Part shown: positions 1 to 64,000 of the stretch, piece after piece
Layout of the letters: the number at the start of each line of letters is the position of its first letter
Numbering within the stretch: the stretch's first letter is position 1
Source: Solirubrobacter phytolaccae
Lineage (GTDB): Bacteria; Actinomycetota; Thermoleophilia; Solirubrobacterales; Solirubrobacteraceae
Assembly (NCBI RefSeq): GCF_027587195.1
Contig: NZ_JAPDDP010000023.1
Coordinates: 1-64,000 of the forward strand
Reading direction: 5' to 3'
Length of the DNA: 64,000 nucleotides
The notes under the pieces: model-generated
Told to the model about the DNA's origin: nothing
What the model saw: only the letters and a program-made list of their open reading frames with translations
Database searches by the model: none
Program-made: the position numbers and the translations under genes

Positions 1-978
1 GCGGCGGCGGGCGGCGTGGGCGCGGCGGGCGCGGACGCAGCGAACGCCGGCGATGCGGCCGACGCGGGTGCGACGAAGGCGGGCAGTGGCACGGCCGACG
101 CGGACGCGGCGAAGGCCGGCGGCGCGGCGAAGGCCAAGGCCAGCGCCAAGGTCGCGGCCGTTCCCGGGCACGTCGTGTTCGCCGGCGCGACGACCGGCCA
201 GCTCTACCGCTGGACGAGCGCCGACGAGGAGGCCGTGCGGCTCACCGCGCCGAAGTACCGGCTCGAGACGCCGACCACGACCGACGATGGCTTCGCGGCC
301 GTGCACGTCGCCGACGACGCACGCCGGCTCGTGCGCATCTCCGCCGACGGCACGGCGGTCGAGCCGCTCGCCGAGGGTGACTTCCACCGGCCCGTGTTCT
401 CCCCCGACCGTGGTCTGCTCGCCGTGATCGCGCGCGAGCCCAAGGGCCCGTCCGACGCGGGCCTGCTGTGCGTGCTCGACCCGCAGGACCCGGCGACCGC
501 GCCGACGTGCGCCAAGCCTCGCGGCCTGCGCGTCGGCCGTCCGGCCTGGGCGCCGAACGGCCGCTCGGTCCTCGCCCTCGCCTCCACCGGCGACAGCGCC
601 TACACACGCCTGGTGACCTACGCGGCCAAGGGCGGCGACGCCACCGCCTGGCCCGCGCCGAGGACCGCGTACCGCGCGGGCTCGATCCGCTCCGCGGCGT
701 GGCTCTCCAACCAGCGCGTCGCGGTCCTCGTCGCCGACCACGTGGGCGCGCCGGCGCACCTGCGCGTGCTCACCCGCAACGCCGACGGCACGTTCAGCGC
801 CGTGAAGGACTTCCCCGCGCTGACCGGCCACGAGCTCGCCGCGACCGGCCGCCACGTCGCGCTCCGCAGTGGCCAGCGCGCGACGGGCGACGGGGCGATC
901 ACCCTGTTGGACGTCGACGCCGCCCAGCCGCGCATCCGTCGGCTGCCGAGCGGCGTCAACCCCACCTGGGTGGGATAG
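1..978 (+). CDS. Secreted or extracytoplasmic beta-propeller protein (TolB/WD40-like), 5' end outside window
   Basis: The frame is open from base 1 to the TAG at 976-978, so the N-terminus lies outside the window; the GTG at 16 is probably internal. The first 50 or so visible residues are a low-complexity Ala/Gly/Asp/Lys stretch that looks like a spacer. The rest (about 270 residues) has repeated short beta-strand blades of the type seen in TolB/WD40-like propellers, for example PVFSPDRGLLAVIA and RPAWAPNGRSVLALAS. Such propellers bind proteins or glycans outside the membrane, often behind a membrane anchor, which would be upstream here. No catalytic motif is visible. The partner and function are unknown. 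The propeller assignment is fairly safe; anything more specific is not. Confidence 0.7.
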   Translation, partial: AAAGGVGAAGADAANAGDAADAGATKAGSGTADADAAKAGGAAKAKASAKVAAVPGHVVFAGATTGQLYRWTSADEEAVRLTAPKYRLETPTTTDDGFAAVHVADDARRLVRISADGTAVEPLAEGDFHRPVFSPDRGLLAVIAREPKGPSDAGLLCVLDPQDPATAPTCAKPRGLRVGRPAWAPNGRSVLALASTGDSAYTRLVTYAAKGGDATAWPAPRTAYRAGSIRSAAWLSNQRVAVLVADHVGAPAHLRVLTRNADGTFSAVKDFPALTGHELAATGRHVALRSGQRATGDGAITLLDVDAAQPRIRRLPSGVNPTWVG

Positions 979-1065
979 GCGGCCGGAACGAAACGCTCTT
1001 GAAGGATTGGGAAGCTGCGAGAGTGCCTTCAATGACGACGATCGCCCCGGACCACGCGTTCGACC

Positions 1066-1338
1066 GTGCGCGCTGACGCCGACTCGACGCGCATCCGCGA
1101 GTTGGTGCGCTCGACCTCAGCATCGAGCTGGCGAGTCCGCTGGACTTCCTGCCGGAACTAGAAGGATGGCGCGAGCAGAGTCCGTGGGTGGCGGACTCTG
1201 TTGGAGACTCGACTGGTCTCGTCTACGGCCATCGTCGAGGGTCTAGTGGAGATGGAGCCGCGCCTGTTCCGTTTCCCTCAGATTGACGGTGCAAAGTTCG
1301 CCGCTCGCGTGCACAGGTTCCTGGACGAGCACGCCTAG
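1066..1338 (+). pseudogene. Decayed nucleotidyltransferase-like gene remnant (DUF6036-type)
   Basis: No intact ORF exists, but three pieces of one protein family can be read in shifting frames. An ADADSTRIREL-like piece lies near 1073-1105. LDLSIELASPLDFLPELEG followed by WREQSPWVAD starts at 1110. IVEGLVEMEPRLFRFPQID, running into FLDEHA and a TAG, spans 1231-1338. From memory, this order matches the C-terminal part of small nucleotidyltransferase-like proteins whose middle reads 'ELASPLDFLPELPGWRERSP' and whose end reads 'EPELFRFPAID'. The substrate-loop segment between the second and third pieces is missing. The pieces imply at least two frameshifts plus an internal deletion. The same frame stays open from 1339 to 1485 without a start. 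Bases 979-1065 hold nothing I recognise. Confidence 0.55.
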
Positions 1339-1474
1339 TTCGAGCACGCGCATGACGCGCTTGTGCGCGAGTTCGACGCCACCGCAGACCAATTTGCACT
1401 CGCCCTGCTGCAGGCGATCCGTGATGACACGCAGAGCTTGATCGACGGCTCCGCCGACGAAGGAACGAGCGCGG

Positions 1475-2656
1475 CTAGACGGTGAACGACACCGTCATCC
1501 AGCCGAACTTGTCGCCGGGCAGGTAGAAGCCCGCGAACACGGTCTGGGCGGAGCCGTCCGGGATCACGCCCGCGATGCGCTCGTACGTGTACGTGGTCGT
1601 GCCGTCCGGGTTGGCCGCGGAGGCGGGCAGGCCGGCGGGCCCGGGGTCGACCGTGCACGCCTTGGCGACCGGGCCGGCCGCCGTGGCGAGGTTCATCAGC
1701 ACCTCGCGCTTGTTGGCGACCGCTGTGCCGCCGGAGCCGTTGAAGCGGAAGATCGCGCGCGAGCTCGCGCCGTTGAGCTCGATCTCGGGGTCGCCGCCGT
1801 TGAGGTCGATCGTGTGGTCGGCGTAGCCGAAGTGCACGCCGCCGCTGTAGTACAGCGCCGCGGTCCCGGAGGCCGGGTCGTACCAGCCGCTCTTGAACGG
1901 GAAGTGGAACTGGTAGAGCAGCTCGGCGTCGTTGGCCGCGCCGCTGCTCGTGCAGCCGCGCATCGGCGCGTCCGCGGTCCCGGGCGCGATCGGCTGCGTG
2001 CCGTCGGTGGGCTTGCCGCCGGCGTTGAGGTACTGGACGAAGGAGTCGCGCACACGCCACGTGATCGTGCTCGCCTTGATGTCGACCGCGGTCGCGGGGC
2101 GGGCCAGCAGCGGCGGCTCGTTGGTGATCGGGGCGGTCGCCGGCGGCGGTCCACCCGCGGCGGGGTTGGTCGGCGTGCCCGTGCCACCGTCGGGGAGCTG
2201 CTCGGAGAGCGTCACGCGCCCGAACGCGCCGCGCTTGAGGCGCTTGAGCTTGAGCGCCTTCTTGATCGTCGCCGCGCCCTTGGTCGTGAGCGTGAGCTTC
2301 GCGCCCTTGGACACGTCGCCGGAGGTGCTCAGCAGCGTGCTCCGCTTGCTTCCGACCTGGGTGCTGAACGTCGGCTGGTTGCTGAGCGCGGCCTGCCAGC
2401 CCTTGATCGTGACCGTGCGCGAGCCCTTCTTCAGCCGCAGCGCGCCGTCGTAGTCCACGCGCGTGAGGCTCACGCTCTTCGCCTTCAGCGCGAGCTTGGA
2501 GCCCTTGAGCGTCGCCGGCTTGACCGCGGAGAGCTTCACGCCCTGCGACTTGAGGCTGGTCACGGCGCTGCCGCTGAGCGTCAGCGTGGTGGAGGCGCCC
2601 GCCGTGGCGGGCAGCAGGAGCAGCGCGGCGACCACCGCGGCGAGGAGGCGAGGCAT
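1475..2656 (-). CDS. HtaA-domain secreted heme-binding protein
   Basis: This is a 393-residue exported protein. A signal peptide (residues 1 to about 21, ending ATAGAS) precedes a beta-rich, Lys/Thr-rich module of about 130 residues. A Pro/Gly linker follows (about 160-185), then one HtaA domain with the typical blocks TITWRVRDSFVQYL, FPFKSGWYDP, YYSGGVHFGYADH and LNGGDPEIEL. HtaA domains bind heme at the surface of actinobacteria such as Corynebacterium and pass it to an ABC importer; no importer is in this window. I chose ATG at 2656; GTG at 2662 is the alternative. There is no Shine-Dalgarno, but TAGGCT sits 7 nt upstream of the ATG. Nested palindromes immediately upstream (2666-2696) suggest iron-dependent repression. 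No C-terminal anchor is seen, so it may be released. Confidence 0.85.
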   Translation of the reverse strand: MPRLLAAVVAALLLLPATAGASTTLTLSGSAVTSLKSQGVKLSAVKPATLKGSKLALKAKSVSLTRVDYDGALRLKKGSRTVTIKGWQAALSNQPTFSTQVGSKRSTLLSTSGDVSKGAKLTLTTKGAATIKKALKLKRLKRGAFGRVTLSEQLPDGGTGTPTNPAAGGPPPATAPITNEPPLLARPATAVDIKASTITWRVRDSFVQYLNAGGKPTDGTQPIAPGTADAPMRGCTSSGAANDAELLYQFHFPFKSGWYDPASGTAALYYSGGVHFGYADHTIDLNGGDPEIELNGASSRAIFRFNGSGGTAVANKREVLMNLATAAGPVAKACTVDPGPAGLPASAANPDGTTTYTYERIAGVIPDGSAQTVFAGFYLPGDKFGWMTVSFTV

Positions 2657-2665
2657 GACCACTAG

Positions 2666-2696
2666 CCTAACAACGCGTGTTAGGGTGCCCTAACAC
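2666..2696. promoter_or_regulatory. Nested IdeR/DtxR-like palindromes upstream of htaA-like gene
   Basis: Two interlocked palindromes share a half-site. CCTAACA-N5-TGTTAGG lies at 2666-2684, and GTGTTAGGG-TG-CCCTAACAC (9-bp arms) at 2677-2696. They contain three alternating GTTAGG half-sites, similar to the iron-regulator box core TTAGGTTAGGCTAACC. They fill the 42-bp gap between the MFS stop codon and the HtaA start and cover its likely promoter. The iron regulator is inferred from the motif and the heme-binding product. Confidence 0.6.
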
Positions 2697-2698
2697 CT

Positions 2699-4279
2699 TC
2701 ACGGCTGCGCGTGCGTCCAGTGCGTCGTGACCGGCGGCCCGACGGCCAGGGCCGCCGCGTCCGCGATCCGCGCGCGGTCACGGACGGTCATCCGCTCGTG
2801 CTGGCGCTGATGCTCGAGCGCGCTGGTGACGACGAACTGCTCGACGATCCGGTCGGGGTCCTCGGCGTCGGCCCAGCTGCTCCAGGCCGTCGCGCCGGTT
2901 CGCCGGCGCGCGGGCTCGCCCGCCGCGATCGTGGCCGCCAGCGCACCCGCCTCGCCCGGCCGCGCCCGCCACTCGAGCGTGACCATCACCGGGCCGCCCA
3001 CATCCGTCGCGAGCGCGTGTGAGGCGGGGACGTCGCCGGCCGGCCGGAGCTCGTCGGGCGTGATGTCCGGGATCGGCGCCAAGCGCGCGATCAGCGGCGA
3101 CAGGGCGAGCAGCGCGGCCGCGGCGCCCAGCGTCCCGGTCACCCCGAAGCGCGCGGCGAGCAGGCCGATCACGGCGCTGCCGATCGCGTTCCCGCCCTGG
3201 AAGACGACCAGGTAGAACGCGAGCCCGCGCGCCTTGACCCACCCCGGCAGAGATGCCTGGAAGGTCGAGTTGAGCGTGGCGAGCGACAGGATCCAGCCCG
3301 TGCCCGCGACCACGAGCGCGACGCACGCGACGGCGACCACCGGCACGGCGGCCAGCACCGCGGCCGCCCCGGCGACGAGCACCGTCCCGAGCGCCAGCAC
3401 GCGCTCGGGGCGCAGCGCGGCGCGCACGGCCGGCAGCGCGACCGCGCCCGCCACCGCGCCGATCCCCACGCAGCCGAGGAGGAGGCCGTAGCCGCCCGAG
3501 CCGAGCCCGAGCTCCCGGGTGGCGACCGACGGCAGCAGCGCCCACACGGCGCTCGCGAAGAACACGAAGACGCCGGCGCGCAGCAGGATCGCCTTCAGCA
3601 GCGGGCTGTGCGCGACGTACCGGCCGCTCGAGCGCGTCGCGGCGAGCGCGTGCTCGCGCGGCAGGGTCGTGGCCGCGAGGTCACGGGTCCGCTCGCGCCA
3701 GCGGGCGACGGCGACGATCACCACGAGGAAGCTGGCCGCGTTGACGAAGAACGTCGTGCTCGGGGCGCTCACCGCGATCAGCACGCCGCCGATCGCGGGG
3801 CCGATCGCGCGCGCGAGGTTCTGGTTGACCGAGCCGAGCGCGATCGCCTGCGGGCGCTGCTCGGCCGGGACGAGCTCGGGCTGGAGCGACTGCCAGGTGG
3901 GCGCCGACCACGCCTGTCCGGCACCGATCGCGAACAGCAGCGCCAGCAGGATCCACGGGGTCACGAGGCCCGCCACGGCGAGCCCGGCGAGCGCCAGCGA
4001 CGCCAGCGCCATCGCCGCCTCGCAGACCAGCAGCAGCCGGCGCCGGTCGAACAGGTCGCCGGCGACGCCCGCGGGGATCGCGAACAGCAGCACGGGCAGG
4101 CTCGCCGCCGACTGCACGAAGGCCAGGTACGCGGCCGAGCCGCTGAGCGACAGCATCAGCCACTGCGCGCCGACGGTCTGCATCCAACCGCCGATGTTGC
4201 TCGCGAACTGGGCCAGCCAGAGCGTGCGGAACGCCCGGCCTCGAAGCGGTGCGAAGCCATCCAGAGCGCGAAGCGTCAT
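2699..4279 (-). CDS. MFS_3-family exporter with C-terminal ABM-like domain
   Basis: This is a 526-residue major facilitator of the transmembrane-secretion-effector type (MFS_3, the group that includes the enterobactin exporter EntS). About twelve membrane helices span residues 15-400, with FDRRRLLLVCEAAMA-type loops. A soluble tail from about residue 430 (VMVTLEWRARPGEAG to the end) resembles the antibiotic-biosynthesis-monooxygenase-like domain found on many members. I start it at ATG 4279 (MTLRALDGFAP); longer starts would run into the divergent hydrolase and have no family resemblance. It reads toward the HtaA gene, and the palindromes between them hint at an iron or siderophore link, but that is inference; a drug or metabolite exporter fits equally well. 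Confidence 0.85.
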   Translation of the reverse strand: MTLRALDGFAPLRGRAFRTLWLAQFASNIGGWMQTVGAQWLMLSLSGSAAYLAFVQSAASLPVLLFAIPAGVAGDLFDRRRLLLVCEAAMALASLALAGLAVAGLVTPWILLALLFAIGAGQAWSAPTWQSLQPELVPAEQRPQAIALGSVNQNLARAIGPAIGGVLIAVSAPSTTFFVNAASFLVVIVAVARWRERTRDLAATTLPREHALAATRSSGRYVAHSPLLKAILLRAGVFVFFASAVWALLPSVATRELGLGSGGYGLLLGCVGIGAVAGAVALPAVRAALRPERVLALGTVLVAGAAAVLAAVPVVAVACVALVVAGTGWILSLATLNSTFQASLPGWVKARGLAFYLVVFQGGNAIGSAVIGLLAARFGVTGTLGAAAALLALSPLIARLAPIPDITPDELRPAGDVPASHALATDVGGPVMVTLEWRARPGEAGALAATIAAGEPARRRTGATAWSSWADAEDPDRIVEQFVVTSALEHQRQHERMTVRDRARIADAAALAVGPPVTTHWTHAQP

Positions 4280-4320
4280 GGCCCTGGACCGTATGTGCCG
4301 CCCGGCCGGTGGAGGTGTAC

Positions 4321-4367
4321 GGCAGGCCGGACAGCCGTGTCCGGTTGCTCGGTCCCGCTGTCCTGCC
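4321..4367. promoter_or_regulatory. Nested inverted repeats between divergent MFS exporter and hydrolase genes
   Basis: The 133-bp divergent region holds CCGGAC-N6-GTCCGG (4327-4344). It also holds a wider pair in which GGACAGC (4329-4335) matches GCTGTCC (4357-4363), with flanking GGCAGG/CCTGCC extending the symmetry. The location suggests operators shared by the two divergent genes; the regulator is unknown. Confidence 0.4.
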
Positions 4368-4412
4368 CTCCCGCATGTCTGACCTTCGCCCGGGCCGCAA
4401 GAGTGCCGGGGC

Positions 4413-5147
4413 ATGACTTCCATGTCTGCCTCACCCATGGTCGTGCTCGTCCACGGCGCGTTCGCCGACGCCTCCAGCTGGGCCGCGGTGCACGCCCAGC
4501 TCAAGGACGAGTACACGGTCGTGGCTCCGCCGAACCCCCTGCGGGGCGTCGAGTCCGACGCCGCCTACACGCGGTCCGTGCTGGACCAGATCGACGGGCC
4601 GGTCGTGCTCGTCGGCCACTCCTACGGCGGCGCGGTGATCACGCTCGCCGGCACGCACGAGAACGTCGTCGGCCTCGTCTACGTCGCCGCCTACGCGCTC
4701 GACGAGGGGGAGAGCCTGGGCGAGCTGCAGGGCCGCTTCCCGGACTCGGCGCTCGCCGCCAACCTCAAGTTCGCGCCGTTCCCGATCGCCGGCGGCGAGC
4801 CGGGTACCGACGTCTCCGTGGATCCCGCCGCGTTCCCGGAGGTCTTCGCGGCCGACGTGCCGCGCGCGCAGACCGAGTTCCTCGCCGTGTCCCAGCGCCC
4901 GCTGGCCGCTTCGGCCTTCGAGGAGCCGGCGAGCGCCGCGGCGTGGAAGGTCAAGCCGTCGTGGGGGATCGTCCCGACCGCGGACACGACGATCAACCCG
5001 GACGTGCATCGCTTCGGGTTCGAGCGCGCCGGCATGACCGTGCGCGAGGTCGAGGGCGCGTCGCACGCTGTCGCGCTGTCGCAGCCGGAGGTCGTCGCCG
5101 ACGTCATCCGGGAGGCCGTGCGCGCGGTCGCGCCCGTCGCCGCCTGA
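4413..5147 (+). CDS. Alpha/beta hydrolase (pyrethroid-hydrolase/salicylate-esterase-like)
   Basis: This is a 244-residue cytoplasmic alpha/beta-hydrolase. It shows the N-terminal VVLVHGAFADASSW oxyanion-loop motif, the nucleophile elbow GHSYGG with Ser70, a probable acid residue in the IVPTADTTINPD region (about 190), and a catalytic His in EGASHAV (about 218). The length and the 'HGAFADASSW' signature fit the small esterase subfamily related to plant methyl-salicylate esterases and bacterial pyrethroid hydrolases. The substrate cannot be told. There is no signal peptide. The start at ATG 4413 is set by the conserved N-terminus; ATG 4425 is a second option. It is divergent from the MFS exporter across an inverted-repeat-rich 133 bp. 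Confidence 0.85.
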   Translation: MTSMSASPMVVLVHGAFADASSWAAVHAQLKDEYTVVAPPNPLRGVESDAAYTRSVLDQIDGPVVLVGHSYGGAVITLAGTHENVVGLVYVAAYALDEGESLGELQGRFPDSALAANLKFAPFPIAGGEPGTDVSVDPAAFPEVFAADVPRAQTEFLAVSQRPLAASAFEEPASAAAWKVKPSWGIVPTADTTINPDVHRFGFERAGMTVREVEGASHAVALSQPEVVADVIREAVRAVAPVAA

Positions 5148-5163
5148 CCGTCCGGAGGAAGCG

Positions 5164-5205
5164 CACAGTACGGAATCGTACCCCTGAGTACGATTTCGTA
5201 CTGTG
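5164..5205. promoter_or_regulatory. Nested TetR operator overlapping the regulator's GTG start
   Basis: A 42-bp inverted repeat has two 18-bp arms (17 of 18 positions matching) around a 6-bp spacer. Each arm is itself near-palindromic: GTACGGAATCGTAC at 5168-5181 and GTACGATTTCGTAC at 5188-5201. The last three bases of the right arm are the regulator's GTG start codon. TACGAT at 5189-5194 looks like a -10 box 8 nt before that GTG. Binding would block both transcription and access to the start, so this looks like autoregulation. Confidence 0.75.
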
Positions 5206-5766
5206 AGCTCAGAAGCGCAGCGACAGCAGGTCCTCCGTGGCGTCGCCGACGCGATCGCGGCGAAGGGCTACTCGGCGACGACGATCGCCGACATCGCCAA
5301 GGCCGCGCGCGCCTCGCGCACGACGGTCTACGCGCAGTTCCCCGACAAGGACAGCGCGCTGATCGCGCTGCACCAGGAGTTCGGGGCGCGCGTGGTCGAG
5401 GCCGTCCTCGACGCGCACCGCGCCGCCGACGGTGCCTGGCGTGACCGGCTGGCGGCGATGGTCGGCGCGTACGTCGAGGCACTGGCCTCGGCGTCGGACG
5501 GCGAGCGCGCGTCGCTGCTCGAGGTGGCATCGATCGGACCGGCCGGGCGTGCCTCGCGCCAGGACGGGCAGGATCGCTTCGCCGCCGTGGTCGTCGAGAT
5601 CAGCATCGAGCTGGCCGCGCAGTTCCCCGAGCTGCGACCGCTGTCCCCGCCGCTCGCGCTCGGCGCCGTCGCCGCCATCAACGAGCTCGCCCTCCGCGCT
5701 GACGACATCCGCGCCGTCGCGCCCGTCGCCACCGACTTCCTCGAACGACTGGTCTCCCATGCCTGA
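5203..5766 (+). CDS. TetR-family transcriptional regulator
   Basis: This 187-residue regulator has the usual TetR N-terminal DNA-binding domain (residues about 8-55, with GYSATTIADIAKAARASRTTVYAQF as the helix-turn-helix, given here in part as TIADIAKAARASRTTVY) and a variable all-helical ligand domain. The GTG at 5203 leaves no leader and no Shine-Dalgarno, and it is embedded in a perfect-looking operator. The next gene starts inside its last codons (8-bp overlap, 5759-5766), so the two are translationally coupled. The regulator probably senses a compound handled by the downstream membrane protein; the ligand is unknown. Confidence 0.9.
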   Translation: MSSEAQRQQVLRGVADAIAAKGYSATTIADIAKAARASRTTVYAQFPDKDSALIALHQEFGARVVEAVLDAHRAADGAWRDRLAAMVGAYVEALASASDGERASLLEVASIGPAGRASRQDGQDRFAAVVVEISIELAAQFPELRPLSPPLALGAVAAINELALRADDIRAVAPVATDFLERLVSHA

Positions 5767-6757
5767 GAACCCCCGCAAAGCCGCCGCCCTGCTGCTGGTC
5801 GGCGCCCTGATCCTGATGGTCGCGTTCGCCACGTCCTACGTCGGCGCGTTCCACGACCCGACGCCGCGGCACATGCCGGTCGCCCTCGTCGGCACCGCCC
5901 AGCAGGCGCAGCAGCTGAACGACCTGCCCGGTCAACCGCTCGACGTCCACGCCGTCGCCGACCGTCAGGCCGCGCTCCAGCAACTCGACGACCGCGAGAT
6001 CTACGGCGTGTACGACCCGAGCGCGAACACGCTCTACACCGCCTCGGGTCCCAACCGGGCGGCCGCGACCGCGCTCGAGCTGACCGTCAACCGCGTCCTG
6101 GCCGAGCAGAATCAGCCGGCGGCGAAGGTGCAGGACGTCAAGCCGCCCGACAGCGCCGACCCGAACGGCACGTCGCTGTTCTACGTCGTGATCGCGTGGG
6201 TGTTCGGCGGCTACTTCGCGGCCGTGCTGCTCGGGATGGTCGCGGGCAACCGCAGCTCCACTCGCAACCTCGCCGGCCTGCGCGTCGGCGCGCTCGCCGC
6301 GTTCGCCGTGCTCGGGAGCCTCCTCACGCTGCTCGTCGTGCGGCTCGCCTTCGACGTGCTCAGCGGACCGTTCCTCGCGCTGTGGGCCGCGGGCGCGCTG
6401 ATCGTGTTCGCGACCGCCGTGGCAAGCTCCGGGCTGCAGGCGCTCGCCGGGATGGCGGGCACCGGCCTCGTGATCCTGCTGTTCGTGATCCTCGGCAACC
6501 CGGCCGCGGGTGGCGCCTACGCGCGGCCGCTGCTGCCCGGCTTCTGGGGCACGGTCGGCGGTCTGCTCCCGCCCGGCGCGGGCGTGGATCTGGTCCGCTC
6601 GATCCTCTACTTCGACGGCGCGCGGATCCTCGGCCCGATCGTCGTGCTGGTCGGCTGGGGCGTGCTCGGCGCGGCGCTCGCGCTGTGGCGCGGCGGCCGG
6701 GTCGTCCCGCGCGAGCAGGCGGAGATCGAGGCCGCCGCCGCGGCAGCTGCCGCCTAG
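5759..6757 (+). CDS. ABC-2/YhgE-like multi-pass membrane protein (DUF3533-like)
   Basis: This 332-residue membrane protein has one N-terminal helix (about residues 8-28) and an extracytoplasmic domain of roughly 115 residues. Five or so helices follow between about 140 and 315, and there is a short Ala/Glu-rich tail. That is the topology of YhgE/Pip- and DUF3533-type proteins, which resemble ABC-2 permeases but act without an obvious ATPase; no ATPase is adjacent here. The start at ATG 5759 overlaps the TetR gene by 8 bp. Co-transcription with a local TetR suggests a role in efflux or envelope tolerance, by inference. Its TAG shares a CTAG with the convergent ArsC-like gene. Confidence 0.75.
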   Translation: MPENPRKAAALLLVGALILMVAFATSYVGAFHDPTPRHMPVALVGTAQQAQQLNDLPGQPLDVHAVADRQAALQQLDDREIYGVYDPSANTLYTASGPNRAAATALELTVNRVLAEQNQPAAKVQDVKPPDSADPNGTSLFYVVIAWVFGGYFAAVLLGMVAGNRSSTRNLAGLRVGALAAFAVLGSLLTLLVVRLAFDVLSGPFLALWAAGALIVFATAVASSGLQALAGMAGTGLVILLFVILGNPAAGGAYARPLLPGFWGTVGGLLPPGAGVDLVRSILYFDGARILGPIVVLVGWGVLGAALALWRGGRVVPREQAEIEAAAAAAAA

Positions 6758-7131
6758 CCGGCGACCTTCCCCGCCTTCGCCCACTCCGCGGGGCGCGAGC
6801 GCGGGCGCCCGATCATCGTCGCCTCCCCGTCGTCGAGGATCGGGCGCTGCAGCAGCGACGGGTGCTGCAGCAGCGTCGCGACGACCTGGTCGATGTCCCA
6901 GCCGTCGGCCTCCAGCCCGAGGTCCTTGTACTTCTTGTCGCGCCGGATCAGCGCGTCGACGGGGTCGCCCTGCAGGCGCTCGGCGAGCGAGCGCAGCTCG
7001 GCCTCGTCGAGGCGCTCGGCGACGAGCAGGTACTTGCGGATCTGCACCTCGTGCCCGGCCTCGGTGAGCGCGTCCAGCGCGTGCACGGAGGTCGGGCAGT
7101 GCGGGTTGTGGAGAAGGGTCAGGGAGGACAC
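6754..7131 (-). CDS. ArsC/Spx-family thioredoxin-fold protein
   Basis: This 125-residue protein has the arsenate-reductase (ArsC/YffB) fold. Near the N-terminus, LLHNPHCPTSVHAL places a single cysteine (about Cys12) in the usual active-site loop. The conserved C-terminal segments PSLLQRPILDDGEATMIGRP correspond to the ArsC region carrying the arsenate-binding Arg (here R in LLQRPI). The loop reads NPHCPTS instead of the common NPxCSKS/CxxC, so a glutaredoxin-coupled reductase is likely but activity on arsenate is not shown. No arsenic-resistance genes are nearby. GTG 7131 is preceded by TACGAT and a 6-nt gap, a leaderless-type start. The stop overlaps the convergent gene. Confidence 0.75.
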   Translation of the reverse strand: MSSLTLLHNPHCPTSVHALDALTEAGHEVQIRKYLLVAERLDEAELRSLAERLQGDPVDALIRRDKKYKDLGLEADGWDIDQVVATLLQHPSLLQRPILDDGEATMIGRPRSRPAEWAKAGKVAG

Positions 7132-7137
7132 GGGAGG

Positions 7138-7143
7138 ATCGTA
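7138..7143 (-). promoter_or_regulatory. -10-like TACGAT for leaderless ArsC-like gene
   Basis: On the minus strand the box is followed by exactly six bases (CCTCCC) and then the GTG start, with no room for a leader. No convincing -35 is visible. Confidence 0.5.
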
Positions 7144-7206
7144 GGTCTCCGTGCGGACACGCCGTCAGCAGCGGTCGTCGCGAGCGCCTACTCTCCGCCG
7201 CGGGAG

Positions 7207-7226
7207 CGGAACGTGTTGGCGTTCCG
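7207..7226. promoter_or_regulatory. Inverted repeat upstream of subtilase gene
   Basis: CGGAACG-N6-CGTTCCG has seven-base perfect arms and ends 33 bp before the protease GTG. It could be an operator or a 5' leader stem; the spacing of symmetric halves (13 bp centre to centre) does not decide between them. Confidence 0.4.
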
Positions 7227-7259
7227 AACAATTCAGGCAGGGGCTAAAGGGAGGCCACT

Positions 7260-8792
7260 GTGAAGTCATTCACCCTTGCGCTGCTTGCGGCAGCGCTCGT
7301 GGTCGTTCCGTCGAGCGCGCAGGCGCAGGAAGCGATCGACGGGCAGTACATCGTCGTGCTCAAGGCGAACGCGGGCACGGCGTCGGCGGATCGGGCGAAG
7401 ACGAAAGCGCGGGACCGCGGCGGGCGGATCCAGCGCGAGAGCTTCGGGCGGGTCCTCAACGGGTTCAGCGCCAAGCTCGACAGCAAGGCGCTCGCGGCCG
7501 TCAAGCAGGACGCGGCCGTGGACTTCGTCGAGCAGGACCGCGTGATCCGGCTCAGCGCGACGCAGACGAACGCGACGTGGGGGCTCGATCGCCTCGACCA
7601 GCGCGACCTGCCGCTCAGCACGACGTACTCGTACGGGAACCCGGGCGCGGGCGTGAAGGCGTACATCATCGACACCGGCATCCGGCTCACCCACGGTGAG
7701 TTCGCGAACGGGCGCGCGACGAGTGGCTACGACGCGATCGACGGCGGCTCGGCCGACGACTGCAACGGCCACGGCACGCACGTCGCGGGCACGGTCGGCG
7801 GTTCGCTCTACGGCGTGGCCAAGGGCGTGTCGCTCGTCGCCGTGCGCGTGCTCGACTGCAACGGGTCGGGCTCGACGTCGGGCGTGATTGCCGGCGTGAA
7901 CTGGGTCACCACCAACCATGCGGCCGGACAGGCCGCGGTCGCGAACATGAGCCTCGGCGGCGGCGTCTCGAGCGCGCTCGACACGGCGGTCCGCAACTCG
8001 ATCGCGGACGGCGTGACGTACGCGCTCGCGGCCGGCAACGAGAACACCAACGCGTGCAACTCCTCGCCGGCGCGCACGGCCGAGGCGATCACGGTCGGCG
8101 CGACGACGCGCACCGACGCGCGCGCCTCGTTCTCCAACTACGGCACGTGCGTGGACATCTTCGCGCCCGGCAACGGGATCACGTCCGCCTGGTACACGAG
8201 CAACACCGCCACGAACACGATCAGCGGCACGTCGATGGCCTCGCCGCACGTGGCGGGAGCGGCGGCCGTGTACCTGCAGGGCAACCCGGGCGCGAGCCCG
8301 GCGACCGTGGCGAGCTACCTGATCGCGCAGGCGACCACGGGCAAGGTCACGAGCCCGGGCAGCGGGTCGCCGAACCGGCTGCTGTACATCGCGCCGCCGG
8401 GCGGCGGGACCAACCCGACGCCGACACCGAGCCCGACGGTCACGCCGACGCCGACCAGCACGCCGACCCCGACCCCGAACCCGACGTGCGGGACCGAGAC
8501 CGAGTCGGGCAACCTCTCCGGCAGCGGCGCCTCGGCCGTCGTCCCGGGCGGCACCTACTACCAGTCGACCGCCTCCGGCACGCACCGCGCGTGCCTGACG
8601 GGACCGTCGAGCGCCGACTTCGACCTCTCGCTCAACAAGTGGAACGGGTCCACTTGGACGCGCGTGGCCAACTCCGAGGGGTCAACCTCGACCGAGCAGA
8701 TCAGCTATGCCGGCACGGCCGGTTACTACTACTGGCGCGTCACTTCCTGGCGTGGCAGTGGTGCGTTCACGCTGAGCTTCTCGCGCCCCTAG
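7260..8792 (+). CDS. Secreted subtilisin-like serine protease (S8, proteinase K/aqualysin type)
   Basis: This is a 510-residue preproenzyme. It has a signal peptide (about 1-22, ending AQA) and an I9 propeptide (about 28-100) that acts as folding chaperone and inhibitor. The catalytic domain has Asp138 (YIIDTGI), His171 (NGHGTHVAG), oxyanion-hole Asn260 (AAGNEN) and Ser325 (GTSMASPHVAG). A Thr-Pro-rich linker (about 384-409) leads to a C-terminal domain of about 100 residues beginning at a Cys, resembling bacterial pre-peptidase C-terminal (PPC) domains that help secretion or substrate binding and may be trimmed. All catalytic residues are present. GTG 7260 follows a good GGGAGG at 7249-7254. 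It stands alone and ends at a strong terminator. Confidence 0.95.
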   Translation: MKSFTLALLAAALVVVPSSAQAQEAIDGQYIVVLKANAGTASADRAKTKARDRGGRIQRESFGRVLNGFSAKLDSKALAAVKQDAAVDFVEQDRVIRLSATQTNATWGLDRLDQRDLPLSTTYSYGNPGAGVKAYIIDTGIRLTHGEFANGRATSGYDAIDGGSADDCNGHGTHVAGTVGGSLYGVAKGVSLVAVRVLDCNGSGSTSGVIAGVNWVTTNHAAGQAAVANMSLGGGVSSALDTAVRNSIADGVTYALAAGNENTNACNSSPARTAEAITVGATTRTDARASFSNYGTCVDIFAPGNGITSAWYTSNTATNTISGTSMASPHVAGAAAVYLQGNPGASPATVASYLIAQATTGKVTSPGSGSPNRLLYIAPPGGGTNPTPTPSPTVTPTPTSTPTPTPNPTCGTETESGNLSGSGASAVVPGGTYYQSTASGTHRACLTGPSSADFDLSLNKWNGSTWTRVANSEGSTSTEQISYAGTAGYYYWRVTSWRGSGAFTLSFSRP

Positions 8793-8804
8793 CCGCCGCT
8801 TCAT

Positions 8805-8843
8805 AAACGTTCGCCCCCGCCACACCGGTGGTGGGGGCGTTTC
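8805..8843 (+). terminator. Rho-independent terminator after subtilase gene
   Basis: A 12-bp GC-rich stem (8812-8823 with 8828-8839, one G-T pair) around loop ACCG is flanked by AAAC and TTTC. It lies 20 bp past the stop codon. Confidence 0.8.
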
Positions 8844-8848
8844 GCTTC

Positions 8849-8854
8849 TACGCT
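8849..8854 (+). promoter_or_regulatory. -10-like TACGCT for leaderless zinc-ribbon gene
   Basis: TACGCT is followed by six bases (AGGGGC) and then ATG 8861. It starts only 6 bp past the preceding terminator, so any -35 would lie inside the terminator stem. Confidence 0.5.
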
Positions 8855-8860
8855 AGGGGC

Positions 8861-9340
8861 ATGGAGGGTTCAGTCGGCGCGCCCCCGCAGCGCGTGTGTC
8901 CAAAGTGCGCTCGCATCTCGTGGGCGACGGGTCCGCAGTGCCCGTACTGCACGGCGAGCTTCCGCCGCTCTGGCGGCGTCGCGCCCTGGATGCTCGCGGT
9001 CGCCGCGTTGGTGGTCCTGCTCGGCGTCGGGTTGATGTTCTACATCACCGTCCAGGAGGTCAACGACCGCGTGGACGAGGTGAACAGCAAGATCGACACC
9101 AACTTCAACCGCATCCGGACGGACGTGCAGCAGCAGCTCGACGCGTTCCAGGCGGGCGCGGGTGCGGGTGCGGGCACGGTCCCGGTACCGACCGTCGCGC
9201 CGGTCCCGACGGAGGTCCCGACCGTGGACCCCGTGACGCCGGAGGCGACGGAGACGCCGACGGTCGAGGGTGAGACGACCCCGGACCCGGGCGCCGGCGC
9301 GACGCCGACACCCGAAGAGCCCGAGATCATCAACCCTTAA
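8861..9340 (+). CDS. Zinc-ribbon, single-pass membrane protein with Pro/Thr-rich tail
   Basis: This is a 159-residue protein of unknown function. Residues about 11-33 form a zinc ribbon (CPKCARIS followed by CPYC). One membrane helix follows (about 44-64, LAVAALVVLLGVGLMFYI), then a coiled-coil-like segment with heptad pattern (VNDRVDEVNSKIDTNF) and a Gly/Pro/Thr/Glu-rich tail of about 60 residues. The ribbon is expected in the cytoplasm and the tail outside. This layout is common in uncharacterised actinobacterial membrane proteins. The longer start at 8828 lies inside the terminator and is rejected; ATG 8861 gives a clean N-terminus. It is not in an obvious operon. Confidence 0.75.
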   Translation: MEGSVGAPPQRVCPKCARISWATGPQCPYCTASFRRSGGVAPWMLAVAALVVLLGVGLMFYITVQEVNDRVDEVNSKIDTNFNRIRTDVQQQLDAFQAGAGAGAGTVPVPTVAPVPTEVPTVDPVTPEATETPTVEGETTPDPGAGATPTPEEPEIINP

Positions 9341-9359
9341 TCCGCTCGCGCGGGTGTAA

Positions 9360-9381
9360 CGGCTCGTTCACGAACGAGCCG
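9360..9381. repeat. Perfect 22-bp palindrome
   Basis: CGGCTCGTTC-AC-GAACGAGCCG has ten-base perfect arms. It lies 20 bp after the zinc-ribbon gene and 110 bp before the first giant secreted protein. There is no T-tract, so it is more likely an operator for the downstream pair than a terminator. The surrounding 9341-9491 has no ORF. Confidence 0.5.
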
Positions 9382-9491
9382 CGGCGAGCGGTCACAGTGG
9401 CGGACTAACTGGCGCGGCCCGTGGATGAGGGCCCGCCCGGTCGGTCATCTGCGCGCGCTCCGGTCTGGCGGCGCGTGAACAAGGAGTTCTC

Positions 9492-12400
9492 ATGCCCACG
9501 GTTTCTCGTCGATCCCGCGCGTCCTTGCGCGGCCGTCGCCGCACGCTCGCGGCCGGCGTCGTCGCCCTCACCGCGTTCCCGCCCGCCGCCGTCGCGGCCG
9601 GCCCGCTGACGGCGCTCGACACCACCGAGCCACTCGCGCCCGGCGTCACGCTGCGCACGCTCAAGCCGCTGCTCACGCCCGGCTGGGCGGACGCCAGCGT
9701 GCTGGAGGTGCGCATGGGGGAGAGCGGCGCGCGGCTGAAGTTCCTGACGTCGCCGACGGTCAGCTTCAAGCCGGTCGGCAACAGCACGACGCCGGGCGCG
9801 CTGGCCAAGGCCGCGGGCGCGGTCGGCGCGGTCAACGGCGACGCCTACGACAACGGCAACTCGTTCGCGCCCAACCACGCGCAGATCGCCGACGGCGTGC
9901 TGCGCGCCTCGGGTGATCCGAAGGAGACGCGGCCGTGGCCGGTCGCGGGCGTCACCGCGCAGGGGCTCGGCGCGATGCAGAGCCTGCTGTTCACCGGCAC
10001 GATCACGCGTACCGACGCCGCGGCGGCGGTCTCGACGCTGCCGCTCGCGGCGATCAACAACTACAGCGCCGCCAAGTCCGGCGACATCGAGGCGTTCACG
10101 GGGCTGTGGGGGAGCGAGACGCGCAACCGCACGGGCGGGAGCGGCATCGTCGAGGTCAAGGTCGTCGACGGCGTCGTGACGCAGGTCCGGAGCGGCACGC
10201 CGGGCAGCGGCGCGATCGCCGCGAACGAGCTCTACCTGGTCGGCCGCGAGGCGGGCGGGACCGCGCTCGCGCAGTTCAAGGAGGGCGACCGGGTGGCGCT
10301 CGACTACGCGCTCAAGACCGCGGCCGGCGGTGCCGCGCCGGACTTCGCGCAGGCGCTCGGCGGGCACGCGATCGTCGCGCCGCTGGTCACCGCCGGCGCC
10401 GTCACGGCGACCGACGACACGGCCGGCGCCGCCGCGCGCACCGCGATGGGCTTCTCGGCCGACGGGCGCACGGCCTTCCTCGCCGCCGTCCGCAACACGT
10501 CGCTGACCGACCTCGGCAGGCTGATGCGCGAGCTCGGCGCGTTCAACGCGATCAACCTCGGTGGCGGCGGCTCGACGACGCTCTCGGCGCGCTCTGCCGG
10601 CACGAACGACATGACGCTGCGAACGAGCAGCGAGCGCAACGAGAACGGCGCCGTCGGCGTGCTCACGGCCCCGGGCGACGGCTCGCTCGCGGCGCTCCTG
10701 GTCAAGTCGGCGCCGCGCGTGTTCGCGGGCGGCCGGCTGGCGCTGACCGCGACGCCCCTCGACGGCGCGTGGGGGAAGGCGACGCTGACCGACCCGGTGA
10801 CCTGGGCCACGAGCGGCGGCAGCGTCGACACGTCGGGCGTCCTGACGGCTCCGCTGACGCCGGGCAGCGTGTCCGTCACGGCCACCTCCGGCGGCGCGAC
10901 CGGCACCGCTGACGTGCAGGTGCTCGACGAGGTGCACTCGCTCACCGCGACGCCCACCACGCTCTCGTTCGCCGACAAGGACGCGTCGCCGTCCCCGATC
11001 GCGCTCGCCGGCAAGGACGCGGAGGGCTTCGACGCTCCGGTCGACGCCGCCGCCGCGACGCTCGAGTTCGACGAGGACATCATCGCCGCCACGGTGCAGG
11101 GCGACGGCCGGCTGCAGATCGCGCCGCGCGCGACCGGCTCGACCGTGCTCTGGATCACCGCCGGAGACGCGACCGCCGCCGTCGCCGTGCGGGTCGGCGA
11201 CGTGCCGCTGCCGACGGTCATCCCGGCCGCGGACCCGGCCGACCGGATGGTCTCGGTCGACGGCACGTCCACGCTCGCGCCGTGGAGCTTCGCGATGCTC
11301 TCCGGCCTGGGCGTCGCCGGTGCGGGCGACGACGCCGCGGCGCGCGCGGCGCGCTCGGTGCGTGCCGCCCGCGCGGCCGGCGTCGACTTCGTCCTGCTCT
11401 CCGACGTCACCGCGAGCGGCGCGACCGGGCAGGCCGCCGCGGCCGCGAGCGCCCTGATCGCAGCCGGCTGCGACCTCGCCACCGGCACGAGCCTCCCGGA
11501 CGGTGACGGCGTGCCGTGCGTGGCCGTGCCGGCGCCCGCCGACCGCGGCGCCGGCTCGCTCACCGAGTGGACCGCGAGCTTCGGGCCCGCCCACCGCACC
11601 TTCGACCACGACGGCGTCCGCTTCGTCCTGCTCGACTCCTCGGCCGCGACGCTGCGCGCGAACGCGGCCCAGCTCGCCGTCCTGCGCGAAGCGCTCACGG
11701 GCGCCGAGACGGACGCGTCCATCCGGGCCGTGGCCGTCATCACCACGCGTCCCACCACCGATCCGACGGGTGACGCGTCGCTCGGCCTGACCGACGCCAA
11801 CGAGCGCGCGATGCTCCAGAGCCTGCTGCAGCGCTTCCGCGCGGAGACGCACAAGGGTGTCGTGCTGATCGACGGCGAGGCGCGGATCGCGGGCGTCCGG
11901 CGTTCGGCCGGGCTGGCCGAGGTCGGCGTCCCGGCGGTCAACCGCGACCCGCGCGGCAGCGCCGACGCGGGCGGCTTCAACGGCTGGGCCCGGTTCGACG
12001 TGGACTCCGAGGCGTCGGACGCCGGCAGCGACTGGATCGGCGCGGACCTGCGTCCGGCGGGCACGAGCGTGGTCGTCGACGCGAGCGAGACGGTCGAGGT
12101 CGACGCGTCCGATCCGGTCTACGCCGACGCTCACGAAGGTGTCCGCACGATCCCGCTGCGCTACCCGGCCACGCCGCGCTGGTCTGGCTCGACCGGCCTC
12201 GCGATCGGCTCGGGGCCGGCGGCGCTGCGGGACGCGCGGGCGGCCGGCAAGCTCGCGCTGCTGGACCCGCGCACCGGGTTGCTGACCGGCCTGAAGGCGG
12301 GTGAGGTGACGATCGCCGCGACGATCGACGGCCGCAACGCCGACGCGCCGGTCACCGGGCAGGCGAAGGTGGAGATCGTCGCGGCCGAGGAGCCCGAGGT

Positions 12401-12875
12401 GGAGCCGACCCCGACGCCCACGCCCACGCCCACGCCGACCGCCACGGCGACGCCCACCGTGACCGCCACGCCGTCGCCGTCGGGGACGCCGTCCGCGACG
12501 GCCACGCCGCTGCCGCTCCCCGCGCCGACCGCGAGCCCGACGCCCGCACCGGCGGCGACGCGCACCACGTCGCTGTCGCCGCGGCTGAAGGCGACGCGCA
12601 CCGCGATCCAGCTGACGGTCTCCGTGCCGAAGGGCTCGATCGCCTCCGCGGCCGTGCAGCTGAAGGCGAAGCTGCGCTCGCGCACGGTCGTGGTCGGTCG
12701 CGGCAGCGTGACGCTCGGCAACGGCGCGACGAAGACGCTGTCGCTCAAGCTCAGCGCGGCCGCGCGGAAGGAGCTCAAGCGCGTGCGCAAGCTCAAGGTC
12801 ACGGTGGTGATCGCGGCACAGCGCGCCGACGGCAAGACGGTGACCACCACGAAGGCGATCACGGTGAAGGCGTGA
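9492..12875 (+). CDS. Giant secreted phosphodiester-glycosidase-like protein, copy 1
   Basis: This 1127-residue exported protein has a twin-Arg/basic signal peptide (about 1-36). A NAGPA-type phosphodiester glycosidase domain follows (about 60-395), with GAVNGDAYD near the start and AINLGGGGSTTLSA near the end. Two Ig/bacterial Big-like beta modules come next (about 410-590). A region of about 230 residues then looks like a degenerate calcineurin-type phosphoesterase (WSFAMLSGLGV, VDFVLLSDV, FGPAHRTFDHDGVRFVLLD). A Thr-Pro repeat linker (about 970-1015) and a Lys-rich C-terminal beta domain complete it. NAGPA domains cleave sugar-phosphodiester bonds, so cell-surface polymers such as teichoic acids are possible targets; this is inference. 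AAGGAG sits 6 nt before ATG. It overlaps copy 2 by GTGA. Confidence 0.8.
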   Translation: MPTVSRRSRASLRGRRRTLAAGVVALTAFPPAAVAAGPLTALDTTEPLAPGVTLRTLKPLLTPGWADASVLEVRMGESGARLKFLTSPTVSFKPVGNSTTPGALAKAAGAVGAVNGDAYDNGNSFAPNHAQIADGVLRASGDPKETRPWPVAGVTAQGLGAMQSLLFTGTITRTDAAAAVSTLPLAAINNYSAAKSGDIEAFTGLWGSETRNRTGGSGIVEVKVVDGVVTQVRSGTPGSGAIAANELYLVGREAGGTALAQFKEGDRVALDYALKTAAGGAAPDFAQALGGHAIVAPLVTAGAVTATDDTAGAAARTAMGFSADGRTAFLAAVRNTSLTDLGRLMRELGAFNAINLGGGGSTTLSARSAGTNDMTLRTSSERNENGAVGVLTAPGDGSLAALLVKSAPRVFAGGRLALTATPLDGAWGKATLTDPVTWATSGGSVDTSGVLTAPLTPGSVSVTATSGGATGTADVQVLDEVHSLTATPTTLSFADKDASPSPIALAGKDAEGFDAPVDAAAATLEFDEDIIAATVQGDGRLQIAPRATGSTVLWITAGDATAAVAVRVGDVPLPTVIPAADPADRMVSVDGTSTLAPWSFAMLSGLGVAGAGDDAAARAARSVRAARAAGVDFVLLSDVTASGATGQAAAAASALIAAGCDLATGTSLPDGDGVPCVAVPAPADRGAGSLTEWTASFGPAHRTFDHDGVRFVLLDSSAATLRANAAQLAVLREALTGAETDASIRAVAVITTRPTTDPTGDASLGLTDANERAMLQSLLQRFRAETHKGVVLIDGEARIAGVRRSAGLAEVGVPAVNRDPRGSADAGGFNGWARFDVDSEASDAGSDWIGADLRPAGTSVVVDASETVEVDASDPVYADAHEGVRTIPLRYPATPRWSGSTGLAIGSGPAALRDARAAGKLALLDPRTGLLTGLKAGEVTIAATIDGRNADAPVTGQAKVEIVAAEEPEVEPTPTPTPTPTPTATATPTVTATPSPSGTPSATATPLPLPAPTASPTPAPAATRTTSLSPRLKATRTAIQLTVSVPKGSIASAAVQLKAKLRSRTVVVGRGSVTLGNGATKTLSLKLSAAARKELKRVRKLKVTVVIAAQRADGKTVTTTKAITVKA

Positions 12876-15800
12876 GGCGCGCGCTGCTGACGGCGGCGGC
12901 GGTGGTCGCCGCCGTCGCCGTCGGCCCGGCCGTGCCGTCGGCGCGGGCGCAGGTCCTCCCGGCGCTCGACACGAGCGAGCAGGTCGGTCCCGACATCACG
13001 TTGCGGCACCTGCAGTACCCGGCCGCGGGCGGCTGGGTCGACGCGTACGTGCTCCGCGCCGACCTCGCGCGTCCGGACGTCAAGCTCGACCTGCTGCACC
13101 CGCCGGTGATCGCGCAGGGCCAGGTGCTGAGCGAGCAGGCCAAGAGCGCGGGCGCGATGGCCGGCGTGAACGCCGACTTCTTCGACATCAACAACTCGTA
13201 CGCGTCGCAGGGCTTCGAGGTCAAGGACGGGGCGCTGCGCAAGACGTCCACGCCGGCCGCCGCGGGCAGCCTGGCGTCGGTGATCACGACGGCCGGCAAG
13301 GCGCTGCAGACGCAGCTGGCGTTCGCCGGGTCGATCACCGCGAACGGCGGCACGCTCGCCTCGCTGGCCGGCGTCAACACCTACGCGACGACCGCCGACG
13401 GCATCGTCCAGTTCACCCCGCAGTGGGGCACCTACTCCCGCGCGCGGCCGACGAGCGGCGCGAGCAGCACCGCCGAGGTGCTCGTGCGCGCCGGCAAGGT
13501 CGTGTCCGTGAGCACCACCACGCCCGGCGCGGGCGCGATTCCGGCCGACGGTTTCTACCTGGTCGGGCGGGGCGCGGGCGCGACAAGCCTCGCCTCACTG
13601 CAGGTCGGCGACGCGGTGTCCGTGACCGCGGGCGTCACCACCGCCGGCGGTGAAAGCGTGCGCCTCGCGGTCAGCGGCGGCGCCGCGATCCTGCGCGACG
13701 GCATCGTCCAAACGGTCCCGTCCGACGCGTTCGGCGACCCGCTGAACCCGAACCCGCGCACGGCGATCGGGTTCGACCGCGACGCGACGCACGTGTACCT
13801 CGCCGTGGTCGACGGCCGCCGCTCCGGCTTCCCGGGCATCTCCCAGAGCCAACTCGGCGCGCTGCTCGCCGCGTCCGGAGCGTGGAACGCGCAGAACCTC
13901 GACGGCGGCGGCTCCTCCGAGCTGCTGGCCCGAGCGGCCGGACAGGCCACGCCCGCGATCCGCAACGTCCCGTCGGACGGCCGCGAGCGCACGGACGCCA
14001 ACGGCATCGGGCTGATCGTCACGCCCGGCGACGGCACCGCCCGCACGCTGCTGCTCGACCCGGACGGCGACGCCGCCCGCTCCGGCGGCACAGTCGCGCG
14101 CGTGTTCCCGGGCGCCCGCCTGCGCCTCCGCCTTGCGACGGCGGTCGACGCGGGCTGGGCGCCGGCGCCGCTGCCCGCCTCGGTGAGCTGGTCGACGACG
14201 CGCGGCACGATCGACGCCGACGGCCGCCTGACCGCGCCGGCCACCCCTGGCGGGCTGACGGTGACGGCGACGGGCGCGACGGCCACCGGCACGTCGAGCG
14301 TGCGCGTGCTCGGGCCACTCGCCACGATCACGCCCGCGCAGGCCGCCGTCGCGTTCGCCGGCACGACCGCGCGGGCCACGAACATCCCGCTCACCGGACG
14401 CGACGCGCAGGGGTTCTCGGGCCCACTCGACGCGGCTGACACGACCCTCTCGTTCGACGCGGCCGTGATCAGCGCGACGGCCGCGAGCGACGGGTCGGTG
14501 CGGATCGCTCCGCGGGCGGTCGGGGCGACGCTGCTGCGGATCCGCTCCGGGAACGTCGCGAGCGAGCTCACGGTCACCGTCGGCGCGGCGAGCCCGCCCG
14601 CGCTCGAGCTGCCGCCCACGCCCGATCCGCTCGTCGCGAGCCAGGGCGACGGCGCGCAGCCGTGGACGTTCGCGGCGCTCGCCAACCCTGGCATCGCGAC
14701 AGCGGACGACGCGGGCGCCGACGCGACGGTCGCCGCGCTCACCCGTGCCCGTGCCGGCGGCGCGGACTTCGTGCTCGTCGGCGGCGGCGTGACCTCCGCG
14801 GGCGAGGACGGCCAGACGACCGCAGCGGCCGAAGCGCTCACGCGCGGCGGCTGCGTCCTCGTCACCGGCTCGACCCTCCCCGCCGCCCCGGCCGGCAAGG
14901 TGCCGTGCGTCGTCACGCCCGGCGGCGCGGACGGCGGCAGCTTCACCACGACGTTCGGTCCCGCCCGTCGCACGTTCGACCATCACGGGACGAGGTTCGT
15001 GCTGTTGGACTCCGCGAGCGGCACGCTGCTCGACGCCGGCGCCACGCAGGTCACGGCGCTCGCCACCGCCCTCGACGACGCAGCCGCGAACCCGGCCGTC
15101 GACGGGGTGGTCGTGGCGTCCTACCGCCCGGTCACCGACGCGCTCGGCGACGCCGCGCGGGCGCTCACCGACCCGCGCGAGGGCGTGCTGCTCGAGCAGG
15201 CGCTCGCCGGCTTCGCGGAGCGCTCCGGCAAGCCGGTCGCGTTGCTCACCGCGGGCTCGCGCCTCGCCGAGGTGCGGCGTGTCGAGGGGGTTGCCGAGCT
15301 GTCGCTGCCGCCGCTGACCGCCCCGCGGGGCAACGCCGCGCGCGGCGGGTTCACGGGGTGGACGCGCCTGACGGCCGGCCCGCGCGGGCTGGTCGCCGAC
15401 GTGCACGCGCTCGCGGACACGATCGAGCTGTCCGTGCCCGCCACGCTCGCGACCGGCGCTTCCACGGCCGTCGCGGCGACGCTCACGCAGGCCACGCGCC
15501 GTGTGCCCGCCCGCTTCCCGCTCTCCCCGCGCTGGTCGGGCTCCGGGCTGGTGATCGGCGCGGACGTCGAAGCGGCGCGAGCCCTCGGCGCGGTGGCGAT
15601 CCTCGACCCCGCGACGCGCACGCTGACCGGGCTGAAGGCCGGCACGGTGACCGTCGCTGTGGACGCCGACGGCGCTCACGCGGAGCAGGCCGTGCAGGTC
15701 ACCGCCGCGCCCGTGGAGCAGGAGCCGGACCCGGAGCCGACGCCGGCCCCGCCGGGCACCGAGGCGCCGGTCGTGGTTCCGGCACCGCCCGGACCGCCGC

Positions 15801-16153
15801 TCCAGCCCATGCCCATCCGTATGCCGAGCAACGTCATCCGCGTGCTCTCGGCCGCGGGCTCGTCGACCGCGCTGACGTTCAAGGTCAGCGTGCCGGGCGC
15901 GGGCCGCCTGGTCGTCAGCGCGAAGGCGACGCCGAAGGGCCGCAAGGCCGTCACGGTCGGCTCGCACACCACGACCGCCCGCTCGGCCGGCACGGTGAAG
16001 GTCACGCTCAAGCTGTCGGCGCGCACGCGCGCGGCGATCGCCAAGGGCCGCTCGCACAAGGCGACGGTGAAGGCGACGCTGCGCTTCACGCCCACGGGCG
16101 GCAGCGCACGCACCGTCACGCGCAGCTTCGGCGTGACGGTCCGCGGACACTAG
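12872..16153 (+). CDS. Giant secreted phosphodiester-glycosidase-like protein, copy 2
   Basis: This 1093-residue paralogue of the preceding gene has the same domain order. The signal peptide (about 1-26, ending ARAQ) is followed by the NAGPA-like domain (MAGVNADFFDIN near residue 105; AQNLDGGGSSELLA near 350), Ig-like modules and the phosphoesterase-like region (TFGPARRTFDHHGTRFVLLD, DGVVVASYRPVTD). It then has Lys/Arg-free AP-rich linkers and a basic C-terminal beta domain. This copy keeps NADFFD and NLDGGGSS, the family's more canonical forms, whereas copy 1 has NGDAYD and NLGGGGST, so copy 2 is the likelier active enzyme. GTG 12872 overlaps the upstream TGA. The pair is an old tandem duplication, as the sequences differ throughout. 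Confidence 0.8.
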   Translation: MRRALLTAAAVVAAVAVGPAVPSARAQVLPALDTSEQVGPDITLRHLQYPAAGGWVDAYVLRADLARPDVKLDLLHPPVIAQGQVLSEQAKSAGAMAGVNADFFDINNSYASQGFEVKDGALRKTSTPAAAGSLASVITTAGKALQTQLAFAGSITANGGTLASLAGVNTYATTADGIVQFTPQWGTYSRARPTSGASSTAEVLVRAGKVVSVSTTTPGAGAIPADGFYLVGRGAGATSLASLQVGDAVSVTAGVTTAGGESVRLAVSGGAAILRDGIVQTVPSDAFGDPLNPNPRTAIGFDRDATHVYLAVVDGRRSGFPGISQSQLGALLAASGAWNAQNLDGGGSSELLARAAGQATPAIRNVPSDGRERTDANGIGLIVTPGDGTARTLLLDPDGDAARSGGTVARVFPGARLRLRLATAVDAGWAPAPLPASVSWSTTRGTIDADGRLTAPATPGGLTVTATGATATGTSSVRVLGPLATITPAQAAVAFAGTTARATNIPLTGRDAQGFSGPLDAADTTLSFDAAVISATAASDGSVRIAPRAVGATLLRIRSGNVASELTVTVGAASPPALELPPTPDPLVASQGDGAQPWTFAALANPGIATADDAGADATVAALTRARAGGADFVLVGGGVTSAGEDGQTTAAAEALTRGGCVLVTGSTLPAAPAGKVPCVVTPGGADGGSFTTTFGPARRTFDHHGTRFVLLDSASGTLLDAGATQVTALATALDDAAANPAVDGVVVASYRPVTDALGDAARALTDPREGVLLEQALAGFAERSGKPVALLTAGSRLAEVRRVEGVAELSLPPLTAPRGNAARGGFTGWTRLTAGPRGLVADVHALADTIELSVPATLATGASTAVAATLTQATRRVPARFPLSPRWSGSGLVIGADVEAARALGAVAILDPATRTLTGLKAGTVTVAVDADGAHAEQAVQVTAAPVEQEPDPEPTPAPPGTEAPVVVPAPPGPPLQPMPIRMPSNVIRVLSAAGSSTALTFKVSVPGAGRLVVSAKATPKGRKAVTVGSHTTTARSAGTVKVTLKLSARTRAAIAKGRSHKATVKATLRFTPTGGSARTVTRSFGVTVRGH

Positions 16154-16163
16154 GCGGAGAACA

Positions 16164-16190
16164 CCCGGGGCGGCGCGCAGCCGCCCCGGG
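16164..16190. terminator. Bidirectional hairpin between convergent genes
   Basis: An 11-bp perfect GC stem (CCCGGGGCGGC with GCCGCCCCGGG) encloses a 5-nt loop. It lies in the 45-bp gap between the glycosidase-like gene and the convergent phosphorylase gene. No T-tract follows on either side. Confidence 0.65.
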
Positions 16191-16198
16191 GGACCGGC

Positions 16199-18337
16199 CT
16201 ACGTGTAGACCTTCTTCTCGTAGTCCTCGAGCATGCGCCCGGCGCCGAACTCCGGCCCGAGCGTGCGCAGCGAGCGGCGGATGCGGGCGACCCAGTCGCG
16301 CGGGATGCCGTCGCCGCTGGCCTTGTAGAACTCGGGCGCGACCTCTTCCTCCAGCAGCCGGAAGAGCTCGTGCGCGTGACGGGCGTCCTGCGCGCCGTGG
16401 TCGGGGTCGACGTCGCCGGACAGCGCCCAGCCGTTGTGGCCGTCGTAGCCCTCCGCCCACCAGCCGTCGAGCACGGACAGCTGCAGGCCGCCGTTGACCG
16501 CGTTCTTCATGCCGGACGTGCCGGAGGCCTCCAGCGGCGGGCGCGGGAGGTTGATCCAGACGTCGCAGCCGCGGACGAGGTGCGCTGCCATGCGCAGGTC
16601 GTAGTCGTCCAGGTAGGCGACGCGGCCGGCGAAGCCCGGCGCGTGCTTCATGGAGAACAGGCCCTGGACGAGGGACTTGCCGGCGTCGTCGCGCGGGTGC
16701 GCCTTGCCGGCCAGCAGCACCTGGATCGGGCGGTCGCCGCCGACGACGCGGATCGCGCGCTCGACGTCCTGCAGGAGCAGGTTCAGCCGCTTGTAGGTGG
16801 CGAGCCGGCGGGCGAAGCCGATCGTCAGCACGTCGGGGTCGAAGCTCGCGGCGGCCTCCGCGTACGGCCGCGGTTCGTCGCGTGCGAGGCGGTCGACGAC
16901 GGCGCGATGGCGGACGTACTCGATCAGCTCGGCGCGCTGCTGGTGGCGGACGTCCCACAGCTCCTTGGCGGGGATGTCGTCGACCGGCGCCCAGGTCGCG
17001 GGGTCGGTCGCGCGGTCCAGCCAGTCCTCACCCAGGTGCTTGTTGAGGAGGTTCCAGATCGGCTTGCCGAGCCAGGTCGGGATGTGCACGCCGTTGGTGA
17101 CGTAGGTGATCGGGACGTCGTCGACGGCCTTGTCGGGCCACATCGCCTGCCACATCTCGCGGGCGACCTCGCCGTGGCGGCGGGCGACGCCGTTGGCGGC
17201 ACGGCTCGTGCGCAGCGCGAACTGGGTCACGCCGAACGGCTCGGCCTCCTCCTCCGGGTTGGTGCGGCCGAGGCTGATGATCTCCGACGCCTCGACGCCG
17301 AGCGTGCCCGCCATGTGCTCGAGCACGGTCTCGACCTGCGAGGCCGGGTAGGTGTCGTTGCCCGCCGGGACCGGCGTGTGCGTCGTGAAGATCGTCCGCT
17401 TGCGGGCGACCTCCAGCGCGGCGCCGAGCGTGCCGTGCCCGCTGTACTCGCGCTTCGCGAGCTCCAGCGAGGCGAACGCGGCGTGGCCCTCGTTCAGGTG
17501 CACGATGCTCGGGTCGATGTTCATCGCCTCGAGCGCGCGCACGCCGCCGATGCCGAGCAGCAGGTACTGGGCGAGGCGCGTGTCCTCGTCGCCGATGTAC
17601 AGGCGCGAGGTGATCCAGCGCGCCGACTCCGAGTTCTCGGGCCGCTCCGCGTCGAGCAGGTAGAGCGGCACACGGCCGACGTTCGTGCGCCACACCTGGG
17701 CGACGACTGCCTCGGTGCCGATCGTGACGCTGACCGTGATCGGCTCCCCGTCATCACCGGTGACGAGCGCCGCGGGCAGGCGGTCCGGGTCGGTGTCGAC
17801 CCAGTACTCGTGCTGCCAGCCGCGGTTGTCGATCCGCTGGCGGAAGTAGCCGTGGCGGTACAGGAGGCCGATCGCGACCAGCGGCCAGGCGCGGTCGGAG
17901 GCCTCTTTGAGGATGTCGCCGGCGAGGGCACCGAGGCCGCCCGAGTAGATCGGGAACGAGCCGTGGAAGCCGTACTCGGCGGAGAAGTACGCGATCGGGC
18001 GGTCGGTCGTCGCGGGGCCGTCGTGGGCCGGGCGGTTGAGGTCGGCGCTCACGCGCTCCTCGACCGCGGCGGCCCGCTCGAGCAGCGCCGCGTCCTCCGA
18101 CGCGGCGATCAGCCGCTCGGTCGCGGCCTCCTGCAATTGCTTGACCGGGTTCTCGGCGACTTTCTCCCAGCGATCGGGATCGATGTCGCGGAAGACGTCG
18201 GGGCCGTCCGGGTCCCAAGCCCAGCGGTAGTTGTAGGCGAGACGGGCGAAGACGCCCAGGCTGTCTGGAAGACGTGTGGCGAGGGCCTGGGCGGCTCGCT
18301 CAAGGTCGCGGCTGCCTGCTTGCACGTGGGCCAGCAT
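16199..18337 (-). CDS. glgP: Alpha-glucan (glycogen/maltodextrin) phosphorylase, GT35
   Basis: This 712-residue enzyme cleaves alpha-1,4-glucans with phosphate to give glucose-1-phosphate. It belongs to the shorter phosphorylase type found in Thermotoga and many actinobacteria. The N-terminus has the LAYNYRWAWDPDG block; IAYFSAEYGFHGSFPIYSGGLG (in part AEYGFHGSFPIYSGGLG) forms the donor-site region. HLNEGHAAF and FTTHTPVPAGND follow, and the PLP-binding lysine lies in EASGTSGMKNAVNG at about residue 611. It is expected in the cytoplasm. The product would enter the glycolysis/pentose-phosphate genes further along the window. The start at ATG 18337 has no Shine-Dalgarno. The gene is divergent from a small zinc-finger-like gene. 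Confidence 0.92.
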   Translation of the reverse strand: MLAHVQAGSRDLERAAQALATRLPDSLGVFARLAYNYRWAWDPDGPDVFRDIDPDRWEKVAENPVKQLQEAATERLIAASEDAALLERAAAVEERVSADLNRPAHDGPATTDRPIAYFSAEYGFHGSFPIYSGGLGALAGDILKEASDRAWPLVAIGLLYRHGYFRQRIDNRGWQHEYWVDTDPDRLPAALVTGDDGEPITVSVTIGTEAVVAQVWRTNVGRVPLYLLDAERPENSESARWITSRLYIGDEDTRLAQYLLLGIGGVRALEAMNIDPSIVHLNEGHAAFASLELAKREYSGHGTLGAALEVARKRTIFTTHTPVPAGNDTYPASQVETVLEHMAGTLGVEASEIISLGRTNPEEEAEPFGVTQFALRTSRAANGVARRHGEVAREMWQAMWPDKAVDDVPITYVTNGVHIPTWLGKPIWNLLNKHLGEDWLDRATDPATWAPVDDIPAKELWDVRHQQRAELIEYVRHRAVVDRLARDEPRPYAEAAASFDPDVLTIGFARRLATYKRLNLLLQDVERAIRVVGGDRPIQVLLAGKAHPRDDAGKSLVQGLFSMKHAPGFAGRVAYLDDYDLRMAAHLVRGCDVWINLPRPPLEASGTSGMKNAVNGGLQLSVLDGWWAEGYDGHNGWALSGDVDPDHGAQDARHAHELFRLLEEEVAPEFYKASGDGIPRDWVARIRRSLRTLGPEFGAGRMLEDYEKKVYT

Positions 18338-18380
18338 AGGTCTTTAGCTTCCCTTCTGGCCTGCCGATAAGCTTGCAGGT

Positions 18381-18410
18381 GCTGATCGAGCGCCACATAG
18401 CGCTCTCAGC
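18381..18410 (+). promoter_or_regulatory. 5' leader stem-loop before the double-CxxC microprotein
   Basis: GCTGA-TC-GAGCGC-CACATA-GCGCTC-TCAGC forms an 11-bp stem with a 2-nt bulge. It ends 9 nt before the strong Shine-Dalgarno of the small ORF at 18431. TAAGCT at 18368-18373 is a possible -10. Confidence 0.45.
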
Positions 18411-18430
18411 GTGATGAAAGGAGGATCTAA

Positions 18431-18538
18431 ATGAGGATCCTGTGCCTTCGCTGTCTTCGGCTGTGGCCGGAGGCGCGCGTTGCAGAGCGGGCAGGTTGCC
18501 CGCATTGCGGCGGCGCCCTCGACGACACGCCTCGTTAG
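18431..18538 (+). CDS. 35-residue double-CxxC zinc-ribbon-like microprotein
   Basis: This short gene encodes 35 residues and is easily missed. It is preceded by AAAGGAGGATC, one of the best Shine-Dalgarno sequences in the window (GGAGG at 18420-18424, 6 nt from ATG). Two CxxC knuckles, CLRC at residues 5-8 and CPHC at 23-26, are 14 residues apart, the layout of a treble-clef or zinc ribbon. The rest is basic with a short acidic tail (ALDDTPR). Its end overlaps the convergent methyltransferase stop by 4 bp. It is divergent from glgP. Function is unknown; nucleic-acid binding or a protein-interaction zinc finger would be usual for this size. The coding call rests on ribosome site plus cysteine pattern. 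Confidence 0.65.
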   Translation: MRILCLRCLRLWPEARVAERAGCPHCGGALDDTPR

Positions 18539-19026
18539 AACGCGACGCCGGGCGGCTCCGATAGCCGCCCGGCGAACAAGCTCTCGTGTCTGAGGAGCTG
18601 CTGCTTCGTCGGGAGTCCGCCGGCGTAGCCCGTCAGGCTGCCGTTCGTTCCCACCACCCGGTGGCAGGGGACGATGATCGAGATCGCGTTGCGGCCGTTC
18701 GCGCGACCCACGGCTCGTGGTGCGCTGCCCAGCTCGCGAGCGATCTCCCCGTACGTGGCGGTCTCGCCGAAGGGGATGGTGCGTAGCCGGGCCCAGACGG
18801 CGCGCTCGAACGGCGTGCCCCGCTCGTGCAGCGGCAGCTCGAACGTCTGCCGGGTGCCGGCGAAGTACTCGTCGAGTTGCTCGCGGACGGCGCCGAACGT
18901 CTCGTCCCGCGGTGCTTCAGTCGCCGCGTAGAGCCGGTGCTCGGCCGTGTAGAGCGCGGTCAGGCCGCCCTCGTCGACCGTCACGTGGAGCGGGCCGATC
19001 GGACTCTGGAGCAGTGCAGTGTGCAT
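18535..19026 (-). CDS. ogt: Methylated-DNA--[protein]-cysteine S-methyltransferase
   Basis: This 163-residue repair protein removes O6-alkyl groups from guanine onto its own cysteine, in one irreversible turnover. The active site PCHRVVG (Cys121) is intact. It is preceded by the RAVGRANGRN DNA-binding wing and followed by GSLTGYAGGLPTKQQLLRHE, all typical of the C-terminal domain. The N-terminal domain is the short ribonuclease-like one of Ogt/YbaZ-type enzymes. No AdaA/AlkA partner is adjacent. ATG 19026 is the only reasonable start; no strong Shine-Dalgarno is seen. Confidence 0.95.
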   Translation of the reverse strand: MHTALLQSPIGPLHVTVDEGGLTALYTAEHRLYAATEAPRDETFGAVREQLDEYFAGTRQTFELPLHERGTPFERAVWARLRTIPFGETATYGEIARELGSAPRAVGRANGRNAISIIVPCHRVVGTNGSLTGYAGGLPTKQQLLRHESLFAGRLSEPPGVAF

Positions 19027-19042
19027 GACCCGTGAAACGCGA

Positions 19043-19070
19043 CTGGACCCCTAGGTGTGAGGGGTAGAAT
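19043..19070 (+). promoter_or_regulatory. Candidate infA promoter
   Basis: A -35-like CTGGAC (19043-19048) and -10-like TAGAAT (19065-19070) are separated by 16 bp and point at infA. The predicted leader would be about 60 nt, ending in a GAAAGG ribosome site. Confidence 0.5.
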
Positions 19071-19136
19071 GAATATCTCCAGCGGCAGCCGCGTCTCCGC
19101 GCGCCCGCATTACCTCACCACGCATGAAAGGCGTTT

Positions 19137-19355
19137 ATGGCAGTAGAGCAGAAGCTAGAGATCGACGGCGAGGTCACTGAAGCCCTCCCGAACCTGCTGT
19201 TCCGCGTCAAGCTCGAGAACGATCACGAGCTCCTCGCGCACCTGGCCGGCAAGATGCGCCGGTTCCGCATCCGCGTGCTTCCGGGCGACAAGGTCCGGGT
19301 CGAGGTCTCGCCTTACGACCTCAACCGCGGGCGCATCGTCTACCGCTACAAGTAG
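19137..19355 (+). CDS. infA: Translation initiation factor IF-1
   Basis: This 72-residue S1/OB-fold protein binds the 30S A site during initiation. The sequence is a full-length IF-1, including the closing signature [15 protein letters not shown]. Its N-terminus ([13 protein letters not shown]) differs from the common MAKEDxIEVEG. It stands alone here rather than in the usual cluster with rpmJ, rpsM and rpsK. This may therefore be a second, specialised IF-1 or a relocated single copy. ATG 19137 follows GAAAGG at a short distance. Confidence 0.95.
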
Positions 19356-19365
19356 GCCGTAGGCG

Positions 19366-19743
19366 CTACACCGCGCCGCTCATCGCCGCGCCGAGGCCAT
19401 TGGCCTTGGCCGCGACGAAGCGGACGCGCGGGTACTTGTCCGCGACCGGCGCCACCGCCGTGCGCCGGTCCACGCCGACGGTCACGACCGTGTCGTAGCC
19501 GCGAGCGGCAAGCATGTGGATGACGCCGAGCTGCTCGGCGTTCGTCTTCACGACCTTCAGGTCGGAGCCGGTCGCATCCGCGACCGCGTGGGCGCTCGCG
19601 AGCGCCGCCTTGTCCGTCGCGGCTGAGCCGGCGACCACGATCGCGCCCTTGGACCGGTTGTCCTCGGGACTCGCGATCGCAGAGCCCGCGAACACCGCGA
19701 GCACGCCCGCCACGGCGGCGAGCTTCATCTGGATCCTGTTCAT
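19366..19743 (-). CDS. Secreted half-size BMP/PnrA-like lobe protein
   Basis: This 125-residue exported protein begins with a signal peptide (MNRIQMKLAAVAGVLAVFAGSAIAS, about 25 residues, given here as MKLAAVAGVLAVFAGSAIA). The mature part has alternating strands and helices ending in AARGYDTVVTVGVDRRTAVAPVA and KYPRVRFVAA. That matches the first lobe of Med/BMP-type nucleoside-binding proteins, where 'GYDLVIGVG...A..YPDVKF' is characteristic. Full BMP proteins are about 330 residues, so the second lobe, and probably classical ligand closure, is missing. No transporter is adjacent. ATG 19743 is preceded by TATGCT and a 7-nt gap. Confidence 0.6.
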   Translation of the reverse strand: MNRIQMKLAAVAGVLAVFAGSAIASPEDNRSKGAIVVAGSAATDKAALASAHAVADATGSDLKVVKTNAEQLGVIHMLAARGYDTVVTVGVDRRTAVAPVADKYPRVRFVAAKANGLGAAMSGAV

Positions 19744-19750
19744 ACGAATG

Positions 19751-19779
19751 AGCATAATACGTATGACTTCGACGTTCAA
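19751..19779 (-). promoter_or_regulatory. Promoter with -35 and -10 for leaderless BMP-like gene
   Basis: On the minus strand TTGAAC (19774-19779), 17 bp, and TATGCT (19751-19756) precede the ATG by 7 nt. This is one of the few leaderless-type starts here with a recognisable -35. Confidence 0.6.
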
Positions 19780-19837
19780 GGCGAGAACTTGAGGTTGCGC
19801 GGGTCTTAACGCGCGGCGAGCCCTCGCGTGGCAGACG

Positions 19838-19993
19838 GCGATGTTCGTTTTGCATCGCGGAACGAGCCCGAGCGAATCGCCCGACGGGGAACGCAACGCG
19901 TTCCACAGTCCGGGGAACCCGGCTCATTGGCACATGAGCGCGCCCGCCCCGACGGGTCAAGCGGGCTCGCCGCGAAGCGCGAGTTCGCTTGAC
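19838..19993. other. Intergenic stretch with five consecutive stem-loops (possible structured RNA)
   Basis: No ORF is credible in 19780-20018. Five perfect inverted repeats follow one another: GCGATG/CATCGC (19838-19858), GGAACGC/GCGTTCC (19888-19904), CCGGG/CCCGG (19910-19922), GCTCAT/ATGAGC (19922-19939), and GTCAAGCG/CGCTTGAC (19956-19993), the last with an inner CTCGC/GCGAG. A longer-range pair, CGCGGCGAGCCC (19812-19823) with GGGCTCGCCGCG (19963-19974), could close the whole. It matches no RNA class I know. It lies downstream of the LacI gene. Confidence 0.4.
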
Positions 19994-20018
19994 GCGGCGG
20001 CCGCGGGTGTGCTCGCCG

Positions 20019-21014
20019 TTAGCGCGGCGGGGCGGTCGACTCGCGCACGGTCAGCGAGACCGGCATGACCTGCTCGGCCGGGACGGGCTCGCCCGCGAGG
20101 TCGGCGGCCAGCGCCGAGAAGGCCAGGGCGCCGAGTCGTTCCGCGTCGACCGCGACCGTCGTCAGAGGCGGCGCGAGCACCCGCGCGAAGTCCAGGTCGT
20201 CGAAGCCCACGACCGAGAGGTCGCCCGGAATCGACAGGCCACGCTCGCGGGCCGCCATGTAGACGCCGCCCGCGAGGATGTCGTCGTCGCAGAACACCGC
20301 CGTGACGTCCTCGTCCAGCATCGGCGCCGCGGCGGTCTTCGCGCCCTCGAAGTTGAACGGGGCCGCGACGGTCGGGACGTCGTCGCCGAGGCGGGCACGC
20401 ATGCGGTCGCGGCGCAGGTCGAAGGTCGGCGCGTCGAAGTTGGAGGCCACGTGGCCGATCTTCGTGTGGCCGAGCGACTGGAGGTGGTCGATCGCGCAGT
20501 CCACGCCCGCTTCGACGTCCAGGCGCACGACCGGGAACTTGCCGCCGGGGGTCATCTCGATCTGGATCGCGTGCTCGCTCGCGCCCGGGGGGAGGTCGGC
20601 CTCGAACAGGAGCAGGCCGTCGGCGGGGCCGGCGAGGAGCGCCTCGACGGAAGCCGCCTCCCAGGCGCGGTTGTTGCCGATGTCGACGAGGACGACCGTG
20701 TAGCCCGCCTCCTGGGCGGAGCGCTGGGCGCCGCGCAGGACACGGCCGAAGAACGGGTTCGTGATGTCCGGGACGACGAGCGCGACGCTGCGGGCGACGC
20801 CGGTGCGCAGCGCGCGGGCGGCGACGTTCGGCCGGTAGCCGAGCTCGGCGGCGGCCGCGCGGACGGCTTCCTCGGTGCGCGCGGAGATGCGGCCGCGGGC
20901 CTTCCCCGAGAGGACGAGCGAGACCGTCGACTGCGAGACGCCGGCACGGCGGGCGACGTCGACGCTGGTGACGCGTGGAGGAGCGGAGATCTCCGCAATG
21001 CTAGGGGTGTGCAC
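20019..21014 (-). CDS. LacI-family transcriptional regulator
   Basis: This 331-residue regulator has the LacI N-terminal helix-turn-helix and hinge (VTSVDVARRAGVSQSTVSLVL; residues about 15-36) and a periplasmic-binding-like effector domain (SVALVVPDITNPFFGRVLRG; VVGFDDLDFARVLAPPLTTV). Such proteins usually bind sugars or nucleosides and control nearby catabolic genes. The divergent methyltransferase and PEP-mutase-like genes are the obvious candidates. GTG 21014 is the nearest possible start. It overlaps the divergent GTG at 21009 inside GTGCAC, and no Shine-Dalgarno is visible. A frame extending further upstream would run through the methyltransferase and lacks family similarity. Confidence 0.88.
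   Translation of the reverse strand: MHTPSIAEISAPPRVTSVDVARRAGVSQSTVSLVLSGKARGRISARTEEAVRAAAAELGYRPNVAARALRTGVARSVALVVPDITNPFFGRVLRGAQRSAQEAGYTVVLVDIGNNRAWEAASVEALLAGPADGLLLFEADLPPGASEHAIQIEMTPGGKFPVVRLDVEAGVDCAIDHLQSLGHTKIGHVASNFDAPTFDLRRDRMRARLGDDVPTVAAPFNFEGAKTAAAPMLDEDVTAVFCDDDILAGGVYMAARERGLSIPGDLSVVGFDDLDFARVLAPPLTTVAVDAERLGALAFSALAADLAGEPVPAEQVMPVSLTVRESTAPPR
20983..20996. promoter_or_regulatory. Perfect palindrome, candidate LacI operator
   Basis: GCGGAGATCTCCGC lies directly before the AATGCT -10-like box (20997-21002) of the divergent methyltransferase gene, and inside the first codons of lacI. The position suits repression of the methyltransferase operon. The central AT is unlike the usual LacI-family CG centre. 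Confidence 0.4.
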
Positions 21015-21635
21015 GATCTTGTGGAGGAAGTCGTCGGCGTCGCGGGGCGCGACCTGGCGTTGCTGCGGCCGCGCGACGCCGAGGCGCTGATCAGCGAAGA
21101 GGCGTTCGCGCACGACGAGTTCCTGCCCTATTGGGCGGATCTCTGGCCGAGCGCGCTCGCGCTCTCACGGGTGGTCGCCGCCCGGGCGCTGCGCGGCGCG
21201 CGCACGTTGGAGCTCGGGTGCGGGCTCGGCCTCGTGAGCCTCGCGGCGGCGGCCGCGGGAGGCCGGGTGACGGCGACCGACTGGGCGCCCGACTCGATCG
21301 CGCTGCTCGAGCGCAACGCCAAGCGCAACGGGCTCACGCTCGAAGCGCTGTGCGTCGACTGGAGCGCGCCGGACGCGATCGTGGCTCGCGCGCCGTGGGA
21401 CCTCGTGCTGGCGAGCGACGTCCTCTACGAGCCGCGCAACGGCATCGCGCTGCTGCCGCTGCTGCCCCGCCTGATCGACGCGCGCGGCGAGATCTGGCTG
21501 GCCGACCCCGGCCGCGAGCATGCCGGCCCGTTCCTGGAGCGCGCGGCCGAGACGTTCACGATCGAGACGCGCAAGGCGAAGGAGATCCCCCAGGGCGCGA
21601 TCCACAAGATGCGTGTGGCAGGCTCCCGTCCATGA
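21009..21635 (+). CDS. Class I SAM-dependent methyltransferase (METTL21/Nnt1-like)
   Basis: This 208-residue Rossmann methyltransferase has motif I LELGCGLGLVSLAAA (residues about 67-80), an acidic TATDW second strand, and the post-II motif WDLVLASDVLYEP. The last is typical of the lysine-methyltransferase-like METTL21/nicotinamide N-methyltransferase group. The N-terminus HDEFLPYWADLWPSALALSRVV is also typical of that group. The substrate, protein or small molecule, is unknown. GTG 21009 is preceded by AATGCT and a 6-nt gap. The stop overlaps the next ATG (ATGA), so it is co-translated with the PEP-mutase-like gene. It is probably controlled by the divergent LacI protein. Confidence 0.85.
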   Translation: MHDLVEEVVGVAGRDLALLRPRDAEALISEEAFAHDEFLPYWADLWPSALALSRVVAARALRGARTLELGCGLGLVSLAAAAAGGRVTATDWAPDSIALLERNAKRNGLTLEALCVDWSAPDAIVARAPWDLVLASDVLYEPRNGIALLPLLPRLIDARGEIWLADPGREHAGPFLERAAETFTIETRKAKEIPQGAIHKMRVAGSRP

Positions 21636-22396
21636 CGCAGCGAGAGAAAGCCGAAGAGCTGCGCCGCCTGCACGCGGCGCCCGAGCCGCTGGTCCTCGTC
21701 AACGCCTGGGACGCCGTGAGCGCCCGCGTGGTCGCCGACGCCGGCGCGAAGGCGATCGCCACCGCGAGCTGGTCGATCGCCGCCTCGCGTGGCTACGGGG
21801 ACGGCGAGCAGATCCCGCTCGACCAGATGCTCGACGCGATCGGGATCGTCGCCCGCGCCGTCGAGCTGCCCGTCAGCGCGGACCTGGAGCGGGGCTTCGG
21901 CGACGCCGGCGCCACGGTCGCCCGCGCGATCGAGGCGGGCGCGGTCGGCTGCAACCTGGAGGACTCCACCGCCGACGGCACGCTCGAGCCGATCGAGGAG
22001 CACGTCGCGAACGTGCAAGCCGCCCGCGCGGCGGGTGAGGCGGCCGGCGTCCCGATCGTCATCAACGCCCGCACCGACGTCTTCCTGCAGGGCGGCGAGT
22101 TCGACGACGCCGTCGAACGGGCCCGCGCCTACCTGGCCGCCGGCGCCGACGTGATCTTCGTCCCGGGCGTCAACGACGTCGAGCGGCTCGAGCAGCTGGT
22201 GATCAAGATCCGCGGCCCGATCAGCGTGTTCGGCAGCGCCGCCGGACCCACGCTGGACGAGCTCGCCCGCCTCGGCATCCCGCGCGTGAGCTACGGCCCC
22301 GGACCGCTCGGCTCAGCGATGGCCGCGCTCGGCCGCACCGCCAAGACCCTGCTCGGCGGCGGCGAACCACCCGCGGACCTCGCGAACCGCCCGTAG
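21632..22396 (+). CDS. Isocitrate lyase/PEP mutase-superfamily enzyme
   Basis: This 254-residue TIM-barrel enzyme belongs to the ICL/PEP mutase family, whose members cleave or rearrange C-C or C-P bonds of 2-oxo or hydroxy acids. Visible blocks are LVLVNAWDAVSARVV, SADLERGFGD (metal-binding Asp), VGCNLEDS, INARTDVFL and DVIFVPGV. The gated-loop signature KKCGH of true isocitrate and methylisocitrate lyases is absent. An oxaloacetate-decarboxylase-like or carboxyphosphonoenolpyruvate-mutase-like role is therefore more likely; the exact reaction is open. It follows the methyltransferase with an ATGA overlap. Confidence 0.85.
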   Translation: MTQREKAEELRRLHAAPEPLVLVNAWDAVSARVVADAGAKAIATASWSIAASRGYGDGEQIPLDQMLDAIGIVARAVELPVSADLERGFGDAGATVARAIEAGAVGCNLEDSTADGTLEPIEEHVANVQAARAAGEAAGVPIVINARTDVFLQGGEFDDAVERARAYLAAGADVIFVPGVNDVERLEQLVIKIRGPISVFGSAAGPTLDELARLGIPRVSYGPGPLGSAMAALGRTAKTLLGGGEPPADLANRP

Positions 22397-22408
22397 TTGC
22401 CGGGTCAA

Positions 22409-22427
22409 TAAACGTCCAGGACGTTTA
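22409..22427. terminator. Bidirectional hairpin between convergent genes
   Basis: TAAACGTCC-A-GGACGTTTA has nine-base perfect arms with terminal T/A runs. It lies between the PEP-mutase-like stop and the XRE gene, whose TAA is inside the stem. Confidence 0.5.
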
Positions 22428-22982
22428 AGAAGTGACGAGCAGCGCGCGGGTGTTCGTGCCGCCCGCGCGACGCAGGCGGTGCGGGATCGCGCCGTCGAAG
22501 CGGAGCGTGTCGCCCTCTTCGAGCTTCTGGACCGTGCCGTCGAGGTCGACCTCGAGTGAGCCGCGGGCGACGTAGATCGCGACCTCGCCGCGCGTGACCG
22601 TCGGCTCCGCGGGCCAGCGCCGGCCGGGAGCCGACCACTCGCGCAGGGACGGCGCGCCCGGGTCTCCCGGCAGCTCGCGGAACACGTCGCCACCGCGGTC
22701 GTCCACCGCGCCCTCGTCGCGGCGGACGATCCGCACGGCGTCGCCGCGGCGGGGCGGCGCCCACAGGTGCGCCACGGACACGTCCAGGGCGGCCGCGATC
22801 CGCTCGACCGAGCCGACGCTCGGCCGCGCGAGCCCGCGCTCGACCTGCGAGAGGAAGGGATGTGAGAGCCCGGCCAAGCGGCCGAGGCCCTTGAGCGTCA
22901 GCCCACGTTCCCGGCGCAGCGAACGAACGCGGGCGCCGAGGTCCGTCTCAAAACCATTGGTGGAAGCAGCGTCACTAAGCAC
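22425..22982 (-). CDS. XRE-family regulator with C-terminal cupin domain
   Basis: This 185-residue regulator has an N-terminal helix-turn-helix (about residues 14-70; LTLKGLGRLAGLSHPFLSQVERG). The C-terminal cupin beta-barrel (about 105-183) includes GEVAIYVARGSLEVDL, LEEGDTLRFDGAIPHRLRR and a final LLVTS. XRE-cupin proteins usually control nearby amino-acid, polyamine or sugar-acid genes, with the cupin as sensor. GTG 22982 has TAGTCT eight bases upstream and no Shine-Dalgarno. The target is not obvious; the neighbouring ABC ATPase lies upstream on the same strand and the M20 hydrolase beyond it is divergent. Bases 22983-23051 hold only its promoter region. Confidence 0.88.
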   Translation of the reverse strand: MLSDAASTNGFETDLGARVRSLRRERGLTLKGLGRLAGLSHPFLSQVERGLARPSVGSVERIAAALDVSVAHLWAPPRRGDAVRIVRRDEGAVDDRGGDVFRELPGDPGAPSLREWSAPGRRWPAEPTVTRGEVAIYVARGSLEVDLDGTVQKLEEGDTLRFDGAIPHRLRRAGGTNTRALLVTS

Positions 22983-23051
22983 CGTCTTTCAGACTAACGC
23001 CTGACGCGACGAAAACTGTCACCTCGCCACAACCTGGGCTTTTGATCAGAC

Positions 23052-23582
23052 TTACGCGGCGCGCTCCAGCCGATCGGCCACATCCTCGGCGGATTCGGCC
23101 ATCGAGCGCATCACGAGCGCCTCGACGCTGCCCGCGTACCGTACGCGTCCGCCCGCCAGGAGTGTCAGCGTTCTTGCCACGCCATGGAGCGCGTCGAGTC
23201 GCCGGGTCGCCCACAGGGCCGCGCCTCCGCGCCGGGCGTGCCGCAGGACGAGCTCGCGTACGGCGGCGCGCGTCGCGGCGTCGAACCCGTCCGAGGGCTC
23301 GTCGACGAGCAGCACGAGCGGCGAGCCCGCCAGCGCCCGTGCGAGCGCGAGCGACGCCCCGGTCTCGTCGGCGATCAGCACGGCGCCGTTCGCGGACACG
23401 GAGCCGGACGTCGGCGCCAGGTCCCCGGCGAGGACGCCGAGCAGCACGCTCTTCCCGCACCCGCGCGGGCCGAGCACGCCGTGGACCTCGCCCGCACGGA
23501 CGACGAGGTCGATGCCCGACAGCACCGTCCGCCGACCGAAGTGCAGGTCGAGCCCGGTGCTCGTGACAAGTGCCGCTTGCAT
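23052..23582 (-). CDS. Degenerate ABC-type ATPase lacking Q-loop and signature motif
   Basis: This protein of about 176 residues is recognisably an ABC ATPase. It has an A-loop region, Walker A GPRGCGKS, and Walker B LVLLVDEPSDGFD. The H-loop position reads ATRRLD, so the usual His is gone. The helical subdomain that should carry the Q-loop and LSGGQ is cut out: only about 40 residues separate Walker A from SLALARAL, where about 100 are normal. It cannot form a conventional ATP sandwich. The helical C-terminus is ordinary. No permease is adjacent. The start is uncertain (ATG 23582, ATG 23594 or GTG 23642). It may be a decaying gene or a repurposed nucleotide-binding protein. Confidence 0.6.
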   Translation of the reverse strand: MQAALVTSTGLDLHFGRRTVLSGIDLVVRAGEVHGVLGPRGCGKSVLLGVLAGDLAPTSGSVSANGAVLIADETGASLALARALAGSPLVLLVDEPSDGFDAATRAAVRELVLRHARRGGAALWATRRLDALHGVARTLTLLAGGRVRYAGSVEALVMRSMAESAEDVADRLERAA

Positions 23583-23650
23583 ACCGTCGATCATCTGGTC
23601 AAAGGGTGCCGTAGCGCCCTCCCCGATCGTCCAGGTCTCCACGGACGTAC

Positions 23651-23656
23651 TAGGCT
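23651..23656 (+). promoter_or_regulatory. -10-like TAGGCT for leaderless M20 gene
   Basis: TAGGCT, six bases (CGCGGG), then ATG 23663. No Shine-Dalgarno is possible in the gap. Confidence 0.5.
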
Positions 23657-23662
23657 CGCGGG

Positions 23663-24868
23663 ATGGAGGAGGCGGCGCTCGCAGCGCTCGACACAGAGGC
23701 GCTGATCCGCGACGCGTCGGCGTTCGTGCGCATTCCGAGCGTCACCGGCGACGAGCGCGCGGCACTCGAGTGGCTGGCCGCGCAGGCGGCTGCGTACGGT
23801 CTCGAAGCCGACCTCCACCAGCACGACCTGGCGGCGCTGCGTGCGCACCCCGAGCATCCCGGCGAGGAAGCGCCGCGTGAGCAGCTGTGGGGCTTGACGG
23901 TCCGGCTGCCCGGCTCCAGACCCGGCCGGATCGCGCTCAACGGCCACGTGGACGTCGTCTCGCCTGGCACCGAGCCGTGGCGCCTCGGCCCCTGGTCGGG
24001 CGCTGTCGAGGACGGCCGGCTGCACGGCCGCGGCAGCGTCGACATGAAGGGTCCGGTGATCAGCGCCCTGCACGCGCTCGTCGCGCTGCGCGAGGTCGAC
24101 CACCCCGAGGTGGTGCTGATGGCCGTGCCGTCGGAGGAGGACGGCGGGCTCGGCACCTTCGCGGCGTTGCAGCGGGACGCGCGCTTCGACGCCGCGCTCA
24201 TCCCCGAGCCGACCGGCCTGCGCGTCGTCTGCGCCCAGGCGGGCGCGCTCACGTTCAAGGGGGAGATCCGGGGCGTCGCCACGCACGCCGCGGAGCGCCT
24301 CGCCGGCCACTCCGCGATCGACCGCTACGTCAAGGTCCACGCCGCGCTGGCGCGCCACGAGCAGGCGGTGAACGCCGACGTCGCGCATCCACTCATGCGC
24401 GAGCTCGAGCTGCCGTACCCGCTGGTGGTCGGCCAGCTGCGCGCGGGCGAGTGGTCGAGCATGGTGCCGGACCAGCTGGTGTTCGAGGGCCGCCTCGGCG
24501 TGCCAGTCGGCGTCGCGCCCGAGACCGCTCGCGAGGAGCTGCAGCGCGTCGTGGACGCCGCCCTCGACGACGACCTCCCGCGCTGCGTCCTCACCTGGGA
24601 GGGCGGCGCCTTCGCCTCCGGCACCACCGATCCCGAGCACCCGTGGGTGAAGACGGTCCAGGACGCGCTTGCCGCCGAGACCGGCCGCGCGCCGCTCGCC
24701 GGCGTGCCCTGGGGCGCCGACCTGCGGCTGTTCACCGCCCGCGGCATCCCGACCGTGATGGTCGGCACGCGCGGGATCGAGCTCGCGCACGCCGTCGACG
24801 AGAACGTCTCTGCGGACGAGCTCGCCACGATCGCCCGGACGATGATCCGGGCGATCGCGCGAAGTTAA
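23663..24868 (+). CDS. M20-family metallopeptidase/deacylase (ArgE/DapE/CPG2-like)
   Basis: This is a 401-residue, probably dimeric and cytoplasmic zinc hydrolase. It has His95 (NGHVDVV), bridging Asp127 (GSVDMKG), catalytic Glu158 and ligand Glu159 (PSEEDGG), a ligand in IPEPTG (Glu182), and a C-terminal His in IELAHAVDENV (about 381). The lid domain lies at about 190-310. These residues are all in place, so it should hydrolyse an N-acyl amino acid, a peptide or a related amide. Position and sequence do not tell ArgE from DapE or carboxypeptidase G2-like enzymes. No arginine or lysine biosynthesis genes are nearby. Confidence 0.9.
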   Translation: MEEAALAALDTEALIRDASAFVRIPSVTGDERAALEWLAAQAAAYGLEADLHQHDLAALRAHPEHPGEEAPREQLWGLTVRLPGSRPGRIALNGHVDVVSPGTEPWRLGPWSGAVEDGRLHGRGSVDMKGPVISALHALVALREVDHPEVVLMAVPSEEDGGLGTFAALQRDARFDAALIPEPTGLRVVCAQAGALTFKGEIRGVATHAAERLAGHSAIDRYVKVHAALARHEQAVNADVAHPLMRELELPYPLVVGQLRAGEWSSMVPDQLVFEGRLGVPVGVAPETAREELQRVVDAALDDDLPRCVLTWEGGAFASGTTDPEHPWVKTVQDALAAETGRAPLAGVPWGADLRLFTARGIPTVMVGTRGIELAHAVDENVSADELATIARTMIRAIARS

Positions 24869-24891
24869 AGACCCAGGGCCTTAAGAAGCCT

Positions 24892-26712
24892 TTAGATCCG
24901 GCCGGCGTCCTTCGCGGCCTGCTCGGCCGCGTCCAGCTTGCGCTCGACGAGGTCCAGGCCCTTGTCCCAGAAGCCCGGGTCGGCGAGGTCGACGCCGACG
25001 ATCTGGCCCAGCTCCTCCGGCGACTTGGAGCCGCCCGCGCGGAGCAGGTTCACGTAGTCGGCCTCGAAGCCCGGGCCCTCCTCCTCGAAGCGGCCGTAGA
25101 CCGCGAGCGCGAGCAGCTGCCCATAGGCGTACGCGTACACGTAGCCCGGCGAGGCGACGAAGTGGGGGACGTACGACCACCAGGACCGGTAGCCCTCGGT
25201 GACCTCGACCGCGTCGCCGAGGAGCTCCTCCTGCGACTGCGCCCACAGCTCGCCGAAGCGGTCGACCGAGATCTCGCCCTCCTCGCGGCGCGAGGTGTGC
25301 ACGAGGTGCTCGAAGCGGTTCATCGCCACCTGGCGGAAGACGGTCGCGATCGAGCCCTCGATCGACTCCGCCAGCAGCGACAGCCGCGACTCCGGCGTGG
25401 GGGAGGCCTCGAGCAGCTCACCGAACACGAGCGTCTCGCCGAACACCGAGGCGGTCTCGGCGAGCGTCAGCGGCGTCGCCATGTGGAACACGCCCTGCGA
25501 GCCGCCGAGCACCGCGTGCACGCCGTGCCCGAGCTCGTGCGCCAGCGTCAGCACGTCCCGGCGCAGGTGCGTGTAGTTGAGCATCACGTACGGGTGCGCG
25601 CTCGGCACGCCGTACGAGCAGAACGCGCCGCCGCGCTTGCCCGGGCGCACCGGGCCGTCGATCCACGGGTTCGACAGGAAGTCGTCGATGATCCCGCCCA
25701 GCTCGGGCGAGAAGTTCGCGTAGGACTCACGCACGATGCGCTTGGCCTCGGGCCAGGCGATCGTCTCGTTGTCCTGCGTGACGGCGGCCATGCGGTCGTA
25801 GTCGGCGAGCTTGTCGACGCCGAGCAGCTGCGCCTTCAGGCGGTACCAGCGGCGCGGCAGCTCGTAGCGCGCGCGGACCGCGTCGATCAGCGCCTGCACC
25901 GACTCGTCGGAGGCCTCGTTGGAGAGGTTGCGCGCCGACAGCCAGTGCGGGTAGTTGCGCAGCCGGTCGTCGGTCATCTTGTCGGCGAGCAGCGTGTTGA
26001 AGGCGTAGGCGCGCGTGCGCAGCCCGGGCTGCAGCGCCTTGGTGACGCGCGCGGCGATGTCCTGGCGCACCTCACGGTCCGGGTTGAACAGCTGCGAGAG
26101 CGCGGCGTCCAGCGGCACGTCCCCGACCTCGGGCAGCTCGACCGTGATCGCGGCCGTCTGCTCCTCGAACAGCCGCGTCCAGGCCGACCGGCCCGAGAGC
26201 TGCTTCTCCGTGAGGATGCGCTCCTCGGGCTCGCTGAGCAGGTGCGGGCGGTAGCGGCGCGCGGTCGCCAGGTGGTGGCGCGCGAAGTCCAGGCCGTCGG
26301 TGGCGAGCAGCTCCTCCGCCTTGGCGTCGTCCAGCGCCGCCCACTCGAGGTGGAAGAACAGCAGCTTGGTCTCGATCGCCGTGCCCTTCTCCTCGACGCG
26401 CTGCAGCAGCGCGCCGTTGGTCGGCGACTGCGTGTCGACGCTGAACGCGAGATGCGCGTAGGTGCCCGCGCGGGCCGCGATCTCCTCGATCTCCGCGAGC
26501 GCTTGCATCGCGGCGATGAGGCCCGCGCCGTCGATCTCGGCCAGCTTGCCGGCGTAGCGGTCGGCGAACGCGTCCGCGCGCGTCTGCGCTTCGGCCAGCA
26601 GCGCGTCCACGCCGGCCTGGGGATCGCCGCTCCCGGCGCCGTTCAGAAGGTCGGTGAGGTCCCAGGCGACCTCCTGCAGCTCCGGGTCGCTCACGGTATC
26701 GGGGGAGGTCAT
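24892..26712 (-). CDS. pepF: Oligoendopeptidase F-type metallopeptidase (M3)
   Basis: This 606-residue cytoplasmic zinc peptidase degrades short peptides. The zinc site HELGHGVH is at about residue 394, with the third ligand (Glu) in the downstream helix (LAETASVFGE, about 422). The N-terminal helical lid region (about 20-330), the AFCSYGVPSAHPYVMLNYT block before the zinc site, and the tail GYVYAYAYGQLLALAVYGRF are all as in PepF. ATG 26712 gives the expected N-terminus. TAGCCT precedes it by 7 nt. A longer frame overlapping the TetR gene is not supported. Confidence 0.93.
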   Translation of the reverse strand: MTSPDTVSDPELQEVAWDLTDLLNGAGSGDPQAGVDALLAEAQTRADAFADRYAGKLAEIDGAGLIAAMQALAEIEEIAARAGTYAHLAFSVDTQSPTNGALLQRVEEKGTAIETKLLFFHLEWAALDDAKAEELLATDGLDFARHHLATARRYRPHLLSEPEERILTEKQLSGRSAWTRLFEEQTAAITVELPEVGDVPLDAALSQLFNPDREVRQDIAARVTKALQPGLRTRAYAFNTLLADKMTDDRLRNYPHWLSARNLSNEASDESVQALIDAVRARYELPRRWYRLKAQLLGVDKLADYDRMAAVTQDNETIAWPEAKRIVRESYANFSPELGGIIDDFLSNPWIDGPVRPGKRGGAFCSYGVPSAHPYVMLNYTHLRRDVLTLAHELGHGVHAVLGGSQGVFHMATPLTLAETASVFGETLVFGELLEASPTPESRLSLLAESIEGSIATVFRQVAMNRFEHLVHTSRREEGEISVDRFGELWAQSQEELLGDAVEVTEGYRSWWSYVPHFVASPGYVYAYAYGQLLALAVYGRFEEEGPGFEADYVNLLRAGGSKSPEELGQIVGVDLADPGFWDKGLDLVERKLDAAEQAAKDAGRI

Positions 26713-26719
26713 CCCACCA

Positions 26720-26725
26720 AGGCTA
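26720..26725 (-). promoter_or_regulatory. -10-like TAGCCT for leaderless pepF
   Basis: Read on the minus strand it lies 7 nt before the ATG and directly after the TetR stop codon, so pepF can be transcribed independently of tetR. Confidence 0.45.
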
Positions 26726-26726
26726 C

Positions 26727-27311
26727 TTAGGGCAAAGGGCCGGACGCGTTGGCGGCGCGCAGGCCGTCGATCAGCACACTCAGGTGCCGGCGCCACGCTT
26801 CCTGGCACTGGTGCGGCTTGACCGTCGCCATGCCGATGCCGCAGGTGAACATCGGGATGTCGTCGATCACGACGTCCGGGCGCAGGTCGCCGGAGGCCTT
26901 CGCGCGGTCCATCAGCTCGATGTAGGCGTTGTTCATGTCGCTGATGAGGCACGTCTCGAACGGCATCTCGGCCTGCCCGATGATCTCGGTGAACGCGCGG
27001 TCGGAGGCGAGCACCTCGACGCCGGCCCACAGGGCGGACGTGAACGCCTCCCACGGGTCCTCGATCTCGAGCGCGGCCTGGGCGGACGCCAGCACCTGCT
27101 CGAACAGCGACACCGCCAGCGCGGAGATGAGCGCTTCCTTGGTCGGGAAGTGGCGGTAGACGGTGCCGACGCCGACGCCGGCCGCGCGGGCCACGTCGTC
27201 CATCTGCGCGTCCCGGCCGTGCTCCGCGAACACTTCGCGCGCGCCCTCCAGAACTCGCTCGCGGTTGCGGCGCGCATCGGCGCGGAGCGGGCGTTCGGCG
27301 GGCTGGGTCAT
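26727..27311 (-). CDS. TetR-family repressor of the divergent DHA2 efflux gene
   Basis: This 194-residue regulator has a TetR helix-turn-helix in residues about 20-60 (MDDVARAAGVGVGTVYRHFPTKEALI) and a C-terminal helical domain. It resembles the large actinobacterial set often annotated SCO4850/YjdC-like, with an AcrR-like N-terminus. It is divergent from a 14-helix MFS transporter with 106 bp between starts, the classic arrangement of an efflux pump and its local repressor. ATG 27311 is chosen because upstream in-frame sequence is out of the family. The inducer is unknown, probably a substrate of the pump. Confidence 0.9.
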   Translation of the reverse strand: MTQPAERPLRADARRNRERVLEGAREVFAEHGRDAQMDDVARAAGVGVGTVYRHFPTKEALISALAVSLFEQVLASAQAALEIEDPWEAFTSALWAGVEVLASDRAFTEIIGQAEMPFETCLISDMNNAYIELMDRAKASGDLRPDVVIDDIPMFTCGIGMATVKPHQCQEAWRRHLSVLIDGLRAANASGPLP

Positions 27312-27327
27312 ATGTCGACTGTAGTGC

Positions 27328-27357
27328 TTGACAAACGGAACCTCAACTCCGTATCGT
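27328..27357 (+). promoter_or_regulatory. Efflux gene promoter with embedded inverted repeat
   Basis: Consensus -35 TTGACA (27328-27333), an 18-bp spacer and -10-like TATCGT (27352-27357) drive the MFS gene. The spacer holds ACGGA-N8-TCCGT (27335-27352), a likely operator for the divergent TetR protein. Confidence 0.6.
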
Positions 27358-27417
27358 GCTAAACAGAACCGGAACTCCACCTCCATTTCTATTTCTTCTC
27401 CCCAGGGGTCACCTGCA

Positions 27418-28860
27418 ATGTCTTCCACCACCGACCGGCGCTGGCTCGCGCTGGCACTCCTCGCGCTGGCGCAATTCGTCGTCGTGCTCGACGCATCGAT
27501 CGTGAACGTCGCGCTGCCGTCGATCGGGACGGCGCTCGACTTCAGCCCGGACAACCTGTCCTGGGTCGTCAACGCCTACACGCTCACCTTCGGCGGCTTC
27601 CTGCTGCTCGGCGGTCGACTCGCCGACCTGCTCGGCCGCCGCCGCCTCTTCATCCTCGGCCTGATCCTGTTCGCCGGCGCTTCACTCGCGGGTGGACTGG
27701 CGCAGAGCGACGTCTGGTTGATCGCCGCGCGCGCCGTCCAGGGTCTCGGCGCCGCACTGCTCTCGCCCGCCGCCCTCTCGCTCGTCACCGAGCTGTTCAA
27801 GGAAGGCGCCGAGCGCAACAAGGCCATGGGCGTCTGGGGTGCGGTCGCCGGCTCCGGCGGCGCCGCCGGCGTGCTCCTCGGCGGCATGCTCACCGAGTGG
27901 GCCGGCTGGGAGTGGGTGCTGTTCGTGAACGTGCCGATCGGCCTCGCCGCGGCCGCGATCGCCCCGCGCCTGCTGCCCGAGTCGCGCAACGACGGTCACC
28001 GCCACTTCGACATCGCCGGCGCCGTCACGGTCACCGCCGGCCTCTCGCTGCTCGTCTACTCGCTCGTGAACGCCAACGACGCCGGCTGGACGTCCCCCGA
28101 GACGCTGCTGCTGGTCGGCATCGCGGTCGTCATCCTCGGCGCCTTCTACGTGATCGAGCGCCGCAACAAGGCGCCGCTCGTCCCGTTCCCGGGCATCTTC
28201 CGCCTGCGCACCGTGCGCGGCGTGAACCTCGTCGGCCTGCTGGTCGCGGCGTCGCTGTTCTCGATGTTCTTCTTCATCTCGCTCTACCTGCAGCAGGTGC
28301 TGGGCTTCGACGCGCTGAAGACCGGCCTCGGCTACCTGCCGCTGGCGGGCGGCATCATCGTCTCGGCCGGCGTCGCCTCCGTGCTGGTCACGCGCGTCGG
28401 CGTGCGGCCCGTGCTGGTCTCCGGCATGCTGCTGACCGCGATCGGCCTGCTGTGGTTCTCGCAGATCTCGGTCGGCGGCAGCTACGTCAGCGACATCCTG
28501 TTCCCGTCGATCATCAGCGCCTTCGGCCTCGGCTTCGCGTTCGTACCGATGACGATCGCCGCCGTCGCGGGCGTCGAGCCGCACGAGGCCGGGCTCGCCT
28601 CCGGCCTGATCAACACGAGCCAGCAGATCGGCGGCGCGCTCGGCCTCGCCGTGCTGGCGTCGATCGCCAACTCGCGCCGGGACTCGGTGCTCGAGACGGG
28701 CGCCGCCTTGCCGACCGCGATGACCGAGGGCTTCCAGGTCGCGATCACCGTCGGCGCCGGCATGGCCGTCGTCGGCGCGTTGCTCGCCTACATCCTGGTG
28801 TCGCCGCGCACCCCGGTCGACCCGGACGGCGAGGTCGACGTCGTGCCCGCGCTCACGTAG
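27418..28860 (+). CDS. DHA2-family (14-TMS) MFS drug transporter
   Basis: This 480-residue drug:proton antiporter is of the EmrB/QacA type. Helix 1 carries QFVVVLDASIVNVALP, a hallmark of the group. Motif A is GGRLADLLGRRR between helices 2 and 3. The antiporter motif C region VAGSGGAAGVLLGGMLTEW lies in helix 5. About 14 helices span residues 8-470. The true start is ATG 27418; the region upstream is the promoter. Expression is probably repressed by the divergent TetR. The substrate cannot be inferred. Confidence 0.93.
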   Translation: MSSTTDRRWLALALLALAQFVVVLDASIVNVALPSIGTALDFSPDNLSWVVNAYTLTFGGFLLLGGRLADLLGRRRLFILGLILFAGASLAGGLAQSDVWLIAARAVQGLGAALLSPAALSLVTELFKEGAERNKAMGVWGAVAGSGGAAGVLLGGMLTEWAGWEWVLFVNVPIGLAAAAIAPRLLPESRNDGHRHFDIAGAVTVTAGLSLLVYSLVNANDAGWTSPETLLLVGIAVVILGAFYVIERRNKAPLVPFPGIFRLRTVRGVNLVGLLVAASLFSMFFFISLYLQQVLGFDALKTGLGYLPLAGGIIVSAGVASVLVTRVGVRPVLVSGMLLTAIGLLWFSQISVGGSYVSDILFPSIISAFGLGFAFVPMTIAAVAGVEPHEAGLASGLINTSQQIGGALGLAVLASIANSRRDSVLETGAALPTAMTEGFQVAITVGAGMAVVGALLAYILVSPRTPVDPDGEVDVVPALT

Positions 28861-28866
28861 GGCACC

Positions 28867-29016
28867 CTGAAGCATTCCGGCGGGCCTGCCGCGGCACATC
28901 CGCGGCGCCTCGCGCCACCCACGATGCTCAACGGGCTAGCGCCCGCCTGCGCTCGCGTGCGGCCCGAGGCATCCACGGCTGCACCACGTCAGACCCACCG
29001 TCGATGCTTCAGCGCA
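28867..29016. repeat. Imperfect inverted repeat flanking a gene-free spacer
   Basis: CCTGAAGCAT near 28867 and its complement ATGCTTCAGCG near 29003-29013 bracket a 130-bp spacer between the MFS stop and the convergent phosphotransferase stop. Further GATGCT- and GGCATCC-like words occur inside. No ORF or promoter is seen. It could form a large stem-loop acting as a two-way transcription end. Confidence 0.35.
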
Positions 29017-29788
29017 CCCAGCGCCAGATCGTGACCTGAAGCGAGCGGGCTTCGATCCACAGGTTCAGCTCCCCCGGATCGACGCCCATGCGGGAGGCGG
29101 CGTAGGCCGCCTCCTGACGCTCGCGGCCGTGACGCCCGGCCAGGAGGCAGGCCGCGTCCCAGCCGACGGGTCCGAGGCAAGTGTCCTCCCAGTCGTTCCA
29201 CAGCGGCCCACCGAGCACGTTGCCCAGGTGCGCGTCGCCGTGGAGCGGTTGGACCGGGGAGCGCAGCTCGGTCAGCATCGGCACGAGCTCGTGGATGCGC
29301 AGCAGCAGCGTCGTCGCCGTGTCCGGGTCGATCGTCTCCTCGGCGGCGAGCCGGGCGAGCACCGCCTCGGCCTCGGTGATCGTGCCGAGCAGCGGGAGCG
29401 AGCCGCCGTAGCTGCGCAGGGCCTCGTGGCACTGCGCGAGCGCCTCGCCCGCGGCGGCGGGGTCCACGGCGTCGGCGGGCGGCGCGTAGTCCCAGAACGA
29501 CAGGACGCGCCCGTTGTGGACGTGTGGCCCGGGCGGGAGCTCGGCGCTGGGAGCGACCACGGGCGCGCCCGCGCGCGCGAGGTGGCCGGCGACGCTCAGC
29601 TCGCGCTCCTGCCAGGTGGTGCCCCGCCGCGCACGCGTGATCGTGCCGGCGACACGTGCCACCACGGGTGCCGGGCGCAGGTGCACCAGCACGTTGAGCT
29701 GGTCGCGCAGGATGATCGGGTCCTCGACCTTGAGGCCGTGAACCCGCGCCACCGCGACCGCTGCCTCTAGCGCAGAGCGGTCTTCCAC
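29009..29788 (-). CDS. Aminoglycoside-phosphotransferase-like kinase (APH/choline kinase fold)
   Basis: This 259-residue small-molecule kinase has a protein-kinase-like fold. The catalytic loop is LHGDAHLGNVLGG (about residues 165-177; HGDxHxxN). The metal-binding motif follows at LWNDWEDTCLGPVGWDAACL, with WDAA replacing the Asp-rich stretch seen in many APHs. The N-terminal lobe is short. Proteins of this sort phosphorylate aminoglycosides, homoserine, choline or sugars; nothing here identifies the substrate. GTG 29788 overlaps the upstream DoxX-like gene by 22 bp. The longer upstream frame is a shadow of that gene. Confidence 0.78.
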   Translation of the reverse strand: MEDRSALEAAVAVARVHGLKVEDPIILRDQLNVLVHLRPAPVVARVAGTITRARRGTTWQERELSVAGHLARAGAPVVAPSAELPPGPHVHNGRVLSFWDYAPPADAVDPAAAGEALAQCHEALRSYGGSLPLLGTITEAEAVLARLAAEETIDPDTATTLLLRIHELVPMLTELRSPVQPLHGDAHLGNVLGGPLWNDWEDTCLGPVGWDAACLLAGRHGRERQEAAYAASRMGVDPGELNLWIEARSLQVTIWRWVR

Positions 29789-30120
29789 ACCGACGCGATC
29801 ATCGCACCCTGCAGCGGCAGGCGTGCGTACAGCAAGGACTTCGGGATCTTCTTGAAGCGCTCGGGGTGCGCGGCCATCTCGACGTTGGCCGGGAAGACCG
29901 CGACCAGCGTCGCGATGAGCCACCAGCCCGCGGCGCGCCGCGTCTTCGGGTGCAGCACGCCCGCGCCGCCGACGATCTCCGCCACACCGCTCGCGTACAC
30001 GAGCTCGCGGTGGGCGGGCAGAGAGCGCGGCATGATCGCCTCGTACATCCGGGGCCGCAGGAAGTGCAGGACCCCGGTGGTGATGAACGTGGCGCCGAGT
30101 GCGACGCGGGCAACTGCCAT
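29767..30120 (-). CDS. DoxX-like small membrane protein
   Basis: This 117-residue protein has about four membrane helices, starting VARVALGATFITTGVLHFLRP and including the MYEAIMPRSLPAHRELVYASGVAEIVGGAGVL region that typifies the DoxX/MauE-like family. These proteins sit in the cytoplasmic membrane; the family is linked to redox or oxidative-stress functions without a firm mechanism. ATG 30120 is preceded by TAACCT and a 7-nt gap. The kinase-like gene starts inside its last codons. Confidence 0.8.
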   Translation of the reverse strand: MAVARVALGATFITTGVLHFLRPRMYEAIMPRSLPAHRELVYASGVAEIVGGAGVLHPKTRRAAGWWLIATLVAVFPANVEMAAHPERFKKIPKSLLYARLPLQGAMIASVWKTALR

Positions 30121-30126
30121 CTGTCT

Positions 30127-30146
30127 GAGGTTAGGAGGCTTACCTC
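30127..30146. promoter_or_regulatory. Inverted repeat over the DoxX-like promoter
   Basis: GAGGTTAG-GAGG-CTTACCTC (one mismatch) covers both the -10-like TAACCT (minus strand) and the preceding gene's stop codon. It may be an operator (its TTAGGNNNCTTACC core resembles an iron box) or a terminator stem. Confidence 0.35.
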
Positions 30147-32305
30147 TTCCGCAGTGTGAGGACGGACGAGCCCGCGCCCTGGCGACCCGAGTCGCCGGCC
30201 CAGCGGGCGACGAATTGCGCGCGCCCGGAGACGCGGAAGCTCGCGGTGAAGCGGCCGCCATTCGCGCCGGCGGTGACGAGCTGCTCCGTCCAGCGGGTGC
30301 CGGCGCGCGCGGAGACGACGATCGGCTCGCCGCCCTGCGCGCCCTTGAGCTGGCCGGTCACGGTGACGGTGCGGCCGGAGCGGCGAGCGCGGGAGAGCGT
30401 GATCGTCGACTGCGAGCCGAAGTCGCCGCCGCTGGCCGTGGTGAACAGGCTGCGGAAGACGTTCGCGCCCGCGGCGGGGGTGGAGGTCAGCGCGTAGGAG
30501 CGTGCGGCGCTCGGGCTGATGACGCCCTCCGTGCCCGGGAAGCGGCCGCTGGCGATCCGCTGCGGGCGCCAGTGCTTGCCGCCGTCGGTGGTGCGCTGCA
30601 CGTAGGCGACGCCGTCGTCGGCGGGGTAGCTGCCGAGCGTCAGGTAGCCGTCCGTGCCCGAGCCGAACGCGAGCGCCAGGCCCTTGCCCGTTCCGACCGC
30701 CGGCAGCTCCGTCCAGCGCTTGCCGCCGTTCGTCGTGCGCCACACGCGGCCGTTCGTGGTCAGCGCGTAGCCGCCGTTCGCCGACGTCATCTCCAGGTCC
30801 GCGAGGCGGCCGGGGCGCTTGACCGTCTTCCACGCGCGCCCGCCGTTGGTGGTGCGGATGATCGCGTTCGTCCCGTAGGCGAAGATCGCGCTGCCGGCCC
30901 GGTCGAAGGCGGCGACGCGGGCACGGTTCTCGGCGACGCTGAACTGACCGCCGCCGGAGGCGCGGCGCACCCCGCGCGGACCGGCGAGCAGCACCGTGGT
31001 TCCGCTCGTGATCACGGCCAGCGGCGCGGACGTCGTGCCGGGGTCGATCGGCTGCCAGCTCGCGCCGCCGTTGGTGGTCCGGAAGAGGCCGCCGCGGACG
31101 TCGAGCGCGTAGCCGTCGGCCTCGCTGGAGAAGGACGTGTCGCGCATGTCGGAGGAGGTCGCGACGTTGATCGCCTTCCACGTGACGCCGTTGTCGGTGG
31201 TGCGGGCGAGCTGGCCGCGGGCGCCGAGCGCGAGCGCGATGTTCGGCGCCGGGCCGAGCCGCAGGCCGAACTGGAACGAGCCCGCGATGTCCCCGCCGAC
31301 CGGCGTGTAGTTGCGCCCGCCGTCGTTGGAGACCGCGGTGGCGCCGCCGTTGCCGGCCGCGACCGCGCGCGCGGGGGAGGTGAAGCCCGCCGCGTACAGC
31401 GGCGCGGTGGAGGCGGTGATCGACTCGAAGGTGTCGCCGCCGTTCTCCGTGCGCAGCAGGCTGTCGCCGCGGTCGGTGGTCAGCAGGCACAGGTCCAGCG
31501 TCGCGCAGCTGATGCCGGTGATCGTGCCCCCGACCGGCTTGGCCTGCCAGGTCTGGCCGGCGTCGGCGGAGCGCAGCAGCGTGTTCGGGCCGAACGCGTA
31601 GAACGTGGTCGCGTCGATCGCCTTCAGGCGCTGGACGGTGCCGCCGGGTACGTCGGGCTCGGGCGTCCAGGAGGCGCCCGCGTCGGTCGTGCGGAACGCC
31701 GTGCTCGAGTTGTTCAGGAACACGATGCCCGCGTCCGGGGTGGTGAAGATCGCGTCGGCGGGCGCCGCGTTGCCGCCGCCCGCGCTGCCCGGCGTGCCCG
31801 GGATCGCGGTGACGCGGCTGAAGCTCTCGCCCGCGTCCGTCGTGCGCAGCACGTTGCCGTTGCGCAGCAGCAGGTAGCCGAGTTGCGGCGTGACGAAGTA
31901 CGTCGCCGCGACGGGCTCCGGGCAGTTGATCTCGGTCAGGACGTAGAACTTGCGGAACGTCCGGCCGCCGTCGTCGGAGCGGCGCAGCACGCAGCCGTTG
32001 CCGCCCAGGATCGTGACCACGTCGGGCGTGACCGCCTGGACGCGGTTGAGGTCGAGCGACGTGCCGGTCGGCAGGCCCGACCACGTGGCGCCGCCGTCGT
32101 CGGTGCGCAGCGCGGTGCCGTCGTCACCGATCGCGTAGCCGCGGCCGCCGGAGATGTCGATCGCGCGGATCGTGTTGCCCTGCGGCGTCGGGTTGCCCCA
32201 CTGCCATCCGGACTGGCTCACCTGCACGGCCGCCGAGCTGACCTGCGGGCATGCCGCGGCCAGGCTCAGGGCAGCGCAGGTGCCCAGAAAAGCCCTGGAA
32301 ATCAC
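30140..32305 (-). CDS. Secreted YCF48-like/BNR-repeat beta-propeller protein
   Basis: This 721-residue exported protein has a signal peptide (about 1-26, ending SSAA). Many BNR/sialidase-type repeats follow, each with a TxDGGxTW-like turn (LRTDDGGATW, RRSDDGGRTF, LRTTDAGESF, RTTNGGASW, RTTDGGKHW). They form one or two YCF48-like propellers up to about residue 600. The last 90 residues form a beta-sandwich (RSGRTVTVTGQLKGAQGG). Such propellers are binding scaffolds; sialidase catalytic residues are not evident. GTG 32305 follows GAGAGGAG at a proper distance. Four cysteines lie in the first third. It appears monocistronic. Confidence 0.8.
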   Translation of the reverse strand: MISRAFLGTCAALSLAAACPQVSSAAVQVSQSGWQWGNPTPQGNTIRAIDISGGRGYAIGDDGTALRTDDGGATWSGLPTGTSLDLNRVQAVTPDVVTILGGNGCVLRRSDDGGRTFRKFYVLTEINCPEPVAATYFVTPQLGYLLLRNGNVLRTTDAGESFSRVTAIPGTPGSAGGGNAAPADAIFTTPDAGIVFLNNSSTAFRTTDAGASWTPEPDVPGGTVQRLKAIDATTFYAFGPNTLLRSADAGQTWQAKPVGGTITGISCATLDLCLLTTDRGDSLLRTENGGDTFESITASTAPLYAAGFTSPARAVAAGNGGATAVSNDGGRNYTPVGGDIAGSFQFGLRLGPAPNIALALGARGQLARTTDNGVTWKAINVATSSDMRDTSFSSEADGYALDVRGGLFRTTNGGASWQPIDPGTTSAPLAVITSGTTVLLAGPRGVRRASGGGQFSVAENRARVAAFDRAGSAIFAYGTNAIIRTTNGGRAWKTVKRPGRLADLEMTSANGGYALTTNGRVWRTTNGGKRWTELPAVGTGKGLALAFGSGTDGYLTLGSYPADDGVAYVQRTTDGGKHWRPQRIASGRFPGTEGVISPSAARSYALTSTPAAGANVFRSLFTTASGGDFGSQSTITLSRARRSGRTVTVTGQLKGAQGGEPIVVSARAGTRWTEQLVTAGANGGRFTASFRVSGRAQFVARWAGDSGRQGAGSSVLTLRKR

Positions 32306-32368
32306 GCTAAAACTCCTCTCGCTGTGGTGCCTGGCGGTGAAACGCAGGTCGAGAGGATTGGTTGCGCT

Positions 32369-33586
32369 TTATGGAACGTTCACGAGCGGGCGGTCGTTGC
32401 GGTCTTGCTCGCTCCAGCCGGCCGGGAGGTCGAGGAACGACGCGTCGAGCTCCTGCGGGGTGCGGACGCCGAGGAACGCGAGTGACTCGTCGATCTGCTG
32501 GTGGAAGAGCTCGAACATCCGCGCCACGCCGGGCTCGCCGGCCGCCATCAGCGCGTAGACGTACGCCCGGCCGAGCAGCACCGCGCGGGCGCCGAGGGCC
32601 ATCGCCTTCAGCACGTCCGAGCCGCGACGCACACCGCTGTCGAGGAGCACCTCGGTCTGATCGCCGACCGCGGCGACGATCGCGGGCAGCGCCTTCAGCG
32701 TCGGCATCGCGCCGTCGAGCGCGTTGCCGCCGTGGTTGGAGACGACGACGGCCGAGGCGCCGGCGTCGACCGCGCGGCGCGCGTCCTCGGGGGTGAGGAC
32801 GCCCTTGATCACGAGCGGGCCGTCGAAGTGCTCACGCAGCCACGCGATGTCCTTCCAGTCCGGCGTCTGCTGGTACATGCCGGGGAAGGACTCGAAGACT
32901 TCCATCGCCGTCCCGTCCTGGCGCAGCGACATCGGCATCTTCAGCTCGCGGCCGCCGCGCAGGAAGTCGGCCGTCCAGGTCGGCCGGCTGAGTGCCTGTG
33001 GGGCGAACTTCAGGGTCTCGCGCAGGCTCGTGTCGAGCGGGAGCGAGCGCCGCTCCGGGTACGGGCGCTCCTTCGCCGTGACCGGCGCCGCGGTGTCGAT
33101 CGTGAGCACCAGGCCGTGGACGCCGGCGCGCTTGACGCGCTCGACGATCGCCGCGGACGCGTCGCGGCCGCCGAAGTAGTAGAGCTGGTAGAAGACCGGC
33201 CCGGTCGCGCGGGCCATGACCTCCTCGATCGGCGCGCCCGTCGCGCCGCTGGTGAACGTCAGCGTCCCGGCGTCGCCGGCCGCCTTCGCGACGCCCGCCT
33301 CGCCGTCCTTGTGGCCGAGCTTGAGCATCCCCACCGAGGACGCGATCACCGGCATCGAGATCTGGTGGCCGAGCACCGTGGTCGTCTGGTCGCGGGAGGC
33401 GTTGAAGACGTTCCCGTTCGGGCGGAACATGACGTCGCGGAACGCCTGCTCGTTGGCGATCGCGGTGGCGTTGGAGCCGCTGCCGGCCTCGTAGGTCTGG
33501 AACAGGGCGGCCGGCAGGCGCTTGCGCGCGAAGTACTCGGCGTCACCGAAGTTCTGGATGCGGGCCGCGGTCTTGGCGTCGCGCAT
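32369..33586 (-). CDS. FMN-dependent alpha-hydroxy-acid oxidase family, MftD-like
   Basis: This 405-residue TIM-barrel flavoprotein has an FMN site, a QLYYFGGRDAS strand and LTIDTAAPV. It also has DGPLVIKGVLTPEDARRAVDAG with the active-site Lys, then SNHGGNALDGA and LDSGVRRGSDVLKAMALGARAVLLGRAY. True lactate/glycolate oxidases read SNHGGRQLDG, with an Arg that binds the substrate carboxylate. Here the Arg is replaced by Asn-Ala, as in the mycofactocin maturation enzyme MftD (SNHGGNNLDG). The whole layout (FAPQALSRPTW, MYQQTPDWKDIAWLREHFDGP) follows MftD. No mycofactocin genes are visible nearby, so its substrate may differ. AAGGA precedes ATG 33586; it follows the SRPBCC gene by 24 bp. Confidence 0.8.
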   Translation of the reverse strand: MRDAKTAARIQNFGDAEYFARKRLPAALFQTYEAGSGSNATAIANEQAFRDVMFRPNGNVFNASRDQTTTVLGHQISMPVIASSVGMLKLGHKDGEAGVAKAAGDAGTLTFTSGATGAPIEEVMARATGPVFYQLYYFGGRDASAAIVERVKRAGVHGLVLTIDTAAPVTAKERPYPERRSLPLDTSLRETLKFAPQALSRPTWTADFLRGGRELKMPMSLRQDGTAMEVFESFPGMYQQTPDWKDIAWLREHFDGPLVIKGVLTPEDARRAVDAGASAVVVSNHGGNALDGAMPTLKALPAIVAAVGDQTEVLLDSGVRRGSDVLKAMALGARAVLLGRAYVYALMAAGEPGVARMFELFHQQIDESLAFLGVRTPQELDASFLDLPAGWSEQDRNDRPLVNVP

Positions 33587-33610
33587 GGTGTCCTTCTCTC
33601 TGTGGGTGGG

Positions 33611-34012
33611 TCAGGCGCCTCCGAACCGCTCGGTCAGCGCGGCGAGGCCGGTCGCGAAGACGCCGTCGCCCAGCGCGCCCTCCAGCTCGCGGGCGACCTG
33701 CGGGTCAGCGTTGAAGCTCGCGCTCCAGGTGACCTCGCAGGTGCCGTCCTCGAGTCCGGAGACGGTCAGGCGTGCGACGTGGTCGCGGATCGGGAACGGT
33801 GGCTGCGGCATCGAGTACACGAGCCGGCGGCTACCGGGGTCGCGCTCGACGAGGCGCTCGACGAGCCCGTCGGCGAAGACGCGCTCGGCGCCTCGCAGCT
33901 CGGGTGCCGACACGTCCGGATGCCAGTCCGCGATGCGGGCGAAGTCGCCCACGACGGCCCAGACGGCGTCGGGCTCGGCACCGAGCCGGACGCTGCGGGT
34001 GATCGTCTCCAT
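33611..34012 (-). CDS. SRPBCC (polyketide cyclase/START-like) protein
   Basis: This 133-residue helix-grip protein starts METITRSVRLGAEPDAVWAVVGDFARIADWHPDV, the usual START/Bet v1 opening, and ends in the long C-terminal helix. These small proteins bind hydrophobic ligands or act as cyclases and lyases. It starts at ATG 34012 with GGAAGGA just upstream; an earlier ATG at 34045 lacks this. It precedes the MftD-like gene and both are probably transcribed from a promoter beside the GTGGAAT palindrome, so substrate binding or handling for the flavoenzyme is plausible. Confidence 0.78.
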   Translation of the reverse strand: METITRSVRLGAEPDAVWAVVGDFARIADWHPDVSAPELRGAERVFADGLVERLVERDPGSRRLVYSMPQPPFPIRDHVARLTVSGLEDGTCEVTWSASFNADPQVARELEGALGDGVFATGLAALTERFGGA

Positions 34013-34047
34013 CGGGTCCTTCCGGTCGAACGGTTGCGGTGACAACC

Positions 34048-34078
34048 AATCTAGCAGGATGTGGAATGGCTATTCCAC
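34048..34078 (-). promoter_or_regulatory. TetR-type operator and -10 for the SRPBCC/MftD-like pair
   Basis: GTGGAAT-GGCT-ATTCCAC (34061-34078, perfect 7-bp arms) overlaps the last codons of tetR and lies 7 bp upstream of TAGATT (34048-34053 on the minus strand). The position suggests that the adjacent TetR represses the SRPBCC and flavoenzyme genes. Confidence 0.55.
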
Positions 34079-34669
34079 GTTTGGGAGCGGCTCCGCGCCA
34101 GGCGTGAACAGCCCGTCGACGTAGATCGTCAGCACGCGCCGCCAGGCGTCGGGCGCGCCGCTGCGATGGAGCGCCGCCATCAGCTCGGAAGCGCGGATGA
34201 CGTCGTCGTGGTTCACGTCCGATCGCAGCCCCGCGTCGCGGGCGCGCTCGACGACCGTCTCGCCGAGGCGCGCGACCTCGAGGAAGTCGTCGCGGTTGGC
34301 GAGCACCCAGGCCCGGACCGCGTCGGCCAGCTCCTGCTCACCGCGGTCCATGCCGACGAACGCCCAGATCGCGTCGACCAGGGCCGCGCGCGGGTCCTCA
34401 CGCTGCTGCGCCTCGCGCCAGATCTCGGCCCACCGCCCGACGCGCCGGCGGGCCAGTTCGGCGAGCAGCTCGTCCTTGGAGGCGAACGTCCGGTACACGC
34501 TCGACATGCCGATCCCCGCGGCCTGCGCGACGTCGGCCATCGTCACGCCCGCGCCGCGCTCGCGCATCAGCTGCTCGGCCGCGACCGCGATCGCCTCGAC
34601 CCGCTGCTCGTAGGCCGCTCGCTGACGAGGGGTGAGGTCCTCGACGGGGCGCTTCGTCCACTGGGGCAT
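34070..34669 (-). CDS. TetR-family transcriptional regulator
   Basis: This 199-residue protein has a TetR helix-turn-helix in residues about 28-68 (VTMADVAQAAGIGMSSVYRTF) and a C-terminal ligand domain of the TetR_C_33-like sort (VRAWVLANRDDFLEVARLGET). It is 2 nt downstream of the phosphoesterase gene and so belongs to the ABC transporter operon. The palindrome overlapping its own 3' end and the next promoter is its likely target. The N-terminus MPQWTKRPVEDLTPRQRAA is chosen from ATG 34669. Confidence 0.88.
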   Translation of the reverse strand: MPQWTKRPVEDLTPRQRAAYEQRVEAIAVAAEQLMRERGAGVTMADVAQAAGIGMSSVYRTFASKDELLAELARRRVGRWAEIWREAQQREDPRAALVDAIWAFVGMDRGEQELADAVRAWVLANRDDFLEVARLGETVVERARDAGLRSDVNHDDVIRASELMAALHRSGAPDAWRRVLTIYVDGLFTPGAEPLPNVE

Positions 34670-34671
34670 CG

Positions 34672-36105
34672 CTAAGGAGCTTGCACGAACAGCCGGGCGT
34701 TGCGGTCCTGCCGGGTGCCGGCGAAGTCCTGCGGGCGTCCGCCCTGCGCGTCGAGGTAGGCGAGCTCCCGGCTCGTGCCGGCGAGGCCCTTGCCGTCGTG
34801 GTCGACCATCCAGGTCTCCAGCGCGACGCCGTTCGTGGTCTCTCGCAGGCGGAACATCCGGGACTGCTGGGGGAAGTCGGCGAGCGAGGAGGTGCTGATC
34901 TGCCAGAAGCGGCCGTGCTGCGTGATCCGGTTGCGATGGCTGTTGCCGGCGACGCTCGCGACGACATTGGGGTGGCGGTCGAGCACGGCCAGCGCCTCGG
35001 GCGTGAGCGGGTTGTGGCTGAACACGACGACGAACCGGTCCGTGTCGAGTTGCTGGTCGAGGCGCTGCAGCTGCTCGGGGTTGATGCGGGCTCTCGACGT
35101 GCCGTCGCGGTTGACGGTGTCGACGGTGACCGCGCGGACCCTGTCGGTGAGGTCGACGGTGTAGTCCATGCTCGGGTGGCCGAGCTCGCGCTCGGCTTCT
35201 CCGGGTTCGACGAGATGCCGCTGCTCGTCTGTGGGGACGGTGACGCTCGGGAGCTGGAACGGGTTCGACAGCAGGGCCTCGGTGGCCTGCTTGGCGTCGA
35301 TCTCCTCCTGCGGCAGACGGTCGAGCAGCTCGGGGTCGAGGCTCTGCACCATCTGGTCGCCGGTGGCGTAGGCGTTGATCGCGTCGGTCGGCGGGACCTC
35401 GCCCTGCGCGAGCACGTCGTGGTTGCCGACCAGCGCGTAGAACGGCGCCTTCAGGCCCTCGGCCGTGAAGGCGCGCTGGGCGTCGCCGATCGCGCCGGGG
35501 TGCGAGGGAGCGTCGAAGTCGGGGCGGTAGTAGAACGGGTCGGCGGAGTCGGGCTGCTGGACGCCGCGGTAGCCGGGCCGGCCGCTGTCGGGGTTCACCC
35601 GGCCGCCCTCGAGGGTCTTGATGGCGAGCGCGAGCTCGTTGCGCTGCGCGTTGTCGGTGATGTCGCCGGTGACGAACACGGCGTCGGGGTTCTGGCGGTT
35701 GAGCGCGCGCACGGCGGCGTCGAGCGTCTGGGTGCTGAACGCCTCCTGCGGGCGGAACGTGGAGGTGAACGGCGCGCCGATCCGGTCCATGAACGGGACG
35801 CGCGCCGGCGACTCCTCGTCGCGGACGTGCGTGTCCGTGAGCTGGCCGAAGGTGACGAGCGTGCGGCCGAGCTTCGCCGTGTTGCCGCGGTTGCGCAGCG
35901 GCTCGCCCGGGCCGGCCTCGAGGAAGCCGTCGCCGCCGGAGTCGACGAGCGTCGACTTCAGGGTCGAGTCGCCGCCGGTGGCCGCAGGGCGCGAGTCGTC
36001 GCCGCACGCGGGGAGGACGAGGGCGGCCGCGGCGAGCGCGGCCGCGGCGGCGGCTCGCACGCCGTGCGCGGCGCGTGCGGGGCGGCGGGTGCGCGGCGCG
36101 CTCAT
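34672..36105 (-). CDS. Metallophosphoesterase lipoprotein (TIGR03767/PPA1498-like)
   Basis: This 477-residue calcineurin-type phosphoesterase carries the metal ligands in order: QLTDTHV (about 86-92), TGDITDN, VGNHD, FSHNP and GNSHRNR. A signal peptide ends in LVLPAC, so it is probably a lipoprotein anchored outside the membrane, with Cys34 or so lipidated. The insert between the second and third motifs (about 120 residues) is typical of the actinobacterial family TIGR03767, whose substrate is not known. It overlaps the FtsX permease by ATGA and lies 2 nt before tetR, so it is co-expressed with the ABC transporter. Confidence 0.85.
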   Translation of the reverse strand: MSAPRTRRPARAAHGVRAAAAAALAAAALVLPACGDDSRPAATGGDSTLKSTLVDSGGDGFLEAGPGEPLRNRGNTAKLGRTLVTFGQLTDTHVRDEESPARVPFMDRIGAPFTSTFRPQEAFSTQTLDAAVRALNRQNPDAVFVTGDITDNAQRNELALAIKTLEGGRVNPDSGRPGYRGVQQPDSADPFYYRPDFDAPSHPGAIGDAQRAFTAEGLKAPFYALVGNHDVLAQGEVPPTDAINAYATGDQMVQSLDPELLDRLPQEEIDAKQATEALLSNPFQLPSVTVPTDEQRHLVEPGEAERELGHPSMDYTVDLTDRVRAVTVDTVNRDGTSRARINPEQLQRLDQQLDTDRFVVVFSHNPLTPEALAVLDRHPNVVASVAGNSHRNRITQHGRFWQISTSSLADFPQQSRMFRLRETTNGVALETWMVDHDGKGLAGTSRELAYLDAQGGRPQDFAGTRQDRNARLFVQAP

Positions 36106-38408
36106 TCTTCCCTCAGCCCCGCGATGATCGGCTCGCGCATCACGCGGCGCGCGACGAGCAGCGTCGCGAGCGCCGCCAGGAGCAGCAGGCCGCCGATCAC
36201 GAGCGCGATCTGGCCGACGGAGGCGCCGAGCGGCAGCGACGCGAAGCTCGCCGCGAGCCGCGACACCGCCGGGCCGAAGATGGCCAGCTCGAGGACCACG
36301 CCCGCGATCGCGGCGGGCACGGCGACGGCCACGGCGGCGCCCGCGAGCACGAGGCCGACGGTGGGCGCGTCGGCGCCGGTGGCGCGGAGGAGGGCGACGG
36401 CGCCCCGTCGCTCCCGCGCGGTCACGGTCAGGGCCTGGACGAGCGCGTAGAGGCAGACGAGCCCGACCGCGAGGCCGACGCCCCTGAGGACCGCCGCGAG
36501 CACGGCGAGGAACGCGGCGTTGTCGGTCTGCGCGGCGCCGACGGGCTGCAGCTCGGCGCCCAGTTCGACGAGGCCTTCCGTGACGGCGGCGGCGTTGCTG
36601 TTCGAGTCCAGCCGGACGACGACCTGCGGGTTCAGGTCGGGGCGCGTCGCGAGCAGCTTGTCGGGCTGGATCCAGGCGATCCGCCCGTCGTTCTCGAGCG
36701 CGCGCACGATGCCGGCGACCTTGAAGCGGATCTCGCCGCCGTCGGGGATCTGCGCGGCGAGCGTGCTGCCCGGCTTGAGCCCGAGCGCGTCCGCCATGCC
36801 CACGCCGACCTCGACCTCGTTCGGCCTCTGGATGCGGCGCCCCTCGGCGAGCGGCGGGTTCTCGAAGCGCGTGTGGTCACCCGGGTAGGCGACGAGCCGG
36901 ATCGGCTCGCCGAGGCGGAAGGAGTCCGCGGCGTCGATCGAGTAGCGCTCGCCGACGTCGCGGACGCCGGGCAGGCGCTCGGCGTCGGGGATCAGGCTCG
37001 GGTCGAGCTGCACGGCGAGCTGGTAGCGCTTGCCGACCGTGCCCGGGTCCTCGCGCAGGCGCTCCAGGAGGGAGGCGAGCGCGAGCATGAGCGTGACGAC
37101 GCCGGCGCACACGGCGATGGTCGCGACCGCCGCGAACCAACGACCGCGCGCGGCCGTGGCGAAGCGCACACCGAGGGCGAACAGGCCCGAGCCTCGCCCT
37201 GCGGGCTCGTTCGGGTGAGACTTATGGCCCAGGGGGCCAGAACTCTCGCCGCGCCGGCGCGCCCGGCCGCGCGGCTTTCGTGCGAGATCGCCGCCGCGGA
37301 GGATCTCGATCGGCGGCCTTCTCGCCGCGCGCCACGCGGGCCAGGTCGCGGCCGCCACGACCAGGGCGACGACGCCCGCGGTCGACAGCACGAGCGGCAC
37401 GGCGATGCCCGTGGGCCCAGGGCCGAGCTCGTTGAGCGCGGCGAGGAGCTCCGCGGCGGGACGCGCCACGAGCAGCGCGCCCAGCGTGATGCCGAGCGCG
37501 GCCGCGGGCACCGCCAGGAGCGTGGCCTCGACCGCCTGCTGGGCGGCGATCCGGCCCGGGCCGAAGCCGAGCGCGCGCTGCACGCCCAACCCGGTCAGGC
37601 GGCGCTGCACCTCGGCGTGCGCGCTCGCGGCGAGCATCGTTCCGGCGGCGACGAGCGCCACCAGCGAGAACGCCACCAGCAGCGAGATCACGATCCCCGC
37701 GGCCTGGGAGAGCAGGATCTCCACGCCCGTGCGGGTGATGAACTGGAGCTTGCCGAGCCCGAAGGTGACCGCGCGGGCCTGGGCGAGCGTGACGTCGGCC
37801 TTGTCGGGGTCGTTGAGCCAGAGCAGCGCGACGTTCGGTCGCACGCGCCCGCCGTGCTCGGCGCGCGACACGTAGACCCGCGCCGTGCTTGCGAGCGGGA
37901 AGGCCACGTTGTCGGGCGAGACCGCGATCCCGCTCACGCGCAGCGTCCCGTGCTCCTCGACGGACAGCTCGTCGCCGACGTGCAGGTCCCACTCGCGCGC
38001 GACGCCGCGCTCGACGACGACGGCGCCCGACTCGCCGTCGCGTACGTCACGGCCGTCGACGACCGTGTAGCCGCGCCGGCCCTCGAAGACCGTCGTCACG
38101 GCGCCCTTGCCCGTGTAGTGCCCGTTGCCGGAGACGTCCTCGTTGAGCGCCTCGAACCGGTAGGAGCGGGTCTCGAGGTTCGGCAAGGCGGACACGCGCG
38201 CGTCGATCCGCCGCAGCCGCTGCTCGGGGAAGCGCGCGATCACGTCGGGCAGCTGCGCCCGCTCGGCCGAGCGCTCGAAGCCGGTCGCGAGCGAGTAGCC
38301 GACGGTCACGCTCGTGCCGACGACCAGCGACGCGGCGAGCACGCCGAGTGCGGCGAGGACGGTGCGCCCGCGGCGGGCACGGAGCGCCGCGAGCGCGTCG
38401 CGGATCAC
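36102..38408 (-). CDS. FtsX-family ABC transporter permease
   Basis: This 768-residue permease has the MacB/LolC-like duplicated architecture. An N-terminal helix (about 19-40) precedes an extracytoplasmic MacB-PCD-like domain (about 45-225) and three helices of the first FtsX domain (about 230-355). A short basic linker near residue 390-400, a second extracytoplasmic domain (about 430-640) and three more helices to residue 765 follow. Such permeases with two FtsX domains work by mechanotransmission, moving lipids, peptides or lipoproteins or activating periplasmic partners rather than pumping small solutes. It overlaps the ATPase gene and the phosphoesterase gene by ATGA each. Confidence 0.9.
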   Translation of the reverse strand: MIRDALAALRARRGRTVLAALGVLAASLVVGTSVTVGYSLATGFERSAERAQLPDVIARFPEQRLRRIDARVSALPNLETRSYRFEALNEDVSGNGHYTGKGAVTTVFEGRRGYTVVDGRDVRDGESGAVVVERGVAREWDLHVGDELSVEEHGTLRVSGIAVSPDNVAFPLASTARVYVSRAEHGGRVRPNVALLWLNDPDKADVTLAQARAVTFGLGKLQFITRTGVEILLSQAAGIVISLLVAFSLVALVAAGTMLAASAHAEVQRRLTGLGVQRALGFGPGRIAAQQAVEATLLAVPAAALGITLGALLVARPAAELLAALNELGPGPTGIAVPLVLSTAGVVALVVAAATWPAWRAARRPPIEILRGGDLARKPRGRARRRGESSGPLGHKSHPNEPAGRGSGLFALGVRFATAARGRWFAAVATIAVCAGVVTLMLALASLLERLREDPGTVGKRYQLAVQLDPSLIPDAERLPGVRDVGERYSIDAADSFRLGEPIRLVAYPGDHTRFENPPLAEGRRIQRPNEVEVGVGMADALGLKPGSTLAAQIPDGGEIRFKVAGIVRALENDGRIAWIQPDKLLATRPDLNPQVVVRLDSNSNAAAVTEGLVELGAELQPVGAAQTDNAAFLAVLAAVLRGVGLAVGLVCLYALVQALTVTARERRGAVALLRATGADAPTVGLVLAGAAVAVAVPAAIAGVVLELAIFGPAVSRLAASFASLPLGASVGQIALVIGGLLLLAALATLLVARRVMREPIIAGLREE

Positions 38409-39073
38409 CCGATCAGCTGCCCGTCACGGAGGGTGAGGACGCGGTCGGCGATGTTCGCCGCGGCCGTCTCGTGCGTGACCATCACGACCGCACGACCCTC
38501 TTCCGCTCCCGCACGCAGCAGGCGCAGCACTTCGGCGCCCGCGGTCGTATCCAGGTTGCCGGTCGGCTCGTCGGCGAGCAGCACGGGCGGGTCGTTGACC
38601 AGCGCCCGGGCGATCGCGAAGCGCTGCTGCTCGCCGCCGCTGAGCTGGTGGGGGAGCGAGCGGGCGACCTCGCGCAGGCCGAGCCGGTCGATCAGGTCCT
38701 GCCCGCGTGCCGCCGCGTCGGGAGCGGCTCCGCGCACGCGGCCGGCGAGCAGGACGTTCGCCTCGCCGCTGAGCTCGGGCAGCAGGTGGAAGAACTGGAA
38801 GACGAAGCCGATCCGGCGCCGCCGCAGCCGCGACAGCGCCCGTTCGCTCGTGCCCGTGACGGGCTCGCCGGCCACAGAGATCGTCCCCGCGTCCGGCCGG
38901 TCCAGCCCGCCGACCAGGTGCAGCATCGTCGACTTGCCGGTGCCGGAGCGCCCGAGGATCGCCACCACCTCGCCCGGGTGGACGTGGAGCGACGCGCCGT
39001 CCAGCACGCGTCGCGCGGCCCGGCCTTCCCCGAACGACTTCACGACGCCCGTAGCGGCGATCACGGCGGCCAT
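38405..39073 (-). CDS. ABC transporter ATP-binding protein (MacB/LolD-like)
   Basis: This 222-residue ATPase is complete. It has Walker A GRSGTGKST (about 42), Q-loop VFQFFHLLP, signature LSGGEQQR, Walker B VLLADEPTGNLD and H-loop VTHE. The pairing with an FtsX permease places it in the MacB/LolD/FtsE group. It is the first gene of a minus-strand operon with permease, phosphoesterase and TetR. ATG 39073 is preceded by TACGGT and a 6-nt gap. Confidence 0.93.
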   Translation of the reverse strand: MAAVIAATGVVKSFGEGRAARRVLDGASLHVHPGEVVAILGRSGTGKSTMLHLVGGLDRPDAGTISVAGEPVTGTSERALSRLRRRRIGFVFQFFHLLPELSGEANVLLAGRVRGAAPDAAARGQDLIDRLGLREVARSLPHQLSGGEQQRFAIARALVNDPPVLLADEPTGNLDTTAGAEVLRLLRAGAEEGRAVVMVTHETAAANIADRVLTLRDGQLIG

Positions 39074-39079
39074 CTACCC

Positions 39080-39085
39080 ACCGTA
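39080..39085 (-). promoter_or_regulatory. -10-like TACGGT for the ABC/phosphoesterase operon
   Basis: On the minus strand TACGGT is followed by six bases (GGGTAG) and the ATG of the ATPase gene; it lies just after the msrB terminator. Confidence 0.5.
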
Positions 39086-39099
39086 GGCCGCTCTATAAA

Positions 39100-39122
39100 G
39101 CCCCGCTCACGGGGAGCGGGGC
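39100..39122 (-). terminator. Rho-independent terminator after msrB
   Basis: A 9-bp GC stem (GCCCCGCTC with GAGCGGGGC) and 5-nt loop are followed on the minus strand by TTTATAG. It lies 9 bp past the msrB stop codon. Confidence 0.75.
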
Positions 39123-39130
39123 GGGTGTGC

Positions 39131-39529
39131 CTACTTGGCCTCGAGGTCCAGCGCCGCGCTGTTGATGCAGTAGCGCAGGCCGCCGGCGTCGCGCGGGCCG
39201 TCCGGGAACACGTGACCGAGGTGGCCACCGCACTTCTTGCAGGTCACCTCGGTGCGGACCATGCCGTGCGAGCGGTCCTCCTTGACGTCCACGTTCTCGG
39301 CGAACGCGGGCTCGGTGAAGGACGGCCAGCCGGAACCGGACTCGAACTTGGTGTCGCTCGAGAACAGCTCGGCCCCGCAGCCGGCACAGCGGAACATGCC
39401 GTCCTCGTGGTTGTCCCAGTACTTGCCCGTGAAGGCCCGCTCGGTGCCGGCCTGCCGGAGCACCGCGTACTGCTCGGGCGTGAGCTCCTCACGCCACTGC
39501 GCGTCAGTCTTCTCAATCTCAGTCGCCAT
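39131..39529 (-). CDS. msrB: Peptide-methionine (R)-S-oxide reductase
   Basis: This 132-residue enzyme reduces the R-epimer of oxidised methionine in proteins. It has zinc-binding pairs Cys48/Cys51 (CAGC) and Cys97/Cys100 (CKKC), substrate-site [20 protein letters not shown], and catalytic Cys121 in [11 protein letters not shown] resolving Cys is not in the usual position near residue 60 (SSDTKF there), so it probably relies directly on thioredoxin or another cysteine. ATG 39529 is preceded by TAGAAT and 7 nt. Confidence 0.96.
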
Positions 39530-39539
39530 GACTCACATT

Positions 39540-39698
39540 CTAGACGGCGATGCGAGTGCTCCTGCGCCGTGGAAGGCGGATCGAGAACGACCATCCCACG
39601 CGGCCACGAGCGGTGCGGCCGCGGCGGCGCGTGTCGGCGTCAGAGCGCAGCGCCTGCGACTGCGCGTCGGCGTACATCGTCATCAGCTGGGGGTGCAT
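39540..39698 (-). CDS. Small basic protein of unknown function
   Basis: This is a 52-residue ORF beginning MHPQLMTMYADAQSQALRSD, followed by an Arg-rich stretch. Short proteins beginning MHPxLM with a helix and Arg-rich tail recur in actinobacteria, which is my only positive evidence. It occupies the gap behind msrB on the same strand, with its stop inside the msrB promoter. No ribosome site is seen. Function is unknown. Confidence 0.4.
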   Translation of the reverse strand: MHPQLMTMYADAQSQALRSDADTRRRGRTARGRVGWSFSIRLPRRRSTRIAV

Positions 39699-39791
39699 GA
39701 GAGCCAGTCTGCGGCTACGAGGCAATCCGCACATCGGGCGTTCGGAGCGAGCTGCGGCGCCGCACCCCTTAGGGCCGTCGGGCGCCTCCCT

Positions 39792-39797
39792 TACGCT
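39792..39797 (+). promoter_or_regulatory. -10-like TACGCT for hypothetical gene
   Basis: TACGCT lies 8 nt before ATG 39806; the gap contains TGAGGC, too close to the ATG for a normal Shine-Dalgarno. Confidence 0.4.
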
Positions 39798-39805
39798 TCT
39801 GAGGC

Positions 39806-40264
39806 ATGACGCATCAGGCCGAGGTTCAGGCGATCCTGGCCGGGGCGCGAGCCGAGCGGGCGGCACTGCTCGCACAGCTCTCGCCCGCGCTCCAGGCGTC
39901 GCTGCCGGTGGACGCCACCGGCATCTCGCAGGCGCTCGACCACCTCGGCGACGCGGCCGGGCTCGACGTCCACCGTGAGCAGGTCGAGGCGCACAAGACG
40001 AACGCCGCCGTGCTCCACGGGCGCGTGTTCGGGCGCGCGCCGCTGTCGGCCGACACGGTGCTCGCGGCGTTCGTGGACGGCGCCCGCGTGCGCGCGGGCA
40101 TGCTCACCCATCTGGCGGACGCGGTCGGCGGGGAGGAGCTCGTGATCGACGTCGGCCGGGTGCTCGAACGGCACCCGCCGGACCGCGATCTTCCCGCGGC
40201 CTACGAGGCTCAGGAACACGCCGCGGTCGTCATCGCAAGACACCTCGACGAAGCCGCACGCTAG
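39806..40264 (+). CDS. Hypothetical helical protein
   Basis: This is a 152-residue acidic, Ala-rich protein predicted to be mostly helical, without membrane segments or recognised motifs. Several His and Glu residues recur ([41 protein letters not shown]), a pattern that could form a helical bundle, but no metal site is clear. Its TAG lies inside the ACGCTAGCGT palindrome upstream of tkt, so it ends exactly where the tkt promoter begins. I do not recognise the family. Confidence 0.6.
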
Positions 40265-40267
40265 CGT
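40258..40267. promoter_or_regulatory. ACGCTAGCGT palindrome before tkt
   Basis: The 10-bp palindrome contains a -10-like TAGCGT (40262-40267), 38 bp before the tkt start. The same CGCTAGCGTCC word occurs before pgi (44005-44015). It may be a shared promoter or operator element. Confidence 0.45.
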
Positions 40268-40304
40268 CCGGGGTCGCGTTATCCCGACCCCCTGGAGGCA
40301 AGCG

Positions 40305-42317
40305 TTGTCCGTCGCAGAAGATCGGTCCACCCTCGACGAGCTCTGCGTGAACACGATCCGCACCCTCTCGATGGATGCGGTCCAGAAGGCCAACTCCGGC
40401 CACCCTGGCACGCCGATGGCGCTCGCGCCGCTCGCGTACGTGCTCTACACGCGCGTCATGGAGCACAACCCCGGCAACGCCAACTGGGCTGATCGCGACC
40501 GCTTCGTCCTGTCGTGCGGGCACGCGTCGATGCTCCTGTACTCGACGCTGTACCTGACCGGGTACGGGCTCACGCTCGACGACCTCAAGAACTTCCGTCA
40601 GCTCGGCTCGCCGACCGCCGGGCACCCGGAGTACGGCCACGCCGCCGGCATCGAGACGACGACCGGGCCGCTCGGCCAGGGCATCTCGACCGCCGTGGGC
40701 ATGGCGCTGGGCGAGCGCATGCTGGCCGAGCGCTACAACCGCGAAGGCCACGAGATCGTCGATCACTACACGTACGTGATCGCGTCCGACGGCGACCTGC
40801 AGGAGGGCATCGCCTCCGAGGCCTCCTCGCTCGCCGGTCACCTCGGGCTCGGCCGCCTCATCTCGTTCTGGGACGACAACCACATCTCGATCGAGGGCGA
40901 CACCGCGATCTCCTTCACCGAGGACGTCGCCGCCCGCTATGAGGCCTACGGCTGGCACGTGCAGAACCTGGGCGAGGACATCGGCCTGGACCGGATCGAG
41001 GAGGCGCTCGCGAACGCGAAGGACGTCACCGACAAGCCGTCGCTGATCGTCGTCCGCACGCACATCGCCCCGGGCTCGCCGAACAAGCAGGACACGCACG
41101 AGGCGCACGGCTCGCCGCTCGGCGAGGACGAGATCAAGCTCACCAAGCAGGCCTACAACTGGCCGTCGGAGGAGCCGTTCTTCGTGCCGGAGGAGGCGCT
41201 CGCGCACTTCCGCGAGTGCGAGACCAAGGGCGAAGAGGTCGAGTCGGCCTGGAACGAGAAGTTCGCGGCCTACCGTGAGGCGTTCCCGGAGCTGGCCGAC
41301 CAGTACGAGCGCCAGCTCGCGCACAAGCTGCCCGAGGGCTGGGACGCGGAGGTGCCGACCAAGGGCCCGGACGCCGGCTCGATCGCCACGCGCAAGTCGT
41401 CCTCGGACGTCATCCAGTGGGCGGCCGCGCAGGTGCCGGAGCTGATCGGCGGCAGCGCCGACCTCGCCCCGTCGACGCTGACGCTGATCAAGGGCGCCGA
41501 GTCGGTCAACACCGCCAGCTACGGCGGTCGCAACCTGCACTTCGGCATCCGCGAGCACGGCATGGGCGCGATCGTCAACGGCCTCACGCTCAGCGGCTTC
41601 CGCGCCTTCGGCGCCGGCTTCTTCATCTTCAGCGACTACATGAAGGCGTCGATCCGCCTCTCGGCGCTGATGGGCATCCCGTCGACCTTCGTCTTCACGC
41701 ACGACTCGATCGGCGTCGGCGAGGACGGCCCGACCCACCAGCCGATCGAGCAGCTCGCCACGCTGCGCGCGACGCCGAACATCAACGTCGTGCGGCCCGC
41801 GGACTTCAACGAGACCGCGCTGGCCTGGCGCTTCGCGCTGTCCGCGACGAAGACGCCGACGGCCCTCGCGCTGTCCCGTCAGGGCGTGCCGACGCTCGAC
41901 CCGGCCACGGTCCCGAGCGACGCGATCGAGCGCGGCGCCTACGTGCTCAAGGACGCCGACGGCGAGCCCGACCTGATCCTGATCGCGTCCGGCACCGAGG
42001 TCGCGGTCGCCGACGACGCCCGCGAGCTGCTCGTGGCCGAGGGCGTCAAGGTGCGTCTCGTGTCCGCCCCGTGCCTGGACCGCTTCGAGGCCCAGGACCA
42101 GGCCTACCGCGACTCCGTGCTGCCGCCGTCGGTCACGTCCCGCGTGGCCGTCGAGGCCGCGGCGCCGCTGGGCTGGCACCGCTGGGTCGGCGACCGCGGC
42201 GCGGTCGTGGCCATGACGACGTTCGGCGCCTCCGCTCCGGCCGGCGCCCTCTACAAGCACTTCGGGTTCACGGGCGAGAACGTCGCCGACGTGGCCCGCG
42301 GCGTCCTCGCTTCCTAA
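40305..42317 (+). CDS. tkt: Transketolase
   Basis: This 670-residue thiamine-diphosphate enzyme transfers two-carbon units between ketose and aldose phosphates in the pentose-phosphate pathway. N-terminal blocks are [47 protein letters not shown] and [10 protein letters not shown] with the ThDP metal motif (GDGxLxEG variant). The middle has [23 protein letters not shown] with the catalytic Glu, and [12 protein letters not shown]; the C-terminal domain is complete. TTG 40305 is supported by GGAGG 6 nt upstream. It is the right-hand partner of the pgi-rpiB operon but lies apart, with an opposing chemoreceptor gene between. It ends at a hairpin. Confidence 0.96.
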
Positions 42318-42339
42318 AGAGGGACTGTCCCGCTTTAGG
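42313..42339. terminator. Bidirectional hairpin between tkt and chemoreceptor gene
   Basis: CCTAAAG-A-GGGAC-T-GTCCC-G-CTTTAGG forms a 12-bp stem with one mismatch. It covers the tkt stop codon and lies just before the convergent stop. Confidence 0.6.
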
Positions 42340-42340
42340 T

Positions 42341-43960
42341 TCAGCGCGCGACGGTGAACTGAACCACGAGGTCCTTCAGCGCATCGGCGGCCGAGTCCAG
42401 ACGGGCCGCCGAGGCGCTGAGCGCCCCTGCCGTCGCCGCGGTCTGCTGGGTGGACGCGGCGACTTCCTGGGTCGTGGCCGAGGAGGACTCGGCCAGCGTG
42501 GCCAGCTCGGACATGCGCCCGCGGGTGTCCTCCGCGTAGCGCGCGGCCTCGACGGACGCGCCCGTGATGACGGACACGCGCTCCGCGACCGAGCGGGCCG
42601 AGGAGGCGATGTCCTCGAACTCGCCGCGGGAGCGGGCGACCGTCGCGACCGACTTCTCGGTGCGGGAGGCGCCCTCGCCGGCGAGCTTGGCGACGCGCTC
42701 GGTCATGCGGCCGATGTCGTTGATGATCTCGCTCGTGGAGCCCGCGGCCTCCGCGGACTCCTCGGCCAGCTTGCGAACCTCGTCCGCGACGACGGCGAAG
42801 CCCTTGCCGCTCTCGCCGGCGCGGGCGGCCTCGATCGCGGCGTTCAGCGCCAGCAGGTTGGTCTGCTCGGCGATCGCGGTGATCGTGCCGACGAAGCCGG
42901 TGATCTCGGCGGAGCGGCGGACCAGCGCGCCGGACGCGTCCATGATCGCCGCGGCCGACTCCTCGACCGCGCTCATCGCGACGCGGGCGTCGTCGGCGGT
43001 CGCCATGCCGCGCTCGGCGTCGCTCAGCGCCGCGGACGCGGCCTCCGCGGCCGACTCGGCGGCGCCGCGGGCGCGGTCCACGGCCGAAGCGGCTTCACCC
43101 GCGGCCTCGCCGGCCTCGAGCACCAGCCGCGCCTGACGCTCGGTCACGGTCGCGACCATGTTCACGGCACCCGCGATCTCTTCGCTCGAACGCTCGGAGT
43201 CGGCGCTCGCCTGCGACACCTCGCCCGACGTCGCGGAGATCTCCAGGGCCGTCGACTGGATCGTCTCGACCAACGTCGCGACCTGCCCGATGCCGGTGCT
43301 CAGCAGCGCCGCGGCGCCAGCTCCGGACCCACCGACGGCGGTGAGGTCACGCCGCTCGAGCGCGGACGCGAGCACGGCGAGCTGGGCGCGCTCGGCGGCC
43401 TCGTCCACGCGCAGCTTGGCGACCGCCAGCGTCTCGGCCTCCATCGAGCGCGACAGCACGATCAGCACGCCGCTCTCGAACACGACGAACGTCGCGTGCA
43501 GGACGACCATCCCCAGCGACAGGTGATCCTCGGGCATGACCCACAGCGGCGCGCCCGCGTTCTGGAGCACCATGAAGCCCAGGTGGTGGACCGCGATGCC
43601 GCCCGCCGCGACCAGCACGATCCGCCAGTCGCGGTAGACCAGCAGGAACGCCAGCGACGCGAAGAAGTAGAAGTGCATCTCGATCAGGCCGTGCGTCTGG
43701 CTCACGAACAGCGCGCCGTAGGCCGGGAAGCTCAACGCGATGAAGACGCGCGTGGAGAAGGCCCCCGGCGCGCGCTGCGCGATCAAGTACGCGCCGCCGG
43801 ACACGAGCCCCGCCACCAGCACGGACACGACCCACGTGCCGTGCAGCGCCGCGAGGCCGACCGCTGCCGGAAAGTGGAGCACCAGCAGCAGGCTCAGCAG
43901 GCGATCCGCGGATCGGCGGACGTCGGTCAACTGCTCGTCAGGGGTCGGGACGGTCTCCAT
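42341..43960 (-). CDS. Methyl-accepting chemotaxis protein with integral six-helix sensor
   Basis: This 539-residue chemoreceptor differs from the usual periplasmic-sensor type. Its first 195 residues form six membrane helices with almost no outside loops. Histidines sit in or near them: [36 protein letters not shown] and LHATFV. No HAMP domain follows; a helical segment leads to the cytoplasmic signalling domain, whose tip reads [22 protein letters not shown] and [18 protein letters not shown] (about residues 360-400). It should signal through CheA/CheW located elsewhere. The sensor resembles the YRDWR/HH membrane domain seen on some receptors and cyclases; its stimulus may be redox, metal or a membrane solute. 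Confidence 0.85.
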
Positions 43961-44004
43961 GTTCGGTACATCGACCGATCAGGAACTTTTTCGAGTCCGC
44001 AGTT

Positions 44005-44015
44005 CGCTAGCGTCC
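44005..44015 (+). promoter_or_regulatory. CGCTAGCGTCC element before pgi operon
   Basis: It is identical over 11 bp to the element before tkt and includes -10-like TAGCGT. It lies about 45 bp upstream of the pgi start. Confidence 0.4.
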
Positions 44016-44057
44016 ACGCGCGTACGTCCTGGAGCCGCCACGGGAAGGAATAGAGCT

Positions 44058-45620
44058 ATGAGTGACGTCACGACGATCGAGGCCGACGTCCCCGAGCGCT
44101 ACGCCGACGCCGTGCAGACCCGCCTACGCCGCGCCGCCGACGAGGACATCGTCGGCCGCCTGTGGCGCAAGGACGGGACGCTGTGGGCGCCGGAAGGTAC
44201 GCCGGAGGTGACGAACCGCCTCGGCTGGCTGGATATCGCCGAGCGCTCCCAGGAGCAGCTCGCCGAACTGCAGGGCCTGCGCGACGAGCTGTTGCGCGAC
44301 GGCTACACGGACGCCGTCGTGCTCGGCATGGGTGGCTCGAGCCTCGCCCCAGAGGTGTTCCGCCAGTCGTTCGGCAAGGCCGACACCGGCCTGACGCTGC
44401 ACGTGCTGGACTCGACCCACCCGCAGGAGGTCCAGAAGTACCTGGACACGCTCCCGCTGGAGACCACGCTCGCGATCGTGTCGAGCAAGTCCGGCGGGAC
44501 GATCGAGCCGCTGTCGATGTACAAGGCGTTCAGCGAGCGCATCGACAGCACCCACTTCGTCGCGGTCACCGACCCCGGCTCGGGGCTCGAGGAGCTCGCC
44601 AACGCGAAGGGCTTCCGCCGCGTCTTCTACGGCGACCCGGACATCGGCGGCCGCTACAGCGCCCTCAGCGCCTTCGGCCTCGTGCCGGCGGTGGTCGCGG
44701 GCTACGACGTGGCCGCCGTGCTCGGGTCGGCGATCGGCGCGCAGGAGGAGTGCCAGGGCGAACAGGGCAACGCGGGCCTGTGGCTCGGCGTCACGCTCGG
44801 CGAGCTGGCCAAGGCCGGCCGCGACAAGCTCACGTTCGTCGCCGACGCCCCCCTGAGCTCCTACGGCGTCTGGGCCGAGCAGCTCGTCGCCGAGTCCACC
44901 GGCAAGCTCGGCCGCGGCATCCTGCCGATCGCCGACGAGCCGCTGCTGGACCCCGAGCACTACGGCGACGACCGCGTGTTCCTGCACGTCGCGACCGCGC
45001 AGGGCAGCAATGCCGCCAAGGTCGCCAAGCTCAAGGACGCCGGCCACCCGGTGATCACGATCCACGCGCTCGGCCCGACCGACCTCGGCCGGATCTTCTA
45101 CCTGAGCGAGTTCGCGGTCGCCGTCGCCGGCTGGGTGCTGGAGATCAACCCGTTCGACCAGCCGAACGTCCAAGAAGCGAAGGACAACACGAACCGGGTC
45201 CTCAAGGAGGGTTCCGCCGGTGTCGATGCGGGAAGCCTGTCCGAGCTGACCGACAGCCTCGAGCCGCCCGCCTACTTCGCGATCATGGGCTATCTGCCGT
45301 ACTCCTCCGACACGGAAGCCGCGGTCGCGCGCCTGCGCGAGACGGTGGTCGAGAAGTACAAGGTCGCGACCACCTGGGGCTACGGCCCGCGCTTTTTGCA
45401 CTCCACCGGCCAGCTGCACAAGGGCGGACCCAAGACGGGCCGCTTCCTGCAGCTGGTGGACGAGCCCGGGCAGGACCTCGAGATCCCGGGCGAGGACTTC
45501 ACCTTCAAGACGCTGATCCGCGCTCAGGCGGACGGCGACCTCGAGACCCTGCGCAGTCACGGCCTACCCGCGGTGCGCATTACGGTCGGCGACATCGACG
45601 CCATCAAGGAGCAGCTCTAG
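44058..45620 (+). CDS. pgi: Glucose-6-phosphate isomerase
   Basis: This 520-residue enzyme interconverts glucose-6-phosphate and fructose-6-phosphate. Features are VVLGMGGSSLAPEV, the SIS-fold phosphate loop IVSSKSGGTIEP, the base-bearing block QEECQGEQGN, and a C-terminal Lys/His region (GPRFLHSTGQLHKGG). This is the actinobacterial type normally fused behind transaldolase in one polypeptide. Here the protein starts right at the isomerase half (AADEDIVGRLWRKDGTLWAPE) and no transaldolase precedes it. ATG 44058 follows GGAAGGA. It is the first gene of the pentose-phosphate operon; longer upstream frames are shadows. Confidence 0.93.
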   Translation: MSDVTTIEADVPERYADAVQTRLRRAADEDIVGRLWRKDGTLWAPEGTPEVTNRLGWLDIAERSQEQLAELQGLRDELLRDGYTDAVVLGMGGSSLAPEVFRQSFGKADTGLTLHVLDSTHPQEVQKYLDTLPLETTLAIVSSKSGGTIEPLSMYKAFSERIDSTHFVAVTDPGSGLEELANAKGFRRVFYGDPDIGGRYSALSAFGLVPAVVAGYDVAAVLGSAIGAQEECQGEQGNAGLWLGVTLGELAKAGRDKLTFVADAPLSSYGVWAEQLVAESTGKLGRGILPIADEPLLDPEHYGDDRVFLHVATAQGSNAAKVAKLKDAGHPVITIHALGPTDLGRIFYLSEFAVAVAGWVLEINPFDQPNVQEAKDNTNRVLKEGSAGVDAGSLSELTDSLEPPAYFAIMGYLPYSSDTEAAVARLRETVVEKYKVATTWGYGPRFLHSTGQLHKGGPKTGRFLQLVDEPGQDLEIPGEDFTFKTLIRAQADGDLETLRSHGLPAVRITVGDIDAIKEQL

Positions 45621-45622
45621 AC

Positions 45623-46534
45623 ATGCAGATCGGATTCGTCGGCCTCGGCAAGATGGGCGGCAACATGGTCCATCGAATCGAGCGCGACTCGGACCATGAG
45701 GTCGTCGCCTTCGACCCGAACCCGGAAGCCGTCGCCACCGCCGAGGGGCACGGGGCCGTCGGCGCGCACTCGCTCGAGGAGCTCGTCTCCAAGCTCGAGA
45801 AGCCGCGCCTGGTCTGGCTGATGGTGCCCTCGGGCAAGATCACCGAGGACACGATCACGGCCCTCACCGGGCTGCTCGAGGAAGGCGACACGATCGTCGA
45901 CGGCGGCAACACGAACTGGCACGACGACCAGCGCCGCTCGAAGGAGCTCGAGCCCAAGGGCATCCGCTACGCGGACGTCGGCACCTCCGGCGGCGTCTGG
46001 GGCCTGGACGTCGGCTACTGCATGATGGCCGGCGGGCCCGACGAGTCGATCGCCCACCTGAAGCCGATCCTCGACGTGCTTGCGCCGCCGGACGGCTGGC
46101 GCCACTTCGGCGCGGCGGGCGCCGGGCACTTCGTGAAGATGGTCCACAACGGCGTCGAGTACGGGATGATGCAGGCCTACGCCGAGGGCTTCGACCTCAT
46201 GCACGCCGCGCCGTTCCCGATCGAGCTCAAGGAGGTCGCGGGGCTGTGGAACCGCGGCTCGGTCGTCCGCTCGTGGCTGTGTGAGCTCGCCGAGCTCGCC
46301 TTCGAGCAGGAGGGCAACGACCTCGCGCGCCTCGTCGGCTACGTCGACGACTCCGGCGAGGGCCGCTGGATGATGAACGACGGCATCGAGATGGCCGTCC
46401 CGACCCCCGCCCTGGCCGCGAGCCTCTACGCGCGCTTCTACTCGCGCAAGGAAGGCGACTACGCGGCGCGCGTGCTCGCCGCGCTGCGCAACCAGTTCGG
46501 CGGCCACGCCGTGAAGAAGGTCGAGGAGACCTGA
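45623..46534 (+). CDS. gnd: 6-phosphogluconate dehydrogenase, decarboxylating (short form)
   Basis: This 303-residue enzyme oxidises and decarboxylates 6-phosphogluconate to ribulose-5-phosphate. It has a Rossmann fold GFVGLGKMGGNM, substrate-binding DGGNTNWHDD, ADVGTSGGVWGLDVGYCMMAGG, and the catalytic block GAGHFVKMVHNGVEYGMMQAYAEG with Lys and Asn. It is the short (about 300-residue) YqeC-type rather than the 470-residue enzyme; members of this type often prefer NAD. It starts 2 nt after pgi, its AAGGAG lying in the pgi 3' end. Confidence 0.95.
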   Translation: MQIGFVGLGKMGGNMVHRIERDSDHEVVAFDPNPEAVATAEGHGAVGAHSLEELVSKLEKPRLVWLMVPSGKITEDTITALTGLLEEGDTIVDGGNTNWHDDQRRSKELEPKGIRYADVGTSGGVWGLDVGYCMMAGGPDESIAHLKPILDVLAPPDGWRHFGAAGAGHFVKMVHNGVEYGMMQAYAEGFDLMHAAPFPIELKEVAGLWNRGSVVRSWLCELAELAFEQEGNDLARLVGYVDDSGEGRWMMNDGIEMAVPTPALAASLYARFYSRKEGDYAARVLAALRNQFGGHAVKKVEET

Positions 46535-46535
46535 G

Positions 46536-48080
46536 ATGGCGGTGGACGTCAAGCCCGACCCGCAGTCCATCGGCGAGAACCCGCTGATCGAGGGCCTCGA
46601 GCGGCTGCCGGTCCCGGCGACCACGCTGACGATCTTCGGCGCCACGGGTGACCTCGCCCACCGCAAGCTGCTGCCCGCGCTCTACAACCTCGCCCACGAG
46701 GGCGCGCTGCCGGAGCGCTTCAACCTGATCGGCATCTCGCGGCGGGAGATGCCCGACGACGAGTTCCGCGAGCTCGCGCGCAACGCGATCGTCAAGTACT
46801 CGCGGCGCGAGACCGACCCGACCGTGCTCGAGGGCCTGCTCGGCCGCGTGCGCTACGTCGGGTTCTCGTTCGACGACGTCGCGAGCTACGCGAAGCTCAA
46901 GAAGGTCATCGAGGAGCTCGACGAGGAGGGCGGCGGCAAGCTCAACCGCGCGTTCTACCTGTCGACGGCGCCCGAGTTCTTCCCGGTGATCGTCGGGGCG
47001 CTCAAGGAAGCCGACCTCAACTACGACGCCGACGTCGACGTGCGCTGCATCATCGAGAAGCCGTTCGGCACGGACCTCGAGTCCGCGGTCGAGCTGCAGG
47101 CCGTGGTCGAGCACGTCTTCCGCGAGAACCAGGTCTACCGCATCGATCACTACCTGGGCAAGGAGACCGTCCAGAACGTGATGGCGTTCCGGTTCGCGAA
47201 CTTCATGTTCGAGCCGGTCTGGAACCGCAACTACATCGAGAACATCCAGATCACCGCCGCCGAGGACATCGGCATCGGGACCCGCGCGGGTTACTACGAC
47301 CAGGCCGGCGCGCTGCGTGACCTCGTCCAGAACCACATGCTCCAGCTGCTCACGCTCGTGTGCATGGAGCCGCCCGCCTCCTTCGAGGCCGACAAGGTCC
47401 GCGACGAGAAGGTCAAGGTCCTGCAGTCGATCACCCCGCCGACGCCGGAGGAGGTGCGCGAGTGCACGGTGCGCGCGCAGTACACCGCCGGTGACGAAGG
47501 CGGCGAGGACGTCGGCGGCTACCTCCAGGAGGAGGGCGTGCCCGACGACTCGCGCACGGAGACGTACGCGGCGATCAAGCTCGAGGTCCACAACTGGCGC
47601 TGGGCGGGCGTGCCGATCTACCTGCGCACGGGCAAGCGGCTCACGCGCAAGGTGACCGAGATCGCGGTGCAGCTCAAGCCGGTCCCGCACCTCGCGTTCC
47701 AGTCGCACGGCAGCGTCGGCGTCCAGCCGAACCAGCTCGTGCTCACCATGCAGCCCAACGAAGGCGTGTCGCTGTCGCTGGGGGCGAAGATCCCCGGCTC
47801 GAGCATGCGCATCCGGCCGGTGAACATGGAGTTCCTCTACGGCTCGGCGTTCATGTCGCAGTCGCCGGAGGCGTACGAGCGGCTGATCATGGACGCGATG
47901 CGCGGCGAGGCGACGCTCTTCACCCGCAACGACGAGGTGATCGCCCAGTGGTCGATCATCGACCCGATCTTGAAGGCGTGGGCCGCGGACGACGAGCCGC
48001 TGCACACCTACGAGTCGGGCACTGCCGGGCCGAAGGCCGCCGACGAGCTGATTGCGCCGCACAAGTGGCGAGGCCTCTGA
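46536..48080 (+). CDS. zwf: Glucose-6-phosphate 1-dehydrogenase
   Basis: This 514-residue enzyme performs the first oxidative step of the pentose-phosphate pathway. It has the coenzyme fold TLTIFGATGDLAHRKLLPALYNL, the lysine-bearing IEKPFGTDL, and the active-site signature YRIDHYLGKETVQN with catalytic His. The C-terminal domain has PIYLRTGKRL and ends in PHKWRGL. It starts 1 nt after gnd. The pairing with opcA downstream is standard for actinobacteria and means the enzyme is probably activated by OpcA and the redox state. Confidence 0.97.
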   Translation: MAVDVKPDPQSIGENPLIEGLERLPVPATTLTIFGATGDLAHRKLLPALYNLAHEGALPERFNLIGISRREMPDDEFRELARNAIVKYSRRETDPTVLEGLLGRVRYVGFSFDDVASYAKLKKVIEELDEEGGGKLNRAFYLSTAPEFFPVIVGALKEADLNYDADVDVRCIIEKPFGTDLESAVELQAVVEHVFRENQVYRIDHYLGKETVQNVMAFRFANFMFEPVWNRNYIENIQITAAEDIGIGTRAGYYDQAGALRDLVQNHMLQLLTLVCMEPPASFEADKVRDEKVKVLQSITPPTPEEVRECTVRAQYTAGDEGGEDVGGYLQEEGVPDDSRTETYAAIKLEVHNWRWAGVPIYLRTGKRLTRKVTEIAVQLKPVPHLAFQSHGSVGVQPNQLVLTMQPNEGVSLSLGAKIPGSSMRIRPVNMEFLYGSAFMSQSPEAYERLIMDAMRGEATLFTRNDEVIAQWSIIDPILKAWAADDEPLHTYESGTAGPKAADELIAPHKWRGL

Positions 48081-48085
48081 GCGCC

Positions 48086-49135
48086 ATGGAGGACCTCTGG
48101 CGCGAGGACGACACGACGCCCGGCGCGATCGAGGCGGCGCTGCGGCGCATGTTCGTCGAGCGCCACAAGGAGGAGCGCGCGTACGTGCCGGCGCGCGTCA
48201 TGAACATGGTCGTGATCGCCGACCGCGAGTTCCGCGGCGAGGTCGAGAACCGGCTGCAGCGCGTCGGTCGCTTCCACCCGTCGCGGCTGCTGCTCGTGCT
48301 GGTCGACCCCGGCCGCACACGGCTGGCCGCGAGCGTGCGGATCGGCACCGTCGACGCGCCCAAGTCCGGCTCGATCTCCGTCGGGCGCGAGCGCGTGTCG
48401 CTGCTCGTGGGCGAGAAGCACCTCAAGAAGCTCGACACGATCCTGGACCCGCTCGTCGTCACCGACCTGGCGACGATGGTGTGGTCCCCGCACGGCTACC
48501 CCGAGGCGGTCGACGAGCTGCGTCAGCTGGCCCAGATCGCCCTGCTCGACTCCCAGGACGAGCAGGACGTGGAGCGGGCGCTGGCCCGCGCGGACAGCCT
48601 GTCGCACGACACGTACGTCGTCGATCTCGCGTGGCTGCGCTCGACGCCGTGGCGTGAGCGGATCGCGGCCGCGTTCGACTCGCCGCGCCGGCGGCCGGAC
48701 CTGAAGGCGATCAGCGCCGTCACGGTCCGCCACCGCGAGGACTCGCTCGCGTCGGGCGTGCTGTTCTGCGGCTGGCTCGCCTCCCGGCTGGGCTGGGAAC
48801 CGGGCGCGCTGTCGCAGGGGCGCGGCAAGTGGACGGGCTCCGCGCACACGCGACGGCAGGACATCAGGCTCACGCTCGAGCCCGTCGAGATGAGCTCCCC
48901 CGGCCTCGCGGGGGTGACGATCGAGATGGCGAGCGGCCAGACCGTCTCGCTCGACCGCTCCCCCGGCGGACTGCGCGCGAGCCGCCGTGAACGCGACGGA
49001 ACCGAGCGCGCCTGGACCGTCATGGGCGCCTCCCGCGGGGAGGGCGGCATCCTCGGCGAAGGCGTCCGGCAAGCACTCCTGCGCGATCCCACCTATCGTC
49101 CGGCCCTGAAATCGGCCGAGGCGATGGTGGTGTAG
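48086..49135 (+). CDS. opcA: Glucose-6-phosphate dehydrogenase assembly protein
   Basis: This 349-residue protein is needed for assembly and activation of Zwf in actinobacteria and cyanobacteria. It follows zwf by 5 bp and is recognisable by RVMNMVVIADREFRGEVENRL, HPSRLLLVLVD and LVVTDLATMVWSPHGYPEAVDEL, then a C-terminal domain with DIRLTLEPVE. No enzyme motif is expected. The start MEDLWREDDT at ATG 48086 is chosen because the frame upstream lies inside zwf. The next gene's GTG uses the last base of its TAG. Confidence 0.9.
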   Translation: MEDLWREDDTTPGAIEAALRRMFVERHKEERAYVPARVMNMVVIADREFRGEVENRLQRVGRFHPSRLLLVLVDPGRTRLAASVRIGTVDAPKSGSISVGRERVSLLVGEKHLKKLDTILDPLVVTDLATMVWSPHGYPEAVDELRQLAQIALLDSQDEQDVERALARADSLSHDTYVVDLAWLRSTPWRERIAAAFDSPRRRPDLKAISAVTVRHREDSLASGVLFCGWLASRLGWEPGALSQGRGKWTGSAHTRRQDIRLTLEPVEMSSPGLAGVTIEMASGQTVSLDRSPGGLRASRRERDGTERAWTVMGASRGEGGILGEGVRQALLRDPTYRPALKSAEAMVV

Positions 49136-49821
49136 TGGAGATCCAAGTGGAGGAGAACCCGGCGGAAGTGGTCGCCGGGCTGCTTGTGGATGCCGCGTCA
49201 GCGGGTGGTGATGTCGTGCTCACGGGCGGGTCCACGCCCAAGCTGGCGTACGAGATCGCGTCCCGCGCCGGGGCGGACTGGAGCCGCGCGACCGTGTGGT
49301 TCAGCGACGAGCGCTGCGTCCCGCCGGAGAGCGGGCTGTCGAACTTCCGGATGGCGAACGAGGCGCTGCTCGGCCGGCTGGACCGCGGTGTCCGGCCGAC
49401 CGTGATGCGGATGGAGGGCGAGCTCGGCGCGGACGCCGGGAGCGCGTCCTACGAGGCGTCCGTGCGTGAGCGGCTGGGCTCGGAGCCGCGCTGGGACCTG
49501 CTCCTGCTCGGCCTCGGCCCGGACGCGCACTGCGCTTCGCTGTTCCCCGGCAAGCCCGAGGTCGAGGAGCGCTCACGGCTGGTCACCGGTGTCGAACTTG
49601 CAGGCATGGAGCCGCAGGTTCCGCGCATCTCGTTGACCCTTCCCGCCTTGAACAGCGGGCGTTTGACGGTGTTCCTGGTCACCGGGGCCGACAAGGCGCA
49701 AGCCGTCGCGCGCGCGTTTGCTGCTACACCGGATGCCGACTCGCCCGCGGCATTCGTGCGTCCAGGCGCGGGAGAGTTGCTCGTCGTACTGGATCCGGCT
49801 GCGGCCAAGGAGCTCACGTGA
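49135..49821 (+). CDS. pgl: 6-phosphogluconolactonase
   Basis: This 228-residue enzyme hydrolyses 6-phosphogluconolactone, between Zwf and Gnd in the pathway. Family blocks are VVLTGGSTPKLAYE, ATVWFSDERCVPP, SNFRMANEALL, LLLLGLGPDAHCASLFPG (where most homologues have GxGxDGHTASLFPG, so the usual Gly-His pair is Ala-His here) and RISLTLPALN. Length is normal. GTG 49135 overlaps the opcA stop by one base and the 3' end overlaps glk by GTGA. Confidence 0.93.
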   Translation: MEIQVEENPAEVVAGLLVDAASAGGDVVLTGGSTPKLAYEIASRAGADWSRATVWFSDERCVPPESGLSNFRMANEALLGRLDRGVRPTVMRMEGELGADAGSASYEASVRERLGSEPRWDLLLLGLGPDAHCASLFPGKPEVEERSRLVTGVELAGMEPQVPRISLTLPALNSGRLTVFLVTGADKAQAVARAFAATPDADSPAAFVRPGAGELLVVLDPAAAKELT

Positions 49822-50819
49822 GCGATCAGTTCATCGGAGTCGATGTGGGGGGGACCAAGATCGCGGTCTCCGTCTTGGAGGGTGGAGAGCTCTCCGAATC
49901 AGTGGTCACGCCTACCAACCAGGCCTCGCAAGAGGCGCTGGTGGAGCAGATCGCGGTCGCGATCGAAGGCGCGATCACGAGCGAGACCCGCGCGGTAGGC
50001 ATCGGCATGCCGTCGATCATCGAGTTCGCGACGGGCAAGGTCCTCGCGTCGGTGAACATCCCGCTGCACGACATCCCGCTGCGCTCGCTGCTGACCGAGC
50101 GCATGGGCGTGCCGGTCTACGTCGAGAACGACGCGGGCTGCGCGGCGCTGGCCGAGGCGTTCGACGACGGCAAGATCGTCGTGGACTCGCTGGTGATGCT
50201 GACGATCGGCACCGGCGTCGGTGGCGGCTGGGTGCTGGGCGGCAAGCTCTACCGCGGCGCGACCACGTCGGCCGCCGAGGTCGGGCACACGATCATCGGG
50301 CGGGACGTGCAGTTCGGCAACAACGTGCCGGGCGACCCGTTCCCGCAGCGGGGCTCGCTGGAGACGCTGGCCTCCGGGCGCGCGCTGGACCGGCTGGCCG
50401 ACTACGCGGCGGTGCAGTACCCCGACTCCCACCTCGGCAAGGTCACGGCCAAGAAGGGCAACGTCGACGGCCAGGACGTCGTTCAGGGCGCGGAGGCCGG
50501 CGACGACGCCTGCCTGTGGTGCCTGCGCGTGCTCGGCGAGCGGATCGGCATCGGGATCGCGAACGCCATCAACACCTTCGACCCGCTCGAGGTGGTCTTG
50601 GGCGGCGGTGTCTCGCGGGCCGGCGCGCTGCTGCTCGAGCCGGCCAAGGACGCCGCGTTCCGGCACGTCGTGCCCGGCCTCGGCCTGAACACCACGATCC
50701 GGATCGCGCGCCACGGGCCGCGTGCGGGCGTGCTCGGTGCGGCGCTCATCGCCGCCCAGGAGCACGCCGACAGCACGGGTCGCAACCTGCAGGGCGCCAT
50801 CTCCGGGGAGGGCGCGTGA
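49818..50819 (+). CDS. glk: ROK-family glucokinase, zinc cysteines lost
   Basis: This 333-residue sugar kinase of the ROK family probably phosphorylates glucose to supply the pathway around it. It has ATP-binding GVDVGGTKIAVSVLE, catalytic Asp in YVENDAGCAALAE, LTIGTGVGGGWVLGGKLYRG, and the His of EVGH. ROK proteins normally carry a zinc site CxCGxxGCLE; here that stretch reads VPGDPFPQRGSLETLASG with all cysteines missing. The fold residues around it are kept, so the protein is probably still an active kinase with altered stability. GTG 49818 overlaps pgl; rpiB overlaps its 3' end. Confidence 0.85.
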   Translation: MSDQFIGVDVGGTKIAVSVLEGGELSESVVTPTNQASQEALVEQIAVAIEGAITSETRAVGIGMPSIIEFATGKVLASVNIPLHDIPLRSLLTERMGVPVYVENDAGCAALAEAFDDGKIVVDSLVMLTIGTGVGGGWVLGGKLYRGATTSAAEVGHTIIGRDVQFGNNVPGDPFPQRGSLETLASGRALDRLADYAAVQYPDSHLGKVTAKKGNVDGQDVVQGAEAGDDACLWCLRVLGERIGIGIANAINTFDPLEVVLGGGVSRAGALLLEPAKDAAFRHVVPGLGLNTTIRIARHGPRAGVLGAALIAAQEHADSTGRNLQGAISGEGA

Positions 50820-51277
50820 AGATCGCGTGCGCGTTCGACCACGCCGGGTTCCCGCTGAAGGCGATGGTGATCGAAGCGGTCGAGGCCGAAGGGCACGAGG
50901 TGACCGACCTCGGCACGTGGTCGACGGACGCGGTCGACTACCCGGACACCGCGCGCCTGGCCGCCGAGGCGGTGCGCGGCGGCGGCGCCGACCGCGCGAT
51001 CCTCGTCTGCGGTTCGGGCGCGGGCGTCGCGGTGGCGGCGTGCAAGTTCCCGAACATCCGCGCCGTCGTCGCCCATGACACCTACACGGCGCACCAGTCG
51101 GTCGAGCACGACGACTGCAACGTCCTCTGCCTCGGCGGACGGGTGATCGGCCCGGCGCTGGCCGCCGACATCATCAAGTCATATTTAGCCGCCGAGTTCA
51201 CCGGGGATGATCGTCACAAGCGACGCCTGGCGAAGATCGACGGCATCGAGCGTGAGTTCCTCCGGGACGACATCTAG
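50816..51277 (+). CDS. rpiB: Ribose-5-phosphate isomerase B
   Basis: This 153-residue isomerase interconverts ribulose-5- and ribose-5-phosphate. The N-terminus is KIACAFDHAGFPLK; the active-site cysteine Cys65 is in LVCGSGAGVAVAACK and the base His in HDTYTAHQSVEHDD. The following NVLCLGGRVIGPALA is also typical. It is the last pathway gene of the operon; GTG 50816 overlaps the glk stop. The N-terminal Asp-His pair (FDHAG) matches RpiB rather than galactose isomerases. Confidence 0.95.
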   Translation: MKIACAFDHAGFPLKAMVIEAVEAEGHEVTDLGTWSTDAVDYPDTARLAAEAVRGGGADRAILVCGSGAGVAVAACKFPNIRAVVAHDTYTAHQSVEHDDCNVLCLGGRVIGPALAADIIKSYLAAEFTGDDRHKRRLAKIDGIEREFLRDDI

Positions 51278-51291
51278 GGAGTAGTGGAAGC

Positions 51292-51462
51292 GTGCGTACG
51301 ATCGAGTGCAACGTCTGTGGGGAGACCCTGTCGGCGGCCAATGACGAAGAGCTGGCCAAGCAGCTGAAGGACCACCTCGTCGACGAGCACGACGAGTCGC
51401 CGTCGGACGACGAGATCCATCAGACGGTCGATCACGAGGCCTACGACGCCATGGACTCCTGA
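51292..51462 (+). CDS. 56-residue CxxC/HxxxxH small metal-binding-like protein
   Basis: This short gene follows rpiB by 14 bp. It encodes 56 residues with CNVC at 6-9 and H28/H33 (DHLVDEH), the spacing of a DUF1059-like or zinc-finger mini-domain, then an acidic tail (DESPSDDE). GTG 51292 has GGGAG upstream. Its TGA overlaps the CTG that opens the acetyltransferase frame. Its place at the end of the pentose-phosphate operon suggests co-expression, with no known function. Confidence 0.7.
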   Translation: MRTIECNVCGETLSAANDEELAKQLKDHLVDEHDESPSDDEIHQTVDHEAYDAMDS

Positions 51463-52076
51463 AGCCGGACCAGCAGGACCCGCTCGTCGTCAGCGGGCCG
51501 CGCCTGCAGCTGCGCTACCCCGCGGCTGACGATGCGGCCCGGCTGTTCGAGCTCGCTTCGAACCCGGCGGTGACGCGCTGGTTCTCATGGGGGCCCTACA
51601 CGGAGGTCTCGCAGGCGGAGGCGTGGATCGCTGCGCAGCCGGCCAAGCGCGACGCGGGCGAGATCATGGACTTCCTGGTTGTCGACCCGGACGCCGGGCC
51701 GGTCGGCGTGACGGGCCTGACGGAGGTCTCCAAGCGCGACGGTCGGGCGACGGTCGGGTCGTGGATCGGCGAGCCGTACTGGGGCTCGGGCGCGAACGCG
51801 GAGGCCAAGGCGCTGATCGCCGCGCTGGCGTTCCGGCGGCTCGGCGCGGAGCGGCTGACGGCGTGGGCGAACACCCGCAACGGGCGCTCGCAGCGGGCGC
51901 TGGAGCGCGTCGGGTTCCGGCGCGAGGGCGTGCTGCGCGCCTGGCACCGGCACGGCGACGAGATGCACGACGTGGTCGTGTTCGCCCTGGTGCGTTCCGT
52001 GTGGGAGCGCAGCCCGCTCGCTCAGGTGCCGGTGACGGTGGAAGGCACGCCGCCGCCGTCCTTCGTCTTGGGCTGA
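51459..52076 (+). CDS. GNAT-family N-acetyltransferase (RimJ/RimL-like), probable CTG start
   Basis: This protein of about 205 residues has a complete GNAT fold: strand 1 PRLQLRYPAADDAARLFELAS, WGPYTEVSQAEAWIA, the V-shaped strand GSWIGEPYWGSGANAEAKAL and ERLTAWANTRNGRSQRALERVGF. The enzyme moves acetyl from acetyl-CoA to an amine, often a protein N-terminus. No ATG, GTG or TTG exists in frame before 51570, and a start there would delete strand 1. The frame opens with CTG at 51459, which overlaps the preceding TGA as CTGA. This is the same geometry as the ATGA/GTGA overlaps elsewhere in this window. The 3' end overlaps the convergent EamA gene by 55 bp. Confidence 0.75.
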   Translation: MKPDQQDPLVVSGPRLQLRYPAADDAARLFELASNPAVTRWFSWGPYTEVSQAEAWIAAQPAKRDAGEIMDFLVVDPDAGPVGVTGLTEVSKRDGRATVGSWIGEPYWGSGANAEAKALIAALAFRRLGAERLTAWANTRNGRSQRALERVGFRREGVLRAWHRHGDEMHDVVVFALVRSVWERSPLAQVPVTVEGTPPPSFVLG

Positions 52077-52993
52077 GCCGCGCCGCGCGTGCGCTGCGTG
52101 GCGAGCACGCAGGCCACGATCGCGAGGGCCGCGAGGACCATGCCGGCGGTGACGTGCTCGCCGAGCAGCAGCGCCGCCCACGCGAGCGTGAGGACGGGCT
52201 GGGCGAGCTGCGTCTGGCCGATCTTGGCCACGCCGCCCAGCGCGAGGCCGTGGTACCAGGCGAAGAAGCCGAGGAACATCGAGACGGCGGCGACGTAGGC
52301 GAAGCCGAGCCAGGACTCCGCGCTGACGCTGCCGAGGTCGTGCGTGGCGAGCGCGGTGGGGAGGACGAGGAACGGCGCGGTGAGCAGGAGCGCCCAACAG
52401 ATCACCTGCCAGCCGCCGTAGCGGCGGCTCAGCGCGCCGCCCTCCGCGTAGCCGAGGCCGGCGGAGGCGACGGCGGCGAGGACGAGCAGGTCGGCGGGCT
52501 CGAGCCCGTTCACGCCCTGGGTGGTCGCAAAGATGAGGACGGCGACCAGACCGGCCATCGCCGCGAGCCAGAACGCGCGGCTCGGACGCTCGCCGGCACG
52601 GAGGACGGCGAAGACCGCGGTCGCGGCGGGGAGGAGGCCGACGATCACGCTCGCGTGGGCGGAGGTGAGGTGCTCGAGCGCGAGCGTGCTGAACAGCGGG
52701 AAGCCGATCACGACGCCGAGGCCGACGAGGGCGAACCGCGGCACGTCGCGCTTCGCGGGGAGCGGTTCGCGCCGGATCGCCAGGAGCAGGCCCGCGAGCA
52801 CGGCGGCGACGAGCGCGCGGCCGAGGCCGACGAACGTGGCGTCGAGGTCCTCGACGGCGAGCCGCGTCATCGGCAGCGAGAACGAGAACGCGAGGACGCC
52901 GAGAAAGCCCCACGCCATGGCCTTCCAGGCGGCGGGGTGGCGTTCGCGTTGCGTTATCCGGGTGCGGTCGATAGCGTTACTCAGGTCCGTCAT
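52022..52993 (-). CDS. EamA (DMT)-family transporter
   Basis: This 323-residue membrane protein has ten helices in two EamA repeats (AMAWGFLGVLAFSFSLPMTRLAV; FLGFFAWYHGLALGGVAKIGQTQLAQPVLTLAWAALLLGE, the second repeat's signature). Such proteins export or exchange amino acids and other metabolites. It is divergent from a MocR regulator, the common pairing in which MocR controls an EamA exporter. The start at ATG 52993 shares CATG with the regulator's ATG. The C-terminus is a short polar tail. Confidence 0.88.
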   Translation of the reverse strand: MTDLSNAIDRTRITQRERHPAAWKAMAWGFLGVLAFSFSLPMTRLAVEDLDATFVGLGRALVAAVLAGLLLAIRREPLPAKRDVPRFALVGLGVVIGFPLFSTLALEHLTSAHASVIVGLLPAATAVFAVLRAGERPSRAFWLAAMAGLVAVLIFATTQGVNGLEPADLLVLAAVASAGLGYAEGGALSRRYGGWQVICWALLLTAPFLVLPTALATHDLGSVSAESWLGFAYVAAVSMFLGFFAWYHGLALGGVAKIGQTQLAQPVLTLAWAALLLGEHVTAGMVLAALAIVACVLATQRTRGAAQPKTKDGGGVPSTVTGT

Positions 52994-53008
52994 GCTTGAA
53001 GATAACGC
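52951..53008. promoter_or_regulatory. Three GCGTTAT-type half-sites around overlapping divergent starts
   Basis: GCGTTATC (52951-52958) and GCGTTAC (52974-52980) are direct repeats 23 bp apart, and GATAACGC (53001-53008) is the inverted copy. They surround the CATG (52991-52994) where the two genes start. MocR regulators typically bind spaced direct repeats. Confidence 0.5.
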
Positions 53009-54404
53009 AGCCACAGCCGTAATCGCAACCCTCGAGGCCGAGGTGGCGTCGCGCGCGCCCGGCGAGCGGCTGCCGTCGGTGCGGGAGCTGATGGCGCGGC
53101 ACCGGGCCGGGCCGGCCACGGTCCAGCGGGCGATCGCCGACCTGGTGGCTCGCGGCCTGGTCGAGGCGCGGCCGGGGCGGGGGACGTTCGTGGCGGCGCG
53201 CAGCGAGCCGGTGGCGCCCGACCCGTCCTGGCAGTCGGTGCCGCTCGGCGCGCGCTCGATCGACGCGGACGCGCTCGTGCGCCTGCTGCGTCCGCCGCCG
53301 GACGACGCGCTCGTGCTGTCGTCCGGCTACCTGCCCGCGGACCTGCAGCCGACGGCGCTGCTGGGCGCGGCCCTGGCCCGCGCGGCGCGGCGGCCGGGTG
53401 CGTGGGATCGCGTCCCGCTCGAGGGCATCAGCGGGCTGCGCGCGTACTTCGCCGCGGAGGCGGGCGCCACGCCCGGCGACGTGCTGATCACGCCCGGCGG
53501 CCAGGCTGCGCTCGCCGCCTGCTTCCGTGGGCTCGCCGCGCCGGGCGCGTCGGTGATCGTCGAGTCGCCGACCTACCTCGGCGCGCTGGTGACGGCCCGC
53601 GCCCAGGGCCTGCACCCGATCCCGGTGCCCGCCGACGCGCACGGCATCCGCCCGGACCTGCTCGCCGACGCGCTCGCCAGCTCCGGTGCCCGCGTCGTCT
53701 ACCTGCAGCCCGTGTTCGCGAACCCGCACGGCGCCACCCTCGCCCCGGAGCGCCGGGTCGAGGTGCTCGAGGCGGTCCGTGCCGCGGGCGCGTTCATCAT
53801 CGAGGACGACGCGTTCCGCGACTTCGCGCTGGGGCCGGCGGCGGGCGAGACCACGCGGGGCGCGGCGCGCACGCGCGGCGCCGCGGCGGTCGTGCCGCCG
53901 CCGCTGTTCGCCGACGATCCCGACGGGCACGTGGTGCGCATCCGGTCGCTCACGAAGGCGTCCGCGCCCGGGTTGCGGATCGCGGCGGTGATCGCGCGCG
54001 GGCCGGCCGCGGCGCGGCTGCGGGCGGCGCGGATCGTCGAGGACCTGTTCGTCACCGGGCCGCTGCAGGAGGCGGCGCTCGAGGTCGTCGGCGCGCCTGC
54101 GTGGCGCGCGCACCTGCGCAAGCTCCGCAAGGTCCTGACCGAGCGCCGGGACGCGCTCGCCGCGGCGCTGCCAGCTGGAGTCCACGTGCCCGATGGCGGC
54201 ATGAACCTGTGGCTGCCGTTGCCGCCCGGGACGGACGACGTCGACCTGGCGCAGCGCCTGGGGGCGTCGGGCGTGGTCGTCTCGCCCGGGCGGCCGTTCT
54301 TCGCCGCCGAGCCGCCCGGCCCGTTCCTGCGGCTGACGTTCGCGGCCGAGCCGCCGGAACGCCTGGCCCAGGGGATGCGGCGCGTGTTCGCGGAGCTCGA
54401 CTAG
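52992..54404 (+). CDS. MocR-type GntR/aminotransferase-like regulator
   Basis: This 470-residue protein has an N-terminal GntR winged helix (about residues 8-72; RLPSVRELMARHRAGPATVQRAI). A fold-type I aminotransferase domain (about 95-470) has TPGGQAALAA, LQPVFANPHGATL, the acidic EDDAFRDF and the PLP lysine in RSLTKASAPGLRI. MocR proteins use PLP-amine chemistry to sense metabolites. An insert rich in Gly/Ala/Arg (GETTRGAARTRGAAA) precedes the PLP site. It probably regulates the divergent EamA gene. Confidence 0.9.
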   Translation: MLEDNAATAVIATLEAEVASRAPGERLPSVRELMARHRAGPATVQRAIADLVARGLVEARPGRGTFVAARSEPVAPDPSWQSVPLGARSIDADALVRLLRPPPDDALVLSSGYLPADLQPTALLGAALARAARRPGAWDRVPLEGISGLRAYFAAEAGATPGDVLITPGGQAALAACFRGLAAPGASVIVESPTYLGALVTARAQGLHPIPVPADAHGIRPDLLADALASSGARVVYLQPVFANPHGATLAPERRVEVLEAVRAAGAFIIEDDAFRDFALGPAAGETTRGAARTRGAAAVVPPPLFADDPDGHVVRIRSLTKASAPGLRIAAVIARGPAAARLRAARIVEDLFVTGPLQEAALEVVGAPAWRAHLRKLRKVLTERRDALAAALPAGVHVPDGGMNLWLPLPPGTDDVDLAQRLGASGVVVSPGRPFFAAEPPGPFLRLTFAAEPPERLAQGMRRVFAELD

Positions 54405-55054
54405 AACTCGTCGGGGCGCTTGAACCAGTAGCCGTCGCCCTCGTTACGGCCGAGCGGCGCGCGGTCGAGCCACTGGTAGATGCCCCAGATCGCGTCGAGG
54501 CCGCGCGAGTAGGCCGAGTAGGTGTGGAAGACCTTGCCGTCGCGCAGGGCGAACGCGCTCATGCCCGGCTGCTCGGCACCGAGCTCCGCGGGGTCGACGG
54601 GGCGGAAGTTGTACTCCCGGAGCGGCCGCTCCGGCGTGTTGGACACGCCGAAGTCGAAGTTGAAGTCGCTCCCGGACGACGACGCCCACGGGAACGTCCA
54701 GCCCATCCGCTCGCGGTAGGCGAGCAGCTTCTCCAACGGCGCGCGCGACACCGCCGTCCAGGTCACGTCGTGGTGCTCCAGGTACACGCGCGGCAGCTCC
54801 ACGTGGTGCGCGATCGACGTGCAGCTCGCGCACACGGTCTCCGTCTCCGGGCCGTACATGAAGTGGTAGACGAGCAGCTGCGAGCGGCCGTCGAACAGCT
54901 CGGCGAGCGTGCGCGAGCCGTGCTCGGTGTCGAACCGATACTCCGCCGTCACCTCCTCCCACGGCAGCGCGGCGCGTTCGCGGGCGAGCTCGTCGCTCAA
55001 CCGCGTGAGCTCCTTCTCGCGGTCGAGCAGGGCGAGGCGGGCGTCAGAGGCCAT
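54401..55054 (-). CDS. DUF899-family thioredoxin-like protein
   Basis: This 217-residue protein of the DUF899 family has a thioredoxin-like fold. It shows EKELTRLSDELARERAALPW near the start, LLVYHFMYGP, and CASCTSIAHHV (a CxxC in the redox position, about residues 78-81). SAYSRGLDAIWGIYQWLDRAPLGRNE comes near the end. The catalytic activity of the family is not established. It is last in an ArsR-SRPBCC-DUF899 operon and overlaps the upstream gene by 11 bp. Its stop shares CTAG with the convergent mocR. Confidence 0.85.
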   Translation of the reverse strand: MASDARLALLDREKELTRLSDELARERAALPWEEVTAEYRFDTEHGSRTLAELFDGRSQLLVYHFMYGPETETVCASCTSIAHHVELPRVYLEHHDVTWTAVSRAPLEKLLAYRERMGWTFPWASSSGSDFNFDFGVSNTPERPLREYNFRPVDPAELGAEQPGMSAFALRDGKVFHTYSAYSRGLDAIWGIYQWLDRAPLGRNEGDGYWFKRPDEF

Positions 55055-55478
55055 CTGCGACTCCTTCCAGCTTGTCGAGCACGGAGTTCCAGCCGGCGTC
55101 GACCGACTGCTCGTTCAGCGGCCCTTCGGCCGTGATGTTCTGATGGTCGAGGGCGACCTCGGTCCCGCCCGCGACGTCGCGCAGCGTCACCGTGAGCAAC
55201 GTCTCCTCCGCGTCGGGCCCGAACTTGAAGACCAGGACGATCCGCTCGTCCTCCACGAGCTCCTGGATGACGGAGTCGAACTGGTGCGCGTCGCCGTGCT
55301 CGTCGAGCATCTCGACGCGATGCACGCCGCCGACGCGCTCGTCGACGGTCGCGGTCGCCACGACCGAGCCGCCCGGCGCCAGCCAGCGCGCCACCAGCTC
55401 CGGCTCCAGGAACGCGCGGTACACCCGTGAGCGGGGCGCACGGACCACCCGCGACACCCGCACGCCGAAGCGGATCAC
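55044..55478 (-). CDS. SRPBCC/AHSA1-like protein
   Basis: This 144-residue helix-grip protein of the Aha1-C-terminal-like (AHSA1) group begins VSRVVRAPRSRVYRAFLEPELVARWLAPGG and ends with GWNSVLDKLEGVADG, both standard for the family. Ligand binding is assumed; many copies are encoded directly behind ArsR regulators in actinobacteria. GTG 55478 overlaps the ArsR stop (GTGA on the minus strand). The frame further upstream is not part of it. Confidence 0.88.
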   Translation of the reverse strand: MIRFGVRVSRVVRAPRSRVYRAFLEPELVARWLAPGGSVVATATVDERVGGVHRVEMLDEHGDAHQFDSVIQELVEDERIVLVFKFGPDAEETLLTVTLRDVAGGTEVALDHQNITAEGPLNEQSVDAGWNSVLDKLEGVADGL

Positions 55479-55792
55479 TCGTCCTCCTCCACGAGCGCCT
55501 GGAGGCGATCGAGCGCGTCCTCCCAGAAGCGCTCGTAGTGGCGCACCCACGCGCTGGCGTCGGCGAGCGGCGCGGCCCGCAGCGCGCAGACGGTCGTCCG
55601 CCCTTCGGTGCGCCGCTCGACCAGCCCGGCGCCTTCCAGCACCTTCAGGTGCTTCGACACGCCCGCGAGCGACATCGCGAACGGCGCCGCGAGGTCGCCC
55701 ACCGTCCGTTCCCCGGCGGTGAGCGCGTCGAGCATCGCCCGCCGCGCCTCGCTCGAGAGCGCATGGAAGACCGCGTCCAGTTCCTCAACCAT
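55475..55792 (-). CDS. ArsR-family repressor
   Basis: This 105-residue winged-helix regulator has the ArsR pattern FHALSSEARRAMLDAL, then VGDLAAPFAMSLAGVSKHLKVLEGAGLVERR and wing TVCALRAAPL. The metal-binding ELCVCDL site is absent, as in the group that regulates SRPBCC genes. It heads the ArsR-SRPBCC-DUF899 operon and is expected to bind its own promoter at two palindromes, one of which contains its ATG. Confidence 0.92.
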   Translation of the reverse strand: MVEELDAVFHALSSEARRAMLDALTAGERTVGDLAAPFAMSLAGVSKHLKVLEGAGLVERRTEGRTTVCALRAAPLADASAWVRHYERFWEDALDRLQALVEEDE

Positions 55793-55830
55793 GTGGTTGA
55801 AGGTAGCACAACGCTCAACCGTATGGTTGA
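55785..55830. promoter_or_regulatory. Paired ArsR operators TCAACC-N4-GGTTGA
   Basis: Two 16-bp sites lie 30 bp apart: TCAACCATGTGGTTGA (55785-55800), which contains the start codon, and TCAACCGTATGGTTGA (55815-55830). The -10-like TACCTT on the minus strand (55800-55805) lies between them. The spacing puts both sites on about the same DNA face. Confidence 0.75.
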
Positions 55831-55871
55831 GTCACGTCGTCTCGGCCTGGCGGTCAGGCATATTGGACCGC

Positions 55872-56108
55872 ATGCAAAGCCTTCGCGAAGCACTCGACGC
55901 CGCGTTGAGCTCGTCAACGCCGGCGTGGATCCTGTTTGTGGCGGCGTACCCGCGTGCGGGGCGCTGGGGGCGTGGCCACGCGCACTCGTCGACGCGTCGT
56001 GTCCTGCGCGACGTGGGCTTCGCGTGGGCGTTCGGCTTCGCGGTGCGCCAGTGGCTGGTGCCGTGGGCCAAGGCGCAGCAGGCCGCCCTGGAGGAGACCG
56101 ACAGCTAG
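55872..56108 (+). CDS. Small hypothetical protein
   Basis: This is a 78-residue ORF with a helical start (MQSLREALDAALSSSTPAWILFVAAYP) and a second hydrophobic segment (VGFAWAFGFAVRQWLVPWAK) between basic stretches. It could be a small membrane protein, but family support is lacking. CATATT precedes ATG 55872 by 7 nt. It is 12 bp before the next small membrane protein and in the same direction, so it may be the first gene of that operon. Confidence 0.5.
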   Translation: MQSLREALDAALSSSTPAWILFVAAYPRAGRWGRGHAHSSTRRVLRDVGFAWAFGFAVRQWLVPWAKAQQAALEETDS

Positions 56109-56120
56109 GCTCGGCCCAGC

Positions 56121-56303
56121 ATGAACTGGGCCGCCTTCGCGCCGATCATCGTCCTCGGCGTCGCGTTCGTCGTCTATTGCCTCGTGGACATCGCGCGGGG
56201 TGAGGTGCAGCACCTGCCGAAGTGGGCGTGGGCGATCGTCTGCCTGGTCTCGGTGCCGCTCGGTGGCATCGTGTACCTGTTGCTGGGCCGGCGTCACGGA
56301 TGA
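56121..56303 (+). CDS. PLDc_N-type two-helix membrane protein
   Basis: This 60-residue protein has two membrane helices (WAAFAPIIVLGVAFVVYCLVDI and WAWAIVCLVSVPLGGIVYLLLGRR) joined by a loop with LPKW. This is the phospholipase D N-terminal (PLDc_N) module that occurs alone in many actinobacteria. Its job is unknown. It overlaps the ABC ATPase by ATGA, so it is co-translated with that exporter. TAGGCT lies 9 nt before ATG. Confidence 0.82.
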   Translation: MNWAAFAPIIVLGVAFVVYCLVDIARGEVQHLPKWAWAIVCLVSVPLGGIVYLLLGRRHG

Positions 56304-57166
56304 TCGCCACGACCGCGCTGAGCAAGCGCTACGGGGAGCACCTCGCACTCGACGACGTGGCGCTGCGCGTCCCTGAGGGCTCGGTCTACGGGCTCGCCGG
56401 CCGCAACGGCGCGGGGAAGACGACGCTGATCGGCATCCTCGCGGGCCTGCGGCGGGCGACGAGCGGCGAGGTGCGGATCGACGCGCCGCCGGAACGCGTG
56501 GCGGTGCTCGCCGACGCGCCGCGCTTCGATCCGTGGCTCACGGGTCGGGAAGTGGTGGCGCTCGCGCAGCAGCTCACCGACCCGGCCGGAGACATCGACG
56601 GCGTGCTCGACCAGGCCGGGCTCACGGAGGCGAAGACGCGTCGCGTCGGCGGCTACTCGCGCGGCATGCTGCAGCGGCTCGGCGTGGCGGCGGCGATCGT
56701 CGGCCGGCCGCGGCTCCTGCTGCTCGACGAGCCCGCCTCGGCGCTCGACCCCCAGGGCCGGCGCGAGGTCCTCGACCTGATCGCGCGGCTGCGCGGCACG
56801 GCGACCGTGCTCTTCAGCAGCCACATCCTCGGCGACGTGCAGGAGGTCTGTGACACCGTCGGCGTGCTCGACCACGGGCGCCTGCGCTTCCAAGGTCCGC
56901 TCGACGAGCTGCTCGTCGGCGCCGCCGGGCCGCGCTACGAGGTGCGCCTGCGGGGACCGGCCGAGCCGGTGGCCGAAGCGCTCCGCCGCCACCCGTGGGT
57001 CACGCACGTGGAGACCGGGCCCGAGCGGCTCACGGTCGGCGTGACCGCGATGGAGTACGCCGAGGCCGAGCTGCCGGGCGCGCTCGCGGCCGCCGACGCG
57101 CTCGTGGTGTCCTTCGGCCCCGAGGAGCTCACGCTCGAGCGCGCGTTCCTCGCGCTGACGCGATGA
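56300..57166 (+). CDS. ABC transporter ATP-binding protein (CcmA/ABC-2 type)
   Basis: This 288-residue ATPase has Walker A GRNGAGKTT (about 37-45), signature YSRGMLQRLG in place of LSGGQ, Walker B LLLLDEPASALD, an H-loop SSHILGD, and a C-terminal extension with an ACT-like or DUF4162-like fold (about 215-288). This is the standard partner of ABC-2 permeases. The Q-loop region is short (VLADAPRFDPWLT), but a glutamine is lacking at the usual place. It overlaps the permease by ATGA. Confidence 0.9.
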   Translation: MIATTALSKRYGEHLALDDVALRVPEGSVYGLAGRNGAGKTTLIGILAGLRRATSGEVRIDAPPERVAVLADAPRFDPWLTGREVVALAQQLTDPAGDIDGVLDQAGLTEAKTRRVGGYSRGMLQRLGVAAAIVGRPRLLLLDEPASALDPQGRREVLDLIARLRGTATVLFSSHILGDVQEVCDTVGVLDHGRLRFQGPLDELLVGAAGPRYEVRLRGPAEPVAEALRRHPWVTHVETGPERLTVGVTAMEYAEAELPGALAAADALVVSFGPEELTLERAFLALTR

Positions 57167-57921
57167 GCCTCTGGCGCCTCGAGCTGCTGCGGCTCACCCG
57201 CACGCGGCGTGGTCTCGCGCTGTTCACCGTCTACCTGCTGTTCGGCTTCATCGGCCCGCTCACGGCGCGCTATCTGAACGACCTGCTGGAGCTGGCGGGC
57301 GACGACCTGGAGGGCGCGACGATCGAGCTGCCGGACGCCGTCCCGCACGACGGCATGGCGCAGTACGTCGCCAACGCCATGCAGGTCGGCCTCGTCGTCA
57401 CGGTCGTGGTGGCGGCGGGCTCGCTCGCGCTCGACGCGATCCCCGAGATGGGCGCCTTCCTGCGCACCCGCGTGCGCTCCGTGTGGCGGCTGCTGCTGCC
57501 GCGCCTGGTCGTGACCTTCGGCGCCATCGGGCTGGCGTTCACGCTGGGCGCGCTGGCGGCCTGGTACGAGACGTGGGCACTGCTCGGCGGCTTGCGAGCC
57601 GGCGACGTGCTGCCCGGCATCGCGCTCGGCCTGCTCTTCCTCGCCTACGTCGTCGCGACCACCGCCGCGGCCGCGCAGTGGACCAAGGGCGTGCTGTCGA
57701 CCGTGATGGTCGCGCTGCTGTCGCTGCTCGTGCTGCCGGTCGTCGGCGCCGTCGACGTCATCGGCCAGTGGCTGCCCTCGTCGCTGGCCACCGCGCTGGC
57801 GGACCTGCCCGCGGACAAGCACGACCTCGGGCACTACGTCAGGCCGGCGGCCGTGACCCTCGTCACGACCGCCGTCCTGATCTACGTCGCGCTCGTCGGA
57901 GCGCGACGGAGAGAGCTCTAG
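57163..57921 (+). CDS. ABC-2-type permease
   Basis: This 252-residue membrane protein has six helices: about 18-36, 75-97, 115-135, 145-165, 170-195 and 228-248. Between helices 1 and 2 lies an extracytoplasmic loop of about 40 residues. It has no soluble domain. It pairs with the preceding ATPase to form an exporter of unknown cargo. The TAG lies in a CTAG shared with the convergent beta-oxidation gene. Confidence 0.82.
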   Translation: MSLWRLELLRLTRTRRGLALFTVYLLFGFIGPLTARYLNDLLELAGDDLEGATIELPDAVPHDGMAQYVANAMQVGLVVTVVVAAGSLALDAIPEMGAFLRTRVRSVWRLLLPRLVVTFGAIGLAFTLGALAAWYETWALLGGLRAGDVLPGIALGLLFLAYVVATTAAAAQWTKGVLSTVMVALLSLLVLPVVGAVDVIGQWLPSSLATALADLPADKHDLGHYVRPAAVTLVTTAVLIYVALVGARRREL

Positions 57922-60094
57922 ACGCTGGCGAGCGCCTTGTCGAGGTACTCGTCGCCGCTCTCGGCGCGCGCGACGAGCGACTCGGGCGGCGTGAAGCGCT
58001 CGCCGTACGTCTCGGCGAGCTCACGGGCCCGCGCGACGAAGCCGGCGATGCCGCCGTCGTAGCCGTTGATGTACTGCAGGACGCCGCCGGACCAGCCCGG
58101 GAAGCCGATGCCCATGACCGAGCCGATGTTCGCGTCGGCGACCGACTCGATCACGCCCTCGTCCACGCACTTGATCGACTCGATGGCCTCGATGAAGAGC
58201 AGGCGCTCCTGGAGGTCCTTCAGGTTGATCGAGGACGGGTCCTCGACCGGCGGGAAGGCCTCACGCAAGCCCGGCCACAGCCGGACGCGCTTGCCGTCCG
58301 CGTACTCGTAGAAGCCCGCGCCCTCGAGCTTGCCGGGCCGCTCGAACTCGTCGAGCATGCGGTCGATGACCGGGTCCGCAGGGCTGCCGACCCAGGCGTC
58401 GCCGGCCGCGTCGGCCGAGGCCTTGCGGATGCGGCGCATGAGCTTGAGGTTCAGCTCGTCCGACAGCTGGAGCACCGGCGCCGGGTAGCCGGCCTGCGAG
58501 GAGGCCTGCTCGATGGACGCCGCCGGGATGCCCTCGGCGAGCATTGCGATGCCCTCGTTGATGAACGTGCCGATGACGCGCGAGGTGAAGAAGCCGCGCG
58601 AGTCGTTGACGACGATCGGCGTCTTGGAGATCTGCTTGGCGAAGTCCAGCGCGCGGTACACCGCGGCGTCGCTGGTCTTCTCGCCCTTGATGATCTCCAG
58701 CAGCGGCATCTTGTCCACCGGGCTGAAGAAGTGCAGGCCGATGAAGTCGGCGGGCCGCGAGACGTTCTCGGCCAGCAGCGTGATCGGCAGGGTGGAGGTG
58801 TTCGAGCCGAGCAGCGCATCCGCGGCGAGGTGCGGCTCGATCTCGGCCATGACCTGCTGCTTGACGCTCGGGTCCTCGAAGACGGCCTCGATCACGAGGT
58901 CCGCGCCCGCGGCGTCGGCGGGGTCGGCGGACGGCGTGATCAGGGCGAGCAGCGCATCGCCCTTCTCCTGCGTCGTCTTGCCGCGCTCGAGGCCCTTGGC
59001 GACGAGCTTCTCCGAGTAGCCCTTGCCCTTCTGGGCGGCTTCGAGCGACACGTCCTTCAGCACGACTTCGATGCCGGCCTTCGCGCTCACATACGCGATC
59101 GCGGCGCCCATCATGCCCGCGCCGAGGATCACGACCTTCTTGACCGAGGTCTTCTCGATCGAGTCGGGCCGGCCACGGTCGCCCTGCACGGCCTGCAGGT
59201 CGAAGAAGAACGCCTGGATCATGTTCTTCGCCACCTGCGAGGTGACGAGGTCCACGAAGTAGCGGCTCTCGACCTCGAGCGCGTTGTCGAAGTCGATCTG
59301 CGCGCCCTCGACCGCCGCGGCCATGATGTGGTGCGGCGCCGGGTAGTTCGCGCCCTTGATCTGCTTGCGCAGGTTGGACGGGAACGCGGGCAGGTTGGCC
59401 GCGAATTTCGGGTTCGACGGGGTGCCGCCCGGGATCTTGTAGCCCTTGACGTCCCACGGCTGGACGGCCTCGGGGTTCGCGGCGATCCACGCCTTCGCGG
59501 CGGGCACGAGCTCGTCGACCGAGCCGACGACCTCGTCGACCAGGCCCATCTCCTTCGCCGCCGCCGGCCGCACCCGCTGCCCCTGGAGCAGGAGCTGCAG
59601 CAGCGCGTTGGCGATGCCGAACATGCGCACGGAGCGCGTGACGCCGCCGGCGCCGGGGAGCAGGCCGAGCTGGACCTCCGGGAAGCCGAGCACGGCCTTG
59701 GAGTCGTCGACGATGACGCGGTGATGTGTGGCGAGCGCGATCTCGAGCCCGCCGCCGAGCGCGGCGCCGTTGATGGCCGCGACGACCGGCTTGCCGAGCG
59801 TCTCCAGCTTGCGCAGGTCGGCCTTGAGCTCGCGGATCATCACCGCGACCTCGGCGGCGTCCTCCTTGCGCGCCTTCTTGAGGTCGTTCAGGTCGCCACC
59901 GGCGAAGAACGTCTTCTTGGCGGACGTGATGACGACGCCCGTGATCGAGTCCTTCTCGGCTTCCAACCGCTCGACCGTCGCGCGCATCGAGGCCTTGTAG
60001 GCCTCGTTCATCGTGTTCGCGGACTGGTTCGGGTCGTCGAGGGTGAGGAGGACGACGCCGTCGCCGTCCTGCTCCCAGCGGATCGTGTCGCTCA

Positions 60095-60095
<1 letters not shown>
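57918..60095 (-). CDS. fadJ: FadB/FadJ-type trifunctional enoyl-CoA hydratase/3-hydroxyacyl-CoA dehydrogenase
   Basis: This 725-residue beta-oxidation enzyme is a fusion. The N-terminal crotonase domain (about 1-200) has NGAALGGGLEIALATHH and FPEVQLGLLPGAGGVTR with the two Glu acids. The linker leads to the NAD-binding dehydrogenase domain (about 315-500; VVILGAGMMGAAIAYVSAKAG, the family GxGxMG as GAGMMG), HFFSPVDKMPLLEIIKGEKTS with catalytic His, and NDSRGFFTSR. Helical C-terminal domains follow. It forms the complex with the thiolase encoded just upstream. ATG 60095 uses the last base of the thiolase TGA. Confidence 0.95.
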
Positions 60096-61312
<1,217 letters not shown>

Positions 61313-61353
61313 GAGTTCTCCTCGAAGCCTCGTACCTAGGCGATCCAGGTTAC

Positions 61354-61392
61354 TGACGTTGCGTCAATCAGGAGCCGGATCGGTGACCGATC
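61354..61392. promoter_or_regulatory. Two operator-like palindromes upstream of the fatty-acid operon
   Basis: TGACG-TTG-CGTCA lies at 61354-61366 and GATCGGT-G-ACCGATC at 61378-61392. On the minus strand TTGACG of the first forms a possible -35. The first is the kind of short symmetric site bound by TetR-type beta-oxidation repressors. Confidence 0.5.
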
Positions 61393-61411
61393 TCACCTCA
61401 AGATAGTCCGG

Positions 61412-62281
61412 TCAGGGCACGCTGACCCAGGCAGAGGCTGGTCCGGCGAAGCGGCCGAAGCGATCCTGGGTCCACATGACCACGCAGTAGTTGCCCCGCG
61501 CGCCCGCACCGGGGTTCACGCCCGTGGCCGGACCGACGGCGGTGGGGGCACCGGCGCCCGTCGGTGCGGCGGCGCACGCATCCCGGCTCACGACCCATTG
61601 CACCGCGAACAGGTAGGGCTGCGCCGGGTTGTTCACCCAGCTCAGGTTGAAGGCCTGCGCGGCGGGGTCGTACGTCATCGCGAGCCCCTCCGGCGGCAGC
61701 GGCGGCGGCGCGAAGTCGCAGAACTCGGGGGCGTACGCCTTCGCCCGCCCGCCGTAGCGCTTGAGCGCGCCGCGCACGTCGTCGGGCTCGAGCAGCCGGC
61801 AGCGCAGCTGCCAGGCCACGGGCGGCTTCGGGCAGATCGCGTCGCGGCCGTAGTTCATGACCGAGCACGGCTTCTTGGTGTGCTTGAGGCCGAGGACGTG
61901 GCCGAGCTCGTGCACGACGACGATCCGCATCTGCTGCGCCAGCCACGCCGGGTCCTTGCCCGCCGGGTCGAAGGCGTTCAGGCGCACTCTCGAGCGCCGG
62001 TAGTAGCCCAGGTGCGCGTCCCCCGACGGGCCGCTGCGTTGGCGGCCCGTGATGATTCGCACGTCCGCGCGCCGGCGGCTGGAGACCTGCTTGAAGCGGA
62101 CCCGCACGCCGCTCGCGTTCCAGGCGGCGACGCCGGCGCCGATCGCCTCGTTGTACTGGGGGGCGTTCGCGTGGAACGTGATCGTCCGCGAGCGCCACTT
62201 CTTGCCGCCGAGGCTGTAGGCGTCAGCGGGCCCGGCGGCGAGGAGGACGACCGCCACGGCGAGCAGGGCAGAGCGCAGCAT
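61412..62281 (-). CDS. Secreted matrixin-like zinc metalloprotease
   Basis: This 289-residue exported protein has a signal peptide (about 1-22). The metzincin site VVVHELGHVLGLKH has zinc ligands His124, His128 and His134 and catalytic Glu125, with Met-turn CSVMNYG (Met142). It resembles the matrixin (M10) peptidase core. The upstream ITFHANAPQYNEAIGAGVAAWN segment is also typical. After the catalytic domain (to about 185) comes a beta-rich tail of about 100 residues with an FN3-like pattern. No propeptide with a cysteine switch is evident. TAGCTT precedes ATG 62281 by 8 nt. Confidence 0.9.
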   Translation of the reverse strand: MLRSALLAVAVVLLAAGPADAYSLGGKKWRSRTITFHANAPQYNEAIGAGVAAWNASGVRVRFKQVSSRRRADVRIITGRQRSGPSGDAHLGYYRRSRVRLNAFDPAGKDPAWLAQQMRIVVVHELGHVLGLKHTKKPCSVMNYGRDAICPKPPVAWQLRCRLLEPDDVRGALKRYGGRAKAYAPEFCDFAPPPLPPEGLAMTYDPAAQAFNLSWVNNPAQPYLFAVQWVVSRDACAAAPTGAGAPTAVGPATGVNPGAGARGNYCVVMWTQDRFGRFAGPASAWVSVP

Positions 62282-62321
62282 CAACCGGCAAGCTACGCGA
62301 CCGCTGCCGCCGTGGTTCCGG

Positions 62322-62504
62322 TCAGCCCTCGCGATCCTCGCTTCTTGGCGCGCCGGCGACCAGCGCGGTCATCAGCCCGAGCACACCGCCGATGACGAGC
62401 GGCGCCCACGCGCCGGGCACGCCGGCGAGGCGAATGATCACCACGAGCACGCCCGCGATGGCGAGCGCGACGACGAACTGCATCCAGCCCGATAAGGCTG
62501 CCAT
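62322..62504 (-). CDS. Two-helix small membrane protein
   Basis: This 60-residue protein has two hydrophobic helices (WMQFVVALAIAGVLVVIIRLAGVPG and WAPLVIGGVLGLMTALVAG) and a polar tail APRSEDREG. ATG 62504 has AAGGAG directly upstream. It lies between the ABC-2 permease and the metalloprotease on the same strand. Function is unknown. Confidence 0.7.
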   Translation of the reverse strand: MAALSGWMQFVVALAIAGVLVVIIRLAGVPGAWAPLVIGGVLGLMTALVAGAPRSEDREG

Positions 62505-62568
62505 CCCTCTCCTTGGACGGGGTTGTTCGTTTCGTGACCCTATACCGTCAAGCGGACCGCGTGCAACG

Positions 62569-63330
62569 TCACGGGTCGCGACGGGCTTCCCAGGAGAAGC
62601 CGCGGACGGCGAGGATCGCGCCGAGCAGGCCCCAGAGGCCCAGGATGAGCAGCGAGACGCTGTGGGTGGCGACGCCCTCGCCGTCGATCATCGCGCCCGA
62701 GAGACCTTCGACCAGATGCGTGAGCGGGAGCGCCTGCGCGATGTCGCGGACGATCTGCGGCGCCTCGTCGGCGTCGTAGAAGACGCCCGCGATCAGGATC
62801 TGCGGGAGGAAGACGGCGTTCACGTAAGCGGGCGCGGACTCCGGGTTCGGGATCGCGTGGGCGAGCGCCACGCCCAGAAACGTGAAGCAGACGACGCCCG
62901 CGGCGGCGAACAGCGCCATCGAGCCCCAGTCGCGCGGCCAGTCGACGCCGAGGATGAGCTTCCCGGCGAGGATCACGATCACGAGCTGCAGCGCGGCGTT
63001 GGCGACCGCGTTGCCGGCCAGCCCGGCCAGGTAGGCGGACGTGGGCATCGGCGTGCCGCGCAGGCGCTTGAGGATCCCGCGCTCGCGCAGGGTCGTGAGG
63101 TTGTAGGCCAGCGACGTGAACGTCGCCGACATCACGCTCATCCCGGCGATCCCGGGCACGATCACGGCCAGGTCCTCGTCACGGCCGGCGAACACGGCGC
63201 CGAAGATCGCCAGCAGGCCGAGCGGCAGCAGGACGCCGAAGAAGGCGGCGGTCGGGTTGCGCCAGAACATCCGGCGCTCGAGCCGGAACTGCCGCCACGC
63301 CGAGCCCCACCAGGGCACGGCTTCGGTCAC
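62569..63330 (-). CDS. ABC-2-type permease (exporter)
   Basis: This 253-residue permease of the ABC-2 family has six helices. The first cytoplasmic part RLERRMFWRNPTAAFFGVLLPLGL and the amphipathic segment LTTLRERGILKRLRGTPM are standard in the drug/polyketide antibiotic exporters (DrrB type). VEGLSGAMIDG, with the C-terminal helix after it, is also standard. It overlaps the ATPase gene by GTGA on the minus strand. Confidence 0.9.
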   Translation of the reverse strand: MTEAVPWWGSAWRQFRLERRMFWRNPTAAFFGVLLPLGLLAIFGAVFAGRDEDLAVIVPGIAGMSVMSATFTSLAYNLTTLRERGILKRLRGTPMPTSAYLAGLAGNAVANAALQLVIVILAGKLILGVDWPRDWGSMALFAAAGVVCFTFLGVALAHAIPNPESAPAYVNAVFLPQILIAGVFYDADEAPQIVRDIAQALPLTHLVEGLSGAMIDGEGVATHSVSLLILGLWGLLGAILAVRGFSWEARRDP

Positions 63331-64000
63331 GCGACGGCCTCCGTGAGCTCCAGGTACACGTCTTCGAGGCTCGGGCGCGTGACGCTCAGGTCCTCGAGCG
63401 ACTCGCCGCGCGCGACGGCCTCGGCGGTCAGCGTGTGCAGCAGCGCCGTCGGGTCCTCCGTGAAGCGCTCCTCGAGCGTGCCGTCGGCGGAGCGCCAGGC
63501 GACGCGATAGCGGGACGCGCCGAGCTGGTCGGGCGGACCCTCGGCGAGGATGACGCCGTCCTGGAGGATCGCGACGCGGTCGGCCAGCGCCTGCGCCTCG
63601 TCCAGGTAGTGCGTGGTGAGCAGCACGGTCTTGCCGAGGTCGCGCAGCGCGCGGATGACGTCCCAGGCGGCGCGGCGCGCGGCCGGGTCGAAGCCCGTGG
63701 TCGGCTCGTCGAGGAAGATCAGCTCGGGGTCGCCGACCAGCGCGAGCGCGAAGTCCAGTCGCCGGGCCTGGCCGCCGCTGAGCCGGCGCGCTCGGCGATC
63801 GGCGCAGTCGTCGAGGCCGGCGAGCGCGAGCACTTCGTTCACCTGGCGCGGGCGCGGGTACATCGCGGCCCAGTGGGCGACGGTCTCGCGGACGGTCAGA
63901 TGCGGGTAGGTGCCGCAGCTCTGCAGGACGATCCCGACGTGGGCGCGCAGCTCGCGGTCGCCGGGGTCGCGGCCGAGCACGCGGACCTCGCCCGAGTCCC
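63327..64000 (-). CDS. ABC-2 exporter ATP-binding protein, N-terminus beyond window
   Basis: The frame is open to the window edge, so Walker A and the first 50 or so residues are missing; about 224 residues are visible. They include Q-loop IGIVLQSCGTYPHLTVRE (in part GIVLQSCG), signature LSGGQARRLDFALAL, Walker B LIFLDEPTTGFDP and H-loop TTHYLDEA. The C-terminal part includes LEDVYLELT. This is the DrrA-type ATPase that powers the adjacent ABC-2 permease. The apparent GTG at 63980 is probably internal. Confidence 0.93.
   Translation of the reverse strand, partial: DSGEVRVLGRDPGDRELRAHVGIVLQSCGTYPHLTVRETVAHWAAMYPRPRQVNEVLALAGLDDCADRRARRLSGGQARRLDFALALVGDPELIFLDEPTTGFDPAARRAAWDVIRALRDLGKTVLLTTHYLDEAQALADRVAILQDGVILAEGPPDQLGASRYRVAWRSADGTLEERFTEDPTALLHTLTAEAVARGESLEDLSVTRPSLEDVYLELTEAVA

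What the first reader, a model, noticed from the sequence alone, without database searches (positions are those of the whole stretch)
9492..16153. Tandem giant secreted phosphodiester-glycosidase-like proteins
Two 1.1-kilo-residue paralogues with the same multi-domain order overlap by GTGA. Each joins a NAGPA-type domain to Ig-like modules and a phosphoesterase-like region lacking obvious metal ligands. Copy 1 has changed canonical residues (NGDAYD for NADFFD; NLGGGGST for NLDGGGSS), so one active and one inactive partner may work together on a surface polymer. A perfect 22-bp palindrome lies upstream.
Basis: partly seen in the sequence, partly recalled or inferred. Interest (0 to 1): 0.5.

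Follow-up and report, generated by a model that had tools for sequence, protein, structure and literature searches.

The report
Coupled enzyme and pseudoenzyme surface proteins
Two overlapping genes in a soil actinobacterium encode giant, probably secreted proteins, one keeping the signature of a sugar-phosphate-cleaving enzyme and the other with that site rebuilt, and a bacterium of another genus carries the same mismatched pair, which suggests that the two work together.

Summary
[quoted passage not shown] Other members of the family mostly keep both active sites (NAGPA set in 108 of 112 rows, metal set in 105 of 112). In the window pair both phosphoesterase domains have lost the metal site, and both proteins lack a module of about 130 residues. 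Copy 2 keeps the NAGPA set. Copy 1 has lost the Asp of NLDGGGS, the FF of NxDFFD and the PSDG loop. Conexibacter sp. CPCC 205762 carries the same tandem pair, with a 4-base overlap and the same asymmetry, at 57-59% identity. Copy 1's NAGPA columns are held between the genera as well as copy 2's (68/76 and 71/83). This fits a maintained enzyme/pseudoenzyme pair better than decay. Against it: the pair was found in 2 of 201 related genomes, its site is empty in four of five congeners read, and neither activity nor interaction was tested. The "perfect palindrome" is two 10-bp arms around AC and no rarer than chance.

The parts
9492..12875 (+). Copy 1 (1127 aa): pseudo-NAGPA domain, two Ig-like domains, metal-less calcineurin-like domain, C-terminal Ig-like domain, Pro/Thr-rich linker, C-terminal beta domain; N-terminal signal peptide by eye
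12872..16153 (+). Copy 2 (1093 aa), same order, NAGPA residue set intact; overlaps copy 1 by GTGA
9606..10685 (+). Copy 1 NAGPA-type domain (about residues 39-398)
   Evidence: Z 25.1 to 3ohg, 22.1 to 6pku
9834..9851 (+). NGDAYD in place of the family's N(A/G)DFFD
10554..10577 (+). NLGGGGST in place of NLDGGGST
11271..12041 (+). Copy 1 calcineurin-like domain without metal ligands (about residues 594-850)
12962..14038 (+). Copy 2 NAGPA domain (about residues 31-389)
   Evidence: Z 28.8 to 3ohg, 24.7 to 6pku
13169..13186 (+). NADFFD, intact
13895..13918 (+). NLDGGGSS, intact
14651..15421 (+). Copy 2 calcineurin-like domain without metal ligands (about residues 594-850)
15833..16141 (+). Copy 2 C-terminal beta domain, also found at the end of other proteins of the group
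9360..9381 (.). Inverted repeat, 10-bp arms around AC; not shown to belong to the system

Best explanation
The two genes are a maintained, translationally coupled enzyme/pseudoenzyme pair derived from the secreted NAGPA-Ig-calcineurin family. An ancestor lost the phosphoesterase metal site and a module of about 130 residues and was duplicated in tandem. Copy 2 stayed a competent phosphodiester glycosidase that takes sugars off sugar-1-phosphate diesters of a surface or environmental polymer. Copy 1's glycosidase pocket was rebuilt into a fixed non-canonical site that most likely binds the same kind of ligand without hydrolysing it, and the dead phosphoesterase domains serve as scaffold. Shown from sequence: the anatomy, the losses, the recurrence of the asymmetry, and constraint on copy 1's altered domain. 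Inferred: secretion, activity of copy 2, inactivity of copy 1, partnership and substrate.
For: Same pair, same order, 4-base overlap and same motif states in Conexibacter sp. CPCC 205762; copy 1 orthologues 59% and copy 2 orthologues 57% identical, copies 40-45% to each other. NAGPA-Ig tree: copy 1s together 100, copy 2s together 99, all four together 98 (SH-aLRT). Family-conserved NAGPA columns agree between genera in 68 of 76 for copy 1 and 71 of 83 for copy 2, against 146 of 257 and 158 of 264 in variable columns (Fisher 5e-8 and 9e-6); where both copy 1s left the family letter, 14 columns share the new one and 4 differ. Stretches around the former site are the best conserved of copy 1. The Asp lost in copy 1 is present in all five solved NAGPA-type chains printed. 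Both folds are retained in both copies.
Against: Pair seen only in 2 of 201 related genomes and, among 299 genomes drawn from the class, only in the window's own. Clean absence from the site in four of five congeners read. Tandem arrays of intact members are frequent in the family, so tandem order alone proves little. Copy 1 keeps other signature residues (N115, D117, D120, R316, N355, S361), so it may still be an enzyme. Copy 2 has E350 where 112 relatives nearly always have T. In the phosphoesterase tree the two copy-wise pairs are not significantly supported within the clade of four. Only two genomes inform the constraint test. No interaction evidence.
Confidence: 0.5

Rival explanations
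1. Copy 1 is not dead but a re-specialised enzyme: its changed pocket (AY for FF, Gly for Asp, loop lost) gives another substrate or chemistry, and the two enzymes act in series or on two polymers.
For: Its family-conserved columns are as constrained as copy 2's; six other signature residues remain.
Against: The Asp of NLDGGGS is lost, which all five solved chains printed and the intact relatives keep; the PSDG loop is gone.
Confidence: 0.22
2. Both proteins are mainly adhesins or structural wall proteins; the NAGPA and calcineurin folds are binding modules and any catalysis is incidental.
For: Ig-like domains, low-complexity linkers and metal-less calcineurin domains; another giant protein with a choice-of-anchor domain occupies the same site in congener G001.
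Against: Copy 2 keeps the whole NAGPA set in both genera, which pure adhesion would not need.
Confidence: 0.15
3. The pair is a decaying duplicate without present function.
For: Phosphoesterase ligand positions drift between the genera; partial ligand loss also in 4 untruncated rows of the 112; sparse distribution.
Against: No stop codon inside either ORF in either genome at 57-59% identity; conserved columns held.
Confidence: 0.07

Closest known systems
NAGPA / DUF2233 phosphodiester glycosidases (PF09992): vertebrate mannose-6-phosphate uncovering enzyme; bacterial 3ohg, 6ozd, 5h3k
   Same: Fold (Z 20-37 in both copies), Pfam match, and in copy 2 the conserved residues
   Different: Copy 1 lacks the conserved Asp, FF and PSDG loop; both are fused to Ig-like and metal-less calcineurin-like domains
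Actinobacterial secreted NAGPA-Ig-metallophosphoesterase proteins (Solirubrobacterales, Streptomyces, Glycomyces, Kribbella)
   Same: Direct homologues over nearly the whole length
   Different: They keep both active sites in most rows and carry a further module of about 130 residues
ShfP (YvnB) and its radiation of surface calcineurin-like phosphoesterases, some fused to NAGPA (PMC11488536: outline with abstract and section 7 read)
   Same: Large secreted proteins with Ig domains and a calcineurin-like domain; NAGPA fusions are mentioned there
   Different: The phosphoesterase is the working part of ShfP; here it has no metal site; no lamin-tail domain was seen
TelC/NAGPA two-enzyme surface proteins of Bacillota (PMC12419801: passages only)
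   Same: NAGPA joined to variable Ig-like modules on a large surface protein
   Different: Other partner enzyme; no enzyme/pseudoenzyme pair described in the passages seen

Membership tests
NAGPA phosphodiester glycosidase (PF09992) | Profile match above the curated cut-off | tested here: met
   62.2 and 98.9 bits, cut-off 25
NAGPA phosphodiester glycosidase (PF09992) | Fold of solved NAGPA proteins | tested here: met
   Z 25.1 and 28.8 to 3ohg, copies 1 and 2
NAGPA phosphodiester glycosidase (PF09992) | Conserved residue set, copy 2 | tested here: met
   N,D,D,R,N,D,S,D all present
NAGPA phosphodiester glycosidase (PF09992) | Conserved residue set, copy 1 | tested here: not met
   Asp of NLDGGGS and Asp of PSDG lost; FF is AY. 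Copy 1 is filed as a homologue, not as a functional member
NAGPA phosphodiester glycosidase (PF09992) | Hydrolysis of sugar-1-phosphate diesters | not testable with these tools
   needs an assay
Calcineurin-like metallophosphoesterase (PF00149) | Fold | tested here: met
   Z 25.3 and 23.8 to GpdQ
Calcineurin-like metallophosphoesterase (PF00149) | Profile match | tested here: not met
   No PF00149 match at E up to 1 in either copy; present in 4 of 4 canonical relatives scanned
Calcineurin-like metallophosphoesterase (PF00149) | Metal ligands D, D/D, N-H, H, H | tested here: not met
   Set lost in both copies in both genera
ShfP-type surface phosphoesterases | Lamin-tail domain and live calcineurin domain | tested here: not met
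   No metal ligands; no lamin-tail match in Pfam at E up to 1
Enzyme/pseudoenzyme pair | Conserved coupling of one intact and one altered paralogue | tested here: met
   Two genera
Enzyme/pseudoenzyme pair | Physical or functional partnership | not testable with these tools
   no complex prediction or assay available

The most novel reading that the evidence does not exclude
A two-protein surface machine made from one bifunctional enzyme: copy 1, non-catalytic in both of its enzyme domains but with a rebuilt and conserved sugar-phosphate pocket, is a lectin-like sensor or activator for the glycosidase copy 2, with the dead phosphoesterase domains forming the interface, so that a two-step degrader of phosphopolymers became a recognition-controlled one-step enzyme.
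Probability: 0.25. Interest if true: 0.6.

Novelty: new variant of a known kind. Interest (0 to 1): 0.42.

Why it matters
Little seems to be known of what bacterial NAGPA domains act on (papers seen). A natural pair that fixes one intact and one rebuilt version of the site, with the neighbouring phosphoesterase switched off, separates binding from hydrolysis and offers a clean test of what the domain recognises. It would also be an extracellular bacterial example of a pseudoenzyme partnership.

Tried and rejected
Palindrome as operator: one exact place in the genome and none in the six other genus genomes searched, at zero mismatches; nothing alike seen by eye in L069 4200-4560 upstream of the Conexibacter pair; frequency of its class as by chance. 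Not used as evidence.

dN/dS: computed, but third-position GC of 0.95-0.97 makes synonymous distance unreliable; used only for open frames and identity by domain.

Larger operon in Conexibacter: the 1025-aa ORF after the pair (L069 11326-14403) is an Arg-rich frame opposite a GerE/AAA regulator gene on the other strand, so not part of the unit.

Plasmid carriage: 2 of 72,556 records with distant matches of 31.7-31.9%. No transposase or integrase was sought.

The missing module: Pfam gave nothing above a cut-off and the single-sequence PDB search nothing; the family profile matched flagellar outer layer protein FlaA weakly (E 5e-4). A carbohydrate-binding nature is a lead only.

Literature: the DUF2233 structure paper (10.1074/jbc.M112.434977) is not held and is known here from reference lists. 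Searches that could have shown such a pair listed none; they cover open-licence PMC papers, of which I saw listings. GAP50, a calcineurin-fold anchor protein (title), was looked up as an analogue (listing only) and not used.

Rows: the 112 comparison rows include one place held twice (L034 and L070) and near-identical rows (L043/L044, L040/L048), so they are not independent. Cut rows: L163 5497-8382 and L164 end with their contigs; L162 8071-12000 is cut by the stretch I fetched; L130 breaks off inside its locus. One search kept 80 of 118 loci. The NAGPA tree used 46 of 116 rows, the phosphoesterase tree 44; both left out L044, L048 and L162 8071-12000, the second also L163 5497-8382 and L164. 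Genome searches score only the best few candidates of each genome. Scripts printed no result (wrong pattern; too few files read) and were redone.

Full report
What is there. Two ORFs, 9492-12875 and 12872-16153, overlap by GTGA. Both match Pfam NAGPA, copy 1 at E 9.3e-17 and copy 2 at 4.7e-28. Hydrophobic N-termini were read by eye as signal peptides; no predictor was run. The AlphaFold2 models are confident (mean pLDDT 88.3 for copy 2; 85.5 for copy 1). Comparison with solved structures gives, for copies 2 and 1, an NAGPA domain (Z 28.8 and 25.1 to 3ohg; 24.7 and 22.1 to guinea-pig NAGPA 6pku) and a calcineurin-like domain (Z 25.3 and 23.8 to glycerophosphodiesterase GpdQ).

The family. A search of 101 genomes showed five full-length members in the window's own genome: this pair, one on C86 and two in tandem on C146. 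A scan of a genome collection found the same kind of protein in Streptomyces, Glycomyces, Kribbella, Actinoalloteichus and Phytoactinopolyspora. The window's genus is taken as Solirubrobacter because G004:C653 has the length (33,669) of the S. taibaiensis record JAPDDQ010000066.1 and the same kind of match; that is an inference. Four of four canonical relatives scanned carry PF00149 Metallophos besides NAGPA. Of 112 comparison rows, 108 hold the NAGPA set and 105 the metal set. The NAGPA exceptions are L081 and L098 (one N is E), L165 1663-6201 (one D is G) and a cut row. The metal exceptions are three cut or broken rows and four with changed ligands (L032 5736-9371 in the window's own genome; Streptomyces L080, L106, L145), all four of which keep the NAGPA set.

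What is odd about the pair. Both copies lost the metal set and a block of about 130 residues that precedes the phosphoesterase in relatives. Copy 2 keeps every residue of the NAGPA set; copy 1 reads NGDAYD and NLGGGGST and lacks the PSDG loop. The Asp that copy 1 lost is present in all five solved chains printed, which include the Xenopus and guinea-pig enzymes. The Gly of NGD is ordinary in this family. Which of these residues are catalytic was not read in any paper here.

The pair elsewhere. Conexibacter sp. CPCC 205762 (L069, the same genome as G118) holds both genes in tandem, overlapping at 7905-7908. The copy 1 proteins are 59% and the copy 2 proteins 57% identical, the two copies of one genome 40-45%. 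Motif states match copy by copy. In the NAGPA-Ig tree the copy 1s (100), the copy 2s (99) and all four (98) form supported groups (SH-aLRT). The phosphoesterase tree also unites the four (100) but does not significantly support the copy-wise pairs within them. The simplest history is loss of the metal site and duplication before the two lineages parted, or transfer of a ready-made pair. In 201 related genomes 22 had a match at E up to 1e-30 and two of them, G000 and G118, the pair. Among 299 genomes of the class 12 had a match, and only G000 the pair; G118 is not among those 12 and so was evidently not drawn.

Constraint. In the NAGPA domain the columns that the family conserves agree between the genera in 68 of 76 for copy 1 and 71 of 83 for copy 2, against 146 of 257 and 158 of 264 in variable columns. 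Where both copy 1 proteins left the family letter, 14 columns share the new letter and 4 differ. The stretches around the former site are the best conserved of copy 1 (74% at residues 101-150, 70% at 351-400). In the phosphoesterase the contrast is weaker (50 of 66 and 49 of 66, against 112 of 189 and 97 of 182), new letters differ about as often as they agree (14 same and 10 different in copy 1; 9 and 11 in copy 2), and several ligand positions differ between the genera. Reading: copy 1's pocket was rebuilt and is held; the metal sites were given up while the fold was kept. Shared descent raises agreement everywhere, hence the comparison with variable columns of the same proteins. Two genomes are a thin basis.

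Surroundings. The pair lies between a small gene for a zinc-ribbon-like protein (only sub-threshold Pfam matches) and a converging gene with DUF3417 and phosphorylase matches. In G002, G003, G004 and G005 these neighbours adjoin with no room for the pair; in G001 a different ORF of 1744 aa, with a choice-of-anchor I match above the cut-off and weaker propeller matches below theirs, fills the place. G006 was not read there. So the pair entered, or was cleanly lost from, a site that also takes another giant surface protein. Other neighbours (subtilase, ArsC-type, O6-methylguanine methyltransferase) suggest no pathway. G+C is 76.3% for the pair and 72.5% for the window.

Mechanism. In intact members two steps are plausible on one chain: NAGPA takes the sugar off a sugar-1-phosphate diester and the phosphoesterase handles the phosphate (inference from the two families). 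In B. subtilis the secreted calcineurin-like protein ShfP is needed to release glycerol, and NAGPA fusions of that radiation are on record (PMC11488536, abstract and section 7). The window pair has given up the second step. Overlapping genes should give matched amounts; copy 2 would hydrolyse and copy 1 bind. That they touch each other is unproven. I put 0.5 on this model, 0.22 on a re-specialised enzyme, 0.15 on adhesins and 0.07 on decay.

Verdict. The anatomy is solid. The conserved asymmetry is unexpected and testable. It is a new variant within a known family, not a new kind of system.

Noticed in passing
L175 11709-16937 (-) in G001; same intergenic site as window 9341-16198: A different giant ORF (1744 aa, choice-of-anchor I match) sits at the place that holds the pair in the window and is empty in four other congeners, so the site may be a hotspot for surface-protein genes.
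   Followed up: partly
window 15833-16141 (copy 2 residues about 988-1090); other places, such as G000:C154:5086-5484: The C-terminal beta domain matches the ends of otherwise different proteins of about 450-1200 aa in many related genomes; it may be a shared anchoring or secretion module of Solirubrobacterales.
   Followed up: no
L032 5736-9371 (-) beside 9432-13187 (-), window genome C146: A second tandem pair in the same genome, in which one member keeps all metal ligands and the other has GDRE for GNHE.
   Followed up: partly
L080, L106, L145 (Streptomyces): Phosphoesterase ligands partly lost with the NAGPA set kept: the phosphoesterase seems the more dispensable half of the family.
   Followed up: partly
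window 7260-8792: A subtilase with an I9 propeptide domain upstream of the pair; also found near the zinc-ribbon gene in three of five congeners read.
   Followed up: no
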